From the NCBI RefSeq assembly GCF_029433515.1, contig NZ_JAQTIG010000007.1:1-64000 (forward strand): a stretch of 64,000 bases of DNA, in the 5' to 3' direction. The position numbers were made by a program, and so were the translations under genes. Shown here piece by piece: positions 1 through 64,000 of the stretch. The number at the start of each line of letters is the position of its first letter. Positions within the stretch are counted from its first letter, which is position 1. Origin of the DNA: Lactobacillus sp. ESL0679 (GTDB lineage: Bacteria > Bacillota > Bacilli > Lactobacillales > Lactobacillaceae). The notes below the pieces were generated by a model, which saw only the letters and a program-made list of their open reading frames with translations, ran no database searches and was not told where the DNA came from.

Positions 1-76
1 ACACAGTAGTTAAGCTTCTTCACGCCGAGAGTAGTTGGTGGGAGACTGCCTGCGAGGGTAGGACGCTGCCGTGCTT
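1..76 (+). rRNA. rrf: 5S ribosomal RNA, 3' part
   Basis: The first ~76 bases match the 3' two thirds of a Firmicute 5S rRNA: the GTTAAGCTTCTTCACGCCGA block, the GTAGTTGGTGGG loop region and the closing stretch GGACGCTGCCGTGC. The 5' part lies before the window, so the window begins inside the end of an rRNA operon. tRNA-Asn follows ten bases later, which is the usual rrn-tRNA order. Confidence 0.92.
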
Positions 77-85
77 TTTTAATAT

Positions 86-158
86 TCCGGCTTAGCTCAG
101 TTGGTAGAGCGCTTGACTGTTAATCAAGATGTCGTCAGTTCGAGTCTGACAGCCGGAG
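86..158 (+). tRNA. tRNA-Asn (GTT)
   Basis: A full cloverleaf is visible. The acceptor arms are TCCGGCT and AGCCGGA with G as the discriminator, the D arm is AGCTCAGTTGGTAGAGC, and the T arm is GTCAG-TTCGAGT-CTGAC. The anticodon GTT is at 119-121 in the loop CTGTTAA. The CCA end is not encoded. It is probably cotranscribed with the 5S gene and ends at the hairpin at 172-190. Confidence 0.96.
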
Positions 159-171
159 CAAAGTGAGAGAA

Positions 172-196
172 AGAGGACTTCAGGTCCTCTTTTTTG
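172..196 (+). terminator. rho-independent terminator after rrn/tRNA-Asn
   Basis: AGAGGAC and GTCCTCT form a perfect stem around a short loop, followed by a run of T. It closes the rRNA-tRNA unit before the PTS operon. A TATAAT box at about 242-247 is the likely -10 of the next operon; no good -35 is seen. Confidence 0.88.
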
Positions 197-284
197 TGTC
201 CTATTTTAGCTTGGAATGGATGAGATTATATCACTTAAAGGGTATAATAAGTAAGGATATGTTTTATTTAAAGGAGGAAATCAG

Positions 285-1289
285 ATGGTAGGAATTTTAC
301 TTGCCAGCCATGGTGGGTTTGCTGATGGAATTGCTCAATCAGCTCAGATGCTATTTGGTAAACAAGAAAATTTTGCTCATGTAACCTTGTCCCCTGTTGA
401 AGGACCAGAGGATATTCATGGCAAAATGGAACAAGCAATCGCTTCATTTTCTGATCAAAATGAAGTTTTGATGTTAGTAGATCTTTGGGGTGGAACGCCA
501 TTTAATCAGGCTAATACTTTACTTGAAAATCATACAAGCTGGGCAATTGTTGCTGGTATGAACTTACCAATGGTTGTTGAAGCTTTAACGCAACGATTAA
601 CAAATCCTGACTCTACTGCTCAACAAGTTGCCACAGCAATTATTGCCACAGCTCGTGATGGTATTAAAACAAAACCAACTAATTTAATGCCGCAAGAAGA
701 TACAGCTACTGCTGAGTCAGCTACGCCTGCTAAATCACAAAAATCAATTCCAGCTGGTACAGTAATTGGTGATGGCCATCTTAAAATTGTGTTAGCCCGA
801 ATTGATTCACGGCTATTGCATGGTCAAGTTGCCACTGGTTGGATTCCGACAATGCATCCTGACCGTGTAATTGTTGTATCTGATAGTGTCGCTAAGGATG
901 AAATGCGTAAGAGCATGATTCGTGAAGCAGCACCTGCTGGTGTCAAGGCTCATACAGTTCCACTTGACAAGATGATCGAAATTGCTAAGGATCCACGTTT
1001 TGGTAATACCCATGCATTACTATTGTTTGAAAATCCGGAGGATGTTTTGACTGTGATTAAAGCTGGAGTTGATATTAAAACTGTTAATGTGGGTTCAATG
1101 TCATATTCAGTTGGTGACGTTAATGCCAACAATGTTTTATCAATGAACCAACAGGATGTTGATACTTTCCATGAACTTGAAAAAATGGGCGTTGAGTTTG
1201 ACGTTCGTAAAGTTCCGACCGATAAGTCGGGCAACATGGATGCAATTTTGAATAAAGCTCAAAGTTTACTTGATGAGCAAAAGAAGTAA
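285..1289 (+). CDS. manL: PTS mannose-family EIIAB component, fused
   Basis: Cytoplasmic phosphotransfer protein of a mannose/glucose-type PTS, passing phosphate from HPr to incoming sugar. The 334 residues are the normal length for fused EIIAB-Man. The EIIA domain (about 1-130) has the phospho-His motif ASHGGFADG (His9). A Pro/Ala/Thr-rich linker follows (about 140-160). The EIIB domain (about 165-334) has IDSRLLHGQVATGW with the active His179. AAAGGAGGAAA sits nine bases before the ATG. It leads an operon with EIIC, EIID and manO, the usual order in lactobacilli and streptococci. The other two mannose-type systems in this window have separate EIIA and EIIB, so this is probably the general hexose transporter; substrate is inferred. 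Confidence 0.95.
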   Translation: MVGILLASHGGFADGIAQSAQMLFGKQENFAHVTLSPVEGPEDIHGKMEQAIASFSDQNEVLMLVDLWGGTPFNQANTLLENHTSWAIVAGMNLPMVVEALTQRLTNPDSTAQQVATAIIATARDGIKTKPTNLMPQEDTATAESATPAKSQKSIPAGTVIGDGHLKIVLARIDSRLLHGQVATGWIPTMHPDRVIVVSDSVAKDEMRKSMIREAAPAGVKAHTVPLDKMIEIAKDPRFGNTHALLLFENPEDVLTVIKAGVDIKTVNVGSMSYSVGDVNANNVLSMNQQDVDTFHELEKMGVEFDVRKVPTDKSGNMDAILNKAQSLLDEQKK

Positions 1290-1307
1290 TGAAATAGGAG
1301 TGAAAAA

Positions 1308-2114
1308 ATGAACGCTATACAAATGGTTTTAGTTGTTCTGGTTGCTTTCCTTGCAGGTATGGAAGGTATTTTGGATCAATGGGAATTTCACCAACCCCTG
1401 GTTGCCTGTACTTTAATTGGTTTGGTTACTGGACACCTGGATTTAGGAATTATTTTGGGTGGTCAATTACAAATGATTGCTTTAGGTTGGGCTAATATCG
1501 GTGCCGCAGTTGCTCCTGATGCAGCTTTAGCATCAGTAGCTTCAGCAATTATTCTGGTTCAAAGTGGTCAAGGTACCAAAGGAATTGGGATGGCAACAGG
1601 GATTGCGATGCCTTTAGCTGTCGCTGGTTTGTTCTTAACAATGATTGTACGGACAATTTCAACTGGTATTGTTCACATTATGGATGCTGATGCCAAAAAG
1701 GCAAATTGGCGTAGAATCAACATGTGGCAATGGATTGATGTTTGTTTGCAAGGTTTAAGAATTGCGATTCCAGCTGCATTATTGTTGGCTATTCCAGCAT
1801 CAACTGTTCAATATTGGCTAGGACTTATGCCTACTTGGTTAAGTGATGGTATGTCAATCGGCGGTGCAATGGTTGTAGCTGTTGGTTACGCAATGGTTAT
1901 CAACATGATGGCTAGCCGTGAAGTTTGGCCATTCTTTGCAATTGGTTTTGCATTGGCAGCAATTAAAGATTTAACATTAATTGCCTTGGGTGCAATTGGT
2001 CTTGCAATGGCTGTTATGTACTTGGCTCTTGAATCAAAGGGCGGCAGTGGTAATTCTGGTTCAGATAATGACGGTACCGGCGATCCGCTCGGCGATATCA
2101 TTGACGATTATTAA
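1308..2114 (+). CDS. manM: PTS mannose-family EIIC component
   Basis: Membrane channel subunit of the mannose PTS. The 268 residues are hydrophobic almost throughout, with about eight to ten membrane segments and the family's GQLQMIALGWANIGAA region. The C terminus is a short hydrophilic tail rich in Gly, Ser and Asp, frequent in lactic acid bacterial EIIC-Man. It starts 18 bases after manL behind AATAGGAGTG. It forms the sugar-conducting core with EIID. Confidence 0.95.
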   Translation: MNAIQMVLVVLVAFLAGMEGILDQWEFHQPLVACTLIGLVTGHLDLGIILGGQLQMIALGWANIGAAVAPDAALASVASAIILVQSGQGTKGIGMATGIAMPLAVAGLFLTMIVRTISTGIVHIMDADAKKANWRRINMWQWIDVCLQGLRIAIPAALLLAIPASTVQYWLGLMPTWLSDGMSIGGAMVVAVGYAMVINMMASREVWPFFAIGFALAAIKDLTLIALGAIGLAMAVMYLALESKGGSGNSGSDNDGTGDPLGDIIDDY

Positions 2115-2140
2115 AGTGATATTAAGAGGAGGATTTTATA

Positions 2141-3055
2141 ATGGCTGATCAAAAAATCAAATTAACAAAAGCCGACCGCTTCAAGGTTATGTGGCACTCA
2201 CAATTTTTGCAGGCATCATGGAACTATGAAAGAATGCAAAACGGTGGTTTTGCCTACTCACTAATTCCAGCATTGAGAAAGCTGTATCCAAAAAAAGAGG
2301 ATATGGCGGAAGCTTTACAACGTCACTTGGTGTTCTTCAATGTTCACCCATACTTAGTTTCACCAATTATCGGGGTTACATTGGCTCTAGAAGAAGATAA
2401 GGCTAACGGTGCTAAGGTTGAAGATGAAGCTATCCAAGGTGTTAAAGTTGGTATGATGGGACCTTTGGCCGGCGTTGGTGACCCGGTATTCTGGTACACG
2501 GTCCGGCCAATTGTTGGTGCCCTTGGTGCATCAATGGCAATTCAAGGTAATATTTTAGGACCAATTTTGTTCTTTGTTATTTGGAACGTAATCAGATTGG
2601 CATTTATGTGGTATACACAGGAATTTGGTTATCGAGCAGGGTCTGCGATTACTAACGACATGTCCGGTGGATTATTGCAAAAAGTTACCCGTGGTGCCTC
2701 AATGATGGGAATGTTCGTCCTAGGTTCATTAATTGAACGTTGGGTAAACATCACATTTACCCCAGTTGTTTCAAGGACACCAGTTCAAAAAGGTGGCTAC
2801 ATTGACTGGAACTCACTACCAGCTGGTGCTAAAGGAATTCAACAAGCATTAATTGGTCAGAGCAATGGTTTATCACTGACTAAATTCAAGACGACAACAC
2901 TGCAGAATAACCTTGACAGCCTAATTCCGGGCTTAGCTGGGTTATTGCTGACATTTCTTTGCATGTGGCTGCTCAAGAAGAAGGTATCACCAATTGTAAT
3001 TATTATTGGTATCTTCATCGTGGGTGTTGTTCTTCACGTATTGCACGTTCTTTAA
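2141..3055 (+). CDS. manN: PTS mannose-family EIID component
   Basis: Second membrane subunit of the mannose PTS, 304 residues. The amino-terminal half is cytosolic and contains the family signature WNYERMQNGGFAYSLIPALR; GVKVGMMGPLAGVGDPVFW marks the EIID core, and the C terminus has two or three membrane spans. The start is set by AAGAGGAGG eleven bases upstream. EIIC-EIID of this family is also the receptor for class IIa bacteriocins in other Firmicutes (known for the family, not tested here). Confidence 0.95.
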   Translation: MADQKIKLTKADRFKVMWHSQFLQASWNYERMQNGGFAYSLIPALRKLYPKKEDMAEALQRHLVFFNVHPYLVSPIIGVTLALEEDKANGAKVEDEAIQGVKVGMMGPLAGVGDPVFWYTVRPIVGALGASMAIQGNILGPILFFVIWNVIRLAFMWYTQEFGYRAGSAITNDMSGGLLQKVTRGASMMGMFVLGSLIERWVNITFTPVVSRTPVQKGGYIDWNSLPAGAKGIQQALIGQSNGLSLTKFKTTTLQNNLDSLIPGLAGLLLTFLCMWLLKKKVSPIVIIIGIFIVGVVLHVLHVL

Positions 3056-3061
3056 TCAAAA

Positions 3062-3421
3062 ATGGTTAAGTCAAGCAATACCAAAGTCACTTTGACAATC
3101 AATGCTACGTGGTTTCGCGGTATTGCGACCTATGGCAAAGTGATGGTGGGCGATAAGGCGTTTGAGTTTTATAATGACCGAAATTTGAATGATTACGTGC
3201 AAATTCCGTGGGCAGAAATTACTTATGTGGTTGCTGATGTCCATTTTCATGGCCGGTATATTCCGCGGTTTGAAATTCGCACACGTAAGAATGGCACGTT
3301 TATCTTCTCAACTCGTGATAATAAAAAAGTGTTGCGTGCAATTCGCAATTATGTACCGAGCAGTAATTTGCGGCAGACGTTGGGTCTGTGGCAAAAGCTG
3401 AAACGGCGGCTTAAATCATAA
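3062..3421 (+). CDS. manO: ManO-like DUF956 protein
   Basis: A 119-residue cytoplasmic protein of the DUF956 family, found almost only as the last gene of mannose PTS operons in lactic acid bacteria. The motif NDYVQIPWAEITYVVADVHF and the basic C terminus (QKLKRRLKS) fit the family. It starts six bases after the EIID stop with no clear ribosome site of its own, so translation is probably coupled. Its biochemical role is not established; a regulatory part in the PTS is assumed from synteny. Confidence 0.9.
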   Translation: MVKSSNTKVTLTINATWFRGIATYGKVMVGDKAFEFYNDRNLNDYVQIPWAEITYVVADVHFHGRYIPRFEIRTRKNGTFIFSTRDNKKVLRAIRNYVPSSNLRQTLGLWQKLKRRLKS

Positions 3422-3429
3422 TTTAGGCA

Positions 3430-3465
3430 AAAAAATACTTAGATCAATTGATCTAAGTATTTTTT
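3430..3465. terminator. bidirectional terminator
   Basis: AAAAAATACTTAGATCA pairs with TGATCTAAGTATTTTTT, a long perfect stem with a T tract on both strands. It serves the mannose operon from the left and the amino acid permease from the right. Confidence 0.9.
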
Positions 3466-3467
3466 GT

Positions 3468-4829
3468 TTATTCAGCCTTTTCTTTACGCCAAAGTTTTGC
3501 AATCGCATAAAGGATGATAAAGATTGCTAACGCGGCAATCATTGCAATTCTGTTTTCTGGTAAAACCAGTAGCAGAATAATCATTAAGATGAAGAATAGT
3601 AAAGTCGCATAATCAAAGAATGGGAAGCCGGGCATCTTAAAGCTAGTTAATTGATCTTCTGGCGTCACCTTTCTGTATGCAACGTGTGAGAGTAACATAA
3701 TGCACCAGATGATTAGGAACATACTGGTAGTTGTCGATGAAATGAAGGTAAACGCGTCGTTACCGATCATCACGATTAATAGTGGTGCGAGCTCGATTAA
3801 GCAGGCAGATAGGATTAAACCATTTTGCGGCAGTTGCCGGTGTAAGTGGCCAAAGGTATGGTTCCACTTGCCTTTACCGTTAAAGGTAATCGAAAATAAC
3901 AATCGCCCAGCACTATAGAGAACGCTGTTGGTTGAAGAAACAGCCGCCGAGATAACGACAAAGTTAATGAGTGAACCAGCGTCATGGATTCCAGTTGCAG
4001 CCAGAGTTTGAACGAATGGACTGGAACTAGTTGAAACCTTGTTCCAAGGAATAACAACTAAAATGGCTACAATTGCTAAAACGTAAAAGAGGATAATTCT
4101 CGTTGGTACTTCATTGATCGCCTTACTGATGGTTTTCTTAGGATTTTGGGCTTCAGAAGCGGTAAAGCCGAGTAATTCAATCCCCACAAAACTAAAGATA
4201 ACCATTTGAAAGCCTGACAGGAAGCCAACGCCACCTTTGGCAAAGAACCCCCCATTGTTGAACAGGTTGTTAAAACTGACAGGTCCATAAGTGGTGCTTT
4301 TACCAGTAATCAATAGATAGGCAACTAGGATGACAAATGCGACGACCGTTACAATTTTAATAATGGCAAAACTAAACTCCAAATTACCAAATAATCTGGC
4401 AGATAGCATGTTAATGCCTAGTAAAACGGCGATAGTAATCAGCCCTGGTACCCAAGTTGGCAAATGGGGGAACCAGTATTGAAAATAAATTCCCAATGCG
4501 GTCATTTCCGCCATAGCAAGTGTGATTAAACAAATCCAATAGAGGTAGCCAGTGATAAAACCGGTGTCCTTACCCAAGTATTTTTCAATAAATTCGATAT
4601 ATGTGTGCTTACTGAGGTCGGAAATAATTAACTCTCCCAATGCGCGCATAAGGAAAAAGAGAAAAATACCGACGATTAAATAAATAAGGATAACACTCGG
4701 CCCAGACTTTTGAATACTGTTACCAACACCAAGGAAAAGCCCAGTTCCGATAGTTCCGCCTAATGCAATTAATTGAATGTGAGTATTGGTTAGCGATCGT
4801 TCATACTCAGTAGAATCTTTTTTGTCCAT
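3468..4829 (-). CDS. amino acid permease (APC superfamily), copy 1
   Basis: Proton-coupled amino acid importer of the APC/AAT family, 453 residues with twelve predicted membrane helices. The family start LIALGGTIGTGLFLGVGN (about 22-40) and PKKTISKAINEVPTRI in the middle are typical. It lies 61 bases downstream of a closely similar permease on the same strand. The two share long identical stretches, so this is a tandem duplication. Substrate cannot be read from sequence; basic, aromatic or proline-type permeases are all possible. Confidence 0.88.
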   Translation of the reverse strand: MDKKDSTEYERSLTNTHIQLIALGGTIGTGLFLGVGNSIQKSGPSVILIYLIVGIFLFFLMRALGELIISDLSKHTYIEFIEKYLGKDTGFITGYLYWICLITLAMAEMTALGIYFQYWFPHLPTWVPGLITIAVLLGINMLSARLFGNLEFSFAIIKIVTVVAFVILVAYLLITGKSTTYGPVSFNNLFNNGGFFAKGGVGFLSGFQMVIFSFVGIELLGFTASEAQNPKKTISKAINEVPTRIILFYVLAIVAILVVIPWNKVSTSSSPFVQTLAATGIHDAGSLINFVVISAAVSSTNSVLYSAGRLLFSITFNGKGKWNHTFGHLHRQLPQNGLILSACLIELAPLLIVMIGNDAFTFISSTTTSMFLIIWCIMLLSHVAYRKVTPEDQLTSFKMPGFPFFDYATLLFFILMIILLLVLPENRIAMIAALAIFIILYAIAKLWRKEKAE

Positions 4830-4890
4830 AAAATTACTCCAATTTAGTCTTTAAAATTATTTTTCGGTTGATAAGTGCGCCGTAAGCCGG

Positions 4891-6261
4891 CTAGATCGCC
4901 CGTTCTTGGTGCCAAACCTTGCTGACAGCCCATAAAATGACAAAAATCAGAATGGCGCTAATCATTGCCATGCGGTTAGCTGGTAATGACAGTAATAAAA
5001 TAATCATTAAGCCAAAAAAGATTAGTGTTAGATAGTCTAGCCACGGATATAGTGGCATTTGGAAGTTGGTTAACTTGCTTGCTTGTGTCTGTCTGCGGTA
5101 AGACAAGTGGGTTAAAATCATCAGGCACCAAATAATTAAAAACATACTAGTTGAAGTTGATGAGATGAAATTAAAAGCTTGATTACCAATCAGGATAATC
5201 ACTAGCGGTGCCAGTCCCATTAAGCAGGCCGATAAAATCAAGCCGTTTTGTGGTAATTGGCGTCGTAAATGGCCAAAGGTTTGATTCCATTTACTCTTGC
5301 CGCCGTATGTAACCGAAAAGATTAACCGGCCAGAACTATATAGGAAACTATTGGTTGAGGAAACAGCGGCGGAAATTACAACGAAGTTGATAATCGAACC
5401 AGCATTACGAATACCGGTAGCTCCTAATGCTTGAACGAAGGGACTAGAATCAGTGGCAATTTTAGTCCACGGAATCACTAGCAGAATTGCTAAGATTGCC
5501 ATGACATAGAATAAAATAATTCGCAGTGGCAATTCATTAATGGCTTTTTTAATAGTAACTTTAGGATTTTGTGCTTCCGATGCAGTTAAGCCGATTAGCT
5601 CAACGCCGACAAAACTAAAAATTACCATTTGAAAACCGCCAAAAAAGCCGTTAGCCCCTGTAGCAAACAAACCGCCGTTTTGGGTTAAATTGTTAAAGCT
5701 GACGGGGCCATAACTGGTATGTCCTCCAGTAACTAAGAGGTAGGCAATCAGCAAGACAAAGGCGATAATCGTAATAATTTTGATAATAGCAAAACTAAAT
5801 TCCAAATTACCAAATAATCGTGCTGACAGCAGGTTAATAAACAATAAAACAACAATTGTAATTAACCCTGGAATCCAAGTTGGCAAATGCGAAAACCAGT
5901 ATTGAAAGTAAATTCCAAGAGCCGTCATCTCCGCCATTCCTAGACTTATCCAGCTAATCCAGTACAAGTAACCGGTAATAAAACCGATATTCTTACCCAA
6001 ATATTTTTCGATAAATTCAATATAAGTGTGCTTGTGCAAATCGGAGAGAACCAACTCGCCTAGAGCTCGCATCAAAAAGTACAGAAAAATGCCGACAATG
6101 ATATAAATTAAAATCACACTTGGTCCAGCTTCATGAATGCTGTTACCTACGCCCAAGAAAAGACCAGTGCCGATCGTGCCGCCAAGCGCGATTAACTGGA
6201 TATGTGCGTTGGTTAGTGTGCGCTTATAGCCTGAATTGGTCTTGGGGTCTTCTTTTGTCAT
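4891..6261 (-). CDS. amino acid permease (APC superfamily), copy 2
   Basis: Paralogue of the gene just downstream: 456 residues, twelve helices, the same LIALGGTIGTGLFLGVGN signature and EAQNPKVTIKKAINELPLRI segment. Divergence is concentrated in the N-terminal tail, the loop around residues 190-215 and the C terminus. The start follows TTTGGAGTGATTAA on the minus strand. No terminator is seen in the 61-base gap, so the two genes may be cotranscribed from a promoter in the AT-rich 6262-6400 region. Confidence 0.88.
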   Translation of the reverse strand: MTKEDPKTNSGYKRTLTNAHIQLIALGGTIGTGLFLGVGNSIHEAGPSVILIYIIVGIFLYFLMRALGELVLSDLHKHTYIEFIEKYLGKNIGFITGYLYWISWISLGMAEMTALGIYFQYWFSHLPTWIPGLITIVVLLFINLLSARLFGNLEFSFAIIKIITIIAFVLLIAYLLVTGGHTSYGPVSFNNLTQNGGLFATGANGFFGGFQMVIFSFVGVELIGLTASEAQNPKVTIKKAINELPLRIILFYVMAILAILLVIPWTKIATDSSPFVQALGATGIRNAGSIINFVVISAAVSSTNSFLYSSGRLIFSVTYGGKSKWNQTFGHLRRQLPQNGLILSACLMGLAPLVIILIGNQAFNFISSTSTSMFLIIWCLMILTHLSYRRQTQASKLTNFQMPLYPWLDYLTLIFFGLMIILLLSLPANRMAMISAILIFVILWAVSKVWHQERAI

Positions 6262-6468
6262 TTAATCACTCCAAATCTATAAATATTATGTTACATTAGT
6301 GTTACATTATTCCATTTTAGCATTTATAAATGAGTTTTGCCTTAATAGATGAAAACTTTGCTAAATCATAACTTTTGTGATGATGAAGCCAATATTGGTA
6401 AGCTGGCACTTTTTTAGATGAAATGTTATTATTACTTTTATTAAAAAATAATTGGGAGATGGAGGAAA

Positions 6469-7017
6469 ATGTTTACTTTTGATCGCTTTACAGTTAATGG
6501 CTTGAAAATTGAATTAATTTTGCCGGAATTAGACCAGGCACCAGCAATATTAGACTTAATTGCTAAAGACCGAGAACAGCTTGATCGCTGGCTGCCGTGG
6601 GCAGATACGACTAAAACTGTTGCTGATGAAGCTAACTTTATTGAAATGGTGCGCGAGCAAACGGCTAATTATCAAATGCTAGAATTAGTAATTATGGTAA
6701 ATGGCCAAGTTGCGGGGATGCTGGACTTGCATAATGTTAGTCGTAAAGATCAGTGCGGTGAAATCGGCTATTGGCTAGGTAGCGCGTTTCAAGGTCAGGG
6801 AATTATGACGACCGCCGTTAAGCGATTGGTTAAATTAGCGTTTGCGAAAATGAATTTACACCGCATCGATTTAATGGCGGATCATGAAAACAAGCCAAGC
6901 CGTGCGGTGGCTAAGCGTGTGGGATTAGAACACGTGGCCTTGCTTCGAGCTAAGGTTAAATATCATGGCGAATTTCGCGATATGGATCTTTATACGATCA
7001 TTAATGAGGCAAACTAA
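6469..7017 (+). CDS. GNAT-family N-acetyltransferase, RimJ/RimL type
   Basis: Predicted acetyl-CoA-dependent N-acetyltransferase of 182 residues. The acetyl-CoA pocket is GYWLGSAFQGQGIMTTAV, where QGQGIM replaces the canonical Q/RxxGxG/A. The following KMNLHRIDLMADHENKPSRAVAKRVG block is typical of RimJ/RimL-like enzymes acting on ribosomal proteins or other amino termini. GGGAGATGGAGG precedes the ATG. It is a single-gene unit ending at the hairpin at 7017-7048. The substrate is unknown. Confidence 0.88.
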   Translation: MFTFDRFTVNGLKIELILPELDQAPAILDLIAKDREQLDRWLPWADTTKTVADEANFIEMVREQTANYQMLELVIMVNGQVAGMLDLHNVSRKDQCGEIGYWLGSAFQGQGIMTTAVKRLVKLAFAKMNLHRIDLMADHENKPSRAVAKRVGLEHVALLRAKVKYHGEFRDMDLYTIINEAN

Positions 7018-7048
7018 AAAGCATACTGGCGGTTGTCAGTATGCTTTT
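7017..7048. terminator. bidirectional terminator
   Basis: AAAAGCATACTG and CAGTATGCTTTT form a perfect twelve-pair stem with an eight-base loop, T-rich on both strands. It separates the acetyltransferase from the convergent galE. Confidence 0.88.
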
Positions 7049-7053
7049 ACGAT

Positions 7054-8046
7054 TTATTTATCTTCATAACCATTTGGATGTGATTGGTGCCACTTCCAAG
7101 CACTAGTCATAACTTCTTCGGCACTTTCATGCTTTGGTTGCCAATGCAGGATTGTTCTTGCCTTGGTAGAGTCGGCTACGAGCGAGTCGGGATCGCCGCC
7201 ACGTCTTGGTCCCATAGTATAAGGGATGTCGATGCCAGTTACCTTGCGAGCTGCAGCTAAAATTTCCAAGTTGGAATAACCATGTGCAGTACCTAAGTTG
7301 AAGACATCGGATTTCTTAGTTTTCATTAAATAGTCTAATGCCAATAAGTGTGCGTCAATTAAGTCCTCAATTTGGACATAATCGCGCACGTTGGTGCCAT
7401 CTTTGGTATCATAATCATTGCCAAAAATGGTAAATTTACCGTCACCAGAAAGTGCACTCTTTAGAATATTTGGAATCAGGTGAGTTTCAGGAGCATGATC
7501 TTCGCCAATTGAACCATCACTGGCTGCACCAGCAACATTGAAGTAGCGCAAGGCGATTGACTTAATGCCATCAGCTTTGTCAGCCCAGTGCATAATCTTT
7601 TCCATCATGACCTTAGTGTCACCATAAGGGTTAATCGGATCAAGTGGAGAATCCTCGGTAATCGGAAGTTTCTTAGGGATGCCGTAAGTTGCGGCACTTG
7701 ATGAGAAGACGAGATATTTAACACCGACGTCATTCATTGCTTCAAGCAATGAAATCATACCAGCAACATTGTTGTCGTAATATTTCAATGGCTTTTTAAC
7801 AGATTCAGGCACTAATGAGTAGGCCGCAAAGTGCATTACAGCATCAATTTTTTCATTTCGTAAAATTTGGCTAACTAAAAACTTATTTTCAATATCGCCT
7901 TGATAAAATTTGGCTTGCGGATCGACAGCCTTTTGATGACCGGTGTATAAAGCATCGAGTACAACAACATTATTGCCGTTTTCAATCAACTTTTTAACAG
8001 CAATTGAGCCGATGTAGCCCGCGCCACCAACAACTAAAACGCGCAT
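7054..8046 (-). CDS. galE: UDP-glucose 4-epimerase
   Basis: Interconverts UDP-galactose and UDP-glucose in the Leloir pathway and supplies UDP-galactose for envelope glycans. About 330 residues. The Rossmann NAD motif GGAGYIGS is at the N terminus, the catalytic Ser/Thr region is SSSAATYG, and the YxxxK pair is in NPYGDTKVMME. I start at 8046 (MRVLVVGG). An in-frame ATG twelve bases further out (8058) overlaps the GGAGG ribosome site itself, so it cannot be the main start. galK and galT are not nearby. Confidence 0.95.
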   Translation of the reverse strand: MRVLVVGGAGYIGSIAVKKLIENGNNVVVLDALYTGHQKAVDPQAKFYQGDIENKFLVSQILRNEKIDAVMHFAAYSLVPESVKKPLKYYDNNVAGMISLLEAMNDVGVKYLVFSSSAATYGIPKKLPITEDSPLDPINPYGDTKVMMEKIMHWADKADGIKSIALRYFNVAGAASDGSIGEDHAPETHLIPNILKSALSGDGKFTIFGNDYDTKDGTNVRDYVQIEDLIDAHLLALDYLMKTKKSDVFNLGTAHGYSNLEILAAARKVTGIDIPYTMGPRRGGDPDSLVADSTKARTILHWQPKHESAEEVMTSAWKWHQSHPNGYEDK

Positions 8047-8189
8047 AATTTCCTCCATATATAATTAATTTAATCAAGTAAATTTTAGCACAAGCATGGC
8101 AAGACGAATATCTTTTTAGCAATAATTGACAGAAAAAGTATTTTGCAATATATTTACTTTTAGTAAGAGAATGGAGAAGAAGTTAGAAA

Positions 8190-8948
8190 ATGATTCATAA
8201 TTCAACAATTGATAGTCAAATTAATCACCGCTCAATCCGGAAGTTTAAGGACCAAACATTGAACGCGGAACAATTGCAAACGTTGTACACTGTATTTCAA
8301 CATACCGCGACCAGCATGTTCATGCAGAACGCAACGCTGCTACATATAACTGATGAAGCTAAAAGAGCCAAAATTCGAGAATTGTGCAACCAAAATTATG
8401 TGGGTGCTGAAGGCGACTTGTTTATCTTCGTCGTGGATTTGTACCGGAACCAGCAGATTCGTCAGCAACTGGGCAAAGATGATGGCCGCGTGCATATGAG
8501 TGACCTGTTTATGCAGGGGATGGATGACACGCTATTGGCATGGCAAAATGTGGCTAATGCTGTGGAAAGCATGGGGTTAGGCTATGTGCCGTTGGGAACG
8601 ATTAATGATCATCCTTTGGCAATGCTTGAGGTATTGGACTTGCCGCAATTGACGTTTGCAGCTTTGGGGATGCAAGTTGGTGTGCCTGATCAAGAGCCGC
8701 AATTAAAGCCGCGGCTGCCACTGCAATTCACTACGTTTGAAAATGATTATCCACGTGACTTTAAGGTCAGTGAATTGGCAGATTATGATCAATTGGTAAC
8801 AACTTACTATGACCTGCGTGATTCTAACCGCCGAATTGATTCTTTCACTAAGCAGATTACCGGTGCTAAGCTCGACAGTCGGAAGATTGACCGCGATCAA
8901 TTGCCAGAGTTATTGCATAAGCAGGGACTGTGCCTTGACTGGCAGTAA
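8190..8948 (+). CDS. nitroreductase-family flavin oxidoreductase
   Basis: Predicted FMN-dependent NAD(P)H oxidoreductase of the NfsA/FRP-like nitroreductase family, 252 residues. The start NHRSIRKFKDQTLNAEQLQ is the FMN-binding RSxRxF region. The middle has AWQNVANAVESMGLGYVPLG, the helix and loop lining the active site. The C terminus DSRKIDRDQL is an extension usual in the subfamily. Physiological substrates of these enzymes are seldom known. Monocistronic; a GGAG lies upstream of the ATG. Confidence 0.85.
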   Translation: MIHNSTIDSQINHRSIRKFKDQTLNAEQLQTLYTVFQHTATSMFMQNATLLHITDEAKRAKIRELCNQNYVGAEGDLFIFVVDLYRNQQIRQQLGKDDGRVHMSDLFMQGMDDTLLAWQNVANAVESMGLGYVPLGTINDHPLAMLEVLDLPQLTFAALGMQVGVPDQEPQLKPRLPLQFTTFENDYPRDFKVSELADYDQLVTTYYDLRDSNRRIDSFTKQITGAKLDSRKIDRDQLPELLHKQGLCLDWQ

Positions 8949-8971
8949 ATTAGTTTGATTAGATATTTTTA

Positions 8972-9000
8972 TTGCGTGACGTTTTTTCTTTTGGTATAAT
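8972..9000 (+). promoter_or_regulatory. promoter of tRNA-Thr
   Basis: TTGCGT at 8972-8977, 17 bases, then TATAAT at 8995-9000: a good sigma-A promoter 17 bases before the tRNA. It could also transcribe into the left end of the integrated element if the tRNA terminator leaks. Confidence 0.75.
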
Positions 9001-9016
9001 TTAAACGTTACGAGTT

Positions 9017-9089
9017 GCTGATTTAGCTCAGTCGGTAGAGCGTTTCCCTCGTAAAGAAAAGGTCGCCAGTTCGATTCTGGCAATCAGCA
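9017..9089 (+). tRNA. tRNA-Thr (CGT), integration site
   Basis: Cloverleaf with acceptor arms GCTGATT and AATCAGC and A as discriminator. The D arm is AGCTCAGTCGGTAGAGC and the T arm GCCAG-TTCGATT-CTGGC. Anticodon CGT is at 9050-9052 in the loop CTCGTAA. The anticodon stem TTTCC/AGAAA has one mismatched pair (C-A) next to the loop. The last eleven bases are repeated at 21265, so the gene is the attachment site of the element to its right and stays complete after integration. Confidence 0.95.
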
Positions 9090-9175
9090 TTTTTAATAGT
9101 AATTCAAAGTAATCAACCTTGATTTATTAACGTTTTTCGAAGATAAGTTAAGGCTGATTTTTGTTAATAATAGAT
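9079..9175 (+). repeat. attL: left direct repeat with tRNA terminator
   Basis: About 97 bases nearly identical to 21265-21360. The first 37 bases are identical and are the likely crossover core; single differences follow. Within it ATCAACCTT (9112-9120) and AAGGCTGAT (9150-9158) form a stem followed by TTTTT, probably the terminator of tRNA-Thr. In the right copy the one mismatch in this stem is a G-T pair, so the fold is conserved. Confidence 0.88.
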
Positions 9176-9176
9176 G

Positions 9177-9285
9177 TCGTGCACAAAAAATGCACAAAGG
9201 AAAAATTTGTGTGCACGATAATGTTGTAAGAGGTAGAACAGAAGTTGATATAGCGGGCTTTATGCCCGCTATTTTTTGTGCACAA
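9177..9285 (+). ncRNA. structured small RNA, element copy (copy 1)
   Basis: A 5' hairpin (TCGTGCAC at 9177-9184 with GTGCACGA at 9211-9218) is followed by an unpaired purine-rich linker and a terminator hairpin AGCGGGC/GCCCGCT (9252-9270) with T tract. The 3' TTTTTTGTGCAC (9272-9283) can also pair with the 5' arm, giving an alternative closed fold. The linker GAGGTAGAACAGAAGT (9230-9245) is the exact reverse complement of 19941-19956 in the integrase leader. Transcription is inferred; it may come from tRNA read-through or from a weak TAATAA box just upstream. Confidence 0.6.
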
Positions 9286-9512
9286 AAATGTTTTTGGTAA
9301 ATTTAATAGTTATTTTGAATAGAAAAGTTAAGTGTAATATTACCTATAATTAAAGAGGCTACTGAACCACTTTTCGCAGATAAGAAATAAATTTTATCAT
9401 TAATGAATAGATGGGCCATGTAAAAGCTAAGTCCTAGGGATATTAAAATGAAATTATAGTTAAATGGTGTGCTAAAATTTATTATAGAGAATTACATTTA
9501 TGAGGTACAAAA
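9286..9512 (+). other. AT-rich promoter region of the restriction gene
   Basis: No open reading frame of note. It contains several TATAAT-like boxes, for example CTATAATTAAAG near 9349, before the restriction gene. The gene's GAGG ribosome site sits about ten bases before its ATG. Nothing else recognisable. Confidence 0.4.
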
Positions 9513-11249
9513 ATGGCTACTTTTGATGAATTGGTTAAACAAATAGATAAAAATGTTGAGGGCCAAAGAAATAGAGGTACTGCTTTTGAAAAAATGGCAG
9601 AATCTTATTTAAAGAATGAACCTAGTTATAAAAAAATCTATAAAAATGTCTGGATGTTGAGTGATGTTCCAGCAGAATATCATATTCCCAAAAAAGATAC
9701 AGGTGTAGATCTTGTAGCTGAAGATTATTTTGGAAATTTAACGGCTGTACAAGCTAAGTTCTATCAAGGAAAAGTAGGGAAAGATACAATTAATTCCTTT
9801 GTTGCTGAAACTGGTAAGAGTTACTATGCAAATGGATTATTAATTTCTACTACTGACGATTGGAATAAAAATGCTGAAGCTGCAATAGAAGGCACTACAA
9901 AGCCTATAACGAGAATAGGTCTTTCACAATTGCGCCATGCTCATTTTAATTGGCAAAAATTTTCTTTTAGCCAAGATAATGATCTATCAGATCATAAAGT
10001 TAAAAAGTTAAGAGATTATCAAAAAGAAGCTATTGATAAATCTGTTAAGTATTTTAAAGAACATGATCGCGGCAAGTTAATAATGGCGCCTGGTACTGGT
10101 AAAACTTTTACCAGTTTGAAAATTGCTGAAGCATTAAAAGCCGATCAACATAAGCAACAATTTAATGTTTTATACTTGGTGCCAAGTATTCAGTTATTAT
10201 CACAAACTTTATTTAGTTGGAATGATGATGTATCAGAAAATATAAAAATGACTTCATTTTCTGTTGTTTCTGATCGAAAAGCAACTAAAAGAAAAAGAGC
10301 AGATGATGATGATGATTTAGCAGCTAAAGATATTGGCTTTCCAGCAACTACTAATGTTGATGAATTAATGAGCGAATATAAGCAAATTAAGGAATTGCAT
10401 GTTGGCAATCAAATGACAGTAATCTTTTCAACATATCAGTCAATTGATGTTATTACTAAAGCACAAAAAGCTGGCTATCCTGAATTTGATTTAATTATTG
10501 CTGATGAAGCCCATCGAACCACTGGTGCTAAGGAATTAGGCCAAGATGGAGATTTTACTAAAGTCCATTCAAATATTAATGTAAAGGGAAGATTACGCCT
10601 CTATCAAACGGCTACTCCTAAAATTTATGATGCTAAGGCAAAGAAAAAAGCTGAAGAAAATAGTATTGTTGTTTCTTCAATGGATGATGAAGCTAAGTAT
10701 GGCCAAGAAATATTTAGATTAGGATTTGGCGATGCCGTTTCTCGTGGATATTTAACTGATTACAAAGTTACGGTTTTAGCTGTTAGTGAATCATTTGTTA
10801 ATAAAGATATGCAACACTTGATGGCAGCTGATAATCAATTAAAAGTAGACGATATTGGTAAAATTATTGGTGTCTGGAATGCGATGGTTAAACGTAATGG
10901 TATTACTGGTGAAATTACTGGTGCACCAATGAAGCGAGCAATTGCATTTACTGACACAATCAAGCATTCAAAAGTAATTTCCAATGAATTTGAGACAGTA
11001 GTTAATGAATACTTAAATGAGCAAGCTGAAGATAGTTTTTCAGTTGATGTTAGACACGCTGACGGTTCTTTTAACGCATTACAAAAAGGCGAAGCAGTAG
11101 ATTGGCTTGAAGATGAGTATATTGAAGATAATCACGCTCGTGTTTTGTCTAATGTACGTTTCTTGACTGAAGGAATAGACGTGCCTAATTTAGATGCAAT
11201 TATTTTCTTTAGTCCTAAAAGTCCCAAGTTGATATTGTTCAAGCAGTAG
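9513..11249 (+). CDS. type ISP-like restriction enzyme, N-terminal fragment
   Basis: Nuclease and helicase half of a single-chain restriction-modification enzyme resembling the lactococcal LlaGI/LlaBIII (type ISP) group. Residues 20-90 form an Mrr-like nuclease with Asp66 in DTGVDLVAE and Gln80-Ala-Lys82. Residues 180-560 are an SF2 translocase with Walker A APGTGKT (192-198), DEAH (331-334) and the later FLTEGIDVPNLDAIIFFSPK motif. The frame ends abruptly inside helicase motif VI; the missing continuation (SQVDIVQAVGRIMRR) is read in the next frame. A single lost A in the run at 11217-11220 explains it. With the next entry the length is about 1,580 residues, the family size. Confidence 0.85.
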   Translation: MATFDELVKQIDKNVEGQRNRGTAFEKMAESYLKNEPSYKKIYKNVWMLSDVPAEYHIPKKDTGVDLVAEDYFGNLTAVQAKFYQGKVGKDTINSFVAETGKSYYANGLLISTTDDWNKNAEAAIEGTTKPITRIGLSQLRHAHFNWQKFSFSQDNDLSDHKVKKLRDYQKEAIDKSVKYFKEHDRGKLIMAPGTGKTFTSLKIAEALKADQHKQQFNVLYLVPSIQLLSQTLFSWNDDVSENIKMTSFSVVSDRKATKRKRADDDDDLAAKDIGFPATTNVDELMSEYKQIKELHVGNQMTVIFSTYQSIDVITKAQKAGYPEFDLIIADEAHRTTGAKELGQDGDFTKVHSNINVKGRLRLYQTATPKIYDAKAKKKAEENSIVVSSMDDEAKYGQEIFRLGFGDAVSRGYLTDYKVTVLAVSESFVNKDMQHLMAADNQLKVDDIGKIIGVWNAMVKRNGITGEITGAPMKRAIAFTDTIKHSKVISNEFETVVNEYLNEQAEDSFSVDVRHADGSFNALQKGEAVDWLEDEYIEDNHARVLSNVRFLTEGIDVPNLDAIIFFSPKSPKLILFKQ

Positions 11250-11257
11250 GCCGAATT

Positions 11258-14233
11258 ATGCGGCGCTACGAAGGCAAAGACTATGGTTACATTATTTTGC
11301 CAATTGTCGTTGCTGATGGTGTTGATCCAAGTATTGCCTTAGATAATGACACAAAATATAAAGGTGTATGGCAAGTATTAAATGCTTTAAGGTCAACTGA
11401 TGAAAGATTTGAAGCAGAAGTAAATAACCTAAATCTGAAGAAAAATAAGTCAGGTAAAATTAATTTTATCGGTACAGATACTAGTCCCGATCATCCAGTT
11501 ACGGAAGATGAAGGTAAAAAAGTTGATGAAGCTAAAGGTTCAGAACAACTTGAATTACCTTTAAATTGGAAGGAAATGCGACAAGCCTTTTATGGTAAAG
11601 TTGTTAAACGTGTTGGGGATCGGCGCTATTTAGAAGATTGGTCTAAAGATGTTACTGAGATTGCTAAGCAGTATATTAGACGAATTAATGATCTGATAGA
11701 TAGTAACAGTAGCGTTAAAAAGGCTTTTGCCAAATTTTTAAAGAGTTTACGTTATAACATCAACGATTCAATTAATCGGGATAAAGCTGTTGAAATGCTA
11801 GCACAGCATTTAATTACTGAGCCGGTATTTGAAGCTTTATTTGGTGAATATAGCTTTGTTAAAAATAATGTAGTATCAAAGGCAATTAATTCTGTTATTG
11901 ATGAATTTAAGAAATATGGTTTTGCTAAAGAACAAGAGAGTTTGAAGCCATTTTATGATTCAATTAAATTACGAGCTTCTGGTATTGATAACGTTGCTGG
12001 TAAACAAGAATTAATTAGAACTCTATATGATAAATTCTTCAGAACTGGTTTTAAAGATACAACTGATCAATTGGGCGTTGTCTTCACACCTGTACAAGTA
12101 GTAGATTTTATTATTCATTCAGTAGATTATGCACTAAATAAATATTTTGATAAATCATTAGCTGATAAAAATGTGCATATCTTAGATCCATTCGTGGGTA
12201 CAGGAACATTTATTACACGTACTTTGCAATATCTCAAGGGTCAACTTGATACAGGTAAGATTACTTATGACGATATTTTAAGAAAATACATGCATGAACT
12301 TCATGCTAACGAAATTGTTCTCCTTAGTTATTACATTGCGGCAATTAACATTGAAGCTGTCTTTGAAGAAATTAGTGATTCTAAGCAATATCAGCCATTT
12401 GATGGCATTGTGTTAACAGATACTTTTGAAAGTACGGAACAAAATGATTCGTTTGAAGATGAACTGTTTGGTCAAAATAATGATAGATTAAAAAAAGAAC
12501 AAGCATATCCAATTACAGCTATTATTGCAAATCCACCGTATTCAGTGGGACAGAAAAATCAAAATGATGATAATCAAAATATAAAATATCTAATATTAGA
12601 TAAAGAAATTCAACGTACTTATGTTAAAAATAGTAATTCTGGATATAGTAAGGGGGCTTATGATACATATATCAAAGCTTTTAGATGGGCAAGTGACCGT
12701 ATAGGTGATCGAGGTGTTATTGGTTTTGTCACTAATGGTAGTTATCTTGATAGTAGTAGTACTGACGGGTTTAGAGCATCACTTTATAAAGAATTTAATC
12801 ATTTATATATCTTTAATTTGCGGGGAAATCAAAGAACCTCTGGCGAAACTTCACGTAAAGAAGGAGGAAAAATTTTTGGCTCAGGTAGTCGAGCACCTAT
12901 TGCAATTAGCATTTTAGTTAAGGATGGTTCTGATAAGCATGAAATCTTTTACCATGATATCGGTGACTATCTTTCTCAAAATGAAAAACTTGCGATTATA
13001 TCTAAATTTAATTCTATTAAGAACATTGATTGGCAAAAAATAACTCCAGATGATAATAATGATTGGCTTAATCAGAGAGATCCAAATTATAAAAAATATT
13101 CTTGGATAGCAGATGATAAAGATATTTCTAAAGGTGTATTTTTAAATCATGCATTGGGAGTAGTCACAAATAGGGATGCTTGGGTATCTGGCTTTTCTAT
13201 GGATAAAGTTAAAGAGAATGTTAACAGAATTATTGTAAATTATAATCAAGAGATGAAACGATATCGCGACACTAATGATAAAAATAACTTTGAATTAAAT
13301 AGAAATCCTAAACTAATAAAATGGACAGTAAATCTAGAAAATTCTTTGAGATCAGGAAATAATATTTGTTTTGATAGCAAAGATATGACATTAATAATGT
13401 ATAGACCATTTACTAAAAAATGGATGTATTATAACGACACCTTAGTTGAAAGAGTACGTTTATATTATAAAAACTGGGGAAAGAAGAATTGTGTATTATT
13501 AACGAGTGGTAGAAGTGTAACAAAAGCCTTTTGTAGTTTAATTACTGATTTAATTCCAAGTATGGACTTATTAGAAAAAGCGCAAGGCTTTATGCGTTAT
13601 GATAATTCTGATAAAGGTAATGAATTAGTACCAAGTCATGATAATGTTAATCAAGCTTTTGCTGATAAAATTGGTCTATCACTTGATGATACATTTGCCT
13701 ATGTTTATGGTTTATTGCATTCAAAAGAGTATCGTGAAAAATATGCAAATGATCTTAAGAAAGATTTAGCACGTATTCCGATAGCTGCTAACAAAGAAAA
13801 GTACGTTGAAATTGGTAAAAAGCTAATGGATCTTCATCTTAATTATGAAAGTGTTGCAGCGTATAAAGATATAAAGTCAACTGCAACAGAACAAAGTGAT
13901 TATCAAGTTTCAAAAATGAAGTTTGGTAAGAAAAAAGATGAAAATGGTAAGAATGTAAAAGATCATTCAAAGATTATTTTTAATGATGATATTAAGATTA
14001 GTAATATTCCAGATAAAGCATATGAATATGTGGTAAATGGACGTTCTGCTATTGAATGGATCATGGATCAATATCAAATTAAAACCGATAAGAAGTCAGG
14101 TATAACTGATGATCCTAATGATTACAGTGATGATCCAAAATATATTTATAATTTGTTGTTGAGTATTGTTAATATTTCTGTACAAACAGTTGATTTAGTT
14201 AATGAGCTGCCCAAGTTTGAAGTAGTGGAATAG
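11258..14233 (+). CDS. type ISP-like restriction enzyme, C-terminal fragment (methylase, target recognition)
   Basis: Continuation of the preceding frame: end of helicase motif VI (coding continues in frame from 11222), a coupler region, an N6-adenine methyltransferase with SAM motif DPFVGTGTF (310-318) and catalytic NPPY (425-428), then a C-terminal target recognition region (about 600-980). The ATG at 11258 (MRRYEGKDYG) lies inside motif VI, so it is unlikely to be a true start. Without the N-terminal half, cutting should be lost; whether a free methylase is made is uncertain. A sequencing error in the A run or phase variation would restore one gene. Confidence 0.83.
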   Translation: MRRYEGKDYGYIILPIVVADGVDPSIALDNDTKYKGVWQVLNALRSTDERFEAEVNNLNLKKNKSGKINFIGTDTSPDHPVTEDEGKKVDEAKGSEQLELPLNWKEMRQAFYGKVVKRVGDRRYLEDWSKDVTEIAKQYIRRINDLIDSNSSVKKAFAKFLKSLRYNINDSINRDKAVEMLAQHLITEPVFEALFGEYSFVKNNVVSKAINSVIDEFKKYGFAKEQESLKPFYDSIKLRASGIDNVAGKQELIRTLYDKFFRTGFKDTTDQLGVVFTPVQVVDFIIHSVDYALNKYFDKSLADKNVHILDPFVGTGTFITRTLQYLKGQLDTGKITYDDILRKYMHELHANEIVLLSYYIAAINIEAVFEEISDSKQYQPFDGIVLTDTFESTEQNDSFEDELFGQNNDRLKKEQAYPITAIIANPPYSVGQKNQNDDNQNIKYLILDKEIQRTYVKNSNSGYSKGAYDTYIKAFRWASDRIGDRGVIGFVTNGSYLDSSSTDGFRASLYKEFNHLYIFNLRGNQRTSGETSRKEGGKIFGSGSRAPIAISILVKDGSDKHEIFYHDIGDYLSQNEKLAIISKFNSIKNIDWQKITPDDNNDWLNQRDPNYKKYSWIADDKDISKGVFLNHALGVVTNRDAWVSGFSMDKVKENVNRIIVNYNQEMKRYRDTNDKNNFELNRNPKLIKWTVNLENSLRSGNNICFDSKDMTLIMYRPFTKKWMYYNDTLVERVRLYYKNWGKKNCVLLTSGRSVTKAFCSLITDLIPSMDLLEKAQGFMRYDNSDKGNELVPSHDNVNQAFADKIGLSLDDTFAYVYGLLHSKEYREKYANDLKKDLARIPIAANKEKYVEIGKKLMDLHLNYESVAAYKDIKSTATEQSDYQVSKMKFGKKKDENGKNVKDHSKIIFNDDIKISNIPDKAYEYVVNGRSAIEWIMDQYQIKTDKKSGITDDPNDYSDDPKYIYNLLLSIVNISVQTVDLVNELPKFEVVE

Positions 14234-14237
14234 TAAG

Positions 14238-14654
14238 ATGGATAAAGAAAAAAATCTACCGGTATATTTACAAATGATTGAAAATGTTATTAATAAAATG
14301 TCATCTAACTCATTTTTGATACGAGGATGGGGAATTACAGTTATTAGCGGCTTGATAACGGTTTACTTAACTCATCTTAAAAATAAAAGTGATTGGTATA
14401 TCCTCATATTATGTTTAGTGGTTTGCATATTATTTTGGATAAATGATGCATATTATTTGTATATAGAACGAAAATTTAGAATATTATATAGCAAAGCAAT
14501 AAATAATGAAGTAGATAATTTTGCAATGGATATTAGTAATATAAAAATGAACTTTTCTAGTTGCATGTTCAGCTGTACATATCTTATATCGTATTTACCC
14601 ATTTCGATTTGTATACTTATTGCAATTGTTTTTATGAAACCTTGTCATTTGTGA
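14238..14654 (+). CDS. small membrane protein next to the TIR gene
   Basis: A 138-residue protein not assigned to a named family. It has a short hydrophilic N terminus (about 1-28) including VINKMSSNSFLIRGWGITVI, two close membrane helices (about 30-70), a charged stretch (about 75-105) and one or two helices at the C terminus (about 108-135). It starts four bases after the restriction gene and precedes the TIR gene by 20 bases, so all three are probably one transcript. Small membrane proteins of this build occur beside TIR-type proteins in defence islands; a membrane partner or effector role is inferred. Confidence 0.7.
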   Translation: MDKEKNLPVYLQMIENVINKMSSNSFLIRGWGITVISGLITVYLTHLKNKSDWYILILCLVVCILFWINDAYYLYIERKFRILYSKAINNEVDNFAMDISNIKMNFSSCMFSCTYLISYLPISICILIAIVFMKPCHL

Positions 14655-14674
14655 TAATAAGGAGAAAGAATTAT

Positions 14675-15376
14675 ATGAAGGGCTACAGAATACGAAAAAG
14701 TGTGATTGATGATAGTTTTGTAGGTAATGTTGATATATCTGAAAATACAGTTGATGATGAAATTAATATTTTAAATTATTTTAAATGCAAGGATAAAAAT
14801 GGAATACCAGTGTTAGATGGTGAACAGATGATTGAAGATTGGTTTCCTAGAAAAAAAGGTAAAAAAGTATTTATAAGCCATTCACATGATGATATTAGTG
14901 CAGCTAAAAGGCTAAGCCTTTATTTAAGACAAGAAAAAGGTTGGGATTGCTTCATTGATTCTGAAGTTTGGGGAAGTTGTTATAAGTTAATTAAGAAAAT
15001 AGATGATGCGTATAATCGCCTTAGTAATGAAGAAAATTTGTATACTTACAATGGATGTCAAAAAACCACATCAGATATTTATCTTATGCTAACAACAGCT
15101 ATAAATAAAGTGATTAATACCTGTCCAATATTTATTTTTATAGAATCAGAAAATTCTGTTGAAGATTCTACAACGTATTCACCATGGATAATGGAAGAAC
15201 TTAATACTTATGAATTGTTACGACCAAAAGAAGAATTTGTAAGAAAAAATGTTTTTGTGAATGATAGTGCAGATTCTGTAATTCCAAATGTAGAAGTATC
15301 TTATAAAGTTGATGAAATTTTAAAGCGTATGGTAGAAATAAAAAATATTTCTGATGTTGATAATCTCAGTTTATAA
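14675..15376 (+). CDS. TIR-domain protein
   Basis: A 233-residue protein with an N-terminal region of about 60 residues and a TIR-like fold. The first strand is KKVFISHSHDD (64-73), the next GWDCFIDSE (89-97), and the distal helix carries YSPWIMEELNTYE (168-180), the position where TIR NADases have their catalytic Glu. I use the ATG at 14675 because AAGGAGAAAGAA lies just before it. The longer frame from 14561 would overlap the membrane gene and has no ribosome site. Bacterial TIR proteins of defence systems usually cleave NAD+ or make cyclic ADP-ribose signals; the activity here is inferred. The 60-residue insertion between the second strand and the distal helix (about 98-160) is long. Confidence 0.78.
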   Translation: MKGYRIRKSVIDDSFVGNVDISENTVDDEINILNYFKCKDKNGIPVLDGEQMIEDWFPRKKGKKVFISHSHDDISAAKRLSLYLRQEKGWDCFIDSEVWGSCYKLIKKIDDAYNRLSNEENLYTYNGCQKTTSDIYLMLTTAINKVINTCPIFIFIESENSVEDSTTYSPWIMEELNTYELLRPKEEFVRKNVFVNDSADSVIPNVEVSYKVDEILKRMVEIKNISDVDNLSL

Positions 15377-15412
15377 ATAATATTTGGAAGATAAGTATAT
15401 AGGAGAAATAAA

Positions 15413-15586
15413 ATGTCAAGACAGTTTGATGATTATGAAGAAAAGAAAGCAAAACAGAAAAGATATCTTATTGATGTAAAGCATTATAGGACTTGTGATG
15501 CTTGTGGTACTTTAATTGCACCAGGAGAAGAAGGATATGACATAAATATGTGTGAAAATTGCCAGAAGTACCAGACAAGAGATTAA
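15413..15586 (+). CDS. small zinc-ribbon protein
   Basis: A 57-residue protein behind AGGAGAAATAAA, the last gene of the restriction/TIR transcript. A charged N-terminal helix (DDYEEKKAKQKRYL) is followed by a four-cysteine ribbon: CDACG at about 28-32 and CENC at about 48-51. Function unknown; such ribbons bind nucleic acid or protein. It ends about 100 bases before a strong terminator. Confidence 0.7.
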   Translation: MSRQFDDYEEKKAKQKRYLIDVKHYRTCDACGTLIAPGEEGYDINMCENCQKYQTRD

Positions 15587-15684
15587 TTATTATTGGGTAT
15601 CAAATTGTTTTTTGCTGATACACTCGGCATATTTCGTGTACTTTGCTTGTAGAGGACAATTTTTCATTTTGATTGAATTTGTTA

Positions 15685-15722
15685 AAAAAGACAGAAAATC
15701 TCAAATGATTTTCTGTCTTTTT
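15685..15722. terminator. bidirectional terminator
   Basis: AAAAAAGACAGAAAATC pairs with GATTTTCTGTCTTTTT. It separates the defence cargo from the convergent repressor-like gene. The 100 bases before it hold no further reading frame that I can support. Confidence 0.88.
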
Positions 15723-15728
15723 GTTTAC

Positions 15729-16400
15729 TTAAAATGCTAAATTATCTAGTAAAACCATTAAAGCGATCTTTTTTAATGAATCTTCTTTAATAATTTTAGT
15801 TTGCTCAATATAACTACATAAAGAGCCTAAGAGTTCTTCTTTATTTACTCTTTTATATAGCTTATATGGATCCATAACTTGGAAAAATAGTTTCAAATTC
15901 AAATCTAAGTTGTTCCAATCATATATATTTTGTTTGATCATGTACTCTTTAAGACAAAAATACATAATTTGACACATAATATCAGTAGGTTCACTTCTAC
16001 CAATAAATCCAACTTTAATAGCTGCAATGTCTAAAAGAGGTGGGTGGCCGTGAAAATTAATGCATGTTGCTTTAATTTTATCTAAATTAATGCCCATGTA
16101 TTTAATTTTTACTTCTTTGACAGAGTTAATAAATATTGTTTTAGCAATACTTGCATCACAAGTAAGTTTTGAGTAGTTAGTAGATTCTCCAGTGATTAGC
16201 TTAGAGATAGCCTGCTTTGACTCAAAATCTTTTGGCAAACTTTTTCCATGTGACCAATTTGCAACTGTTCTACTACTTATGTTAGGATTTCCTCCTTGAT
16301 CTACAAGTAAAGTAGCTAGTTCTTCGTGGGAAAAGCTATTTTCTGTTAGGTAATTTTTAATAATTTCACTTAAATTGTTAAGTAGTTCGGTTTTTATCAA
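15729..16400 (-). CDS. HTH regulator-like protein of the element
   Basis: A 223-residue protein. Residues 20-60 (HEELATLLVDQ, SSRTVANWSHGKSLPKD) look like a helix-turn-helix of the XRE/Cro type. The rest is alpha-helical without a family I recognise. It is transcribed away from the mobility genes, as the repressor of an integrative element usually is. The start is a TTG with a weak GGAA; an in-frame ATG is not available nearby. A palindrome 12 bases upstream is a plausible operator. Confidence 0.65.
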   Translation of the reverse strand: MIKTELLNNLSEIIKNYLTENSFSHEELATLLVDQGGNPNISSRTVANWSHGKSLPKDFESKQAISKLITGESTNYSKLTCDASIAKTIFINSVKEVKIKYMGINLDKIKATCINFHGHPPLLDIAAIKVGFIGRSEPTDIMCQIMYFCLKEYMIKQNIYDWNNLDLNLKLFFQVMDPYKLYKRVNKEELLGSLCSYIEQTKIIKEDSLKKIALMVLLDNLAF

Positions 16401-16411
16401 CTTAAATTCCG

Positions 16412-16425
16412 AACAAGGCCTTGTT
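16412..16425. promoter_or_regulatory. palindromic operator candidate
   Basis: AACAAGGCCTTGTT is a perfect 14-base palindrome directly upstream of the regulator start, between it and the mobility genes. Its position suits autoregulation; binding is inferred. Confidence 0.45.
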
Positions 16426-16507
16426 TTTTCTCCTTATCTTAGTTTTTGTAATTACTTTTTAAAGAATATCGTGTTTTTAAAGCTTTTTGGGTATTACTCT
16501 AAAACGA

Positions 16508-16547
16508 CAAAAATCCCCCTTTCAAAATTTTGAAAGGGAGATTTTTT
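16508..16547. terminator. long palindrome, terminator-like
   Basis: CCCTTTCAAAATTTTGAAAGGG (16517-16538) is perfectly self-complementary. The flanks AAAATCC/GGAGATTTTTT extend the stem with one mismatch and give a T tract on the plus strand. It can end transcription coming from the left or act as a regulatory site before the mobility operon. Confidence 0.6.
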
Positions 16548-16679
16548 GGTTAAAAGCGTGTCAAGAAATCGTAGTGCAAAATTTTAACATTACGGTTTGT
16601 CGAAGTATATGGACCTTTTTCTTATTATTAAGATACTTAGAAAAACTAAGTTATCTTTTTAAGAAAGGAAGTGTATTTT

Positions 16680-17018
16680 GTGAGCTTTAAAGCGCATATG
16701 ACAGCAAATCAATTGTTTGAAGGTTCTGAAGTTATGGTGTCAAATATCATCGAAAGAAAGCCCAGTGTTCAGTATGATAATGCGGAAGATGTTTCATCTT
16801 ATCCTTATATGGTTAGGTTAGTTGTCACCAAGGATGCAAGTGGCATTAACGATGGTCAAATGCTTAATTTAAAATTGAAAAGGGCTGATGTAAAAATTGG
16901 CCAACAATTTAAATTTAGTGGTAAGACAGGTGCAACTATTCCTAATAGCAGTGTTGTGTGGTATTCACGAAATGGTTTTGTAAACATTTCTGTTAAAGGT
17001 GATGAGATTTTGAGGTGA
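16680..17018 (+). CDS. DUF961-like element protein
   Basis: A 112-residue protein opening the replication/mobility operon. It is predicted to be mostly beta strand (YPYMVRLVVTKDASG, GQQFKFSGKTGATIPNSSVVWYSRNG). Position directly before an FtsK-type ATPase and a Rep matches the small DUF961-type proteins of Tn916-like elements, but similarity is by context rather than a motif. I take the GTG at 16680, nine bases after AAAGGAA; a GTG at 16671 is too close to that site. Confidence 0.65.
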   Translation: MSFKAHMTANQLFEGSEVMVSNIIERKPSVQYDNAEDVSSYPYMVRLVVTKDASGINDGQMLNLKLKRADVKIGQQFKFSGKTGATIPNSSVVWYSRNGFVNISVKGDEILR

Positions 17019-17023
17019 TTTTT

Positions 17024-18157
17024 GTGCAAGGACGTTCAACGGAGCTTGCTGGTTTTGTAACTTCAGTAGTTGATGCGAGATTAGCAGTGCTAAATGGTGA
17101 TCAAAGTAGTATTAGCAACTCCTATTCTATTCTAGAAGAGGAAAGTGGAGCAGGACTTTTGTTTATTCTTAGGTATCCTAGCGGTATGCAGCTAGATTCA
17201 AAAACTTACTTTGGTTTATATGATACGATTGCTCCTGCTGTTTCTAGCGTTAAGACCATGATTAGGCCATTAACTTATCAACTTGTATCAATTGACGCTA
17301 TGCCTATGGCCATGGCGCAAGGCTTTTTCTTCCCGTGGCGTGATGGTAAAGCTAAGAGATTAGTTGGTAGTATTGATGAAATTTTATCAGGTTATGATCT
17401 CAATGAAGAAATTCCAATAATGGATGGTATGGCTGCTTCACGCAAAGCAAGTACATATCTAATTACTGGTAACACCGGAAGTGGAAAAACCGAGGCTTTT
17501 AAGTATTTTGAAAGAGTTTTTGCTCGGACAACTAATAAAAGCGGAGATTGTAAAGCTAAGGTAATTATTTTTGACTCAAAAAAGGGTGCAGGTAGTCGTT
17601 GGGCTAAAAAGTATGATCCTGATATTGAATTGATAATTCCTAATGAAAGCGATCGACCAGAAGATTTTGTACCAAAGTGCAACGCCAAATTGGCAGAAGT
17701 CATTAAAGAGATGAACAAACGACAATCAAAATTGTTTGAAGTTTCAAGTAAAATCACTACTGATGCTAGTGAAATTGATGTTCCACCTATTTGGGTTTTA
17801 TTCGAAGAGCTGGAAGGTATTACTTTGGGACTTAGTCCCAGATCGTCTCAAGTACAGGACTTGTATAGATTATTAACTCAAATTGCATTGCTTGGACGTG
17901 AAAGTTTAGTGGGTTTGTGTATTACTGCTCAATTAGGACGAAACGACGTGGTTCCTATCCCTATTCGTAGCCAAATGATGGTGAAAATTTTACTTGGTGT
18001 TATTGATAGAAGTTCAACTTCTTATTTATTTGGTGATTTAGATAATTCAATTCCTTTGCCAATGGGATCCGCTGGAAGCGGGATTATTTCGATTACTGAT
18101 GGTAAACATTATGGTATTGAGCCAGTTGCAATGCCGACAATTTTGGAGGATTTTTAA
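17024..18157 (+). CDS. FtsK/SpoIIIE-type DNA translocase of the element
   Basis: ATPase of the FtsK-HerA class, used by integrative elements to couple or move DNA. About 377 residues. Walker A is TGNTGSGKT (148-156), the KVIIFDSKKGAG strand follows, Walker B is in PPIWVLFEELEG, and the C-terminal region has GRESLVGLCITAQLGRNDVVP. GAGGTG lies just before the GTG at 17024; a GTG at 17015 would overlap that site. No transmembrane part is present. The upstream gene ends at 17018, so the two are coupled. Confidence 0.82.
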   Translation: MQGRSTELAGFVTSVVDARLAVLNGDQSSISNSYSILEEESGAGLLFILRYPSGMQLDSKTYFGLYDTIAPAVSSVKTMIRPLTYQLVSIDAMPMAMAQGFFFPWRDGKAKRLVGSIDEILSGYDLNEEIPIMDGMAASRKASTYLITGNTGSGKTEAFKYFERVFARTTNKSGDCKAKVIIFDSKKGAGSRWAKKYDPDIELIIPNESDRPEDFVPKCNAKLAEVIKEMNKRQSKLFEVSSKITTDASEIDVPPIWVLFEELEGITLGLSPRSSQVQDLYRLLTQIALLGRESLVGLCITAQLGRNDVVPIPIRSQMMVKILLGVIDRSSTSYLFGDLDNSIPLPMGSAGSGIISITDGKHYGIEPVAMPTILEDF

Positions 18158-18565
18158 ATGTTATTATGGTTTATGGATAAGCTAACTAGCTTTATTTTAA
18201 TTTGGATAGTAATAATTTTTGCTTATTATTTATTAAATATTGCACTTCATGGTGAATTGGTTAGATCACTTCAGTGCACTAAATCAAACCTTGATTATGC
18301 TGATTTAATAGCAAACATTTGTGCAGCTGGAATAAGAGTACATATTGATGGTACAAAAGTTAGAGTTATTGTTCCAACTAAGACTTTATGGCAATTTCAT
18401 ACTAACGGTACTGTTAGAGAAATTATGAAAGAGCGGGTTAATGGATCTCAGTTCAGTCAAGGTCTTGCTTTAACATATGGCAAGGGAATTGTATTTTCTC
18501 GGCCATGGATTAAGACTAATAAGATTGTTATTGAAGGAAGTTCAGCTGGATCTAAAAGAAGATAG
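18158..18565 (+). CDS. small membrane-anchored protein of the element
   Basis: A 135-residue protein whose ATG immediately follows the stop of the FtsK-type gene, with GGAGGA inside the end of that gene, so translation is coupled. One N-terminal membrane helix (about 8-28) is followed by a soluble domain with ADLIANICAAGIRVHIDGTKVRVIVPTKTLW. No family recognised. A partner of the ATPase or of Rep is possible from position only. Confidence 0.65.
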   Translation: MLLWFMDKLTSFILIWIVIIFAYYLLNIALHGELVRSLQCTKSNLDYADLIANICAAGIRVHIDGTKVRVIVPTKTLWQFHTNGTVREIMKERVNGSQFSQGLALTYGKGIVFSRPWIKTNKIVIEGSSAGSKRR

Positions 18566-18706
18566 TCTCTCGATTTTGGGCCTCAAGGCCCAAAAAAAGC
18601 GAGAGAAAAGTATATAAAGTCTTGTTGTGCATGTGTGTAAAACATTGTCATATAGCCCTTACGGGCTTGTTATTGGTAAGGGCTACACACTGTGCAAACT
18701 GTGTAG
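18566..18706 (+). other. hairpin-rich region, candidate replication origin or oriT
   Basis: Three strong inverted repeats lie between the FtsK operon and rep. The first is TCTCTCG/CGAGAGA (18566-18606) enclosing TTTTGGGCC/GGCCCAAAA. The second is TAGCCCTTA/TAAGGGCTA (18653-18685). The third is CTACACA/TGTGTAG (18683-18706). The second and third overlap, so only one can form at a time. HUH Rep proteins nick at such cruciforms next to their own gene. The first hairpin could instead be a terminator. Confidence 0.5.
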
Positions 18707-18718
18707 AAAGGTAAAATT

Positions 18719-19747
18719 GTGGAAAAAAGAGCACGACAGTTTATGTATGTGCAGTATTTAGAGTATTTGAAAATTGAGCTTTTAGATTTAGATAGTATTT
18801 TATCTAAATCCAGCCTTCAAGAGTGGGCGTATATTCTTCACGATAAGGACGTAGATAAAAATGGTGAGTTGATTCGACCACATGTTCATGTAGTTCTAAA
18901 ATATACACATCCACAAGTTCCATCTCATGTTGCGAGACTTTTTAAAGATAAGTCGCAATATTTAGAAGTGTGGAAAGGTAAAATCAATAACGCTTATAGC
19001 TATTTAATTCATGCGACTAGTGAAGCCAAAAATAAATATCAATACGGTTCTGAATCGGTAATTGCCTCATTTGATTTTGCAAAAAGACTTGAAAAAATAC
19101 AAGCTAGAGTTAAAAAATCTAATGTCGATTCTAGGTTTGTATTGGATATGATAACTCAGTATGGTGATCAGAAAATCTCATATAATGAGCTAGTTTCAGC
19201 TATTGGGTTTACAGAAGTTGCTCGAAATAAGAGAGTGATTGATAATTTATCTGCCCTTATTGCTGATAAAAAGCATGAGGAATGGCTTGTGAAATTTAAA
19301 GATCGAAAAACTGAAGTAATTTGGCTTTGGGGTGCTGCTGGGGTTGGTAAGACTCGTTATGCTAAATGGTTAGTAAAAGGTGAAAAAGCAGTGACTCTTG
19401 GAAGTAGTAGGGACTATTTTCAAGATTATCATGGTGAAAACTATGTAATTTTAAATGATTTGAGGCCTAGCGATTTCAAGTATGCCGATTTACTAAGGTT
19501 GTTGGATCCTTATGAGCACGACAAAAGCGCCCCGCGTCGTTATCATGATGTTAAGTTAAATATTGAAATGCTGGTTATAACTACGCCTTATAGTCCACGT
19601 GATTTTTATAAGCAAGTAAAGCTTGAAGATCCTGAAGTAGATACTTTTGCTCAACTTAACCGCAGAGTTCATGAAATTCATATTACATCAGAGTTTACTA
19701 AAGAAATTTTCGGAGATAGTACAGATGAATTTATTGAATGGCCGTGA
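18719..19747 (+). CDS. rep: HUH-type replication initiator with helicase domain
   Basis: Rolling-circle Rep of the plasmid Rep_2/RepB kind fused to a P-loop NTPase, 342 residues. The HUH motif is RPHVHVVLKY (His55, His57). The catalytic Tyr is Tyr93 or Tyr95 in NNAYSYLIH. The C-terminal half has Walker A GAAGVGKT (205-212) and the Walker B-like strand YVILNDLRP. It is likely to nick the hairpin region just upstream and support replication of the excised circle; strand transfer in mobilisation is possible. The start is GTG behind GAAAGGT. Confidence 0.82.
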   Translation: MEKRARQFMYVQYLEYLKIELLDLDSILSKSSLQEWAYILHDKDVDKNGELIRPHVHVVLKYTHPQVPSHVARLFKDKSQYLEVWKGKINNAYSYLIHATSEAKNKYQYGSESVIASFDFAKRLEKIQARVKKSNVDSRFVLDMITQYGDQKISYNELVSAIGFTEVARNKRVIDNLSALIADKKHEEWLVKFKDRKTEVIWLWGAAGVGKTRYAKWLVKGEKAVTLGSSRDYFQDYHGENYVILNDLRPSDFKYADLLRLLDPYEHDKSAPRRYHDVKLNIEMLVITTPYSPRDFYKQVKLEDPEVDTFAQLNRRVHEIHITSEFTKEIFGDSTDEFIEWP

Positions 19748-19913
19748 AGTGATGGAAAGTCTAAAAATTAGCTCTACTTTACTTTATAAGTTTCGAAAAT
19801 CAGGTATGCCGTATCATCAATTACCTGGTGGTCGTGCTTATTATTTATTAGATGAGGTGGAAGACTGGTTAAGACAAGCAGGTTATCATAAAGAAAAAGT
19901 ATGGAGTAAATAA
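19725..19913 (+). CDS. xis: excisionase-like HTH protein
   Basis: A 62-residue winged-helix protein of the MerR/excisionase-like HTH_17 kind: NGREVMESLKISSTLLYKFRKSG, then GGRAYYLLDEVEDWLRQ. The start ATG at 19725 follows CGGAGATAG by nine bases; it overlaps the end of rep by 23 bases. It precedes the integrase and should direct it toward excision. A second closely similar gene lies at 28431 without an integrase. Confidence 0.82.
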   Translation: MNLLNGREVMESLKISSTLLYKFRKSGMPYHQLPGGRAYYLLDEVEDWLRQAGYHKEKVWSK

Positions 19914-19919
19914 ATTTGT

Positions 19920-19973
19920 TGAGGTAGAATTGTAAGTATCACTTCTGTTCTACCTCATTTTTGTGAGGTAGAA
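19920..19973 (+). promoter_or_regulatory. integrase leader switch hiding the ribosome site
   Basis: TGAGGTAGAA occurs twice (19920-19929 and 19964-19973) around its exact complement TTCTACCTCA (19948-19957). The second copy is the ribosome site of int. Pairing of the middle arm with the second copy (six-base loop) buries it; pairing with the first copy frees it but makes a terminator-like stem before ATTTTTG. The 16 bases at 19941-19956 are also complementary to the small RNA at 9230-9245, which could break both stems. Confidence 0.65.
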
Positions 19974-19976
19974 AAA

Positions 19977-21212
19977 ATGATAAAGAAAGTAACTTCAGGT
20001 AAACATGTCGGAGAATGGCTAGTAAGAATCCAGCCTGTTGATAAGAAAACTGGTAAACGTTTGTCATGGCCAACGCAGTATGTGGCAAATAAGCGAAAAG
20101 CTGTATTAGTTGAAAATCAAATGTGGGCAGATTATGAAACTGGCTTAAATAGAAATTCGGGTAAAAATATTTTTGCTGAAGAATTTCAAAAATATGTGGA
20201 TAAACGTGCGAAAACAATTAGTCCTGTTACCTTAAAGACCTGGCAAGATTCTGCTCGTGCATTTAAAAAATATTTTGGTAAGACTAGAATTAATCAAATT
20301 ACTACTGACTTAGTTTCAGATTATGCACATGATTATGTTGAGAAGCATAATGTTATCGTAAATAACTCTGCAACTATTGCTAAAAGGTTAGTTCACATGC
20401 GGAATTTTTTTAAATCACTTGATGGAAAGATAGTTAAGGAAAATCCGGTTCCAGAAAAAGCGTTAAAATTGTTTTTTAAGCAAAGTGATTTTTCAGTTAA
20501 ACAAGAAAGATATATTTTTACACCAGATGAATTAAATAAAATTAGAAACTTAATTATTTCTGATTTGCAAAAAAACACCTTTGTTCCTAATTGGGTAGGA
20601 CGTTTAGCAATCTTAGTTGAAAGCTATACTGGAATGAGAATTGGTGAGTTACAAGCTCTAAAGTTTAAAAATATTGTTCATAAAAATAATGTTTGGACTT
20701 TTAAAATTAATGATTCTTGGTCTGATTATGTTAAAGGCTTTAATGGATCGTTAAAAGCCCGTCCTAAGGGATGTTCTAGAACGTTAGTACCTGTTCCTGA
20801 GGAATTAATTGAACTTTTACAACTGTTTGAGAAGAAACAAACGCAATATTTGCAAAATCATAATTGTGAAAATACTTTAGGTTTAATTTTTTTGAATTTA
20901 CATGATTATCGGAATGCTACTAATAATTCTCCAATTACACAGCATGGAATTAATGATATGTTGAAACTGATTTGTAAGAGATTAGATATTCAATCTAATA
21001 AGAAAAAACTAAGTGCATATTCTTTTAGACATACAATTTGTACTAATTTGGCAAATACTCCACAAATGTCTTATCCATGGGCTGCAGAAAGAATGGGTCA
21101 TTCATTGGAAATGTTTATGAAAACTTATGTAGGAATTGATCCTGATATGGACAGACAAATGAGTGTGTTATGGTCTGATAACTTTGCACAAAATAATGCA
21201 CAAGCTAAATGA
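19977..21212 (+). CDS. int: tyrosine integrase
   Basis: Site-specific recombinase of 411 residues, full length for phage/ICE integrases. The N-terminal arm-binding region starts VTSGKHVGEWLVRIQ, and a SAM-like core-binding domain spans about 60-160. In the catalytic domain Arg221 is in GMRIGEL, Arg351 in YSFRHTICT, the GHS box follows, and the nucleophile Tyr384 is in KTYVGI. It lies next to attR and acts on the tRNA-Thr site. Its ribosome site is in the hairpin described just upstream, so expression is likely tightly limited. Confidence 0.92.
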   Translation: MIKKVTSGKHVGEWLVRIQPVDKKTGKRLSWPTQYVANKRKAVLVENQMWADYETGLNRNSGKNIFAEEFQKYVDKRAKTISPVTLKTWQDSARAFKKYFGKTRINQITTDLVSDYAHDYVEKHNVIVNNSATIAKRLVHMRNFFKSLDGKIVKENPVPEKALKLFFKQSDFSVKQERYIFTPDELNKIRNLIISDLQKNTFVPNWVGRLAILVESYTGMRIGELQALKFKNIVHKNNVWTFKINDSWSDYVKGFNGSLKARPKGCSRTLVPVPEELIELLQLFEKKQTQYLQNHNCENTLGLIFLNLHDYRNATNNSPITQHGINDMLKLICKRLDIQSNKKKLSAYSFRHTICTNLANTPQMSYPWAAERMGHSLEMFMKTYVGIDPDMDRQMSVLWSDNFAQNNAQAK

Positions 21213-21264
21213 AATTGTAGTAAAAACGTTAATTTATAAGGAATACTGGGGCAACTTCTGTTGC

Positions 21265-21360
21265 GGCAATCAGCATTTTTAATAGTAATTCAAAGTAATC
21301 AGCCTTGATTTATCAACGTTTTTCGAAGATAAGTTAAGGTTGATTTTGTTTAATAATAGA
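21265..21360 (+). repeat. attR: right direct repeat
   Basis: About 96 bases matching 9079-9175, starting with the last eleven bases of tRNA-Thr. The structured RNA homologous to the one at 9177 follows at the same distance, so the duplicated unit is about 200 bases long but increasingly diverged. Since crossover is expected in the identical first 37 bases, what follows here belongs to the chromosome (or to an older element). Confidence 0.87.
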
Positions 21361-21460
21361 TATTTGGCACCAAGAAAATTAGCTTGGTGCCAAAATTGAA
21401 ATAGTAGAGCAGGATATATGTTGAAATGGCGGGCTTTATGCCCGCTTTTTTGGTGCCAGA
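21361..21460 (+). ncRNA. structured small RNA, copy 2
   Basis: Same plan as copy 1 with different sequence. The 5' hairpin is TTTGGCACCAAG/CTTGGTGCCAAA (21363-21394), the linker TAGTAGAGCAGGATATATG, and the terminator hairpin GCGGGC/GCCCGC (21429-21445) with T tract. The 3' arm TTTTTTGGTGCCA again complements the 5' arm. The 5' arm changed from GTGCAC to TTGGCACC and the 3' arm changed with it: compensatory change supporting an RNA fold. Confidence 0.58.
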
Positions 21461-21517
21461 AAAATCTTTTGGAGTGAAACAGTTGATGATATGGCGGTTT
21501 TTTTGCTTGTTATGAGG
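21461..21517 (+). repeat. partial RNA repeat, copy 2b; candidate att of second element
   Basis: AAAATCTTTTGGAGTGAAAC (21461-21480) is identical to 28810-28829, and the similarity continues as GTTG..TATA.GCGG. The terminator hairpin is degenerate (GGCGG then T run). It is the linker and 3' part of a structured RNA lacking its own 5' hairpin, probably made by recombination at this site. Confidence 0.5.
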
Positions 21518-21555
21518 TATTTTAAATAGTTGTAAATTAATTTGAAATGTTGTGG

Positions 21556-21677
21556 TCAGTCACACTATAAGGTCACACAAAGTAAAATAAGTTGAAAATT
21601 TGTTGTCATTAATTTTTTGGGAATGAACATAACCATTGATGTAGCAGGTCTAATTGCCTGCTTTTTTGTGTGACTGA
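21556..21677 (+). ncRNA. structured small RNA, copy 3
   Basis: 5' arm TCAGTCACAC (21556-21565) and 3' arm GTGTGACTGA (21668-21677) are exact complements. The terminator hairpin is AGCAGG/CCTGCT (21643-21662) with a T tract, and the linker holds GGGAATGAACATAACC. Both stems differ from the other copies yet keep pairing. The remaining stretch up to the marR promoter (21678-21800) shows nothing further. Confidence 0.52.
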
Positions 21678-21816
21678 GAGTGATTAGACTAATTTTATTA
21701 TTAATAGAATTGTTCTTTAACAAGTAAGAACTCTCTATTTATTATGAAGTAGTAGGCAATTAAGCAGCAATTTATATTGTTGAAAATGCTAACGTGTACT
21801 TTTATTTTATAAATGC

Positions 21817-21831
21817 GTTTACTAAGTAAAC
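21817..21831. promoter_or_regulatory. MarR operator candidate
   Basis: GTTTACTAAGTAAAC is a perfect 15-base inverted repeat between a likely -35 region and the GATAAT -10 (about 21840) of marR. MarR regulators usually bind such sites over their own promoter and are released by ligand. Confidence 0.6.
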
Positions 21832-21879
21832 ACATTTGTGATAATATAGCAAATATGATTTTAATAAGGAGTTTTTAAA

Positions 21880-22296
21880 ATGAAAATTCAAGAAACAAGT
21901 TATAAAATTAGTCGCTTATATAAATTATTTTTAGCCGATTATGCCAAATTAACTAAAAAAATTAATATAAATGTTGCTGACTATAATATATTTTTGACAT
22001 TAGAAGAAAATCCAGGTTGTACTCAGCTTTTTTTAGCCCAAAAAAGACATGTTGAACGTAGTTTATTGACTCGGATTATAAAAAAATATCTTGAGCTGGA
22101 TTTAATTGAGCGTCGGCAAAGTTCTACTAATAAGAGTGCTTATGCACTTTATCTCACACCTAAAGGAAAGCGAGCCACACGGTCAATAAGAAAAATGATT
22201 AATTCTTTAAATGAAAAAATTGCAAAACTTTGTTCTAGTGAAGAATACGAAGCACTTAATGGCATATTAGATTTATTAATTGAGAAATGGAACTAA
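21880..22296 (+). CDS. MarR-family transcriptional regulator
   Basis: 138-residue winged-helix repressor. The DNA-binding part is CTQLFLAQKRHVERSLLTRIIKKYLELDLIERRQSSTN, with NKSAYALYLTPKGK as the wing. The gene begins behind AATAAGGAG and overlaps or abuts the efflux gene that follows. By family and position it represses the MFS gene and perhaps the ABC genes in answer to a toxic compound; the inducer is unknown. Confidence 0.87.
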   Translation: MKIQETSYKISRLYKLFLADYAKLTKKININVADYNIFLTLEENPGCTQLFLAQKRHVERSLLTRIIKKYLELDLIERRQSSTNKSAYALYLTPKGKRATRSIRKMINSLNEKIAKLCSSEEYEALNGILDLLIEKWN

Positions 22297-22298
22297 AA

Positions 22299-23417
22299 AT
22301 GAAGAAATTTACTATATTATCTCTATCACTGTTTACACTACTTGCTGGAGCAGCATTATCCCCAGCTTTGCCAAGCATCAGTCAAGCCTTTCCTCAAGTT
22401 AATAAACTTTGGATACAAGCATTAGTTACAATCCCGTCTATTTGTGTTATTTTTTGGCAAGTTTTGGCTACTAAAGTTAGTACAAAATTCTCAAGTAAAA
22501 AGCAATTAATTATCGGGCTGATTTTATATTCTTTTGGCGGAGGACTACCAGTATTAACTGCTAACTTTACATTAATTATTGTTAGTAGAATAGTTCTTGG
22601 AGTTGGATTAGGAATTATAGCCGACTTATCAGTTGAATTAATTAATTCCAACTATCAAGATGCTGAACGCAAACGAATGTTAAGCTATGCTGGAGCTTTA
22701 AATAATGGTGGTACAGTATTGGCCGTTTTATATGCGGGTTTGACAGCTAAATTAAATTGGCACCTTGTTTTTTATCTTTATCTTTTAGCACTAATTCCAC
22801 TTTGCCTAGTTTTCAGCTTTTTAAAAGATGAGTCTATGACGTCTAAAAGAAAATTGGCATCTGACAAAACTAGTTTTGAACCTGAATTTTTATTTATTGC
22901 AGGTGAAATGCTAATAACTACTATTATCTATTTTATTGTTCCCACTAATCTTGGCTATGCTATTAAAGAGTATTTTAAAATTAATAATTCGCTGATAACG
23001 GGAGGATTAATGGCTTTAATTTCTATTCTAGGAGTTATCGCTGGTTTATTATTTAGTAGAAATCGTCTTAAAAATAAGAGCGTTTTAATTGGTTTATTTA
23101 CTATGTTTTCTTGTTCAATGTTATTTCTATCTTTGGAAAACTCGTTAATGCTGTTTGTTATTGGTGCAGCATTAAGTGGATTTAGTCTCGGTATTGCCTT
23201 ACCATTATTCAATCAAGAGATTATTTCAATCTCAAACATTAACTCAAGTAATCGTAATTTAAGTATTGGTCAAGCTATGATCTTTTTAGGACAATTTATT
23301 TCGCCATTTTTAATAACGGAACTACATAACTTGCTTAATTGTAATGTTTTTCAAATTGGATGTGGATTAAGCTTGATATTACTTTTTCTGAATATAATTA
23401 AACCCGTGAGATATTAA
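22299..23417 (+). CDS. MFS efflux transporter
   Basis: Drug:H+ antiporter-type transporter of about 372 residues and twelve helices. LAGAALSPALPSISQAFP (helix 1) and the helix 4 region RIVLGVGLGIIADLSVELI belong to the DHA family. I start at the ATG at 22299 (MKKFTILSLSL); an in-frame ATG at 22287 overlaps the marR end and is also possible. Coexpression with MarR suggests inducible export of a toxic molecule. There is no clear terminator after it. Confidence 0.85.
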   Translation: MKKFTILSLSLFTLLAGAALSPALPSISQAFPQVNKLWIQALVTIPSICVIFWQVLATKVSTKFSSKKQLIIGLILYSFGGGLPVLTANFTLIIVSRIVLGVGLGIIADLSVELINSNYQDAERKRMLSYAGALNNGGTVLAVLYAGLTAKLNWHLVFYLYLLALIPLCLVFSFLKDESMTSKRKLASDKTSFEPEFLFIAGEMLITTIIYFIVPTNLGYAIKEYFKINNSLITGGLMALISILGVIAGLLFSRNRLKNKSVLIGLFTMFSCSMLFLSLENSLMLFVIGAALSGFSLGIALPLFNQEIISISNINSSNRNLSIGQAMIFLGQFISPFLITELHNLLNCNVFQIGCGLSLILLFLNIIKPVRY

Positions 23418-23543
23418 AATAACTTGCTTTATAATAATGCTTTTTTGCTAACTTAAAGTTGTACTAATATTTTCACAACATTAAAGTATTGCTAATAAGT
23501 AAATATTAGTGTTTAATTAAAAAATAAAACAAGGGGGAATTTA

Positions 23544-25127
23544 TTGAGTATTAAAGAAATCATTAGAGTCAACGAACCAAGAGCTATTTTAATTTTAGTT
23601 ATTTATATTTTTAGTTCATTTTCAAGCACTGGATCACAATATTTACTTAAATATGCGATAAATGCGATTAGTAACCAGAACTTTTCTAATTTTCTGTTTT
23701 GGATAATTACTCAAGCTGTTACTAAATTTATGGCAACTGCATTACTTGCGGTGGCAACTTATAAGTTTAATCAGCAGATGCAGGAGTATATCCATAGAGT
23801 ACGAGATGAAATTTTACGCCATTATTATGCAAATGGTCAGGATAAAATTTCTAAAATAGAAAATGAATTAAGCAGTAATATGAAAATTTTAACGACTGAT
23901 TATTTAGAGCCTGGGTCTATTATTGTGCAATCTTTACTTGTAATTATGCTATCGATTAGTGCCTTATTTACACTACATTGGAGTTTGATTTTAGCAACTA
24001 TCATTGTCGCGATTATTGTATTTCTATTACCAAAAATTATGAAAAAAAAGTTATCAACGGCAACTGCCACTGCAGCGATGCAAAATTCAGAATTGCTTGA
24101 AACTATTAGTAATTGGTTTCAAGGCTTAACTGAATTACGGCGTTATCACGTTTTTTCAAAAATGAATAAGGAATTGGATCGCACTAGTCAAGCTTTAGCT
24201 CAAGCAAATATCAAAAAAGAAAATCTGCATGGCATTGCGATTGGAATTAATGGGATTGGTAATACGCTTGGACAAATTGGAATTATGGGCTATGCACTTG
24301 TTTTGCTTGTTAACCATCAAATTGATTTTGGTAGTTGGGTTATTGCTACTAGCTTTTGTTCGAATATTTTCAATGGCTTGTGGGACATAGTTGATGCAAT
24401 TACATCCATTAATTCAACTAAGCAGTTGCGTGATCTAACTGGGAAATTACGCCAGTTTATTTCGCTACCACAAGTAGTACCGGTTAATAGTGTTCAAGTT
24501 AAAAATTTGGTAGTCGAGTATCAACATGGTGAGAAAATCGCCTACCCTGATTTTACAATTAATGCTGGTGATAAAGTATTGCTAACTGGAGATTCTGGTA
24601 GTGGTAAATCTACATTATTAAAAGTTTTATTGGGTGAGTTGATACCACAGCAAGGACAAGTTATTTATCAAACGGATAATGGACAAGTAATTAGTCCGCA
24701 AAATGCTATGGTTGGTTATATTGCTCAAGATAGCAGTTTATTTTCTACTAGTATTACGGACAACATTACAATGTTTGCTAACAATTTAGTTGAGAAAGTC
24801 CCTAAAGTTACAGAAAAAATGCAGCTTTCTGCTGATTTAGGTAACTTTCCTGCTGGTTTAAAAACGCAAGTTAATTTGGATCAAGATAATTTATCAGGTG
24901 GTCAGAAGCAGAAGATAGTTTTGGCTAGAGCCGCAATTCGTGAACCACAGATGTTGTTACTTGATGAAGCAACTAGCGCAATTGATAGTAATGCAACTGC
25001 TAAAATTGTTCATGAATTATTGCAAACTAAGCAAACTTTACTGTTGATAGCACATAATTTTAGCCCGAAATTAATGCAACAATTTGATTATCAAATTAAT
25101 TTACAAGCTAAAGAAGGTGCAAAATAA
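23544..25127 (+). CDS. ABC exporter half-transporter 1
   Basis: 527-residue fused membrane/ATPase protein. Six helices occupy about 1-310. The ATPase has Walker A GDSGSGKST (about 350-358), Q-loop YIAQDSS, signature LSGGQ and Walker B LLLDEATS. The start is TTG, 5 bases after AAGGGGGA. Its partner overlaps by one base, so the pair likely forms a heterodimer for peptide, lipid or drug export. No bacteriocin precursor gene is seen nearby. Confidence 0.87.
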   Translation: MSIKEIIRVNEPRAILILVIYIFSSFSSTGSQYLLKYAINAISNQNFSNFLFWIITQAVTKFMATALLAVATYKFNQQMQEYIHRVRDEILRHYYANGQDKISKIENELSSNMKILTTDYLEPGSIIVQSLLVIMLSISALFTLHWSLILATIIVAIIVFLLPKIMKKKLSTATATAAMQNSELLETISNWFQGLTELRRYHVFSKMNKELDRTSQALAQANIKKENLHGIAIGINGIGNTLGQIGIMGYALVLLVNHQIDFGSWVIATSFCSNIFNGLWDIVDAITSINSTKQLRDLTGKLRQFISLPQVVPVNSVQVKNLVVEYQHGEKIAYPDFTINAGDKVLLTGDSGSGKSTLLKVLLGELIPQQGQVIYQTDNGQVISPQNAMVGYIAQDSSLFSTSITDNITMFANNLVEKVPKVTEKMQLSADLGNFPAGLKTQVNLDQDNLSGGQKQKIVLARAAIREPQMLLLDEATSAIDSNATAKIVHELLQTKQTLLLIAHNFSPKLMQQFDYQINLQAKEGAK

Positions 25128-26722
25128 TGACGATTAAAGATTTTTTTAAGCAAAATCCATTACGTTGTATTCTGATAATTTTCACAGCGGCTTTCTTTCC
25201 AGCGATGCATCTGGTTAATACTGGATTGCTTGCAATAATAACAACAGCCGTAAAAAAATGGCAGATTCCATTTGCTTTTTGGCTAGTTGCAATTATGGCG
25301 CTAGTTTCACTGGTTGATTATTTTACTCAAGGCTGGTTTAATTCATTATTTACAAAACAGGCGGAAGAATATAGCGTAGCTTTGCGCCGTAAAATAGTTC
25401 AGCATTATTTTGATGATCAAGCTGATCACCAAGTTTCACAAGTACAAAATCGTTTAACTAATGATATCGAACAAGTAACTTGGGATTACTTTGCATCTTG
25501 GTGCAATATTATTATGGACATTAGCTTTTTTGTTTTTGCTTTCCTATTGTTGCTAAACTTTCATTGGTTATTGCTGGTAATTAGTATTGCAATGACAATT
25601 ATTTCGTTAATCTTGCCTAAATTATTGAATAAGCAGTTACAAAAGGCAACATTACATATTTCTAGTGCTAATAAAATTTACCTTGATAGCCTTGAAAAAT
25701 GGCTGTCTGGATTAGCAGAATTACGTCGATATTTAGCAGGTGCTAAATTATTTAAAGTGATCCAGGTAGATTCTAAAAAGTTAGAAGATGCCAATGTTAA
25801 ACAAGTTGGTTTGCAACAAACTTTAGTAGTAATTAATGGTTTAATTTCGGAAAGTTTTAGCTTTTTACTTTTTATCCTAGCGGGATGGTTGATTATAAAT
25901 CATCACGTTCAATTTGGTGCTTGGATTGTTGTGGGGGACTGTCAATATTATCTTGCTAGCTCAATTGAACAAATGATTGCGGCTTACGGACGAATTGAGG
26001 GAAGTAAGTCTCTTAATAAACAAATTGCAGATTCTGCCACACAAAGTTCGGTAAAACAGGAAAAGAGCGTGGGGACGCCAGTTTCTTTAATAACAGAAAA
26101 TTTAAGTCTTAAGTTTCCTAATGGTGAGCGACTAACTTTTCCGGACATTAATATTAAAAAGGGTGAGAAGGTGTTGCTTACTGGAGATTCTGGTGCCGGT
26201 AAAACTAGCTTACTAAAAATTTTACTTGGTGAAATTACACCTACAACAGGTAAAGTGATATTTAGAAATGAAAAAGGACAAAAAATCATACCGAATATGA
26301 GTAAAGTTGGGTATATTTCCCAAGCACCAGTTTTGTTTCCAGGAAGTATTGCTGACAATATGACAATGTTTAACGCATGTCTAAAATCTAAATTAACACC
26401 ACTGATTGAAAGAATTCAGTTTGCAAGGGATGTTTCAAATTTTCCCACAGGTTTGAATACGAGAATTAATTTAAACAAATTGAATATTTCAGGAGGACAA
26501 AGGCAAAAAATTGTTTTAATTCGGGCACTAGTTCATCAAAGTAAAATTATTCTGATTGATGAAGGAACAAGTGCTATTGATCAACAAGCAACAATTGAAA
26601 TTTTGCGTGAAGTTACTTCTGGTGAACAAACAGTTATTTTTATTGCTCACAGTCTTAATGATTATATGAGACAGATGTTTGATCGTGAGATTCATTTAGT
26701 TAAAAACAAGAATTTAGGGTAA
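25127..26722 (+). CDS. ABC exporter half-transporter 2
   Basis: 531-residue partner of the preceding protein, about as long and of the same build: membrane part to about residue 310, then Walker A GDSGAGKTS, signature ISGGQ, Walker B ILIDEGTSA. The usual Glu after the Walker B Asp is kept, but Ala-Thr of the partner is Gly-Thr here. Start ATG shares the TAATG junction with the upstream stop. Confidence 0.87.
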   Translation: MTIKDFFKQNPLRCILIIFTAAFFPAMHLVNTGLLAIITTAVKKWQIPFAFWLVAIMALVSLVDYFTQGWFNSLFTKQAEEYSVALRRKIVQHYFDDQADHQVSQVQNRLTNDIEQVTWDYFASWCNIIMDISFFVFAFLLLLNFHWLLLVISIAMTIISLILPKLLNKQLQKATLHISSANKIYLDSLEKWLSGLAELRRYLAGAKLFKVIQVDSKKLEDANVKQVGLQQTLVVINGLISESFSFLLFILAGWLIINHHVQFGAWIVVGDCQYYLASSIEQMIAAYGRIEGSKSLNKQIADSATQSSVKQEKSVGTPVSLITENLSLKFPNGERLTFPDINIKKGEKVLLTGDSGAGKTSLLKILLGEITPTTGKVIFRNEKGQKIIPNMSKVGYISQAPVLFPGSIADNMTMFNACLKSKLTPLIERIQFARDVSNFPTGLNTRINLNKLNISGGQRQKIVLIRALVHQSKIILIDEGTSAIDQQATIEILREVTSGEQTVIFIAHSLNDYMRQMFDREIHLVKNKNLG

Positions 26723-26761
26723 ACCCGTTTTGATAAAAATACGTAAATATTTGGAGGAAAA

Positions 26762-27376
26762 ATGAAGAAAATTTTTTTATGCTCTTATTTTGCTGGAGTT
26801 GTTGAACAATTTAAAACTTTCATTCAGACTAGTAACGTAAAAACTAACAAGGTTTTGTTTATTCCAACTGCTGGTAATGTTGAAGAATATACTGGATATA
26901 TTGATGAGGGCCGCGAGGCCTTAACTAACTTGCATTATAAAATTGACGAATTAAACATAGACAAAGAAGATACGGAATACGTAGCAAATAAAATATCAGC
27001 AGCTGATATGATCTATATTAGTGGAGGAAATACATTTTATTTATTACAAGAGTTAAAAAGAAAAAATCTTTTGCCATTATTAATCAATAAAATTAATAGT
27101 GGTATTCCTTACATTGGTGAATCAGCTGGTGCAATTATTTTGGCACCTAGCATTGAATACAACAAAATTATGGATGATATACAAATTGCTCCTGATTTAA
27201 AAGATTATACGGGATTGAATATTACCGATTTTTATACGTTGCCGCATTTTATTGAACCACCGTTTACTGATAGTGTTCAAGAAACTTTTAAAACTTATAA
27301 AGATCAACTTAACTTGATTGCTATTAATAATTCTCAAGCAATAATAGTTAATGGAGATAATTACAAAGTAAAGTAA
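26762..27376 (+). CDS. peptidase family S51 (dipeptidase E-like) protein
   Basis: 204-residue cytoplasmic protein with the class I glutamine amidotransferase-like fold of S51 peptidases. The nucleophile Ser121 is in GESAGAIILAP, and His162 in TLPHFIEPP fits the catalytic histidine. GGNTFYLLQEL precedes it, as in the family. Known members cleave Asp-X dipeptides or related modified peptides. Located 40 bases after the ABC pair behind TTGGAGG, it could act on an antibiotic or peptide (as MccF-like S66 immunity enzymes do), which is inference from context. Confidence 0.82.
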   Translation: MKKIFLCSYFAGVVEQFKTFIQTSNVKTNKVLFIPTAGNVEEYTGYIDEGREALTNLHYKIDELNIDKEDTEYVANKISAADMIYISGGNTFYLLQELKRKNLLPLLINKINSGIPYIGESAGAIILAPSIEYNKIMDDIQIAPDLKDYTGLNITDFYTLPHFIEPPFTDSVQETFKTYKDQLNLIAINNSQAIIVNGDNYKVK

Positions 27377-27475
27377 TTTAAGAGTTTTTCGCTAAAAAAT
27401 TATTATCCACAAAAAGTTGACGCTAACAACCTAACTTGTTTGCTTTATATTATAAAATCATGTAATATAATATTT

Positions 27476-27646
27476 GAAAACAGGTAACTAGAGTATCTGT
27501 TAGATGTAGATTTGAGTTAGGTGGGTTGGACTTAATTGCACTTTCTCAAGGAGTCTTTGAAGGGTTGTATGTGAACACCTCGAGCCAATAGAAAACATTC
27601 TTATTTGTAAATAAGTATAGGAACTCGTAAGAGTTCCTATTTTTTT
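27476..27646 (+). ncRNA. candidate 170-nt non-coding RNA
   Basis: A promoter (TTGCTT at 27440, 17 bases, TAATAT at 27463) and a strong terminator (ATAGGAACTC-GTAA-GAGTTCCTAT, 27617-27640, then T7) frame about 170 bases with no good reading frame. Inside are small stems such as AACAGGTA/TATCTGTT (27479-27500) and TCAAG/TTTGA. It may be a free RNA, for example 6S-like, or an attenuating leader for the next gene. I cannot name a family. Confidence 0.5.
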
Positions 27647-27662
27647 GAAAGATTATTGAATA

Positions 27663-28265
27663 ATGGTTGTAGAATCTGAAACAGACTTATTAATATCTGC
27701 TGCAAGAGAGTATGAAAAGCTACTGGGCAAAGAAATTAAAATGGTATTGGGTCGAAAAGGTAAAAGTGAAATTATAACTCTTCTTTTTGACTCAAGCGAT
27801 TTTTATCATTTGGCTGGCTTGCACAAGTTAGCAGATGTCCGTGATATTTATCGAGGTGAAGCAACCGATATTTTTGACAAAATTGTGTCTGGCAGAATAG
27901 ACATTTCTAATATTAACAGATCTGTATTTTTTGATAATATTATCGAACGTTTGGAAATTTTAAGTCAGATAAATGATCTGTTTACTAAAAGCAATACGAT
28001 TTTTAAATTTAGAAAATTGCAAACTCGAAACAGTAAAATTAATTGGAAGTATTTAGTAGAGTTTGAAACAGTTCAAGGCTATTCTGGGTACTTATTTTTG
28101 ACTGAATACCGTAATAGGCCTAATAATTATGTTTGTATGACAGACTTTAAAAAACATTTGGATTATGGTATAGGCCAAATTAAAATGACCTTATTACAAA
28201 CAAAATTAATTGATAGTGGAACAGAAATAGTTATTTTTCAAAGTCCTTCATATAAAGACGAATAG
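27663..28265 (+). CDS. PBECR4-like putative nuclease/toxin-domain protein
   Basis: 200-residue protein. Residues 46-56, DFYHLAGLHKL, are the recognisable hallmark of PBECR4 domains (phage-related Barnase-EndoU-colicin-RelE-like nucleases), followed by the charged DVRDIYRGEATDIF and by FKFRKLQTRNSKINWKYLVEFE. Family assignment is from memory of that motif. Start has only a distant GAAAG, so translation may be weak or the start differently placed. It follows a terminator, suggesting control by anti-termination. No antitoxin gene is adjacent. Confidence 0.6.
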   Translation: MVVESETDLLISAAREYEKLLGKEIKMVLGRKGKSEIITLLFDSSDFYHLAGLHKLADVRDIYRGEATDIFDKIVSGRIDISNINRSVFFDNIIERLEILSQINDLFTKSNTIFKFRKLQTRNSKINWKYLVEFETVQGYSGYLFLTEYRNRPNNYVCMTDFKKHLDYGIGQIKMTLLQTKLIDSGTEIVIFQSPSYKDE

Positions 28266-28430
28266 TGGATAATTAAACTCTCATTTATAGGCGATGAATG
28301 AGTTTTATTTAATTGATATGTTATAGATTTGTTATCTTCCTTGATTTTATTAATAAGTGTGCATATTCTATTTTTAGATATTTAAATTAAAGGTGTTATA
28401 GTTTAACTAATGATAGAGGGGAAGTTGAAA

Positions 28431-28622
28431 ATGATGAAAGTCCTGAACGGTAAAGAATTATGTCGTACTCTTGGTTTTAGTACCACTCTACTATATAAAT
28501 TTAGAAGAGCAGGCATGCCGTATCACCAAATAGAAGGTGGTAGAGCATATTACATAGCTGATGAAGTAGAAGATTGGTTGCGTCAAGCAGGCTATCATCA
28601 ACAAAAAGTATGGTCTAAATAA
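28431..28622 (+). CDS. orphan excisionase-like HTH protein
   Basis: 63 residues, closely similar to the excisionase at 19725: LNGKELCRTLGFSTTLLYKFRRAG then GGRAYYIADEVEDWLRQAGYH and the same end KVWSK. I use the ATG at 28431 because GAGGGG lies nine bases before it; an ATG at 28410 precedes that site. No integrase follows. It marks the right end of a decayed second element and could cross-act on the neighbouring integrase. Confidence 0.8.
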   Translation: MMKVLNGKELCRTLGFSTTLLYKFRRAGMPYHQIEGGRAYYIADEVEDWLRQAGYHQQKVWSK

Positions 28623-28630
28623 ATATGAAG

Positions 28631-28651
28631 GGCGAATCTTGTTTCGCCTCC
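28631..28651 (+). promoter_or_regulatory. remnant integrase leader hairpin
   Basis: GGCGAA (28631-28636) and TTCGCC (28643-28648) form a hairpin right after the orphan xis stop, where the intact element has its integrase leader hairpin. Its 3' arm GTTTCGCCTCC (28641-28651) contains an anti-ribosome-site CCTCC and pairs, with one bulge, with GGAGTGAAAC in RNA copies 2b and 4. Confidence 0.45.
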
Positions 28652-28784
28652 TTTAGTTAAGAAATAATAATGATTAGTTACAACATAAATAGTGGAAGAA
28701 TGTGACCATAGTTATGAAGAATTAATGGAATTACCAAATAAATAATTATTATACTTAATAAAGGTATAATTGCACTAAAAATAG

Positions 28785-28870
28785 TGCACAGCTTTAAGCT
28801 ATGTGCCAAAAAATCTTTTGGAGTGAAACGGTTGTTTATATAGCGGGCTTTATGCCCGCTTTTTTGTGTC
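28785..28870 (+). ncRNA. structured small RNA, copy 4
   Basis: GCACA...TGTGC hairpin (28785-28805) is followed by linker GGAGTGAAACGGTTGTT and terminator hairpin AGCGGGC/GCCCGCT (28842-28860) identical to copy 1, then T6. The 3' arm GTGTC complements the 5' arm only weakly. Another small stem, GCACTA/TAGTGC, lies just before (28772-28787). The linker is shared with copy 2b. Confidence 0.55.
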
Positions 28871-28916
28871 AAAATGATATTTTATAAAAGCTATATTCAT
28901 ATAAAAATAATTTTGC

Positions 28917-28959
28917 TATAATTAAGAAACGTAGAAAAGTTAAAAAGGGCGGTGGCTAC
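28917..28959 (+). promoter_or_regulatory. toxin mRNA promoter and 5' pairing arm
   Basis: Extended -10 TTTTGCTATAAT (TATAAT 28917-28922), the same twelve bases as before the second module (29346-29357). The 5' leader AAAGGGCGGTGGCTAC (28944-28959) is complementary to GTAGCCACCGTCCTTT (29188-29203) with one G-U pair, so the mRNA ends can fold together as in known type I toxin mRNAs. Confidence 0.6.
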
Positions 28960-28972
28960 CGTTTGAAAGAAG

Positions 28973-29038
28973 ATGATGCTTATGGCATTTACTGGACTAA
29001 TACTCCAATCTCTTAGTAGAAAGGTCGGTCACTTGTGA
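28973..29038 (+). CDS. short upstream reading frame coupled to the toxin
   Basis: 21 codons (MMLMAFTGLILQSLSRKVGHL) whose TGA overlaps the GTG start of the toxin (GTGA). GAAAGAAG precedes it. The overlap suggests that reading this leader frame opens or feeds the toxin start. The matching place in the second module reads only four codons before a stop. It may be regulatory rather than a functional peptide. Confidence 0.4.
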   Translation: MMLMAFTGLILQSLSRKVGHL

Positions 29039-29124
29039 GTGGTTACGAAGTAGCAACAATCGTGTTGCTATCAGTTACATTTCTCGTTGATTTGTTGACG
29101 TACATCGACAATCGCAAGAAATAA
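29035..29124 (+). CDS. holin-like type I toxin peptide
   Basis: 29 residues: MSGYEVATIVLLSVTFLVDL then LTYIDNRKK. One hydrophobic membrane helix with a short charged tail ending in lysines is the pattern of the Hol_Tox-type toxins (TxpA/BsrG-like) of Firmicutes. Such peptides damage the membrane when their antisense RNA is lost. Start is GTG. An antisense RNA reads into its 3' end. Confidence 0.72.
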   Translation: MSGYEVATIVLLSVTFLVDLLTYIDNRKK

Positions 29125-29129
29125 CTGTA

Positions 29130-29258
29130 AACAAAAAACGCCCTGAGAAATAACTTGACAGTTACAGGGCGTATAAAAAATATGTCTGTAGCCACCGTCC
29201 TTTGAAGACGGCTCTACGTAGAGAAGTCCTATTTGCAGTAGGACTTCTTTTTAATTAC
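29130..29258 (-). ncRNA. antisense antitoxin RNA, module 1
   Basis: On the minus strand TTGCCC (29288-29293), 17 bases, TATAAT (29265-29270, extended TGC) make a strong promoter. The RNA would run left through AGAAGTCC/GGACTTCT and end at ACGCCCTG/CAGGGCGT (29138-29172) followed by T6. It overlaps the toxin mRNA 3' region by over 100 bases, the arrangement of TxpA/RatA-type modules. Confidence 0.65.
29222..29254 (+). terminator. terminator of toxin mRNA, module 1
   Basis: AGAAGTCCTA and TAGGACTTCT form a ten-pair stem followed by TTTT. It is repeated at 29722-29752 (AGAAGTCCTA/TAGGGCTTCT) in the second module; the shared block runs on to about 29300 and 29800 and includes both antitoxin promoters. 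Confidence 0.75.
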
Positions 29259-29479
29259 AACGACATTATAGCATGTGCATTAGTCATGGGCAATCAATAC
29301 TTGCAAACGAATAATTATTAAGTTACTTATCAATAAGTATCGGACTTTTGCTATAATTAAATTCGAACATGAGTAAGAATAGATAGCGGTGACTAATTTC
29401 TAACTTAAGGAAGTGGTGCTTATGGTGTAACAACTATTAAGTTCAGAATCTGGCAGGAAGGATTAGTCAGGTATCCACC

Positions 29480-29641
29480 ATGGATACTGTTATTGCTCTT
29501 GGTTTGTCAATTGCAATGATTACTTTGGTATAGGTAGAAATTATTAGTAGCTTAACTAAGTTAACTAATAAGGCTACTGACTTAATCAAAGCGTTGGTTG
29601 AATTAAGGACCACTTTGAAGAAATTCAAAGCAAACAAATAA
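29480..29641 (+). pseudogene. broken holin-like toxin, module 2
   Basis: MDTVIALGLSIAMITLV then a TAG (29531-29533), then the same frame continues as VEIISSLTKLTNKATDLIKA up to a Lys-rich end and TAA. The amber codon cuts the membrane helix from its tail. The 5' leader (29385-29394) and 3' region (29690-29699) can still pair, and promoter and antitoxin are intact. Either the toxin is dead or the 17-residue peptide is what is made; ribosome sites are poor. Confidence 0.5.
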
Positions 29642-29757
29642 CCGCTCTAGTTTCGCAGACAATTGCGGTTATTTATCAAAATATTGTTAAGTCATCGCTT
29701 TTTAAGCGGAAACTCATGTTAAGAAGTCCTACCCAATAGGGCTTCTTTTTTAGTTAC
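29632..29757 (-). ncRNA. antisense antitoxin RNA, module 2
   Basis: Minus-strand promoter TTGCCC (29787-29792), 17 bases, TATAAT (29764-29769), same as in module 1. The RNA ends at the stem AAATAACCGC/GCGGTTATTT (29636-29674) with T-rich tail. Conserved although the toxin frame is broken. Confidence 0.58.
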
Positions 29758-29925
29758 AACGATATTATAACATGTGCATTAGTCACGGGCAATTAATACT
29801 CACAACTAAACTCATGAGAATTATAATACGAAAATGTTAAAAATAACACAAATTTTCCTTTTAAAAATGAATACTTTCTGTTATTATTTTCTATGGCTGA
29901 ATTTGAGTAAAAAGGGGTGGTAGCT

Positions 29926-30060
29926 ATGCCAAACATTAAAATCGTTTCGATTTCAATTTTAATTCTGGCAGTCTCACTTTTTTATCGAGTTAGGCAGTTC
30001 GTTCAATTTTTCAATAATATCCAAACTAAAGGACTTAGTGCTTTTTACATTTATAATTAG
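29926..30060 (+). CDS. 44-residue membrane peptide
   Basis: Starts MPNIKIVSISILILAVSLFY, then RVRQFVQFFNNIQTKGLSAF and YIYN. One N-terminal membrane helix and a basic tail. AAAGGGGTGG lies seven bases before the ATG, a strong site. The 3' end of the frame forms a terminator stem with the sequence after it (GGACTTA/TAAGTCT, to about 30076). It may be a third toxin-like peptide; no antisense promoter is seen. Confidence 0.55.
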   Translation: MPNIKIVSISILILAVSLFYRVRQFVQFFNNIQTKGLSAFYIYN

Positions 30061-30107
30061 CCGTAAGTCTTTTTTTGTGGGCAGTTTTTGGGAGGTAATA
30101 GGTAATT

Positions 30108-31037
30108 ATGCGTAATTTCAAAAGGTTATCAGCATTTGCTGTGGCATTGCTGGCTACAATTATGTTAAGTGCATGTGGCAACGGCAGTCAGAAGCAGAGT
30201 AATAGTGCAGCACCGAAGTCACTAAATGTCCAATTTGTCCCTAGTGTTGCAGCTAACAAGATGGAAGGCCGTGCTAAACCAATAGAAAAGATGTTGTCTA
30301 AACGATTGGGTATTCCTGTTCATGTTACGGTTTCAACCGACAACAATGCTGTGATTGAAGCAATGAAATCCAAGAAGGTTGATGTTGGCTTCTTACCTGC
30401 TGATGCCTATGTTCAAGCACATAAGCAAGGAGCTGCCGATGTTTTATTACAATCGGAACGTTACGGCTTAAAGGAGCCAGGTGGCACGTGGACTAAGCAA
30501 CTAGTCCATACTCTGCGCTCAGAAATTTTGGTTAGGAAAAATTCCAAGATTAAGAGTTGGAAGGACTTAAAAGGCAAGTCGATTTCCATTCAAAGTCCAA
30601 CTTCAACAACGGGGTATATTTTCCCAATTGCGGAGTTAAAGCAGAAGGGCTTTGACGTTACCAAGAATTGTAAGTTAGTTACAGTTACTGGCCATGATCA
30701 AGGGGTCTTGAACGTTTTAAGTGGTGACACCGATGCGGCATTTGTCTTTGAAGATGCTCGTAACAACGTTTTGCAAGACAACCCGAAAGTTAAGTCCCAA
30801 GTGGTACCAATTTACTTTACTAGACCAGTACCTAATGACACAATTTCCGTAATTCCAAGTTTGCCGAAGGCTTTTCGTGAAAAACTGGCTAAGGCTTTCA
30901 TCGCGATTGGTAAGTCTAAGGCTGGTAAGAAGGTAATTGAAAGTGTTTATGACCAAGAAGGTTACATTCCTTCCAAAGACAGTGACTACAACATTGTTCG
31001 TAAGTACCAGAAGATTGCCCAAGAAGTTAAAAAGTAA
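30108..31037 (+). CDS. phosphonate/phosphate-type ABC substrate-binding lipoprotein
   Basis: PhnD-like type II periplasmic-binding fold, 309 residues. A signal peptide with lipobox LSAC (Cys23) predicts a lipid anchor outside the membrane. Family features: LNVQFVPSVAANKMEGRAKP, then KKVDVGFLPADAYVQAHKQG, and SPTSTTGYIFPIAELK. Members bind phosphonate, phosphite or phosphate esters. The permease and ATPase are not adjacent, so it either serves a distant transporter or has a different role. Confidence 0.85.
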   Translation: MRNFKRLSAFAVALLATIMLSACGNGSQKQSNSAAPKSLNVQFVPSVAANKMEGRAKPIEKMLSKRLGIPVHVTVSTDNNAVIEAMKSKKVDVGFLPADAYVQAHKQGAADVLLQSERYGLKEPGGTWTKQLVHTLRSEILVRKNSKIKSWKDLKGKSISIQSPTSTTGYIFPIAELKQKGFDVTKNCKLVTVTGHDQGVLNVLSGDTDAAFVFEDARNNVLQDNPKVKSQVVPIYFTRPVPNDTISVIPSLPKAFREKLAKAFIAIGKSKAGKKVIESVYDQEGYIPSKDSDYNIVRKYQKIAQEVKK

Positions 31038-31049
31038 TTTTAATTAGCA

Positions 31050-31090
31050 AAAAACACGCTCTCAGATTAATTAACTGAGAACGTGTTTTG
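31050..31090. terminator. bidirectional terminator
   Basis: AAAACACG.TCTCAG pairs with CTGAGA.CGTGTTTT, T-rich on both sides, between the PhnD-like gene and the convergent EIIC-like gene. Confidence 0.85.
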
Positions 31091-31099
31091 TTTGTATAA

Positions 31100-32182
31100 T
31101 TATTCGCCTAAGTAAGCAAAATCCACTTTTTCATCGTAAACATGCAGCATTTTATCAAGGATGAAGCGGCAGGCAAGAGCGGTAACAGCTGGGATGACGA
31201 ACCAAGCAAGCAGAGCCAATAGTAAATTGATGCTGCTAGCACCAGCGTCAAGGGAAGCAAGGGGACCAACAATTCCAACAAGACCGAAGCCGGCTGAAGC
31301 TGGAGTTCCAGAAATATGCCATAAGGCTACCGGCAGCGCGGACACTGTTGAAGTGATGATAATTGGGAGCATGATAATTGGATGTCTAAATAAGTTAGGG
31401 ATCATCATCTTCATGGCGCCGAGGGCAACAGCAATGGTAACGCCGGCCTTGTTAACTTTCCATGAGTGAACAACCAGCACGATTGTGGTTGCGGCAACTC
31501 CCATCGCAGCAGCCCCAGCAGCGATTCCGCTAAGCTGAATAGCCATTCCAATGGCAACTGTTGAGACTGGTGTGACAATTAAGAGAGCAAACATCCATGA
31601 AATTAGAATACACATTAAAATTGGCTGCAGTTTGGTGAAGGAAGCAATGATCGCACCTAAGCCCGTAGTGATTTTGCTGACAAATGGCAAAAGCAGGAAG
31701 CCAATGTAGGCAGAACCGCCACCAACGACAATTGGACTCAACACGATTTTGACAGAGCCAAAGAGATTACCGATTAGCATTGTGAGAAAGACGGCGATAG
31801 CTGCAGTAATCATCGTGTTAATCAAGTCACCGGTACCAGATGAAATGAAAATTCCGGCTTGCTTGGTTGCGGGATTAATCGCTTGGGCGTTAAATTGGGT
31901 AACGCCAGAGCCAACGTAGGATGCACCCGCAACAATGGCAATATCAATTGGTGCAAAGTTAAATTGATAGGCAATTAGCGCACCGATCAATAGTGGGGTT
32001 GCTACTTGGAAAACTAGTAAAACATGGGTTAAACCAAGCGTAAAAGCATTGGTACCGCACAATTTTAAGATTGCGCTCAATACGGCGTTAGGAATTAAGC
32101 CAACGATAATTCCTGTCGCTGTTCCTGATAAAACTTTATTAAAAAATTCCTTTGCTGTAACTTGATTTTTTGTATTATTCAT
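31100..32182 (-). CDS. EIIC-like membrane protein (PTS_EIIC_2 type)
   Basis: 360 residues, about ten membrane helices, with GTATGIIVGLIPNAVLSAIL at the start and HPIIMLPIIITSTVSALPVAL late. This matches the PTS_EIIC_2 group of membrane proteins that look like sugar channels but usually stand alone without EIIA or EIIB, as here. Transported substrate unknown. It is 24 bases downstream of the peptide-binding lipoprotein gene on the same strand. Confidence 0.78.
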   Translation of the reverse strand: MNNTKNQVTAKEFFNKVLSGTATGIIVGLIPNAVLSAILKLCGTNAFTLGLTHVLLVFQVATPLLIGALIAYQFNFAPIDIAIVAGASYVGSGVTQFNAQAINPATKQAGIFISSGTGDLINTMITAAIAVFLTMLIGNLFGSVKIVLSPIVVGGGSAYIGFLLLPFVSKITTGLGAIIASFTKLQPILMCILISWMFALLIVTPVSTVAIGMAIQLSGIAAGAAAMGVAATTIVLVVHSWKVNKAGVTIAVALGAMKMMIPNLFRHPIIMLPIIITSTVSALPVALWHISGTPASAGFGLVGIVGPLASLDAGASSINLLLALLAWFVIPAVTALACRFILDKMLHVYDEKVDFAYLGE

Positions 32183-32205
32183 AATATTTTTCCTTAAAGT
32201 TGCTT

Positions 32206-33978
32206 TTATTTGGCAAAACCGATGTCATACCAAATTGGATGTTTGTTGGCGCATTTTGATGGGTCAACAGAGTAGTTGGTCAGTTTATTATTAACTGCCG
32301 TAATTGTATATTGGCTGTCAAGGGGAACGATGTAGGCTTCCTCATTCATGTAGTTTTGCCATTCATGGAAGACTTCAACCCGATGCTTGTGATTGAAGGA
32401 AGCTGGCGCATCCATCTCATTAATCAGGCGTGTATTTTCTGGTGTAGCAAATCTTGAGTAGTTGCCCAGCGATTTTTCACTGTATAAGTTAGCTTGTGAA
32501 GGTTCAGTCGATAAGCCGAAGCCCCCAATGTAGGCGTTGACGTCAGGGTTGTCTTTGTTTAATTTATCGTAGAAGGAGTTTTGTTCAGTAAGCCGGCCGC
32601 CCAGAAGCTTAACGTTCAAACCAATCTTGTGCCATTGCTGCAAGTAATTTTGAATAATTGGCTCTTGGGTGGCATTACCGCTCATTGCCATGAAGTTAAT
32701 CTTAAGTGGCTTACCATTAGGTTGTGTGCGCCACTTGCCCTTCTTCTTGTAGCCAGCTTTATCCAAAATTTCGTTGGCCTTTTTCAGGTTGAAGGTGTAG
32801 CCTTTGGCATTTTTATCAAAGTAATCGCCAAAGCCGGCCGGAATTAAGGTTGGAATTCTGAACTTCAATCCTTGTGTATAACGCTTATCTACCTGGTCAA
32901 CGTTCATTGCGTAAGCCATTGCTTGTCTGAGTGGCTTGCTATTCATAATATTGTTTTTATCAACAACATTCTTTTCCTGTTTGTTATCCCATTTACCGAC
33001 CTTGAAGCCGAGGTAATAGTAAACAAGTTGGATTTGAGCGACGAAATTGTAGCCCTTGGTCTTTTTGACTTGATTCCACTGAGTGTTAATGACGTTAATC
33101 ACGTCAAATTTATGACTCCTAATTGCTTCAGAAGCGGAATTAGTTGAGATAACTGAAGTCAAAATTTTATCCAGTTTTGGTTTGCCACGCCAGTAGTATT
33201 TGTTTGGCACCCAAGTAACTGATTGCCCCCGGACAATCTTTTGCACCTTATAGGGCCCAAAGAAGAGCGGCTCTTTTCGAACTTGATCGCTGGATTGTAA
33301 TTTATCAAACGGCACGTTTTTCAAATAATGGTAAGGAGCAGCCGTTTCGCTGTAGCAATTACTGCCGGCATTGTACATTCCGGGGTACATCCTTTGGAAG
33401 TGAATTATAATGCTGCGGCCATTTTCGCCATCTGGGTATGTAATTCCCGAAATTGTTTTAGCCTTGCCATCATGGTATTGCTTGAGACCGACAATGTTGG
33501 CCATTTGGTCAGTGTAACGATCGCAATTAGTCTTTTTGTTAGCAATAATTTCGTAAGAATACTCTAAATCCTTGGCAGTAACTTGTTTACCGTCGGACCA
33601 CTTAACGCCCTTTTTGGCAGTTACCGTAATTGTCTTATCTTGGCGATTAATCTTAAGTGTAGCTGGCCCCTTGTTGTTAATCTTGTAATGATTATCGTAG
33701 TAAAACAAGGTTTCATCGCCGAATTGGGATGCTAAATAGTCAACCGTATTTTCTGAAATTTCATCTAAGAAAATTCCTTGAAATGGTGTGTCTGTTTCAA
33801 GGGCGACTTTCAGTGTGCCGCCTTGCTTGACGGGCTTTGCAGGAACCGTTGTTTTTAACTTGTCGACTTCTTGTGTTGCGTTAGTATTCGAACTAGTATT
33901 GCTCTTACCGCAAGCGGTTAAAGCCATAGCTGCTAGCAAAACTGTGCCCAAATATTTAACAAATCTATCTTTCTTCAT
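32206..33978 (-). CDS. oligopeptide-binding lipoprotein (OppA family)
   Basis: 590 residues, normal for Gram-positive OppA. Lipobox LTAC with Cys23. Signature stretches are KKGVKWSDGKQVTAKDLEYS, LKNVPFDKL and PLRQAMAYAMNVDQVD. It binds peptides outside the cell for an ABC importer, whose membrane and ATPase genes are not in this window. Lactobacilli often carry several such orphan binding proteins. Confidence 0.88.
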   Translation of the reverse strand: MKKDRFVKYLGTVLLAAMALTACGKSNTSSNTNATQEVDKLKTTVPAKPVKQGGTLKVALETDTPFQGIFLDEISENTVDYLASQFGDETLFYYDNHYKINNKGPATLKINRQDKTITVTAKKGVKWSDGKQVTAKDLEYSYEIIANKKTNCDRYTDQMANIVGLKQYHDGKAKTISGITYPDGENGRSIIIHFQRMYPGMYNAGSNCYSETAAPYHYLKNVPFDKLQSSDQVRKEPLFFGPYKVQKIVRGQSVTWVPNKYYWRGKPKLDKILTSVISTNSASEAIRSHKFDVINVINTQWNQVKKTKGYNFVAQIQLVYYYLGFKVGKWDNKQEKNVVDKNNIMNSKPLRQAMAYAMNVDQVDKRYTQGLKFRIPTLIPAGFGDYFDKNAKGYTFNLKKANEILDKAGYKKKGKWRTQPNGKPLKINFMAMSGNATQEPIIQNYLQQWHKIGLNVKLLGGRLTEQNSFYDKLNKDNPDVNAYIGGFGLSTEPSQANLYSEKSLGNYSRFATPENTRLINEMDAPASFNHKHRVEVFHEWQNYMNEEAYIVPLDSQYTITAVNNKLTNYSVDPSKCANKHPIWYDIGFAK

Positions 33979-34213
33979 AATTATTTGCCTTATCTGATAT
34001 TATTTTAATGAAAGTAAATTTCTATTTTTATAAATAATAACAGCGATTAAATTAAAATACAATATATTTTTTAATTTAATTTTATTATTTGCGGTAATTA
34101 TGTATAATGCAGATTAGATAATTAATTTAGAATGCTAATACTTAAAATATTGATTTTATTTTAAATTAAAATGAAAATTAACAAAGCGAACATGAGAAGG
34201 GGTGCTGGTTTAA

Positions 34214-36961
34214 ATGGTTATTAATATATTGAAGCAAGATAACTTTTATGAAGTTAGCTATGCTAGTGGGATGGTTGCCCGAGTTTATTTACTTGCGGCC
34301 AATATTTTTCGTTATTATGTTGATCCAACTGGGCAATATGCTCCGCCGAAGCAATCACAGGCGGGGTTGCATGCCCAAATTTTGGCACCGGCAGTTGATG
34401 AGTATGGCTCTCATTCAGTTAATAGTAGTGTGATAGAAACTGCTGCTAATTGGGCAATTGTGACTGACGACATGAAGATTAATTTTGCTAAAGATTCCGG
34501 TGCGATGAGTGTGTGGGTAAATGACAAGTTGGTTTTGCAGGAGGCGTGTCCAGTTAGCGTCAGCGCTGATGGCAGCACCCAGTTTTTACAAGCAGATGAT
34601 ACGGCTAATTATTTTGGTGGTGGAACGCAGAATGGCCGTTTTAATTTGTCTCGGCAACGGATTATAGTTGCCAACACCAGTAATTGGTTGGATCAAGGCG
34701 TGGCGTCACCGGCACCATTTTATTGGTCAACTGCTGGGTATGGTGTTTTGCGTTATACCTTTACACGCGGCGAATACGACTTTGCAAGTGAAAATCCGGG
34801 TCTGATAACTACGAAGCACGAAGAAAACCGCTTTGATGCTATTTACTTTTTTGCACCGACACCGTATCAGTTAATTCATACTTATCAAGAGTTAACGGGA
34901 TTGCCGCTGTTACTACCAATATTTGGCTTTTATGAAGCACACTTGAATGCTTATAATCGTGATTATTGGGTAAAGGCGGACCCACAGGAAAAGGGTGCGA
35001 TTAAATATCCGGATGGAAATTTTTATCGGGAATATCATCCTAAAGAGTTGCCGGAAGAATTAAAAGGGCAGGCAATTCGCGAAACTTTAAATGGTGAACA
35101 GGGTGGTGCTGCTTATTTGTTAAGCGCGCGCGGGATGCTCGACCAATATTTGGCTAACGATATGCCGCTAGGGTGGTTTTTACCCAATGATGGCTATGGC
35201 GCTGGTTATGGGCAGACCGATTCCTTGCAGGGAAATTTGCAAAATTTAGCAGACTTTATTCGGTATGCAAACAGTCGCGGTGTGGAAGTTGGGTTGTGGA
35301 CCCAGCAAAGTTTATCTCCAGTAGATCCAGCTCACCCTAAGGTAAGCGATCGCGATTTTGAACAAGAGCTTGCAGCTGGAGTTACGGCATTGAAGACTGA
35401 TATGGCTTGGGTCGGTGCCGGTTATTCTTTTGGTCTTGATGGCACGCAGACTGCTGCGGCAATGATTAAAAAAATTAAGGGGAAAAATTTACGTCCCTTT
35501 ATTATTACGATGGATGGTTGGGCAGGTACACATAATACTGCCGCTGTTTGGACTGGTGATCAAAAAGGTGGCCAGTGGGAGTACATTCGCTTTCAAATAC
35601 CGACTTACATTGGCGAGGGCTTGTCTGGTCAACCAAATGTGGGTTCTGATATGGATGGCATTTATCTTGGAAGTAATTCTGTGGTAAATACGCGCGACTA
35701 TCAATGGAAGGCTTTTACGCCAATTCAGCTGAATATGGATGGCTGGGGAGCTAATCCGAAAAATCCATTCGCCTTTTCAGAACCAATTACGACGATTAAT
35801 CGAGCATATTTGAAACAAAAGACAATGCTACTGCCATATATTTATACTGCTGCTCATGAGGCAGTTGTTGCTGGTAAGCCGCTTGTTCGCGCTCTATTTT
35901 TGGAATATCCAGATTTACCCGAGTGCTACTCAGATTTGGCAAAATATGAATATTTGTGGGGTGATGCCTTTTTGGTTGCACCAATTTATCAAAATACCGC
36001 TGCCGATGATAAGGGCAATGATATTCGTAACGGAATTTACCTGCCTGATGAAAAGCAGATTTGGTTTGATTACTATACAGGCAAAGCATATCAAGGCGGC
36101 CAGGTCATAAATGAGTTTGCGGCACCTATTTGGAAGTTGCCTGTCTTTGTTAAGGGAGGTGCAATTATCGCTAAAGCACCAGCGACCAATACACCTAAGG
36201 AGTATTTGCAGGCAAAACAAGCACGGCAGTTTGAAATTTATCCTGGAAAGAAAAACAAAATTACGGTTTATGAAGATGACGGTATTTCTGCCAAGTATCA
36301 AGATGGTGCCTTTGCTCAAACAACGATTGAAGCAGGGCAGGCAGCTGATCGATTATTAATTAAAATTGCGCCAACAGTTGGTCATTATGAAGGGATGAAG
36401 ACCCAAAGAACAACAGAATTGGCAATTAAAATGAATAAGCTACCAAATGGGATTGCCATTAAACTAGATGACCAGAAATGTGACTTGAAGCAAGCCGAAA
36501 GTTTAACTGAATTTGTTCAGGATAGTAACGTCTATTACTTTGATAAGCATTACTTGCCTAATCCGTATTTGGCCGCAGTAGGTAATAATTTAGAACAAAC
36601 TTTTTTGCGAATTAAGTTAGCAGCAGTTGATGTTAGTCAGATAAAAATTGAGCTGCAGTTAACTGGCGTAGATACAACGGTTACACCTGAAAATTGTTTA
36701 CCAAAGAAGCAGGTTGCAGCCAAGGCGCCAATAGATTTAAGTAGCAGCAGTGTGCAAACGACAACATTATCATGGCAATACGCTGATGAGAGTCTAGGCC
36801 GCGTTACTTATAATGTTAAGGTTGACGGTGTGCTTTACACTGGAATTAAAGAGCCGAAGTTAGTTGTTCACGGTCTGTTGCCAAACAAACAACATGCTTT
36901 TAAAGTTCAAATTGTGACGGATAAGGGAACAACAGCGTGGAGCAAGGAACAATTGTTTTAA
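34214..36961 (+). CDS. GH31 glycoside hydrolase with C-terminal FN3-like domain
   Basis: 915 residues, no signal peptide, so intracellular. Layout: galactose mutarotase-like beta domain (about 1-235), TIM barrel (about 240-620), beta domains, then an FN3-like end (about 830-915: TTLSWQYADESLGRVTYNVKV). The nucleophile is Asp396 in LKTDMAW, and the acid/base is probably Asp449 in VWTGD. The GSDMDGIY box follows. Classical alpha-glucosidases have WxDMNE; the DMAW variant and the FN3 end resemble the GH31 branch that contains alpha-N-acetylgalactosaminidases, which would suit the nearby galactosamine genes. Alpha-glucosidase or alpha-galactosidase remain possible. AAGGGG precedes the ATG. Confidence 0.85.
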   Translation: MVINILKQDNFYEVSYASGMVARVYLLAANIFRYYVDPTGQYAPPKQSQAGLHAQILAPAVDEYGSHSVNSSVIETAANWAIVTDDMKINFAKDSGAMSVWVNDKLVLQEACPVSVSADGSTQFLQADDTANYFGGGTQNGRFNLSRQRIIVANTSNWLDQGVASPAPFYWSTAGYGVLRYTFTRGEYDFASENPGLITTKHEENRFDAIYFFAPTPYQLIHTYQELTGLPLLLPIFGFYEAHLNAYNRDYWVKADPQEKGAIKYPDGNFYREYHPKELPEELKGQAIRETLNGEQGGAAYLLSARGMLDQYLANDMPLGWFLPNDGYGAGYGQTDSLQGNLQNLADFIRYANSRGVEVGLWTQQSLSPVDPAHPKVSDRDFEQELAAGVTALKTDMAWVGAGYSFGLDGTQTAAAMIKKIKGKNLRPFIITMDGWAGTHNTAAVWTGDQKGGQWEYIRFQIPTYIGEGLSGQPNVGSDMDGIYLGSNSVVNTRDYQWKAFTPIQLNMDGWGANPKNPFAFSEPITTINRAYLKQKTMLLPYIYTAAHEAVVAGKPLVRALFLEYPDLPECYSDLAKYEYLWGDAFLVAPIYQNTAADDKGNDIRNGIYLPDEKQIWFDYYTGKAYQGGQVINEFAAPIWKLPVFVKGGAIIAKAPATNTPKEYLQAKQARQFEIYPGKKNKITVYEDDGISAKYQDGAFAQTTIEAGQAADRLLIKIAPTVGHYEGMKTQRTTELAIKMNKLPNGIAIKLDDQKCDLKQAESLTEFVQDSNVYYFDKHYLPNPYLAAVGNNLEQTFLRIKLAAVDVSQIKIELQLTGVDTTVTPENCLPKKQVAAKAPIDLSSSSVQTTTLSWQYADESLGRVTYNVKVDGVLYTGIKEPKLVVHGLLPNKQHAFKVQIVTDKGTTAWSKEQLF

Positions 36962-36972
36962 ATATTGAAATT

Positions 36973-37004
36973 AATAGGAAGACTTTAGTTTAAGTCTTCC
37001 TATT
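36973..37004. terminator. terminator after GH31 gene
   Basis: AATAGGAAGACTT pairs with AAGTCTTCCTATT around a six-base loop, followed by a short T-rich stretch. Confidence 0.78.
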
Positions 37005-37134
37005 TGTTTGCTCTGAATTGCTGCTAAAGTGAGACAATTGTTTTAAAATATTTAATTAGTAAGAAGTAGTGTAGAAAAAGCAACAATCTGCACTTGATTT
37101 TGTTTACTTTTTGAAAATTAAACATATTCAAACA

Positions 37135-37162
37135 TTGACAAACAAAAAAGAACAATTATACT
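37135..37162 (+). promoter_or_regulatory. promoter of deoR-lacAB
   Basis: TTGACA (37135-37140), 16 bases, TATACT (37157-37162). The region before it contains TGTTTACTTTTTGAAAATTAAACA, a loose inverted repeat that may bind the DeoR-type regulator. Confidence 0.65.
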
Positions 37163-37212
37163 AAAGGTGAACTAAATTAGTTGCTGAATCTAGTTTAAAA
37201 AGTAGGTAACCA

Positions 37213-37968
37213 ATGTTAAAAAGCGAAAGATTAAAAACGATTTTACAAGTAATTAATACTCAAAAATTTGTTACTGTGGATGAACTGGCTCAAGCACTGA
37301 CAGTTTCAGATATGACAATTAGACGTGACCTAAATGAATTGGATAAATTGGGTAAAATTTCTCGAATTCATGGCGGTGCGCAATTAATATCGGATCAAAC
37401 TAGAAATGAAAAGAGCTACCAGCAAAAGCGGGAAATTCATAGTAAGGAAAAGCTTGAGATTGCCAAGCGGGCCTGCAATTTGATTCATGAAAATGATTCT
37501 ATTTATGTTGGTCCGGGCACTACTTTAGAATTAATGGTTGCTAATCTTAAGACTAAACGTCTGCGAATTGTAACTAATTCGCTACCTGTTTTTGAAGCAG
37601 CACGTAACAATCTTAATGATTATGAGTTAATTATGGTTGGTGGTTCGTACAGAAGAATTAGTGGTGCATTTTTAGGCACGCTAGCTAATAACGAACTAAA
37701 GACCATGTCATTTTCAGTTGGTTTTGTTGGTGTAAATGGGATTAAAAATACTTCTATGACAACAGCTAATTTGGAAGAAGGTCAGACTGAGAGTATAGGA
37801 CTGGACCGTTCACAAAGTAAATTTGTCGTTGCAGATTATACCAAATTAAATCATAGCGACTTTCATCAGTTTTATGATTTACGGAATGTGGATGGGTTAA
37901 TTACTAATCGCGAAGTAGGATCAGATGTAGAAAAGCATTACAGTCAATTTACAACTGTTTACAAGTAG
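37213..37968 (+). CDS. DeoR-family sugar regulator (LacR-like)
   Basis: 251-residue repressor. The N-terminal HTH has the family line [29 protein letters not shown]. The C-terminal DeoRC sensor has [13 protein letters not shown] and [19 protein letters not shown]. Such proteins bind phosphorylated sugars; in lactic cocci LacR answers tagatose-6-phosphate. It is the first gene before lacAB, so control of them is likely. Confidence 0.88.
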
Positions 37969-37990
37969 TTTTACTGAGAGGAGATTAACT

Positions 37991-38419
37991 ATGAAAGTTG
38001 TTATTGGTAGCGATAAAGATGGCTTTGAATTAAAAGAAAAGGTAAAGAATTATCTTAACAGCCATGATTACGACGTTTTAGATGTAACGCCAGAGCCAGC
38101 AGAAGACTTCGTTGAATCAAGTTTGAAAGTTACTCATGAGGTAATGGATAACGGGATTAAAAAGGCAATTATGTTTGACGAATATGGTGTTGGCTCTGCT
38201 ATGGCCTCAAATAAGGTTAAAGGCATGGTTACGGCTAATGTTAATGAGGAAAGAACAGCTCATATGACCGCAATGCACAATGGTGCGAAGGCAATTGCAT
38301 TAGGCAGCGGCATTGTTGGCGACAAACTGGCATACTCGATTGTGCAACACTATCTTGATACAGAATATGCTGGCGGTCGTCACCAAATTCGTTTGAATAT
38401 GCTTGAGGAAATGATCTAA
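37991..38419 (+). CDS. lacA: galactose-6-phosphate isomerase subunit LacA
   Basis: 142 residues of the RpiB/LacAB fold: [20 protein letters not shown], then [20 protein letters not shown], and [23 protein letters not shown]. With LacB it converts galactose-6-phosphate to tagatose-6-phosphate. AGAGGAGATT precedes the ATG, and lacB follows seven bases later. Confidence 0.9.
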
Positions 38420-38426
38420 GGAGGTT

Positions 38427-39008
38427 TTGAAAATGTTTGATAATGATAGACCACAACCAGAATTTGTTGATCCTAAAATTGATAAGCATATGGTAATTGC
38501 TTTGGGTAATGATCATATCGTTACTCCAGTAAAAATGGCTATTTCTGACCATTTAAAAGAAGAAGGCTACCAAGTTATTGATGAAGGTACGCACGATAAC
38601 ACGAGAACACACTACCCAATGTATGGTAAAAGAGTTGCTGAAGATGTAGCTGATGGCCGCGCTGATCTCGGTGTCGTTCTTTGTGGTACAGGTATTGGTA
38701 TTTCAACTGCTGCTAACAAGAACGAAGGCGTTCGTGCAGCCATGGTTGGTGATGTTGCTCAAGCTGAATATGCTAGACGTGAACTAAACGCTAATATTTT
38801 GGGCTTTGGTGGTATTGTGTTGGGTCGTGACTTTATTTTTGATATTGTTGATTCATACCTGAATGCTAAGTACGAACCATCTGATGCTAATAGAAAACTG
38901 ATTAACAAAATTGATCATATTGCTAAGCCAAATCCAGACCAAAAGGATAATGTCCATTTCTTTGATGAAGAAAACAAGAAATGGTCCGAAGGCGTATACC
39001 ACGACTAA
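38427..39008 (+). CDS. lacB: galactose-6-phosphate isomerase subunit LacB
   Basis: 193 residues, somewhat longer than the usual ~171 because of an N-terminal extension ([19 protein letters not shown]). The RpiB core begins [15 protein letters not shown], and [21 protein letters not shown] is the catalytic Cys region. The heteromer with LacA feeds the tagatose pathway. LacC and LacD functions lie 21-25 kb away. Confidence 0.9.
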
Positions 39009-39052
39009 TTAGAATAAATAAAAATAATAGACTTTAATCGCACACAAAAAGG

Positions 39053-39080
39053 CAGCTCATTGAATATGAGCTGTTTTTTT
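39053..39080 (+). terminator. terminator after lacB
   Basis: CAGCTCAT and ATGAGCTG form the stem, loop TGAAT, followed by T7. The bases 39081-39240 are AT-rich with TATAAT-like boxes and lead to the IclR gene. Confidence 0.88.
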
Positions 39081-39257
39081 ATTTTTAATTATATGCTAAT
39101 TCAATTAAAAGAGGAGCACAAATTTTAATAATGAAACCATATTAGGTATCTAGCAATGGATATTTTGCTTTATAATATTTAAAAATATAATGTCTTATCA
39201 AAATATTGCTATATAATAAATCATAAATAAAAATAAGAAACCTAAGGAGATAGAATA

Positions 39258-40010
39258 ATGGCAACTAAATTATATGGTACCGTGCTGTTAAAAGCGCAAA
39301 GAATTATGAATGTGTTATTGAATACAAGTAATGGGATGACATTGGATGAAATATCAACTAAAGCAGTAATACCTAAGCCAACTGTATTTAAAATCTTAAA
39401 AACTTTAGATTATATTGGATTTGTCAGAAAAGATCATGAGGGAAAACGTTATTCTTTGGGCTCAAGAATGATTGGTTATGGTAACAAAGCGTTAAAAAGT
39501 TTTGATATTGTTTCAATTAGTGAGCCATATTTAAATGAACTAAGTAAAGTAACTAGTGAAACGATAAATCTTGGTGTTGAAGAAAATAGTCGTGTTACTT
39601 TATTGAAGAAAATTGATAGTCCACAAACCGTAAACCTTAATTCTCATGTAGGTGGAGCAATGGAATTATATTCATCAGCAATGGGAAAAGCTCTTCTTGC
39701 TACTAAGAGCGATCACGAACTAGACGAATATTTTTCTAAAATTGAATTAAAACCACTAACCAAGCGCACAATTACTAGTATTAGTGAACTTCGTAAGCAA
39801 ATTTCTCAGGTTAAAGTAGACGGTTATGCACTAGATGCTCAAGAAAATCAAGATGATGTAGTCTGTGTAGGGGCTGCTATTCAAAAATATGGCAAAGTTT
39901 TTGGTGCAATTAGTGTTAGTACACCACAATATCGACTGGACGAATTACTGCTAGACGATTTAAAAAAGCTTATCATTTCAACTAGGAATCAAATAATAGA
40001 AATAATTTGA
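39258..40010 (+). CDS. IclR-family regulator
   Basis: 250 residues. HTH region GMTLDEISTKAVIPKPTVFKILKTL, then the IclR ligand domain (SEPYLNELSKVTSETINLGV and ELYSSAMGKALLA). IclR proteins such as KdgR control uronate catabolism in many bacteria. Placed first, ahead of the GH88/PTS/Kdu genes, it is the probable controller of the whole locus, perhaps sensing KDG or a keto-uronate. Confidence 0.88.
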   Translation: MATKLYGTVLLKAQRIMNVLLNTSNGMTLDEISTKAVIPKPTVFKILKTLDYIGFVRKDHEGKRYSLGSRMIGYGNKALKSFDIVSISEPYLNELSKVTSETINLGVEENSRVTLLKKIDSPQTVNLNSHVGGAMELYSSAMGKALLATKSDHELDEYFSKIELKPLTKRTITSISELRKQISQVKVDGYALDAQENQDDVVCVGAAIQKYGKVFGAISVSTPQYRLDELLLDDLKKLIISTRNQIIEII

Positions 40011-40100
40011 AAAATGACTTGTAAAATCGCTTTCATTGAGTTATATTTTATTTGCAAGGATAAAAAAGAAACTTGATTTCTTATTTGGAAAGGTAAAAGA

Positions 40101-41276
40101 ATGTATGAAGAGATAAAAAAGATGGACTTAAGTAAATCTCCAACTCTTTTAACTAAGCAAGAAATTACTCATGCAATTGAAAATGTATTGCAGCACATCG
40201 ATATTAACATGAAATATTTTGGTGACGATTTTCCAAGACCTAATACAAACAATGGTAAGTATTCCAAGATGGACAATACTGAATGGACTACTGGATTTTG
40301 GACAGGAATACTTTGGCTGGCTTATGAATATACACATGATTCGAAATATTATAAGCAGGCTATGAGAAACGTTGCTTCATTTTCTAATCGTATTGATAAA
40401 AAAATTGCTGTGGATAATCATGATTTAGGATTTATGTATACAACATCAGTAGTTAGCGATTACAAAATTACAGGTGATGAAGAAGCTAAAAGAATTGGGA
40501 TAAAGGCTGCAGATCAATTAACCAAGCGCTATCAAGAAAAAGGTGGATTTATTCAAGCTTGGGGCAAGATGGATGGTAATGATAATTATCGTTTAATTGT
40601 TGATTCATTAATGAATATACCATTACTTTATTGGGCATCTTCAGCTACAGAAGATCCTAAATATGCTCATATGGCGGATACCCATTATGACCAAGTCTTA
40701 AAGACAATTGTTAGAGATAACGGCTCGACATTCCATACTTATTATTTTGATAAGGAAACGGGCAAGCCTTTAAGAGGAGCGACTCGTCAAGGATATAGTG
40801 ATGACTCAAGTTGGGCAAGAGGTCAAGCTTGGGCGGTTTATGGAATTCCACTTCATTATAAATATCGTCATACTACCAGTGATTTTAAGACTTTTAATGG
40901 CGTAACTAATTACTTTATTAATCGCCTTCCGCAAGATTATGTACCTTATTGGGATTTAATTTTTGGTGATGGTGATGATCAACCCCGTGATTCTTCATCT
41001 GGCGTAATTGCAATTTGCGGGATTGCTGAAATGCTTAAATATATGCCTGAAAGTTATCAAAATAAATTTCAATATGAAATGGTTCTTCATAAGATGTTGA
41101 AATCAATCATTGATAATTATGCCAATAACAATTTTATTGCTGGTGCTCCTTTATTGGATCATGGTGTTTATTCCTGGCATTCGGGAAAAGGCGTTGATGA
41201 AGGAAATTTATGGGGAGATTATTTTTATTTTGAATCTCTAATTAGATTTTATAAAGATTGGCAAATTTTTTGGTAG
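40101..41276 (+). CDS. ugl: unsaturated glucuronyl hydrolase (GH88)
   Basis: Cytoplasmic enzyme removing the 4,5-unsaturated uronic acid from disaccharides left by lyases on chondroitin or hyaluronan. 391 residues, usual length. It keeps Asp108 in VDNHDLGFMY and the catalytic Asp168 in VDSLMNIPLLYW, matching Asp88 and Asp149 of the Bacillus enzyme. DDSSWARGQAWAVYG follows. No signal peptide. It is the first enzyme gene of the operon and is followed by its PTS importer. Confidence 0.92.
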   Translation: MYEEIKKMDLSKSPTLLTKQEITHAIENVLQHIDINMKYFGDDFPRPNTNNGKYSKMDNTEWTTGFWTGILWLAYEYTHDSKYYKQAMRNVASFSNRIDKKIAVDNHDLGFMYTTSVVSDYKITGDEEAKRIGIKAADQLTKRYQEKGGFIQAWGKMDGNDNYRLIVDSLMNIPLLYWASSATEDPKYAHMADTHYDQVLKTIVRDNGSTFHTYYFDKETGKPLRGATRQGYSDDSSWARGQAWAVYGIPLHYKYRHTTSDFKTFNGVTNYFINRLPQDYVPYWDLIFGDGDDQPRDSSSGVIAICGIAEMLKYMPESYQNKFQYEMVLHKMLKSIIDNYANNNFIAGAPLLDHGVYSWHSGKGVDEGNLWGDYFYFESLIRFYKDWQIFW

Positions 41277-41290
41277 AAAGAGTGAAGAAA

Positions 41291-41803
41291 ATGGCTAATC
41301 CAAATATTGTTGCTGTAAGGCTAGATGAAAGACTAATTCATGGTCAAGGAAGATTATGGATTTCAAACTTGGGGGCAAACTTGGTTATTGTTGCAAATGA
41401 TGAAGTTGCTCAAAGTTCAATTCAACAAACTTTAATGAAGTCATTATTGCCAAATTCAATTGGTGTTAGATTTTTCACTATTGAAGAAACAATCGATAAA
41501 ATCTTTAAAGCTGCTCCTAGACAGAAGATTTTTATTATTGTAAAGACAGCTGAAGATACATTGAAGTTAGCGAAGGGAGGCGTGCCATTCAAGAAATTGA
41601 ACGTGGGAAATATCCACTTTAAAGAAGGAAAGACTAAGGTTACCAATTATATCTCAGTAGATGAAAATGATATGCAAGCTCTTAAAGAAATGAGAGATGA
41701 ATATCAAATTGATTTCAATACTCGGGTAACTCCGATTGGTAATGAGGTCGGTTCAGATTTTAATCTGAATCAGTATGTTGATAATTGGAAGGGAGAAAAA
41801 TAA
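41291..41803 (+). CDS. PTS mannose-family EIIB component (glycosaminoglycan type)
   Basis: 170-residue phosphocarrier; His17 in RLDERLIHGQGRLWIS is the phosphorylation site. I start at 41291 (MANPNIVAVRLDE) as GAGTGAAGAA precedes it; the frame from 41258 would overlap ugl. The QGR in place of the more common QV marks this GAG-linked subgroup. It ends in TAATG, overlapping EIIC. Confidence 0.92.
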   Translation: MANPNIVAVRLDERLIHGQGRLWISNLGANLVIVANDEVAQSSIQQTLMKSLLPNSIGVRFFTIEETIDKIFKAAPRQKIFIIVKTAEDTLKLAKGGVPFKKLNVGNIHFKEGKTKVTNYISVDENDMQALKEMRDEYQIDFNTRVTPIGNEVGSDFNLNQYVDNWKGEK

Positions 41804-42588
41804 TGACTTTTACAATTTGGCAAGCCCTGTTAGTTGGTTTATGGGCAGCCTTCTGTTTTGCAGGTCAAGTATGGGGAACTTATACTAACCGTGCTTTGTT
41901 TATTTCATTTGGTGTAGGTCTTATTTTAGGAGATCTAAAGACAGCAGTTATTTTCGGTGCAACAGCTGAATTAGCATTTATGGGATTCGGAGTTGGACCT
42001 GGTGGTTCTACTCCTCCTAACCCGTTAGGACCAGGGATTGTTGGCTCAATTTTAGCAATTACGATGCACAAATTGACACCAGCAGCTGCGTTAACTCTAT
42101 CTTATCCATTTGCTATGCTAGTTCCATTTATCATTACTTTAATCTTTACGATTAACTCAGGCTCAATGGAATCAGCACGTAAAGCAATCAAAGAAGGAAA
42201 ATATCGCAAGTTTAATTTGATGTCGAATGTTACTTTATGGGAATTCATGTTGTTTGCTTTTGTCTTCGGCTTTGCTGCAACTTTAAGTACCTCAGCTTTA
42301 AGAGCATTTGTTCAAATAATTCCTACTTGGCTCATGAATGGGTTAACAGTTGTCGGTGGATTACTTCCAGCAGTTGGTTTTGCACTTATTATGAGTACAA
42401 TGCTTAAAAAAGAATATATTCCAGCAGTTGTCTTTGGTTACATTTGTGTAGCTTACTTAAAGATTCCAGTTATTGGTTTAACTTTTGTTGGTATCGCAAT
42501 TGCTTTAAACAATTACTACAACAACAAAAAAGGTTCAGCTGTAAATGTTGATTCAGAAAATGCAGGAGGCGCTGAAGATGGCATCTAG
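41803..42588 (+). CDS. PTS mannose-family EIIC component (glycosaminoglycan type)
   Basis: About 261 residues, membrane channel subunit. FGVGPGGSTPPNPLGPGIVG in the first third and an internal hydrophilic loop SGSMESARKAIKEGKYRKF are visible. Start 41803 shares TAATG with the EIIB stop. Imports unsaturated disaccharides by analogy with the streptococcal system. Confidence 0.92.
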   Translation: MTFTIWQALLVGLWAAFCFAGQVWGTYTNRALFISFGVGLILGDLKTAVIFGATAELAFMGFGVGPGGSTPPNPLGPGIVGSILAITMHKLTPAAALTLSYPFAMLVPFIITLIFTINSGSMESARKAIKEGKYRKFNLMSNVTLWEFMLFAFVFGFAATLSTSALRAFVQIIPTWLMNGLTVVGGLLPAVGFALIMSTMLKKEYIPAVVFGYICVAYLKIPVIGLTFVGIAIALNNYYNNKKGSAVNVDSENAGGAEDGI

Positions 42589-43393
42589 GAAACCAGTTTT
42601 AACTAAACGTGATTATTTTATTTCAATTTTAAGATCGTATTATTTACAAAACTCACAAAATTACGGCAACATGCAGGGAACCGGTGTTGCTAAGACAATT
42701 TGGCCAGAATTACGTAAAATTTATAAAGGTGATGAGGCTAAGTTTAGAGAAGTAGCTAGTTCTAACGTTGAATTTTACAATACTAACCCACAGCCATATC
42801 CTTTTGTTACCAGTTTAATGCTGGCAATGTATGACAGTGGTCAAAGTGAAGAAGACGTACGAGCAATGAAGATGGCTTTAATGGGACCATTAGCTGGTAT
42901 TGGTGATGCATTATCACAATTTGCTTTAGCACCATTATTCTCAACAATTTTTGCATCTTTAGCTCTGCAAGGTGTTGTTTATGCACCAATTATGTTCTTC
43001 ATTTGTATGTTTGGAATTACTTTCGGTGTTAGAAACTTAATGGGCTATCTTGGCTGGAAAGTTGGGACAAGCATTATTGACACATTAAGCGATAGAATGG
43101 CTGCCTTAGCTGATATTGCTAGTACTGTTGGTTTGACTGTTATTTCTGGTTTATCAGTTTCCTTCGTTAAGGTTAACTTAGGCTTAAAATACTCAGCTCA
43201 AATTAAAGGTAAGACTCAGTTAGTTACTGTTCAAGCATTTTTGGACAAGATTATGCCATATATGTTGCCACTTTTGTTAATTTTCTTTGTTTATTGGTTA
43301 ATTACTAAGAAAAAGTGGACAGCTTATAAGATTATTTTGTTGTTATTAGTTGTTGGTGTTGCACTTTCAGCCATGGGTATCTTGGTTCCTTAG
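42578..43393 (+). CDS. PTS mannose-family EIID component (glycosaminoglycan type)
   Basis: 271 residues. QNSQNYGNMQGTGVAKTIWP near the start replaces the WNYERMQ line of the mannose system, and ALMGPLAGIGDALSQF is the core. AGGAGG lies inside the end of EIIC, eight bases before the ATG at 42578; the frames overlap by eleven bases. Confidence 0.92.
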   Translation: MASRKPVLTKRDYFISILRSYYLQNSQNYGNMQGTGVAKTIWPELRKIYKGDEAKFREVASSNVEFYNTNPQPYPFVTSLMLAMYDSGQSEEDVRAMKMALMGPLAGIGDALSQFALAPLFSTIFASLALQGVVYAPIMFFICMFGITFGVRNLMGYLGWKVGTSIIDTLSDRMAALADIASTVGLTVISGLSVSFVKVNLGLKYSAQIKGKTQLVTVQAFLDKIMPYMLPLLLIFFVYWLITKKKWTAYKIILLLLVVGVALSAMGILVP

Positions 43394-43408
43394 TCTTGAG
43401 GTAGTTTT

Positions 43409-43837
43409 ATGAAATATGATATTTGCATTATTGGTCATGGAGATTTTCCAATGGGAATTGACTCCGACATTAAAACAGTAGCTGGTACAGATGAACTAGT
43501 TACTTGTCTAAATCTAGATGAGCACACAACACATGAAAAATTTACACAAGATCTTGATCAGTATTTAGACACACATGAAAATGTTATTGTTTTTGCTGAC
43601 ATGACTGGTGGCGCTCCATACCAAATAGCAGCTAAGCGCATTTTAACTAATCCTAAAGATACTAATAAGTATGTCTTATCTGGTGTATCAATGAATCTAG
43701 TGCTTGATGTTTACTTGAAAAATTTATCTGGGCAATTAACTGCGGAAAACATAGAAGATTCATTAAATCATGTAATTGAGGAATCTAAATCAATGATGCA
43801 GTCAATTTCACAATCTACTATTTCTAAGAAGGCGTAG
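43409..43837 (+). CDS. PTS mannose-family EIIA component (glycosaminoglycan type)
   Basis: 142 residues with phospho-His10 in ICIIGHGDFPMG and the family loop ADMTGGAPYQIAAKR. It accepts phosphate from HPr for the separate EIIB. The spacing of 16 bases after EIID keeps it in the operon. Confidence 0.92.
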   Translation: MKYDICIIGHGDFPMGIDSDIKTVAGTDELVTCLNLDEHTTHEKFTQDLDQYLDTHENVIVFADMTGGAPYQIAAKRILTNPKDTNKYVLSGVSMNLVLDVYLKNLSGQLTAENIEDSLNHVIEESKSMMQSISQSTISKKA

Positions 43838-43840
43838 TAA

Positions 43841-44137
43841 GTGAACTGGGTCAATATTTTATTAATTATTCTAGTCGTAATTTTATTAATTCTTTATTTA
43901 GTAATTTTACCAATAGCTCGTCGTAAAAGTATGACTAGAAATCAGCAAGCAATGAATGATTTCTTTAAATCGCTTCATGAAAATGAAAAAGTTGTGTTGC
44001 TGAATGGCGTAGTTGGTACGATTAAAAGTGTTAGTCAACATTATGTTAACTTAGAAATTGCTCAAAATGTTATTGTCAAAGTTGATAAGCATGGTATTGC
44101 TTCTGAGCTGAATCAAGGAGAAAAAGCAGATGAATGA
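43841..44137 (+). CDS. yajC: YajC-like protein in the glycosaminoglycan operon
   Basis: 98 residues: one N-terminal membrane helix (about 3-24), then RRKSMTRNQQAMNDFFKSLHENEKVVLLNGVVGTIKSV, the YajC domain. YajC is a SecDF-YajC accessory subunit of the translocase. A yajC paralogue sits at the same place in the pneumococcal hyaluronan locus, so the link is conserved. GTG start; its end overlaps the next gene by eight bases. Confidence 0.85.
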   Translation: MNWVNILLIILVVILLILYLVILPIARRKSMTRNQQAMNDFFKSLHENEKVVLLNGVVGTIKSVSQHYVNLEIAQNVIVKVDKHGIASELNQGEKADE

Positions 44138-46013
44138 ACTTACTCAGTTAAAAGTCAAGAAATTAATTGATCAGGATGAGATTTCATATGCAACTGACTA
44201 CTTAGCTAATTCTAAGCTACTTCTTAATAATAAATTTTCATTTCATCACGTTTATGACATGGAGCCAAGTCCTACTACATATCATATGGATAATTGGACT
44301 GTTTCCCCTAATGGAGATCCTGAGTGGCTATATGTATTAAAACGTCAAGAATATTTGCAAGATCTTTTGTACTCCTATATAAAAACTAATAATCCTACCT
44401 ATTTGGAAAAGATAAAAACATTTATTTTTGATTGGATAATTAACAACGATGAAAATGAAGAACAACGTTATATAACTTGGCGCACTATTGATACAGGAAT
44501 TAGGTTGCTTAATTGGACTAAACCGTTAAGTTATTTGCTTCAAAAACAACTATTAAATGATGACGAAATTACAAGAATTAACCAATCTGTTAATCGTCAA
44601 GCCATGTATTTACATGATAATTACATTGAAAAATATGATTTGAGTAATTGGGGTGTTTTGATTACAACGGGAATTCTGACTTTTGCGGCAGAACATCCTG
44701 AAGTTATTGATAGTAGCTTAGTTAATTGGGCTGAGAGCAAGTTAAGCTTAGAACTAAAATTGCAGGTCGATGCTACTGGCTTACATTGGGAACAATCACC
44801 ATTATATTTTATTGAAGTATTTAGAAGTTCTCTTTGTGTAGTTGCAAGTTATTTAGCCCACGATAAACAATTACCAACAATAATTGCAAGTTCTTTAAAA
44901 GCGATGCTTAAGACTTGTTACTATCAAATCAAACCAGATGGTTATATTTTGCAACAAGGTGATACTGATGCAATTAAAATTGCGGATTTAATCACCTCTG
45001 CTAAATATATTTTATTTGGTATAAAAGAGCCTAAAGTTAAGCAAGATTTCTTGCTGATGAGTTTAGCTGATCAAGCCAAAATATTGATTGGCGCTCAAGA
45101 AAAGCAAAATAATTGTTATTTTGATTCTTTAGTTTCAGGTAATTTTTATTATAAAGATTTAGTTAATCATAATTATTGGCATATTTATAATGGCAGTTTA
45201 GGCAGTGGCCATGGTCATGCGGCATCTGGACATCTTGATTTAACAATTAATAACGATAATTTGTTAATTGATCCAGGTCGATATACATATGTAAATTCAC
45301 CTGAAAGGCGAAACCTGAAATCTGGATTTTCGCATAATGTGGTATTAGTTGATAATGGGTTTCCTACGCGACCGCGAGATTCTTGGAAATATCAAACAAT
45401 TGTTACTAATCAACGTAATGAAGTTGAACATTACGATTTATATGATTTAGTGAAAATTAGTTATTATGACAAATCTAATGATTGCATAGTTACAAGATAC
45501 TTTATTTGGCTTAAAGAAGTAGCAATTATGACTATTATTGACGTAGCTGAATGTAAGGGTAAGCATCTTCAATCAGATAATTGGATTTTTGCGCCAGAAG
45601 TTACTTGTCAACCAGAGTTTAATAATAGTTACTTAATAACTAATGGAGTTAACCAATATGAACTTTTCCATTCTTTAAAGAATGGTCAGCTAGAAAAGCA
45701 AATGTATTCTCCACGCTATAATGAATTAGAATCAACTACTAAATTAATTTTATCGAATCAGTTTACTGATAATAATCTTGCTTATACGGTAATTGGTAAA
45801 AAATCTGATATTGCAGATGTTCATTATTGTGAGTCTAAACGAATTGATGAAGTTATTGATGATGATGTTCATAGCTTTGGTGTAGAAATTGATTTAAGTA
45901 ATAATCATCGAATAGTTATAAATATTCAACACGAAAATACAATCATCGGAAATAAATTGTATTTTGTTGGCGGTGTTCCTTGTTATGGTAATGTTTCTGT
46001 AAATTATGAATAG
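44130..46013 (+). CDS. heparinase II/III-like lyase
   Basis: 627 residues without a signal peptide. The N-terminal alpha/alpha barrel has WRTIDTGIRLLNWTKPLSYL and NYIEKYDLSNWGVLITTGIL, with HWEQSPLYFIEV near residue 230. The C-terminal beta domain is HYWHIYNGSLGSGHGHAASG-like (NHNYWHIYNGSLGSGHGHAA) and has SGHLDLTIN and LLIDPGRYTYV. Fits the cytoplasmic heparinase II/III superfamily found in streptococcal GAG loci, acting on short uronate oligosaccharides. Exact PL family cannot be set by eye. Confidence 0.85.
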   Translation: MNELTQLKVKKLIDQDEISYATDYLANSKLLLNNKFSFHHVYDMEPSPTTYHMDNWTVSPNGDPEWLYVLKRQEYLQDLLYSYIKTNNPTYLEKIKTFIFDWIINNDENEEQRYITWRTIDTGIRLLNWTKPLSYLLQKQLLNDDEITRINQSVNRQAMYLHDNYIEKYDLSNWGVLITTGILTFAAEHPEVIDSSLVNWAESKLSLELKLQVDATGLHWEQSPLYFIEVFRSSLCVVASYLAHDKQLPTIIASSLKAMLKTCYYQIKPDGYILQQGDTDAIKIADLITSAKYILFGIKEPKVKQDFLLMSLADQAKILIGAQEKQNNCYFDSLVSGNFYYKDLVNHNYWHIYNGSLGSGHGHAASGHLDLTINNDNLLIDPGRYTYVNSPERRNLKSGFSHNVVLVDNGFPTRPRDSWKYQTIVTNQRNEVEHYDLYDLVKISYYDKSNDCIVTRYFIWLKEVAIMTIIDVAECKGKHLQSDNWIFAPEVTCQPEFNNSYLITNGVNQYELFHSLKNGQLEKQMYSPRYNELESTTKLILSNQFTDNNLAYTVIGKKSDIADVHYCESKRIDEVIDDDVHSFGVEIDLSNNHRIVINIQHENTIIGNKLYFVGGVPCYGNVSVNYE

Positions 46014-46024
46014 TAGGTGATTTT

Positions 46025-47617
46025 ATGATAAATATAAAAACATCATATAGTCGATTTATAGCTAGTGTACTTGCAGTAATTATGTTGGTAATATTTTTCA
46101 ATACTAATTCAATTACTGCTAAAGCAGCCAATTACTATGTTGATTCGAAAACAGGGTCAGATACTAACTCTGGATTATCAGTAACTTCGCCATGGAAATC
46201 CTTTAAAAACATTAATTCTAAAACTTTCCAACCTGGAGATGAGATTCTTTTAAAAAGTGGTTCTGTTTGGGATGAGCAGTTAATGCCTAAGGGCAGCGGG
46301 AATCAAAATGAACCAATCATTATTAATAAATATGGCGGTGAACTAAAGCCTGAAATTAATGGTAATGGCACTCATAACTATAAAAGAAATTCAGGAACAG
46401 TTATGCTGGTTAATCAGCATGATTGGATAATTAAAAATCTTGAAGTAACGAATTATAGTTCAACGATTCAATCACAACGTTCAGGTATTTTAATAATTAA
46501 TAATAGTAATACAACGCAAAATAATATTACTGTTACAGATAATTATGTACATGATGTTAATTCTGATACGCAGGAACACGGTGCTTGGAAAGTTACCGGT
46601 GGCATAATTTTAATCGGAATAAATGAAGATTTAGATGGCAAAATAAATTCTAATAAGAATTTTGGCTTTGATAATGTTTTGGTTAAAAATAATCATGTTG
46701 ACAATGTATCGATTGCCGGAATTAGAAATAAATCTACATTATTAAATACTAACGGTTCAGAGTCATATCCTAAGAATAATAAGAACATTACCTATGAAAA
46801 TAACGATGTTGAAAATGTTTATGGTGATGGCATGATTATTTCTGAAGTTTCAGATAATGGAATTGTTAAAAATAATAAAGTTAATAAATTTTGCAATACT
46901 GAATCAAGATTCAATTATGCTGGCTTGTGGGTAATGGCTTCAGACAATACTACAGTTGAAAATAATGAAGTTTCTAATGGCTTGTATGGCAATAATGATG
47001 GTACAGCATTTGATATTGATTTAAGCTGTAATAATGTTGTTGTTCAACATAATTATTCTCATGATAATGCACGAGGCAGTGTATTATTTATGAATGCATC
47101 ACATAATGGTATCTTCAGATACAATGTTTGCATTAATGATGGATGGAATCCTAATAGTAAGATGATATCTTACTTACCAAGTACTACGGCTGAAAAGGCG
47201 TATGTCTATAATAATCTGTTTATTGCCAGCCCAACTACAGCTAATTTGATTAAGTGTAGTGGAAATCGTCGTTACTTAGATTTTACAAATAATCTAGTTA
47301 TTTCACAAAATCCAAATATGGTAACTTTTAATCAAGGAACAATGACAGGTGAATTGAACTTTAAGAATAATGCGACATACGGCTTTAATAGTCAGTGGTT
47401 TGGAAAAGATAATATTAGTTTAAAAGATGAGGATACTGTTAAACAGCTTATTGCAGATAATGTAAAAGTCTCGGGTATAGCTAATTTAAACCTTAAATCT
47501 CTTGCTAATTTACCAGAACTGAAAAAAGCAGGTATTTTTGAAGGAACAGGTTTAACAGATTTTAACGATCAATCAGTGGCTAATATCCCATCGATTGGAC
47601 CAGTAGAGTTGAAATAA
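46025..47617 (+). CDS. secreted right-handed beta-helix protein, putative polysaccharide lyase
   Basis: 530 residues. Signal peptide with hydrophobic core FIASVLAVIMLVIFF and cleavage likely after AKAA (about residue 35). Then YYVDSKTGSDTNSGLSVTSP, the usual N cap of parallel beta-helix proteins, and repeated Asn-rich turns (NNVTVE-, -NNEVSN-, -NNVVVQHNYS-). Chondroitinase B/alginate lyase-type enzymes and other helix-fold lyases look like this. No LPXTG anchor or SLAP domain is seen, so it is released or held by an unknown means. It is the only secreted candidate depolymerase in the locus. Catalytic residues are not identifiable by eye. Confidence 0.8.
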   Translation: MINIKTSYSRFIASVLAVIMLVIFFNTNSITAKAANYYVDSKTGSDTNSGLSVTSPWKSFKNINSKTFQPGDEILLKSGSVWDEQLMPKGSGNQNEPIIINKYGGELKPEINGNGTHNYKRNSGTVMLVNQHDWIIKNLEVTNYSSTIQSQRSGILIINNSNTTQNNITVTDNYVHDVNSDTQEHGAWKVTGGIILIGINEDLDGKINSNKNFGFDNVLVKNNHVDNVSIAGIRNKSTLLNTNGSESYPKNNKNITYENNDVENVYGDGMIISEVSDNGIVKNNKVNKFCNTESRFNYAGLWVMASDNTTVENNEVSNGLYGNNDGTAFDIDLSCNNVVVQHNYSHDNARGSVLFMNASHNGIFRYNVCINDGWNPNSKMISYLPSTTAEKAYVYNNLFIASPTTANLIKCSGNRRYLDFTNNLVISQNPNMVTFNQGTMTGELNFKNNATYGFNSQWFGKDNISLKDEDTVKQLIADNVKVSGIANLNLKSLANLPELKKAGIFEGTGLTDFNDQSVANIPSIGPVELK

Positions 47618-47632
47618 AAGGAAGTTTTAAAA

Positions 47633-48478
47633 ATGAGTTTGAAAATGAATATGAATTATGCACACAGTCCTGAAGATGTTAAGCATTATTCAACTGATGA
47701 ATTAAGAAGTCAATTTTTAGTACCTAAGGTTTTTGAACCTGGCAAAATTAATTTGACTTATACATACAACGATCGAATGATTCTTGGTGGTGTAATGCCA
47801 ACTGATAAATCATTGGAAATCGTTTTGAGTAAGGAATTGGGTGTTGATTTCTTCTTGCAACGTCGCGAATTAGGCGTAATTAATTTAGGAGGTGATGGCA
47901 CTATTGAGATTGATGGTGATAAAGAAGCAATGACTAAGCATGATGGCTATTATGTTGGTCAAGGTCATAAGCACGTTGTCTTTAGTTCTAATGATCCTAA
48001 AGACCCTGCAAAGTACTATGTTGTTTCAACACCAGCACAAAAATCGTACCCAGATAAGAAATTATTGTTCAAAGATGCTTTAGCTAAAGAGCTTGGTGAT
48101 CAAGAACATATGAATAAGAGAACTATTTACAAGTATATTGATGCTTCACAAATGGACACCTGTCAATTACAAATGGGCTACACCGTTTTGGAACCAGGTT
48201 CTGGCTGGAACACGATGCCGGCACATACTCATGCTCGTAGAATGGAAGCATATCTTTACTGTGAATTTGCAGAACCAGATACAAGAGTATTTCACTTTGT
48301 TGGTAAACCAAGTGAAACCAAAGATATTGTAATGAAGAATGAACAGGCAGTAATTAATCCAAGTTGGTCAATTCACTGCGGTATCGGTACTACAAGTTAT
48401 TCATTTATCTGGGCAATGTGTGGTGAAAACCAAACCTATGATGATATGGATTGGATTTCAATGGATGAGCTTAATTAG
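47633..48478 (+). CDS. kduI: 5-keto-4-deoxyuronate isomerase
   Basis: Converts 4-deoxy-L-threo-5-hexosulose uronate (from the unsaturated uronic acid) to DKII. 281 residues, a cupin. Metal site visible in MPAHTHARRMEAYLYCEF (two His and Glu) plus the later His. GVINLGGDGTIEIDG and MDDMDWISMDEL-type end (DDMDWISMDELN) are typical. AAAGGAAG precedes the ATG; kduD follows. Confidence 0.93.
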   Translation: MSLKMNMNYAHSPEDVKHYSTDELRSQFLVPKVFEPGKINLTYTYNDRMILGGVMPTDKSLEIVLSKELGVDFFLQRRELGVINLGGDGTIEIDGDKEAMTKHDGYYVGQGHKHVVFSSNDPKDPAKYYVVSTPAQKSYPDKKLLFKDALAKELGDQEHMNKRTIYKYIDASQMDTCQLQMGYTVLEPGSGWNTMPAHTHARRMEAYLYCEFAEPDTRVFHFVGKPSETKDIVMKNEQAVINPSWSIHCGIGTTSYSFIWAMCGENQTYDDMDWISMDELN

Positions 48479-48505
48479 GCTGTATATTAACGGAGGTTTT
48501 TAAAG

Positions 48506-49321
48506 ATGGAACAATCTAAAGAAGAAATCAAAAAGAATGAAGAAGCATTAGACAAGTTTAAGATGAGTCTTTATGACTTAACGGGCAAAGTTGCTATTAT
48601 CACAGGCGGTAATACAGGATTAGGCCAAGGATATGCAGTTGCATTGGCTGAAGCTGGTGCTGATATCTTTATCCCAACATTTGGAACATTAGAATGGGAT
48701 AATACTCGTGCGATGATTGAAAAACGTGGTCGCAAGGTCGAATTTATGGATGTTGATTTAACTAAACCTGGTGTTCCACAAAAGGTAGTTGAAAAGGCAA
48801 TTGAAACTTTTGGTCATATTGATATTTTAATTAACAATGCCGGAATGATTAGAAGAAATCCATTGTTGGAATCAAAAGATGAAGATTGGGACAAAGTTAT
48901 TAATATTAACCTGAATGCTGTTTACCATATGTCAATGGCAGCAGCCAAAGTAATGGCTAAACAAAAGTCAGGTAAGATTATCAATATTGGTTCTATGCTT
49001 TCGTTCCAAGGTGGTAAGTTTATTCCTTCATACACAGCTTCAAAGCATGGTGTTGCTGGACTTACCAAATCGTTTGCTAGTGAAATGGGTGCATATAATG
49101 TTCAAGTTAATGCAATTGCGCCTGGATATATTAAGACTGCTAATACTGCTCCAATTCGTGCTGATAAAGCTCGTAATCAAGAAATTTTGGATAGAATTCC
49201 TGCAGGTCACTGGGCAGAACCTTCTGAATTGATGGGAGTTGCAGTATTCTTAGCTAGTGCTGCTGCTAACTATGTCAATGGTGTTATCTTCCCAGTAGAT
49301 GGTGGTTACTTAGTAAGATAG
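48506..49321 (+). CDS. kduD: 2-dehydro-3-deoxy-D-gluconate (DKII) reductase
   Basis: Short-chain dehydrogenase of 271 residues turning DKII into 2-keto-3-deoxygluconate with NADH. NAD motif GGNTGLGQG, NNAG, catalytic YTASKHG, then APGYIKTANTAPIR, all as in KduD. The first 20 residues (charged, helical) are an extension beyond the E. coli form. KDG kinase and aldolase should follow in the pathway but are absent here. Confidence 0.92.
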   Translation: MEQSKEEIKKNEEALDKFKMSLYDLTGKVAIITGGNTGLGQGYAVALAEAGADIFIPTFGTLEWDNTRAMIEKRGRKVEFMDVDLTKPGVPQKVVEKAIETFGHIDILINNAGMIRRNPLLESKDEDWDKVININLNAVYHMSMAAAKVMAKQKSGKIINIGSMLSFQGGKFIPSYTASKHGVAGLTKSFASEMGAYNVQVNAIAPGYIKTANTAPIRADKARNQEILDRIPAGHWAEPSELMGVAVFLASAAANYVNGVIFPVDGGYLVR

Positions 49322-49330
49322 TATAAAGAA

Positions 49331-49356
49331 AAAGCGGCAGAAATGTCGCTTTTTTT
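49331..49356 (+). terminator. terminator after kduD
   Basis: AAAGCGGCA pairs with TGTCGCTTT around GAAA, then T7. Confidence 0.85.
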
Positions 49357-49386
49357 ATTGTTTAAATTATTAAAAGGCAAATAAAA

Positions 49387-50184
49387 TTGAAAATAAAAAT
49401 AAGCTTAAAGGATACTTTTGATAAGACTATTACAGGAGTTAGTGACGATGATCTTTGTGTTTTGCCGTTTAAAAAAAGATTTCAAGATGGTGATTATTAT
49501 GAAGTAAATGTCGAGCACGCTCCCATGTACTTGATGGTACAGTTAGATGCTGTACTTAATCCAACACTAATATATTTGGCAAAACCCAATTGGCGATATA
49601 AAATTCCGATGAATTTAGAACGCTACTCGGCTTTACCAGACGGGGCGTTTACTGGAGAACATCACTATGCTTGCGTCCGAAAAGCAGAAGATTATGAAAT
49701 AAATGCTTATCAAAATTTAGCTCGTAATAGCCACGATCAAAGACAAGAATCGGGCGCATATCCGCATATTTCAGCTAATGCAGAAACTAGGGGAGAAGAA
49801 CCTTTTTTAGTAAAAAATGTGATAGATGGTTATTTAGCTAATAAAGGACATGGTAGGTTTCCGTTTCAATCTTGGGGTATTGATGCAAGAGATGATGCAA
49901 AATTAAAATTAGACTTTGGTCGCCCAGTGAATATTGCAAAAATTGGTATTCAGTTAAGAGCAGATTATCCGCACGACAGTTATTGGACTAAAGCTACTAT
50001 TAAGTTTTCGAATAACAATAAGCAAATTGTTGATTTAGTAAAAACAGCAAAAATTCAATATTTTGTAGTTAACCAAGAAAATGTAAGTTTCTTAAGCATT
50101 AATAATCTAATCAGAGATTCTCAAGGTGATCCTGATTCATTCCCGTCATTAAGTCAGTTAATTGTGTTAGGTAAGAATAAATAA
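49387..50184 (+). CDS. protein with discoidin-like carbohydrate-binding domain
   Basis: 265 residues, no signal peptide. The N-terminal part (about 1-95) is beta-rich and unassigned. Residues about 135-260 resemble an F5/8-type galactose-binding fold: VIDGYLANKGHGRFPFQSWG, LDFGRPVNIAKIGIQLRADY, HDSYW. Lying between the Kdu genes and the second PTS, it probably handles an intracellular sugar, or is an enzyme of unknown reaction. Start is TTG with a poor ribosome site; it follows a terminator but is bracketed by another one. Confidence 0.6.
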   Translation: MKIKISLKDTFDKTITGVSDDDLCVLPFKKRFQDGDYYEVNVEHAPMYLMVQLDAVLNPTLIYLAKPNWRYKIPMNLERYSALPDGAFTGEHHYACVRKAEDYEINAYQNLARNSHDQRQESGAYPHISANAETRGEEPFLVKNVIDGYLANKGHGRFPFQSWGIDARDDAKLKLDFGRPVNIAKIGIQLRADYPHDSYWTKATIKFSNNNKQIVDLVKTAKIQYFVVNQENVSFLSINNLIRDSQGDPDSFPSLSQLIVLGKNK

Positions 50185-50194
50185 GTATGAGGTA

Positions 50195-50224
50195 AGGCTT
50201 CGAAATTAAATTTCGAAGCTTTTA
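50195..50224 (+). terminator. terminator after the discoidin-like gene
   Basis: GCTTCGAAAT and ATTTCGAAGC form a perfect stem with a three-base loop, followed by TTTT. Confidence 0.85.
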
Positions 50225-50246
50225 TAATAAAAAAGTATTGCAATTT

Positions 50247-50260
50247 TGAATCCGGTTTCA
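50247..50260. promoter_or_regulatory. cre-like site before the galactitol-type PTS
   Basis: TGAATCCGGTTTCA differs at one position from the cre consensus TGNAANCGNWNNCA and is nearly palindromic. A TATAAT-like box (TATAATTATATC) lies just after it. AGACAAG/CTTGTCT (50274-50324) further down encloses an A-rich repeat. Glucose repression through CcpA is likely. Confidence 0.5.
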
Positions 50261-50346
50261 TATAATTATATCTAGACAAGCGAACAAAAATAAACAAAAA
50301 TAAACAAAATCGAAAAACTTGTCTAATTGGAAAGGAAGTTTATATT

Positions 50347-50832
50347 TTGAGCATAAATAGTTTGTTTTCACCAGAATCAGTATTTGTTAGTGAAAAGACA
50401 AGTTCAGAAGCTATTTTTAAGGAAGTTTCCAACAAATTATTTGACGAAAAATGTGTTAAGGAAGCTTTTTTCTCCGAAATTTTGAAGAGAGAAAAATTAT
50501 ATCCTACTGGCATTGATACGTCACCAATTTCTGAAAACTTACCTAATATTGCTGTTCCTCATACTGAAGGTGAATTTGTTAATACAAGACTAATTGTGCC
50601 GGTGGCATTGAAGACACCGGTTTGCTTTAAAAATATGATTGCACCAGATCAGGATTTGCAAGTTAAATTCTTGTTTATGATCTTAAATAATGATCCTGAG
50701 GGGCAGGCTAATATATTAGCTCAAATTATGGATTTCTTGCGTTTGACTCCAGTTTCAAAATTACAAAAGTTATTTAATTTCACTTCAACTGATAAAATTT
50801 ATCAGTTTATGAGTGAAAATTTTAAAAAATAG
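50347..50832 (+). CDS. PTS EIIA component, galactitol/fructose type
   Basis: 161-residue PTS_EIIA_2 domain with phospho-His72 in NIAVPHTEGEF. TTG start nine bases after GAAAGGAAG. First gene of a three-gene permease followed by a small membrane protein. Substrate unknown; galactitol-type systems in Firmicutes also carry pentitols and modified sugars, and the place beside the Kdu genes hints at a sugar from the same polymer or its breakdown. Confidence 0.88.
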   Translation: MSINSLFSPESVFVSEKTSSEAIFKEVSNKLFDEKCVKEAFFSEILKREKLYPTGIDTSPISENLPNIAVPHTEGEFVNTRLIVPVALKTPVCFKNMIAPDQDLQVKFLFMILNNDPEGQANILAQIMDFLRLTPVSKLQKLFNFTSTDKIYQFMSENFKK

Positions 50833-50845
50833 GAGGTTTGTTTCT

Positions 50846-51154
50846 ATGAGTAGAGAAGTTAAGTTTATTGCGGCATGTGGTGCAGGAGTAAATTCATCGC
50901 ATCAAATCAAGGATGCTGTTGAAGCAGAAATGAGAAAACGTGGCTACAACGTTAAAGTTGATGCTTATATGATTAAGGATGTTAATGAAGATTTATTGTC
51001 AAAATATGATGGCTATTTGACAATTGCTAAGACTGATCTTTCATTTACACCTAAAATTCCTTTGATTGATGCAGGACCAATTTTGTATCGTATTCCTGCA
51101 ATGGCAAAACCAGTTTATGATAATGTGGAAAAAGTTGTTAAAGAAATTAATTAA
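50846..51154 (+). CDS. PTS EIIB component, galactitol type
   Basis: 102 residues. Phospho-Cys is in FIAACGAGVNSSHQ, the P-loop of EIIB-Gat. Start ATG 50846 (MSREVKFIAAC) chosen because AGGAGG lies at 50832-50837; the frame from 50813 would extend into the EIIA gene. Confidence 0.9.
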   Translation: MSREVKFIAACGAGVNSSHQIKDAVEAEMRKRGYNVKVDAYMIKDVNEDLLSKYDGYLTIAKTDLSFTPKIPLIDAGPILYRIPAMAKPVYDNVEKVVKEIN

Positions 51155-51181
51155 GTAAAATCTTTCTGAAAGGAAATAAAA

Positions 51182-52597
51182 ATGAATGGGATTATTAATT
51201 TTGCTAACTCACTTTTTAAGCCATTAATTGATATGGGTGCTGCAACAATTATGTTAATTGTTTTAACATTAATTGCTATTTTATTTAAAGTAAAATTTAG
51301 TAAGGCACTTGAAGGTGGTATGAAATTAGCGATTGCGATTACAGCTATCGGTAATATTATGAACATGTTAACTACATCGTTCCAAAAGCCGATGCAGCAA
51401 TTCGTTCAACATACAGGAATTCACATGGATATGCAGGATATGGGGTGGGCTCCTCTAGCAACGATTACTTGGGGATCGCCGTATACACTCTTTTATCTTC
51501 TAGTTCTGATTGTGTTAAATGTTGTACTACTTGTCTTAGATAAAACCAATACATTAGATGTCGATATTTTTGATGTTTGGCACTTAGCATTTGATGGACT
51601 GTTCTGTGTTTACGTTGGTGCTCCACTTTGGTTATCAACATTATTGGTATTATTCATTGGTACAATGAAGATTATTAATTCTGATTTAATGAAGCCAACT
51701 TTTAATGATCTTCTTGATGCCCCTGAGGGCAACCCAATGACCACTACACACATGAACTATATGATGAATCCAATTATCATGGTCTTTAACAAGTTCTTTG
51801 ATAAATGCTTACCATGGTTAGATAAGTTTGACTTTGACTCCACTAAGTTAAATGAAAAAATTGGCTTTTGGGGTAGTAGGTTTGCAATTGGTGTTTATTT
51901 AGGTGTCTTTGTATCCTTACTTGCTGGTAACAATTTTGCTACTGAAGAAGGTTGGAAAGATATGTTCACTCTATCATTTGTAGGTGGTTCATGTATTGAA
52001 CTGTTCTCAGTAATTGGATCATGGTTTATTGCTTCAGTTGAACCATTATCACAAGGTATTGCTGATTTTGCTACCAAGAAATTTTCTGGCCGTACATTCA
52101 ACATTGGACTTGACTGGCCATTCTTAGCTGGCCGTTCAGAAATTTGGGCAGCAGCTAATGTTTTGGCACCAATTATGATGCTTGAAGCTATGATTCTTCC
52201 AGGGAACAGATTGATGCCTTTAGGTGGTATTATTGCCATGGGTGTAACCCCAGCTTTGCTAGTAGTTACTCGTGGTAAGATTATTCGGATGATTATTATC
52301 GGAACAATTGAATTACCTATCTTCCTTTGGGCTGGTACAATGGTTGGTCCATTTGTAACTAATATGGCTCATTCAGTAGGTGCTGCAATTCCTGCACATA
52401 CAATGGTTTCAGATACTACTATGGAAGGACCTGTTGAAAAATACTTGGCTTACTTAGTAGGTAATGCATGGAAGCAACATGGTATGTTTATTGTTTATGC
52501 TCTACTTGCACTTGCTGCTTACTTACTATTATTCATGTGGTACGCTAAAGAAATGAAGAAGCGTAATGCTGACTATGCTGCAGCTGCTAAAAAATAA
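51182..52597 (+). CDS. PTS EIIC component, galactitol type
   Basis: 471 residues, about ten to twelve membrane helices, EIIC-Gat/SgcC family: MNGIINFANSLFKPLIDMGA, then TTTHMNYMMNPIIMVFNKFF, and LAGRSEIWAAANVLAP. It forms the channel for the preceding EIIA/EIIB. AAAGGAAAT precedes the ATG. Confidence 0.9.
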   Translation: MNGIINFANSLFKPLIDMGAATIMLIVLTLIAILFKVKFSKALEGGMKLAIAITAIGNIMNMLTTSFQKPMQQFVQHTGIHMDMQDMGWAPLATITWGSPYTLFYLLVLIVLNVVLLVLDKTNTLDVDIFDVWHLAFDGLFCVYVGAPLWLSTLLVLFIGTMKIINSDLMKPTFNDLLDAPEGNPMTTTHMNYMMNPIIMVFNKFFDKCLPWLDKFDFDSTKLNEKIGFWGSRFAIGVYLGVFVSLLAGNNFATEEGWKDMFTLSFVGGSCIELFSVIGSWFIASVEPLSQGIADFATKKFSGRTFNIGLDWPFLAGRSEIWAAANVLAPIMMLEAMILPGNRLMPLGGIIAMGVTPALLVVTRGKIIRMIIIGTIELPIFLWAGTMVGPFVTNMAHSVGAAIPAHTMVSDTTMEGPVEKYLAYLVGNAWKQHGMFIVYALLALAAYLLLFMWYAKEMKKRNADYAAAAKK

Positions 52598-52614
52598 TTA
52601 CTGTAGGTGATTAA

Positions 52615-52857
52615 ATGAAAAAGGTTAAAGTTACTTCAAAAGAAAAGGCAAGAAGAAATAGGTTGTTCATGTGGGCAATGTTTGTGGTTGTTATCAATTT
52701 ATTACAATTAATTTTGAAGAATTGGATTACAAATTTAATTGCAATGGTTGGTACAATTTATGCCTTATATAAAATTGTAGTTTATGATAATCCTAAGAAT
52801 CACCTTAGCCAAAAGTATTATGATTGGAAAGGCAATAAATTAAGTAATAAGAATTAA
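52615..52857 (+). CDS. small membrane protein after the PTS
   Basis: 80 residues, basic N terminus, two membrane helices (about 17-35 and 39-57) and a charged end (YYDWKGNKLSNKN). No family recognised. It is 18 bases after EIIC behind TAGGTG and ends the operon; it may assist the permease. Confidence 0.65.
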   Translation: MKKVKVTSKEKARRNRLFMWAMFVVVINLLQLILKNWITNLIAMVGTIYALYKIVVYDNPKNHLSQKYYDWKGNKLSNKN

Positions 52858-52922
52858 TGGTGTGATGTAGTAGAACAATCTGTATATTAAAGCAAGCAAT
52901 TTCAAATATAGATATTTATATA

Positions 52923-52960
52923 TGTAATCGCTTGCAATTAGCAATAAGCTGTATTACAAT
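52923..52960 (+). promoter_or_regulatory. cre box over a promoter
   Basis: TGTAATCGCTTGCA (52923-52936) fits the cre consensus at every fixed position. It overlaps the -35 of TTGCAA (52932-52937), 17 bases, TACAAT (52955-52960). CcpA bound here would block the promoter in glucose. What is transcribed is only the short region to the terminator at 53055 unless read-through reaches gntR. Confidence 0.6.
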
Positions 52961-52966
52961 AATCGT

Positions 52967-53060
52967 GAATTAAGTAGATGGATTGTTACTATTAAATTAG
53001 GCAAAACCGCAAATCGTAATTTGGGTCAATAAGCTCAAGTTAGGAATTGCGGTTTTTCTT
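52967..53060 (+). ncRNA. candidate catabolite-controlled small RNA or leader
   Basis: About 90 bases from the cre-overlapped promoter to the stem AAACCGCAA/TTGCGGTTT (53004-53055) with T-rich end. An inner stem TTGGGT/GCTCAA (53021-53037) sits in its loop. No reading frame. Either a small RNA or an attenuator for gntR/agaS. Confidence 0.45.
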
Positions 53061-53136
53061 TTTTTATTTGTGAAATCGGTAATAATTACTGTAAAACATC
53101 ATTGCAAATAAGCGCTTTCTTTGCTAGAATCTTAAG

Positions 53137-53151
53137 TGGTATCAACCAGTT
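53137..53151 (+). promoter_or_regulatory. operator candidate before gntR
   Basis: TGGTATCAACCAGTT resembles TGGTATCGGTTCCAGTT before the PTS genes (55227). A cre-like core AAGCGCTT lies at 53109-53116. The pair of TGGTATC..CCAGTT sites suits the GntR protein between them. Confidence 0.45.
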
Positions 53152-53169
53152 GCAAAGGAGGCGTTGCCA

Positions 53170-53886
53170 ATGCAAAAACCATTATATCGGCAAGTTATTA
53201 CAGATTTAGAAAAAAGAATTGGCCAGCTAAAGCCAAATGACAAATTACCTAGTGAGCGGCAGCTGTTAATGCAGTATTCCGTTAGTCGCAACACGATTAG
53301 ATTAGCGCTGCAGGACTTAGAAGAGCGGGGCTTAATCTATCGATTGCATGGCAAAGGTACTTTTGTGTCCAGCATGTACCTTAATCAGACTAATATTGGC
53401 GGGATGTATTCTTTTTCAGAGGAAGTCAAACGCGCGGGACAAAAAGCAACTACCAAAAATTACAGCTTGGAGTTGGTAGTGCCTAGTAAGCAAATTGCTG
53501 AGCAATTGAACTTAAATGAGGGCGAGCAAACTTATAAGCTAGTCCGCATTCGCTTAGCTAATGATGAGCCGCGAATCTTAAGTACAACATATTTACCAGA
53601 ACCGCTTTTTCCGGATCTTAAACTTAGTGACTTACAGGTTGACCCTCTTTATAGTGTGTTAAAAAATAAGTATCACCAACTTAGTGTGATGGCTTTTGAA
53701 GATGTTCAGGCTGTGAGCTTGACTGCTGTTGAATCCAAATTTTTAGCAGAAAAAGTTGGCGCTCCTTGTTTAAAAATTTATCGTAAGACGATTAATGATA
53801 AAAATATTCCTGTTGAATTCACAATCTCATTAGCTCGCGGGGACAGGTTTATTTATCGTTCAAGACAGTACAATCATTTAATTTAA
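53170..53886 (+). CDS. GntR/HutC-family regulator (AgaR-like)
   Basis: 238 residues. The winged HTH is KLPSERQLLMQYSVSRNTIR; the UTRA sensor domain spans about 75-235 (GGMYSFSEEVKRAG, YKLVRIRLANDEP). Such regulators sense sugar phosphates, here probably GalN-6P or GalNAc-6P. I start at ATG 53170, eight bases after AGGAGG; a TTG at 53164 is too close. It leads into agaS. Confidence 0.88.
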   Translation: MQKPLYRQVITDLEKRIGQLKPNDKLPSERQLLMQYSVSRNTIRLALQDLEERGLIYRLHGKGTFVSSMYLNQTNIGGMYSFSEEVKRAGQKATTKNYSLELVVPSKQIAEQLNLNEGEQTYKLVRIRLANDEPRILSTTYLPEPLFPDLKLSDLQVDPLYSVLKNKYHQLSVMAFEDVQAVSLTAVESKFLAEKVGAPCLKIYRKTINDKNIPVEFTISLARGDRFIYRSRQYNHLI

Positions 53887-53913
53887 TTTTAGTGAAAGGT
53901 AGGAATTAACAAC

Positions 53914-55083
53914 ATGTTTTCAAAAACAGATGAGGAATTAGAACAACTTAGTGCGCGTATTACGACGCGTGAAATCCAGCAACAACCACAATTGTGGCAA
54001 GAAACTTGGTCAATCTATCAAGATAAAAAGGCAGAAATTCAAGCTTTTTTGGATAAGATTAATCAAAAATGGGGCAAATTACGAGTAATCTTTACTGGGG
54101 CCGGAACAAGTGCCTATGTTGGCAATACCATCATGCCGTATCTGCAGCAACATGGTGATCGGACTAAATATAATTTTGAATCAATTGACACCACTAAAAT
54201 CGTTTCCACCCCTAAAGATTATCTTGAGCCAGAAACACCAACTATTTTAGTTTCCTTTGCGCGTAGCGGTGATTCACCGGAGTCAGTGGCAACAGTTGAA
54301 CTAGCTAAAAAGATCGTTAAGCACTTATACCAAGTTGCCATCACTTGTGCTCCAGAAGGTCAATTAGCTAAGGACTTAACGGGCGATGCAACAGGGCTAG
54401 TTGTATTAACGCCAGCTAAATCCTTAGACCAAGGCTTTGCAATGACTGGTTCATTTTCATGTATGAGCTTAACGGCGTTATTGATTTTTGACACGCTAGA
54501 TGACCAACGTAAAGAAAAGATTATTGGTGAAATTGCTCAAATGGGCAGGAGCGTGATTGAGCGTGAGCCGGAAATTCAATCACTGGTCGATACTGATTTT
54601 AACCGGATTACATACATTGGCAGTGGTAGTTTGGGTGGCTTGGCTGAAGAAACGCGGCTAAAGATTCTGGAATTAACTGCTGGTGAAGTAGCAGCCTTGT
54701 TTGACACATCAATGGGCTTGCGTCATGGTCCTAAGTCGTTTTTAGACAGTAAGACAATTGTTTTTGATTATGTTTCTAATAATTCATATACTAGACAATA
54801 TGATCTGGACATTTTAAACGAGATTAAGGGCGACGACATTGTGCCGTTAGTCATGGCAGTTGGTCAAGAGAAGGATGACCAAAATTTTGCGGGCAAGTCC
54901 TTTACTTTTGAAGCTGATGAATTATTGCCTGATGCTTATCTAGCACTGCCAGATGTCATGTTTGGTCAGACGATTGCATTGTTAACTTCGATTAAAGTTA
55001 ACAATAAGCCAGACACACCGTCTCCGACGGGGACAGTTAACCGAGTAGTTAAGGGTGTAACTATTCATAAATTTATAGAATAA
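53914..55083 (+). CDS. agaS: AgaS: galactosamine-6-phosphate deaminase/isomerase
   Basis: 389 residues, two SIS domains: RVIFTGAGTSAYVGNTIMPY, then LVSFARSGDSPESVATVELA, and GEVAALFDTSMGLRHGPKSF. It turns GalN-6-phosphate to tagatose-6-phosphate and ammonia. A ribosome site (GAAAGGTAGG) precedes it. Product goes to a tagatose-6P kinase and then LacD (60266). Confidence 0.9.
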   Translation: MFSKTDEELEQLSARITTREIQQQPQLWQETWSIYQDKKAEIQAFLDKINQKWGKLRVIFTGAGTSAYVGNTIMPYLQQHGDRTKYNFESIDTTKIVSTPKDYLEPETPTILVSFARSGDSPESVATVELAKKIVKHLYQVAITCAPEGQLAKDLTGDATGLVVLTPAKSLDQGFAMTGSFSCMSLTALLIFDTLDDQRKEKIIGEIAQMGRSVIEREPEIQSLVDTDFNRITYIGSGSLGGLAEETRLKILELTAGEVAALFDTSMGLRHGPKSFLDSKTIVFDYVSNNSYTRQYDLDILNEIKGDDIVPLVMAVGQEKDDQNFAGKSFTFEADELLPDAYLALPDVMFGQTIALLTSIKVNNKPDTPSPTGTVNRVVKGVTIHKFIE

Positions 55084-55103
55084 TAATTAATATTTTAATT
55101 AGA

Positions 55104-55137
55104 ATGAAGGCCTTGTTTTATAATGAGCCTTCATTTT
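55104..55137 (+). terminator. terminator after agaS
   Basis: ATGAAGGC and GCCTTCAT pair around a longer loop, followed by T6. Confidence 0.7.
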
Positions 55138-55157
55138 TTATTTTAAAAAACTTCTTA

Positions 55158-55243
55158 TTGACAAAAAGTGGTAGGTACCTTATTATATAAATTGAAAGCG
55201 CTTTATAAATATTTTTTGTGTATTTATGGTATCGGTTCCAGTT
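55158..55243 (+). promoter_or_regulatory. promoter, cre-like box and operator of the galactosamine PTS
   Basis: TTGACA (55158-55163), 17 bases, TATTAT (55181-55186). TTGAAAGCGCTTTA at 55192-55205, just over the expected start, has the cre core AAAGCGCTTT. TGGTATCGGTTCCAGTT (55227-55243) matches the site before gntR. So both CcpA and the GntR protein probably act here. Confidence 0.65.
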
Positions 55244-55276
55244 CATGAAACTTAACCATACATAGGAGGAAGATAT

Positions 55277-55765
55277 ATGAATATTGTGGGTGCAAGAATC
55301 GATGAACGATTAGTTCATGGTCAAGTTGCCAATCTATGGACACCTAAGCTGCAGGTAGAGCGCATTATTGTGCTTGACGAAGCTGCCGCAAAGGATGATA
55401 TCCAAAAGAGTGGTTTAAGAATGGCTACGCCAATGACAACTAGACTAAGTGTTTTACCAGTAGAAGTTGCCGCAGATCATTTGAAGAAGGATCGTTACGG
55501 TAACCAAAGACTGTTCCTAGTTGCTAAAAGACCGGAGAAGTTTTTAGATTTGCTTAATCAGGGGATTAAGCTTGATATGATCAACGTTGGTAACATGTCT
55601 AAGCGTGATGGTACGACCGAATTAACTAAGCAAGTTAACATCAATGAAGAAGATGCTAAGTTGTTTAAGCAAATAGCCGATCAAGGCGTTAAGTTAATTG
55701 CTCAAGTAAATCCAAGTGTTGATGCACATGACTTCTTGAAGTTAATTGATGAAAAGATGAAGTAG
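55277..55765 (+). CDS. PTS mannose-family EIIB component (AgaV-like)
   Basis: 162 residues, phospho-His15 in RIDERLVHGQVANLW. First gene of a four-gene permease next to agaS; by context it carries N-acetylgalactosamine or galactosamine, though galactose-type disaccharides (as in the pneumococcal bgaC locus) cannot be excluded. AGGAGGAAGA precedes the ATG. Confidence 0.92.
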   Translation: MNIVGARIDERLVHGQVANLWTPKLQVERIIVLDEAAAKDDIQKSGLRMATPMTTRLSVLPVEVAADHLKKDRYGNQRLFLVAKRPEKFLDLLNQGIKLDMINVGNMSKRDGTTELTKQVNINEEDAKLFKQIADQGVKLIAQVNPSVDAHDFLKLIDEKMK

Positions 55766-55776
55766 GAGGAAGAAAA

Positions 55777-56676
55777 ATGGCTTGGTGGCAAATATTACTA
55801 CTTACTTTATACGCAGGCCTAGAAATTCTAGATGAATTGCAAATTTATTCATCATTAAATACGCCTGTTGGTGCAGGATTAATTGCTGGATTAATCATGG
55901 GCAATTTACCTGCAGGACTGTTTATTGGTGCCTCAATGCAGTTGACTGTTTTAGGTGTTGGTACCTTCGGTGGGGCTTCAAGAATTGATGCGACTACTGG
56001 TACAGTTTTAGCAACTGCCTTCTCAGTCAGCATTAAGGGCATGAGCCCACAAGTGGCAATTTCTTCAATTGCCGTTCCAGTTGCGACAATCATGGTTGAA
56101 TTGGACGTTTTGGCTAGATTTGCGAACACGTACTTTTCGCACAGAATTGATCACTTAATTGATGAAGAACACATTAACTATAAGGCAGTTGAACGCAATG
56201 TCTTGTATGGTGCTCTACCATGGTCGCTTTCACGTGCTGTTCCTGTATTTATTGCTTTGGCTTTTGGTCAAGGCTTAGTCCAAACAATCGCCAATGCCTT
56301 GAATGGTGACTTGCTTTGGTTAGGTAATGGGTTGACAGTAGCCGGTGCTACATTGCCAGCTGTTGGTTTTGCAATCTTGTTACGGTACTTACCAATTAAA
56401 AAGCATGCCGCATACTTAATTTTGGGCTTCACGATTACGACGTTGTTCTCAGTTTTGTTCAGCAGTATCCAGGCATTAGGTACTGGTGTTGCTGCAGCAA
56501 ACAAGAGCTTTACTGCTACCTTTAACGGCTTGCCAATGTTGGCAGTTGCATTGCTAGGTTTAGCTCTCGCAATTTTGCACTACAAGAATATTCCGCTTAA
56601 GAGCGCTGCACAAAAGACTGTAAGTCAAAGCAACGCAAATGATGACGAGGGGGAAATTACTGATGACGAACTCTAA
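55777..56676 (+). CDS. PTS mannose-family EIIC component (AgaW-like)
   Basis: 299 residues, membrane channel. ELQIYSSLNTPVGAGLIAGL and GASMQLTVLGVGTFGGASR are family lines. The end (about 275-299) is an acidic hydrophilic tail, as in the mannose EIIC of this window. It overlaps EIID by 14 bases. Confidence 0.92.
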   Translation: MAWWQILLLTLYAGLEILDELQIYSSLNTPVGAGLIAGLIMGNLPAGLFIGASMQLTVLGVGTFGGASRIDATTGTVLATAFSVSIKGMSPQVAISSIAVPVATIMVELDVLARFANTYFSHRIDHLIDEEHINYKAVERNVLYGALPWSLSRAVPVFIALAFGQGLVQTIANALNGDLLWLGNGLTVAGATLPAVGFAILLRYLPIKKHAAYLILGFTITTLFSVLFSSIQALGTGVAAANKSFTATFNGLPMLAVALLGLALAILHYKNIPLKSAAQKTVSQSNANDDEGEITDDEL

Positions 56677-57481
56677 ACCAAAGTATAAATTAACTGATAA
56701 AGACTTTAATCAAATTAACAGAAGATCATTATTCGGCTACCAGTTAGGCTGGAACTACGAAAGAATGCAGAACAGTGGTTATCTGTATACGATTTTGCCG
56801 CAACTGCGCAAGATTTATGGTGATGATACTCCAGAGTTGAGAGAAATGATGAAGACGCACATGCAGTTCTTTAACACTTCTAACTTCTTTAACACGATTA
56901 TCACGGGACTTGACCTTGCCGTTGAGGAAAATGAAGGAATTGCTGGTAAAGATACGGTTACTGGTATGAAAGTTGGTTTGATGGGTTCATTTGCGGCAAT
57001 TGGTGACTCAATTTTCGCTTCCTTAATTCCAGCTATCTTTGGGGCTTTAGCAGCTTCAATGGCTCATGAAGGCAACCCAACAGGAGTTATTATCTGGGTT
57101 GCAGTCTGCTTATTAATCTGCGTCTTTCGTTGGAAGCAATTACGGATTGCTTATAAGCAAGGTGTTTCTCTAGTTACTGATATGCGGGACCAATTAAATG
57201 CATTGACTGATTCAGCCACTGTTTTAGGTGTCTTCATGGTTGGTGCGTTAGTTGCCACAATGGTTAACATCAAATTTGCTTGGGTACCACAGATTGGTAA
57301 AGTATCAATGAACATTCAAAACAATTTGGATATGATTATTCCTAAACTATTACCTGCAGCTGTTGTTGCCTTTGTCTACTGGCTGCTTGGTAAGAAGGGT
57401 ATGTCCTCTACTAAGGTAATCTTCATTGTCTTGATCCTTTGTGTAATCTTAGGTGGTACAGGAATTATCGCTAAGATTTAA
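56663..57481 (+). CDS. PTS mannose-family EIID component (AgaE-like)
   Basis: 272 residues. GYQLGWNYERMQNSGYLYTI and MKVGLMGSFAAIGDSIFASL are the family signatures. I start at 56663 (MTNSKPKYKL), nine bases after GAGGGGG within the EIIC end; the frame from 56639 has no site. Confidence 0.92.
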   Translation: MTNSKPKYKLTDKDFNQINRRSLFGYQLGWNYERMQNSGYLYTILPQLRKIYGDDTPELREMMKTHMQFFNTSNFFNTIITGLDLAVEENEGIAGKDTVTGMKVGLMGSFAAIGDSIFASLIPAIFGALAASMAHEGNPTGVIIWVAVCLLICVFRWKQLRIAYKQGVSLVTDMRDQLNALTDSATVLGVFMVGALVATMVNIKFAWVPQIGKVSMNIQNNLDMIIPKLLPAAVVAFVYWLLGKKGMSSTKVIFIVLILCVILGGTGIIAKI

Positions 57482-57504
57482 TTTAAATAATTAGAAAGTA
57501 TATT

Positions 57505-57906
57505 ATGGCAGAAAAAGAATTAATTTTGATTAGTCACGGGACGATGGCTGAGGGCTTAAAAGCCAGTGCTGAATTAATCATGGGTGAACAAGAGCATTTA
57601 CATACGGTGTGCTTGTTACCTGATGAAGGTCCAGAAGACTTTAAGAAAAAATTTACCGCTGAAATTGTTGGCATGAACCTTGAAGATGTGACAGTTTTTG
57701 CTGATTTAATGGGCGGTACTCCAGCTAACGTTGTTAGTCAGATGATTATGGGTGGTCAATCAATCCAGTTAATTTCGGGGATGAACTTGCCGCTGGTAAT
57801 TGAATGGCTTAACAGTCAAATGAATGGTAACGAATCTGATTATATTACTGCCGGCAAGGCAGGGATGGTTAACATTACTCAAATGCTGGCAAACATGAAG
57901 AAGTAA
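57505..57906 (+). CDS. PTS mannose-family EIIA component (AgaF-like)
   Basis: 133 residues, phospho-His11 in LILISHGTMAEG and the loop ADLMGGTPANVV. Last gene of the operon; a terminator follows. Confidence 0.92.
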   Translation: MAEKELILISHGTMAEGLKASAELIMGEQEHLHTVCLLPDEGPEDFKKKFTAEIVGMNLEDVTVFADLMGGTPANVVSQMIMGGQSIQLISGMNLPLVIEWLNSQMNGNESDYITAGKAGMVNITQMLANMKK

Positions 57907-57927
57907 AATTATTTAAGGTATAAAAAT

Positions 57928-57958
57928 ACCATGAGTTGAGAAAAGCTCATGGTGTTTT
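57928..57958. terminator. terminator between the PTS and the convergent hydrolase
   Basis: ACCATGAG and CTCATGGT stem with ten-base loop, followed by GTTTTG. Confidence 0.75.
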
Positions 57959-57981
57959 GTTGTTTTGAAGTAATGATGGAT

Positions 57982-60003
57982 TTAATTAAAGAGCAGCTGG
58001 ATCGTTTCTAATGGGTTAAGTTCAGCAGCAATTGTTGCAATGCCGTCTGTAACAGTTACCTGGGCAATCTTAGTGCTGACTGTCTCGCCATTTTTGCGCA
58101 CAATTGTCACTGCGTTACTTGGTAATGGTTTACTTAGGTGCCAGCGAATTTGTGAATAAGCATCTAGGGTGAAGTTGGCTAGCCAAGCAACGCGGCGGTC
58201 ATCTTGCATGTTTAATTTAACATTCGGCATGGCAATTAGATAATCGATTGGCTGGATACTATCAAGCATTTGCTCTAAAAGTCCCTGCTTGTAAGTGGTA
58301 AATTGTGATTCCCAGCCATGTTTTGGATCCTGATCCATCGGCAAAACAATAATATGCTTGTCAATTACCGCCATGACATTACCTAGCTCTTCATCAAGCG
58401 AGCTGTAAGCCTTAGACCAGATAGCAACATCACTGCCTGTTTCATAAGTAAGTTTTAAATAATTTCCGGTATGCTGCAGCATTGTAATTCTTGGATTCTT
58501 GACACCATCAACGGTAACATTGTCTGCTTGTTCAAATGACTGGTAGGCAGTGCGGTATGGGTGCCAAACGGCTTGTTCAATGTGCAGCAGTTTACCTAAA
58601 CCACGCTCAAGCAAGACGTTAACACTTTCGCCGTCTAGTAAAACCGTATTGTTATTAAGTAGGGCAGTAATCTGACTATTGGTGAAATTCCGCAATAATT
58701 GTCCCGCAATGGCGATAGTTTGCTTTTGAAGTTTAGTATGAGCATTGACTGGCAGAATTGTGGTCGCAAAGCCAAAGGCTGATAGAAGACTAGCCCAATT
58801 CTTTTCGTGTGGCAATAATTCTTCTGCTGCTTGACCGCTCTTAGTATGCAAGCAATAACTGGAATCTTGATCAACTAAAATTTTAATGCCAGCTAAGTGG
58901 TTAATCTTTAAGCAATTTTCGGATAGTTTGTTAACAAATGGCTTGATTTCAGCTAGCATTTTCGCATAATGCCAATTTTCATTAATGCCGTTGCCCATCA
59001 TGTCGAATAGATTAAGCAAAATTCCCTTACTGCCAATCAGGGCAGTGGTGATAATCTGAAACTTGGTAAAGGCGAGTGATTTGACTAGTGGCGAATACAT
59101 GTAACTTTCCAGCTCAGGATATAATTCCGCATTTTCGCCTAAATAAGCGGCAGTGATACGAGTATATTCTTCAAAATTACGTCCATATTGTAATGGTGCA
59201 ACTTCGTTATAAGCGGGCAAATGTGGCCTAGCTACTTGGGGATGATTGGGCCCAGCTTGAGCAGCAAACAATTGCTGCCAATCACGGCCTTCAATTGCAT
59301 GCCAATCAGGGAATGAGGTCATCTGTGCGAGGTCAGTTTCTGGACTAACTTGGTGCACGGCTTCTTCGATTAAATGCTCGTTTTCAATCATTTCCTGGCG
59401 AGCCTGGTCTAGGTAAATTTGCCGTTCTGGCATCGGTTTTCCTGGCTTGAGCATATTTTTAACAAAATCTTCGCGTGACTCTGCCTTGCCTAATTTTTGC
59501 TGGTAAAGTCGCATATGATAATCACAAAAACACATCAATTTTAGCGGTGTGTGGTTATAATGGCGAAAATCATCTTCGAGCCATAAACGTCGGGGATGAA
59601 TGCTAGCATATTGAGCATAAGTTTGCGCAAGATATTTGCGCCAAGTTGGGTCAGCAGGACAAGCCATGTCTTGCGCTTTTTGCCCATTGATGTCGACAAA
59701 GGTATTAAAGCCAATTGCGGGATTGACCTGGTAGCCGCGGTCGGAATGCATGATTGTCGTCCAGGGGTTAAGGCTAGTAGTAACTCCCATTTGCTTGAGC
59801 TTTTTCTGCAACGGCTTAATCGCATCAAGCCAAACTTGAGTTTCCTGAGTAGTTAAATGACTGTGGTTTAGTTCTTCGCCATTTATAAAAAAGGCAACAT
59901 CGTCAATTTGCCCTTTTTGAACAAATTCAATCAGTTTTTGGTCTTTTTCAGATGTGTTGGTGCGAGGATCAAGCATGTATCTGAGCGTATAAATAAAAGA
60001 CAT
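57982..60003 (-). CDS. putative glycoside hydrolase, family not recognised
   Basis: 673 residues, no signal peptide. The N-terminal TIM-barrel part (about 1-370) shows paired acids in RLWLEDDFR (139-147) and YPELESYMYSPL (Glu299), which resemble the acid/base and nucleophile positions of clan A enzymes. A middle alpha/beta segment (about 370-480) may be trimerisation-like, as in GH42; a beta-sandwich follows. Two cre-like boxes lie before its promoter. It stands where the pneumococcal galactosamine PTS locus has the GH35 galactosidase bgaC, so it may supply the sugar for this PTS. AGGAG lies before the ATG. Confidence 0.7.
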   Translation of the reverse strand: MSFIYTLRYMLDPRTNTSEKDQKLIEFVQKGQIDDVAFFINGEELNHSHLTTQETQVWLDAIKPLQKKLKQMGVTTSLNPWTTIMHSDRGYQVNPAIGFNTFVDINGQKAQDMACPADPTWRKYLAQTYAQYASIHPRRLWLEDDFRHYNHTPLKLMCFCDYHMRLYQQKLGKAESREDFVKNMLKPGKPMPERQIYLDQARQEMIENEHLIEEAVHQVSPETDLAQMTSFPDWHAIEGRDWQQLFAAQAGPNHPQVARPHLPAYNEVAPLQYGRNFEEYTRITAAYLGENAELYPELESYMYSPLVKSLAFTKFQIITTALIGSKGILLNLFDMMGNGINENWHYAKMLAEIKPFVNKLSENCLKINHLAGIKILVDQDSSYCLHTKSGQAAEELLPHEKNWASLLSAFGFATTILPVNAHTKLQKQTIAIAGQLLRNFTNSQITALLNNNTVLLDGESVNVLLERGLGKLLHIEQAVWHPYRTAYQSFEQADNVTVDGVKNPRITMLQHTGNYLKLTYETGSDVAIWSKAYSSLDEELGNVMAVIDKHIIVLPMDQDPKHGWESQFTTYKQGLLEQMLDSIQPIDYLIAMPNVKLNMQDDRRVAWLANFTLDAYSQIRWHLSKPLPSNAVTIVRKNGETVSTKIAQVTVTDGIATIAAELNPLETIQLLFN

Positions 60004-60082
60004 GAAATTCTCCTGTATAAAATAATATGAGTCAAATAGTCATACTGACCCCATTTAATTGTTAATCTTTATAATTAAAATT

Positions 60083-60115
60083 ATAAAGCGCTTCTAAAAA
60101 AATGAAAGTGCTTTA
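60083..60115. promoter_or_regulatory. two cre-like boxes before the hydrolase
   Basis: ATAAAGCGCTTCTA (60083-60096) and TGAAAGTGCTTTA (60103-60115) have the cre core. They lie about 80-110 bases upstream of the minus-strand hydrolase and may also touch lacD transcription to the right. The rest of 60004-60265 is AT-rich; TATAATAATGG near 60223 is a likely -10 for lacD. Confidence 0.5.
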
Positions 60116-60265
60116 ATCGAAATTTATACTACTGGTAAGGTTAATTTTTACTATTTTATAAATAATCATGAAAAGCTTTACATAAAAGATAGGTAAGCTT
60201 TAAAAGCAATTTACATGAGTATATAATAATGGTGTGCGATTAATTTGAATTAAAGGAGAAAAATA

Positions 60266-61261
60266 ATGAGAACAATTTCTTCAGAAGTTGCTAAACATAT
60301 GACGAACTTGTCAACTGATGAGGGCGTAATTAGCGCCTTGGCGATTGACCAACGTGGTTCATTGAAAAAGATGTTGGCAGAAGCTGCCAACAAGCCAGCC
60401 GACGAAACAACAATTGTTGATTTTAAGAAGGCAATTTCAAGTGAATTAACACCTTATGCGTCATCAATTTTGACTGATCCAGAATATGGCTTACCTGCAA
60501 CCAAAGTTAGAGATAAGAATTGTGGGTTGCTTCTTTCTTATGAAAAGACCGGTTATGATACAACTGAGCCAGGTAGAATGCCAGACTTGATTGCTAATCA
60601 ATCAGGTTTACGGATTAAGAATGAAGGTGGCGATGCAATTAAGTTTTTGCTCTACTACGATCCAGATGAGGGCGAAGAAATTAACGATAAAAAGCAAGCC
60701 TTCGTTGAAAGAGTCGGTGCTGAAGCTAAAGCCAATGAATTACCATTGTTCTTGGAATTATTGACTTATGATGCAAATATTGCTGATGCTAAAGGCGCAG
60801 ATTTTGCTAAGGTAAAGGCCGACAAAGTTTTAAAGACTATGAAGGAATTTTCAGCACCAAAATATGGTGTAACAGTTTTGAAGGTGGAAATTCCATTCAA
60901 CATTAAGTTTGTTGAAGGCTTCAATGGTGATAACGAAGTTGTCTACACACAAGCTCAGGCTAAGGAATTGCTGAAGAAACAATCAGATATTACTGATTTG
61001 CCATATATCTTCTTGTCAGCTGGGGTAACATCAGAAGAATTCATCGCTGAAATCAAGATGGCTGAAGAAGCTGGGGCTGACTTTAATGGTGTTCTTTGTG
61101 GTCGTGCCACATGGAAGCCATCAATCAAGCCATTTGCTGCAGAGGGTGAAGAAGTCGGTAAGAAATGGCTGGCCACTCAAGGCAAAGAAAATATCGAAAA
61201 CTTGAACAAAGCATTAACAGGAGCAAAATCTTGGCGTGACAAGTTAACAGTAGAAAAATAA
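60266..61261 (+). CDS. lacD: tagatose 1,6-diphosphate aldolase
   Basis: Class I aldolase of 331 residues splitting tagatose-1,6-bisphosphate into DHAP and glyceraldehyde-3-phosphate. VISALAIDQRGSLKKML, then LTDPEYGLPA, and KYGVTVLKVEIPFN with the Schiff-base Lys region are all LacD. Strong AAAGGAG. It completes the pathway that starts at lacAB and agaS. Confidence 0.93.
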   Translation: MRTISSEVAKHMTNLSTDEGVISALAIDQRGSLKKMLAEAANKPADETTIVDFKKAISSELTPYASSILTDPEYGLPATKVRDKNCGLLLSYEKTGYDTTEPGRMPDLIANQSGLRIKNEGGDAIKFLLYYDPDEGEEINDKKQAFVERVGAEAKANELPLFLELLTYDANIADAKGADFAKVKADKVLKTMKEFSAPKYGVTVLKVEIPFNIKFVEGFNGDNEVVYTQAQAKELLKKQSDITDLPYIFLSAGVTSEEFIAEIKMAEEAGADFNGVLCGRATWKPSIKPFAAEGEEVGKKWLATQGKENIENLNKALTGAKSWRDKLTVEK

Positions 61262-61279
61262 AATAATTAACTTAAATTA

Positions 61280-61314
61280 AAACATTCTATGGCTAAAACA
61301 TAGAATGTTTTTTT
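61280..61314 (+). terminator. terminator after lacD
   Basis: AAACATTCTATG pairs with CATAGAATGTTT, then TTTT. Confidence 0.88.
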
Positions 61315-61388
61315 GTTTTAGTGTAAATTAGTATTAAATTATTTTTAATAATTAAGAAATATTTAATTTATTTATAAGGAGATATGGA

Positions 61389-62387
61389 ATGCTTAAAATT
61401 GTGGCTTATGGTGTTCGTGAAAACGAAGTGGCCTTTTTTGAAAAGTTAAACAAGTATCATTATGACTTGAAACTAGAACAGGAATTGTTGACTCATGATA
61501 ATGTGGCAACTGCTAAGGGTGCAGATGCCGTATTATTGCGCGCCAATTGTGTTGCCGATGCAGCAAACTTGGCTAAATTCAATGATTGGGGAATTAAGTA
61601 TGTTTTTACACGAACAGTTGGCTTTAATCATATTGATTTAAAAACCTGTGCCAAATATGGGATGAAGGTTGCGCGAGTTCCTGCATATTCACCTTATGCG
61701 GTTGCAGAACTGGCGTTAACACTGGGGATGATGCTGTTTCGCCATCTTGCACTAGCAACGACTAGTACAGACAAAGGTGATTTTCGCGTGTTACCCAGCA
61801 TGTTTTCTGGTGAAATCCATTCAGGAACTGTCGGAATTATTGGTACTGGGCGAATTGGTGCTACTGAAGCCAAACTTTATCATGGGTTCGGCACCAATGT
61901 CCTGGCCTATGATCCGTACCCGAGTGACTATGCGAAACAATTTGTAACGTTTGTTAGCCAAGATGAATTGCTCGCTAAGTCTGATATTGTTTCAATTCAT
62001 GTTCCATATTTCCCAGGGCAAAATGATAAGCTGATTAATGCCGCTTTTTTAAGTAAAATGAAGAAATCAGCAGTGCTAGTTAATACGGCAAGGACCCAGC
62101 TGGCAGATTATGATGCGATTATTGCTGCTGTCAAAAATGGGACAATTGCTGGCTTTGCCTCAGATGTCTTGCCCAATGAGGCTAAAGTGATGGGGCATAA
62201 CTTTCACGGTCAAATTACTGATTCACAAACTAAGCAATTGCAAGAACTTTATCCTAAGGTCTTGCTCACACCACATATTGGCTCTTATACCAGTCCGGCC
62301 CTGACTGATATGATTGCGGTCAGTTACGAGAACTTTCATCAGGTTTTATCAACTGGGCACACGGATAATGACGTTAAGTTAGAATAA
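61389..62387 (+). CDS. D-2-hydroxyacid dehydrogenase (D-lactate dehydrogenase-like)
   Basis: 332 residues, NAD-dependent. The NAD motif is GIIGTGRIG; catalytic Arg in VNTARTQL, Glu in the NEAK region and His in LTPHIGSY. The usual LDH sequence has VNVSR and EEK, so this is a paralogue closer to D-hydroxyisocaproate or other 2-oxoacid reductases. AAGGAGATATGG precedes the ATG. Monocistronic; no evident link to the sugar genes. Confidence 0.87.
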   Translation: MLKIVAYGVRENEVAFFEKLNKYHYDLKLEQELLTHDNVATAKGADAVLLRANCVADAANLAKFNDWGIKYVFTRTVGFNHIDLKTCAKYGMKVARVPAYSPYAVAELALTLGMMLFRHLALATTSTDKGDFRVLPSMFSGEIHSGTVGIIGTGRIGATEAKLYHGFGTNVLAYDPYPSDYAKQFVTFVSQDELLAKSDIVSIHVPYFPGQNDKLINAAFLSKMKKSAVLVNTARTQLADYDAIIAAVKNGTIAGFASDVLPNEAKVMGHNFHGQITDSQTKQLQELYPKVLLTPHIGSYTSPALTDMIAVSYENFHQVLSTGHTDNDVKLE

Positions 62388-62393
62388 TTATTA

Positions 62394-62430
62394 AAAAGCA
62401 CAGGTTTCTCAGCGAGAAGCTTGTGCTTTT
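62394..62430. terminator. bidirectional terminator
   Basis: AAAAGCACAGGTTTCT pairs with AGAAGCTTGTGCTTTT (two wobble pairs), between the dehydrogenase and the convergent regulator. Confidence 0.82.
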
Positions 62431-62466
62431 AGTGATTTGAAGTATATTTATTAACTTTATTAGAGA

Positions 62467-63228
62467 CTACTTACTTTTGTAAAAAGCGGTTCTAACTGAG
62501 TAAGCATCGCAAAATATGCGAGTCATTATTTGCAAAGGTAAACGAGAACGTACTTCATATTCTGGAAAATAATTAGTTTTAGATTTATAGCCAATAAATG
62601 ATAATGTAGAATATTTGAGAATTTTGCCATATTGGTTAGTGGTAAAAGTGATTATGGAAATGTCATGTTTATATAGCTTCTTTGCAGCTGTTAGAAGTTC
62701 CTCTGTTTCACCATTTAATGTAATGAAGATAACTAATGCATTAGTTTGAATCTTGTTGGCAATAGTTTTAATGATATTGGGGTCAGAATGGAATTCACAG
62801 TATTTACCAGTTAGTTGCAGTTTAACCATGATTTCACTGGCTATTGATTCAGATAAACCACGAGCAAAAATATATACTATTTTTGCTTGCTTAGTCAAAG
62901 AGATACTATCTTCAATTGTACTATAACTTAAATTATGCAATGTATTGTTCATTTCGATTTCATTTTTGGTGATTACGCTGCTGATTTTATCGTCAGCCTC
63001 ATTAAGGACACTAAAAGTCGAATTAGAATTGTTTTTTAATTTGAGAAATTCGCGATATGAAGTGTAACCACTATAGCCCATTTTTTGCATTGTACGAACA
63101 ATTGTTGCAGTAGATACATGAGCATATTGACTTAATTTAATAATGGACATATTAGCGATTTTACTGGGATTGTTTTCAACTATGTTCCATAAATGTAATT
63201 CAGTTGCACTTAGTTCTTTTGTTGGCAT
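62467..63228 (-). CDS. RpiR/MurR-family regulator
   Basis: 253 residues: HTH_6 (SKIANMSIIKLSQYAHVSTA-TIVRTMQKMGYSGY) and a SIS sugar-phosphate domain (KIVYIFARGLSESIASEIMV, TLNGETEELL). I start at 63228 (MPTKELSATE) because GAGGT lies seven bases before it; the frame from 63279 reaches into the promoter. Divergent from the PfkB kinase, which it likely controls. Confidence 0.88.
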   Translation of the reverse strand: MPTKELSATELHLWNIVENNPSKIANMSIIKLSQYAHVSTATIVRTMQKMGYSGYTSYREFLKLKNNSNSTFSVLNEADDKISSVITKNEIEMNNTLHNLSYSTIEDSISLTKQAKIVYIFARGLSESIASEIMVKLQLTGKYCEFHSDPNIIKTIANKIQTNALVIFITLNGETEELLTAAKKLYKHDISIITFTTNQYGKILKYSTLSFIGYKSKTNYFPEYEVRSRLPLQIMTRIFCDAYSVRTAFYKSK

Positions 63229-63264
63229 TGAAGTACCTCTTTTGTAAAATTTTTTGATTATTTT

Positions 63265-63278
63265 GGAAAGCGCAATCA
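63265..63278. promoter_or_regulatory. cre-like box in the divergent promoter region
   Basis: GGAAAGCGCAATCA differs at one position from the cre consensus. It lies between rpiR and the kinase, with TATAATAGATT near 63309 as the -10 of the kinase. Confidence 0.45.
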
Positions 63279-63343
63279 TTTAAGAAAAACGTTACACAAA
63301 ATTATCTATATAATAGATTAAAGGTAGAAAAAGGAGAATTCAT

Positions 63344-64000
63344 ATGATATATACAATAACTTTGAATCCTGCAATTGATTTAGTCATTGTAACTAAAAAA
63401 TTACAGCCAAAGGTTGTAAATCGTACTGAAAAGTTTGAATTACAACCTAATGGTAAAGGTGTCAACGTTTCATTTATTTTACAAAAGCTAGGAATAGAAA
63501 ATGTTGCAACTGGCATTGGTGGTGGCTTTACTTTAGATTATATAACTTCAGGCCTTGAGGAAAAAGGTATAGCGACAAAATTTTTGAAAGTTAAAGAACC
63601 AACTAGAGTTAATGTTTTTACTGATGTAATTGAAGAGAATACAGAATATAAAGAAGTTAATCCTGGACCTGATATTAATCAGAAAACGCAAACATCATTC
63701 TTAACGTATTTACAAAAAGTATTGAAACCAAATGATATGGTAGTTGTTTCGGGAAGTTTTTCTAAAGGAATTAAACCTGGATTTTTAGTTAAAATTGCAC
63801 AAATTGCACAAGAAAAGCAAGTCAGATTGGTGATTGACAGCAGTTATTTGGCAGTCCTGGATACATTAGATTATCATCCATTTTTACTAAAGCCGAATGA
63901 GGATGAGTTAGCAAGTTTCTTCAATTATCAAGGAAAGATGGATTCTAAAGTAATAATTGAGCTAGCAAGAAAACTAATTAATCGAGGTTGTCAAAATGTA
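63344..64000 (+). CDS. PfkB sugar kinase, 1-phosphofructokinase or tagatose-6-phosphate kinase, truncated by window end
   Basis: 219 codons are visible and the frame runs off the window; the usual length is about 305. MIYTITLNPAIDLVIVTKKL and LQPNGKGVNVSFILQKLG are the FruK/LacC start and GG motif, with TGIGGGFTLDYI and VVSGSF next. AAAGGAGAATT precedes the ATG. LacC is the missing step between AgaS/LacAB and LacD, and the window offers no other candidate; a FruK with a fructose PTS beyond the edge is equally possible. Confidence 0.85.
   Translation, partial: MIYTITLNPAIDLVIVTKKLQPKVVNRTEKFELQPNGKGVNVSFILQKLGIENVATGIGGGFTLDYITSGLEEKGIATKFLKVKEPTRVNVFTDVIEENTEYKEVNPGPDINQKTQTSFLTYLQKVLKPNDMVVVSGSFSKGIKPGFLVKIAQIAQEKQVRLVIDSSYLAVLDTLDYHPFLLKPNEDELASFFNYQGKMDSKVIIELARKLINRGCQNV

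Follow-up and report, generated by a model that had tools for sequence, protein, structure and literature searches.

A linker in the right attP arm of an element integrated at tRNA-Thr is complementary to the leader of the element's own integrase gene (int); in many relatives of this element the linker and the leader change together, and the scaffold around the linker and the place of its target are conserved. Comparison among relatives strongly supports the view that the linker near attL has evolved to match the int leader specifically, and in this evolutionary sense the complementarity is real. We propose that the linker is part of a small RNA that acts in trans from the attP arm to release int mRNA that is locked in two ways, by a terminator-like hairpin and by a covered ribosome site, and we put the probability of this reading at roughly 0.6. 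The window, by which we mean the whole stretch of 64,000 nucleotides that was analysed, contains one such element, here called W; L and G followed by a number designate the loci and genomes of its relatives.

Results

The coordinates of W given in this paragraph are all on the plus strand. The attachment gene is tRNA-Thr (CGT) at 9016-9090, and 37-bp repeats of the att core form attL (9079-9115) and attR (21265-21301). Between the att core and the RNA lies IR1 (9109-9162; -16.9 kcal/mol), a stem followed by T's that covaries in relatives. The small RNA predicted at 9177-9285 consists of the P1 and P2 stems, with arms at 9179-9218, the linker with its seed (9230-9245), of which all 16 nucleotides are complementary to the int leader, and P3 (9250-9280), a hairpin (9250-9272) with a T-run that resembles an intrinsic terminator. 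At the other end of the element, a small HTH protein (19725-19913; profile searches began at 19728) is likely the excisionase, Xis, which it resembles weakly (Pfam HTH_17 below the cut-off; PHROG 66, excisionase). It is followed by the 5' arm of the leader hairpin (19920-19929), by the seed target (19941-19956), which makes up the loop and 3' arm of this xis-int hairpin and can also pair with the Shine-Dalgarno (SD) sequence, by the SD region of int (GAGGTAG; 19964-19976), and by the tyrosine integrase gene int itself (19977-21212; Phage_integrase, PHROG 1). A Rep protein (Rep_OBD) is also encoded upstream of int.

The element carries further genes. Consecutive reading frames at 9513-14233, the first with Mrr_cat_2 and ResIII domains and the second with ISP_coupler and Type_ISP_C, look like a single Type ISP restriction-modification enzyme split near 11250, and the reading frame at 14561-15376, which adjoins the restriction gene, has a TIR domain just under the Pfam cut-off.

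Two further copies of the RNA, both on the plus strand, lie outside attR. The copy at 21298-21457 (region to 21670), just beyond attR, has other arms and another linker and is probably the relic of another element. The second copy (28718-28872) is degenerate and its linker, compared by eye, contains the seed of L079, which suggests that different elements have used the same tRNA-Thr repeatedly. At 28907-29105 there is an Rfam match to rli28 slightly above the gathering score (49.3 against 45), and by eye a short reading frame for a small hydrophobic peptide seems to be present there.

The earlier note reported a perfect inverted match between the linker and the arm that hides the int ribosome site, and this is confirmed: GAGGTAGAACAGAAGT stands at 9230-9245 on the plus strand and its exact reverse complement at 19941-19956, 10.7 kb away and thus not opposite the linker. 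No further site for GAGGTAGAACAGAAGT with up to three mismatches occurs within the 64-kb window; shuffled windows had a mean of 0.33 such sites, and two or more in 2 of 100 shuffles. Since exact inverted 16-mers arise by chance in 64 kb, as that note had cautioned and as four other distant ones (besides local palindromes) bear out, the 16-mer by itself is not decisive, and the match has to be judged by its two positions and by what is found in relatives.

Relatives of the integrase were present in 10 of 60 relatives at E ≤ 1e-20 and, at E ≤ 1e-70, in 19 of 397 genomes of the family and 22 of 75 of the genus (the genome of W being counted each time), as well as in 12 of 50 and 5 of 26 genomes of two further genera (E ≤ 1e-70). 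None appeared in locus searches of genome_contigs or viral_contigs, nor by tblastn of the integrase against plasmids and phages. When each int leader was scanned for its longest exact complement within the same stretch, this complement was located 140-164 nt past tRNA-Thr, with differing letters, in W, L015, L019, L048, L057 and L080 (17 nt in L080), and L091 had an 11-nt complement at the same place; in the remaining stretches the longest complement was elsewhere, or there was none of 11 nt.

As a control, the RNA region of each element was scored against every int leader. The set comprised 25 elements with tRNA-Thr upstream of int (recognised through its att repeat in L044), of which 20 were kept after removal of five near-duplicates; L097, left out beforehand, scored 15 and has no pairing. 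By an ungapped local score, the element's own leader ranked first in 12 of the 20 (four of them tied: L017, L018, L079 and L085, the last at 36 with a non-cognate leader). The cognate scores summed to 560 against 403 ± 17 for permuted pairs, a sum that none of 200,000 permutations reached. Scores of 30 or more were obtained by 10/20 cognate and 5/380 non-cognate pairs, and exact complements of at least 14 nt by 5/20 and 0/380, respectively (L080, 17 nt; W, 16; L048, 15; L015 and L057, 14). The check proposed in the earlier note, that the RNA linker and the int leader should co-vary among elements at tRNA-Thr, therefore gave a favourable answer. The integrases of W and L079 are 77% identical, but their seeds differ: the two RNAs score 39 and 30 with their own leaders and 18 and 21 when the leaders are swapped.

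Two other measures had been tried before the ungapped score. Whole-segment RNAduplex energy, which placed the own leader first in 8 of 25 elements, separated cognate from non-cognate pairs poorly, and a gapped local score (11 of 25) gave alignments that ran into noise. Since the ungapped score was the third one tried, scoring was varied over six alternative schemes; the own leader then ranked first in 7-13 of the 20 elements, and the cognate sum was reached in 0 of 100,000 permutations under five schemes and in 2 of 100,000 under one. The scoring favours G-U pairs, which are present in the seed duplexes of L017, L046, L079, L081 and L085, and the result holds with G-U scored as a mismatch. Against dinucleotide-shuffled leaders, 11 of 23 elements were significant (p < 0.05) and 12 were not.

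The pairing is uneven across the family. Eight of the 20 elements did not rank their own leader first: L044 (rank 2), L086, which pairs through bulges only and not significantly relative to shuffled leaders, and six in which pairing is absent (L092, L047, L054, L056, L084 and L089). In these six, int has no att copy directly after it in the DNA shown; they are thus arranged differently, and the tRNA-Thr upstream may mark an attL other than the element's own. L017 and L018 rank first, yet their pairing is short (10 bp). By eye, L015, L017 and L080 have a second co-linear complementary block where P3 would be.

The RNA itself was described in the earlier note as two hairpins flanking a linker. 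These hairpins are only part of the structure, as the 5' strand (9179-9191) can pair alternatively with 9206-9218 or with 9271-9283 and IR1 precedes the whole; after IR1, which stands before the RNA, come P1, which closes the RNA, then P2 as a hairpin, the linker, and P3, which resembles a terminator. In an alignment of 50 matches, both sides have changed in 24 of the 35 pairs, and the covariation score is 0.381, compared with no more than 0.068 when the partners are slid; fitting the alignment to the model biases this figure towards structure. Conservation is lowest in the linker (0.50 bits per column, with 1.03-1.37 elsewhere), and IR1 and P1 are separated by a conserved spacer (1.26 bits). 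In the reversed locus L019, where the model match lies at 7663-7845 on the minus strand as stored, inspection by eye of 12060-12330 (int-oriented) indicates an unrelated terminator-like hairpin in place of P3, with the seed intact.

The arms of P1 and P2 have a second likely role. In W they are repeats of TGCACAA in the DNA, and copies of the same word stand in the left arm, within the 3' end of int (21187-21205). Each element has arm words of its own that recur in its other attP arm, within or after the 3' end of int; in the 13 of 20 elements compared, 11 ranked first (five tied), and 0 of 100,000 permutations did as well. The arm word of L057 is not obviously of the TGCACAA type. We infer that these words are arm-type sites for the integrase. 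Because DNA sites in inverted order could also produce covariation, that of P1 and P2 is no proof of RNA structure, and P3, IR1 and the seed are consequently the stronger evidence for an RNA.

A covariance model of the scaffold finds such RNAs without knowledge of the linker's partner. W, itself a member of the model, matches at 9112-9282 with 150.4 bits. Four genomes with a relative of int carry a model-found RNA on another contig, and two of the four give clear matches, one of them independent. The linker of G025 is complementary to the int leader of its own genome at 18/18 positions, the best among 44 leaders (score 41; the runner-up, L081 with 38, has a similar seed), and that of G445, a close kin of L057, at 15/15. 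The pairing in G396 is imperfect (score 24, tied second), and neither of the two RNAs of G029 fits its own int leader.

At E ≤ 0.001, 50 of the 75 genomes of the genus had model matches; at E ≤ 1e-5 with strict filters, matches were present in 28 of 397 genomes of the family (4 of 40 genera) and 12 of 395 of the order (3 of 80 genera). Of the 30 loci listed in the search of the genus, 24 were examined; ARAGORN placed a tRNA-Thr just upstream in 17, and in the other seven the RNA comes after a truncated tRNA end or a core similar to att. Ten stretches with the IR1 pattern bear names, nine of Lactobacillus and one of Limosilactobacillus, and the pattern had no match in viral_contigs. Blastn of the RNA region gave one place in plasmids and none in phages. 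That place, L098:2139-2240 on the 4.5-kb Lactobacillus amylovorus plasmid NC_017471.1, is a copy of the right attP arm (model match of 83 bits), and no integrase is annotated on the plasmid. In 20 stretches fetched around RNAs that lacked a known int (19 of 17.5-20 kb and one of 1.2 kb), tblastn found no full-length integrase of the int family near the RNA, and fragments only in L135 and L143.

By a permissive rule of our own, a terminator-like hairpin lies between xis and int in 15 of the 16 leaders with an assigned pairing (the range being set by hand in L086); the same rule gives a hairpin, in some cases a very weak one, in 36 of all 44 leaders. The pairing overlaps the 3' arm of the hairpin in 15/15, covering half or more of it in 14/15, and reaches no more than 2 nt into the 5' arm in 14/15; in L015 it falls mostly on the hairpin loop. 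It ends before the SD in all 14 elements compared. The terminator scan did not call the leader hairpin of W, the loop of which is larger than the limit of 8 set in the scan. The SD region of W has 10 bp of complementarity to the 3' arm, and, relative to shuffled SD regions, SD/3'-arm complementarity has a mean z of 2.4, with 17 of 24 leaders (out of the 44) above 1.64. As the 3' arm is complementary to the 5' arm, to the SD and to the RNA, any one of the three can hold it.

The claim that seed binding would expose GAGGTAG stood for W, where blocking the seed target raised the mean P(unpaired) of the SD from 0.03 to 0.77 in folding, but not for most of the family: release was clear only in W, L044, L083 and L085, the other 10 of the 14 elements changed little, and in five (L017, L018, L048, L057 and L079) the SD became slightly less open, by 0.02-0.19. 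Blocking the target cost the leader at least 8 kcal/mol of folding energy in 13 of 14 elements; in L015, where the stem stays, the loss was about 4. From these folds, loss of the leader hairpin would be the common effect and release of the SD an addition in some elements. Given that in most paired relatives the arm also forms one side of a terminator-like hairpin, the RNA is no less likely to control transcription than to free the ribosome site. The seed is moderately accessible (0.53 in W and 0.28 in L057), and the predicted complex of W, which lacks P1 in its fold, is more stable than its separate parts by only about 1 kcal/mol.

As the earlier note had said, the RNA follows tRNA-Thr in the integrated form and int in the circle. 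In the circle it is on the same strand as int and starts 150 nt past the int stop codon. That note's further suggestion, that transcription of the RNA would change with integration, is not supported as worded, since IR1 precedes the RNA in both states. The case for a simple switch by read-through from tRNA-Thr is likewise weakened by IR1, which separates the att core from the RNA whether the element is integrated or circular. The P3 hairpin with its T-run is the only plus-strand terminator called in 8950-9520, and the same scan did not call IR1. The promoter scan revealed no sigma-70-like promoter on the plus strand just upstream of the RNA, and nothing convincing upstream of either the RNA or int, with counts like those in shuffles. 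The RNA is presumably transcribed, and its activity may depend on the integration state.

Discussion

Based on these observations, we propose the following model. The right attP arm of the tRNA-Thr element family would encode a structured small RNA, the linker of which would pair in the cell with the 3' arm and loop of the xis-int hairpin in the int leader. Left to itself, the 3' arm would either form the terminator-like hairpin with the 5' arm, which may end transcription, or cover the ribosome site of int, and in either state int would be held off. The RNA would then seed at the loop, displace the 5' arm and undo both locks, so that int is made; binding to the loop first would presumably give the RNA a head start. 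That 3' half of the terminator appears late during transcription, which counts against antitermination. Since each element has its own seed and leader pair, regulation would be specific to the element. We favour activation as the outcome because the RNA would bind the arm that does the locking, and neither the SD nor the start codon.

A bolder form of this proposal, to which we hold only tentatively and give somewhat less than even odds, is that the elements carry, within the attP arm, a natural family of trans-acting RNAs that overlap the integrase arm-type sites and open a double lock on their own integrase, consisting of the terminator and the hidden ribosome site, by toehold strand displacement. 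Each element would then possess a private key and lock, and relics left at tRNA-Thr could not trigger a newcomer.

The same pairing could also serve repression. In that case the duplex of 14-18 bp between RNA and leader would be cleaved by RNase III or would speed up decay of the message, so that integrase levels stay low once the element has integrated. Transposases are classically repressed by antisense RNAs in this way, the present RNA remains with the element once it is integrated, and the permutations, the shuffles and the match on another contig support repression as much as activation. However, given that the target ends short of the SD in all 14 elements compared, that it sits on the arm shared by the anti-SD and the terminator-like stem, and that the linker resembles the SD region that it would free, we consider repression unlikely, even if it is the best of the alternatives to activation.

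A rather weaker case can be made for action in cis. The int transcript of the circle would run across attP into the linker, its 3' end would pair with its own leader in a 5'-3' loop, and integration would sever the two. The position of the RNA, 150 nt after int on the same strand in the circle, and the failure to find a separate promoter both fit such a loop. A transcript taking this route would nevertheless have to cross the conserved IR1 stem and its T's, which stand between int and the linker, and model matches persist at places where the search for an integrase of the int family nearby gave none; we think a trans-acting RNA the better explanation.

Less probable again is that the xis message is the real target and that the RNA alters how stable this message is or how much transcription continues past xis to int, setting the Xis/Int ratio and with it the direction of recombination. 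In W the hairpin, with its T-run, comes directly after the xis stop codon, as this would require. Yet the complementarity between the SD and the 3' arm ties the same arm to int, and elements of the L086 type keep a bulged, non-significant complementarity without a terminator hairpin.

It is improbable that no RNA is involved and that the shared sequence is a binding site for Xis or a repressor in the DNA, present at attP and near int. The P1/P2 arms do match words that each element repeats in its other attP arm (11 of 13 at rank 1, five tied). However, the seed lies outside those words and is always antisense to the leader hairpin, its duplex includes G-U pairs in five elements, and in most a covarying terminator-like hairpin follows it. 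Chance, for which the four other inverted 16-mers of the window might speak, is very improbable in view of the permutation and shuffle controls and the 18-nt match on another contig.

How an element keeps its integrase off while integrated, yet turns it on to excise or once it has been transferred, is a long-standing question that now becomes testable by a simple reporter. If the RNA prevents the terminator, it would be a natural counterpart to the designed transcription-activating RNAs, and the co-evolving seed and leader pairs would be ready, matched natural riboregulators. Furthermore, the overlap of RNA and attP would show recombination sites and a regulator in one stretch of DNA.

Several known systems share parts of this arrangement. 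In phage lambda, sib is an RNase III site at the 3' end of int that acts in cis and retroregulates int. Here, as with sib, a control RNA lies downstream of int across attP, 150 nt past the int stop in the circle, and integration breaks the link; sib, however, acts at the int 3' end in cis, whereas the complementarity of the present linker is to the 5' leader of int, with a seed specific to the element. RNA-OUT of IS10 is made at the site of its target, from the other DNA strand. It is likewise an RNA encoded by an element that pairs with the message of its own recombinase, but the RNA described here is encoded 10.7 kb away instead of on the opposite strand, and is directed at the anti-SD/terminator arm. 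DsrA on rpoS and RNAIII on hla are anti-antisense activators that bind the arm hiding a ribosome site. The present linker is complementary to an arm of this kind, which covers the SD in W and which has SD complementarity with z above 1.64 in 17 of 24 leaders; in contrast to DsrA and RNAIII, this RNA sits inside a recombination site and is element-specific, and the arm also belongs to a terminator-like hairpin.

The earlier note had suggested that the RNA may belong to a computationally predicted motif associated with integrases of lactobacilli. The Rfam search was negative: no family of Rfam 15 reached its gathering cut-off at 9177-9285, where a permissive scan gave sub-threshold matches only, and the loci of 20 relatives yielded tRNA and 5S rRNA only. 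No comparable RNA directed at an integrase leader turned up in a search of openly licensed PMC papers. Table 1 of PMC2864571 (2010) lists a 'Lacto-int' motif, without Rfam accession and marked '?' as an RNA, from Lactobacillales and phages and associated with integrases by its name; IR1 or the RNA described here might correspond to it. By these tools, the RNA family appears undescribed. A further parallel to the proposed mechanism is man-made. According to PMC5648800, the designed STARs are trans-acting RNAs that prevent formation of an intrinsic terminator ahead of a gene, as the RNA proposed here might do; they bind a linear region and the 5' half of the terminator, whereas the RNA of the tRNA-Thr elements is complementary to the loop and the 3' half.
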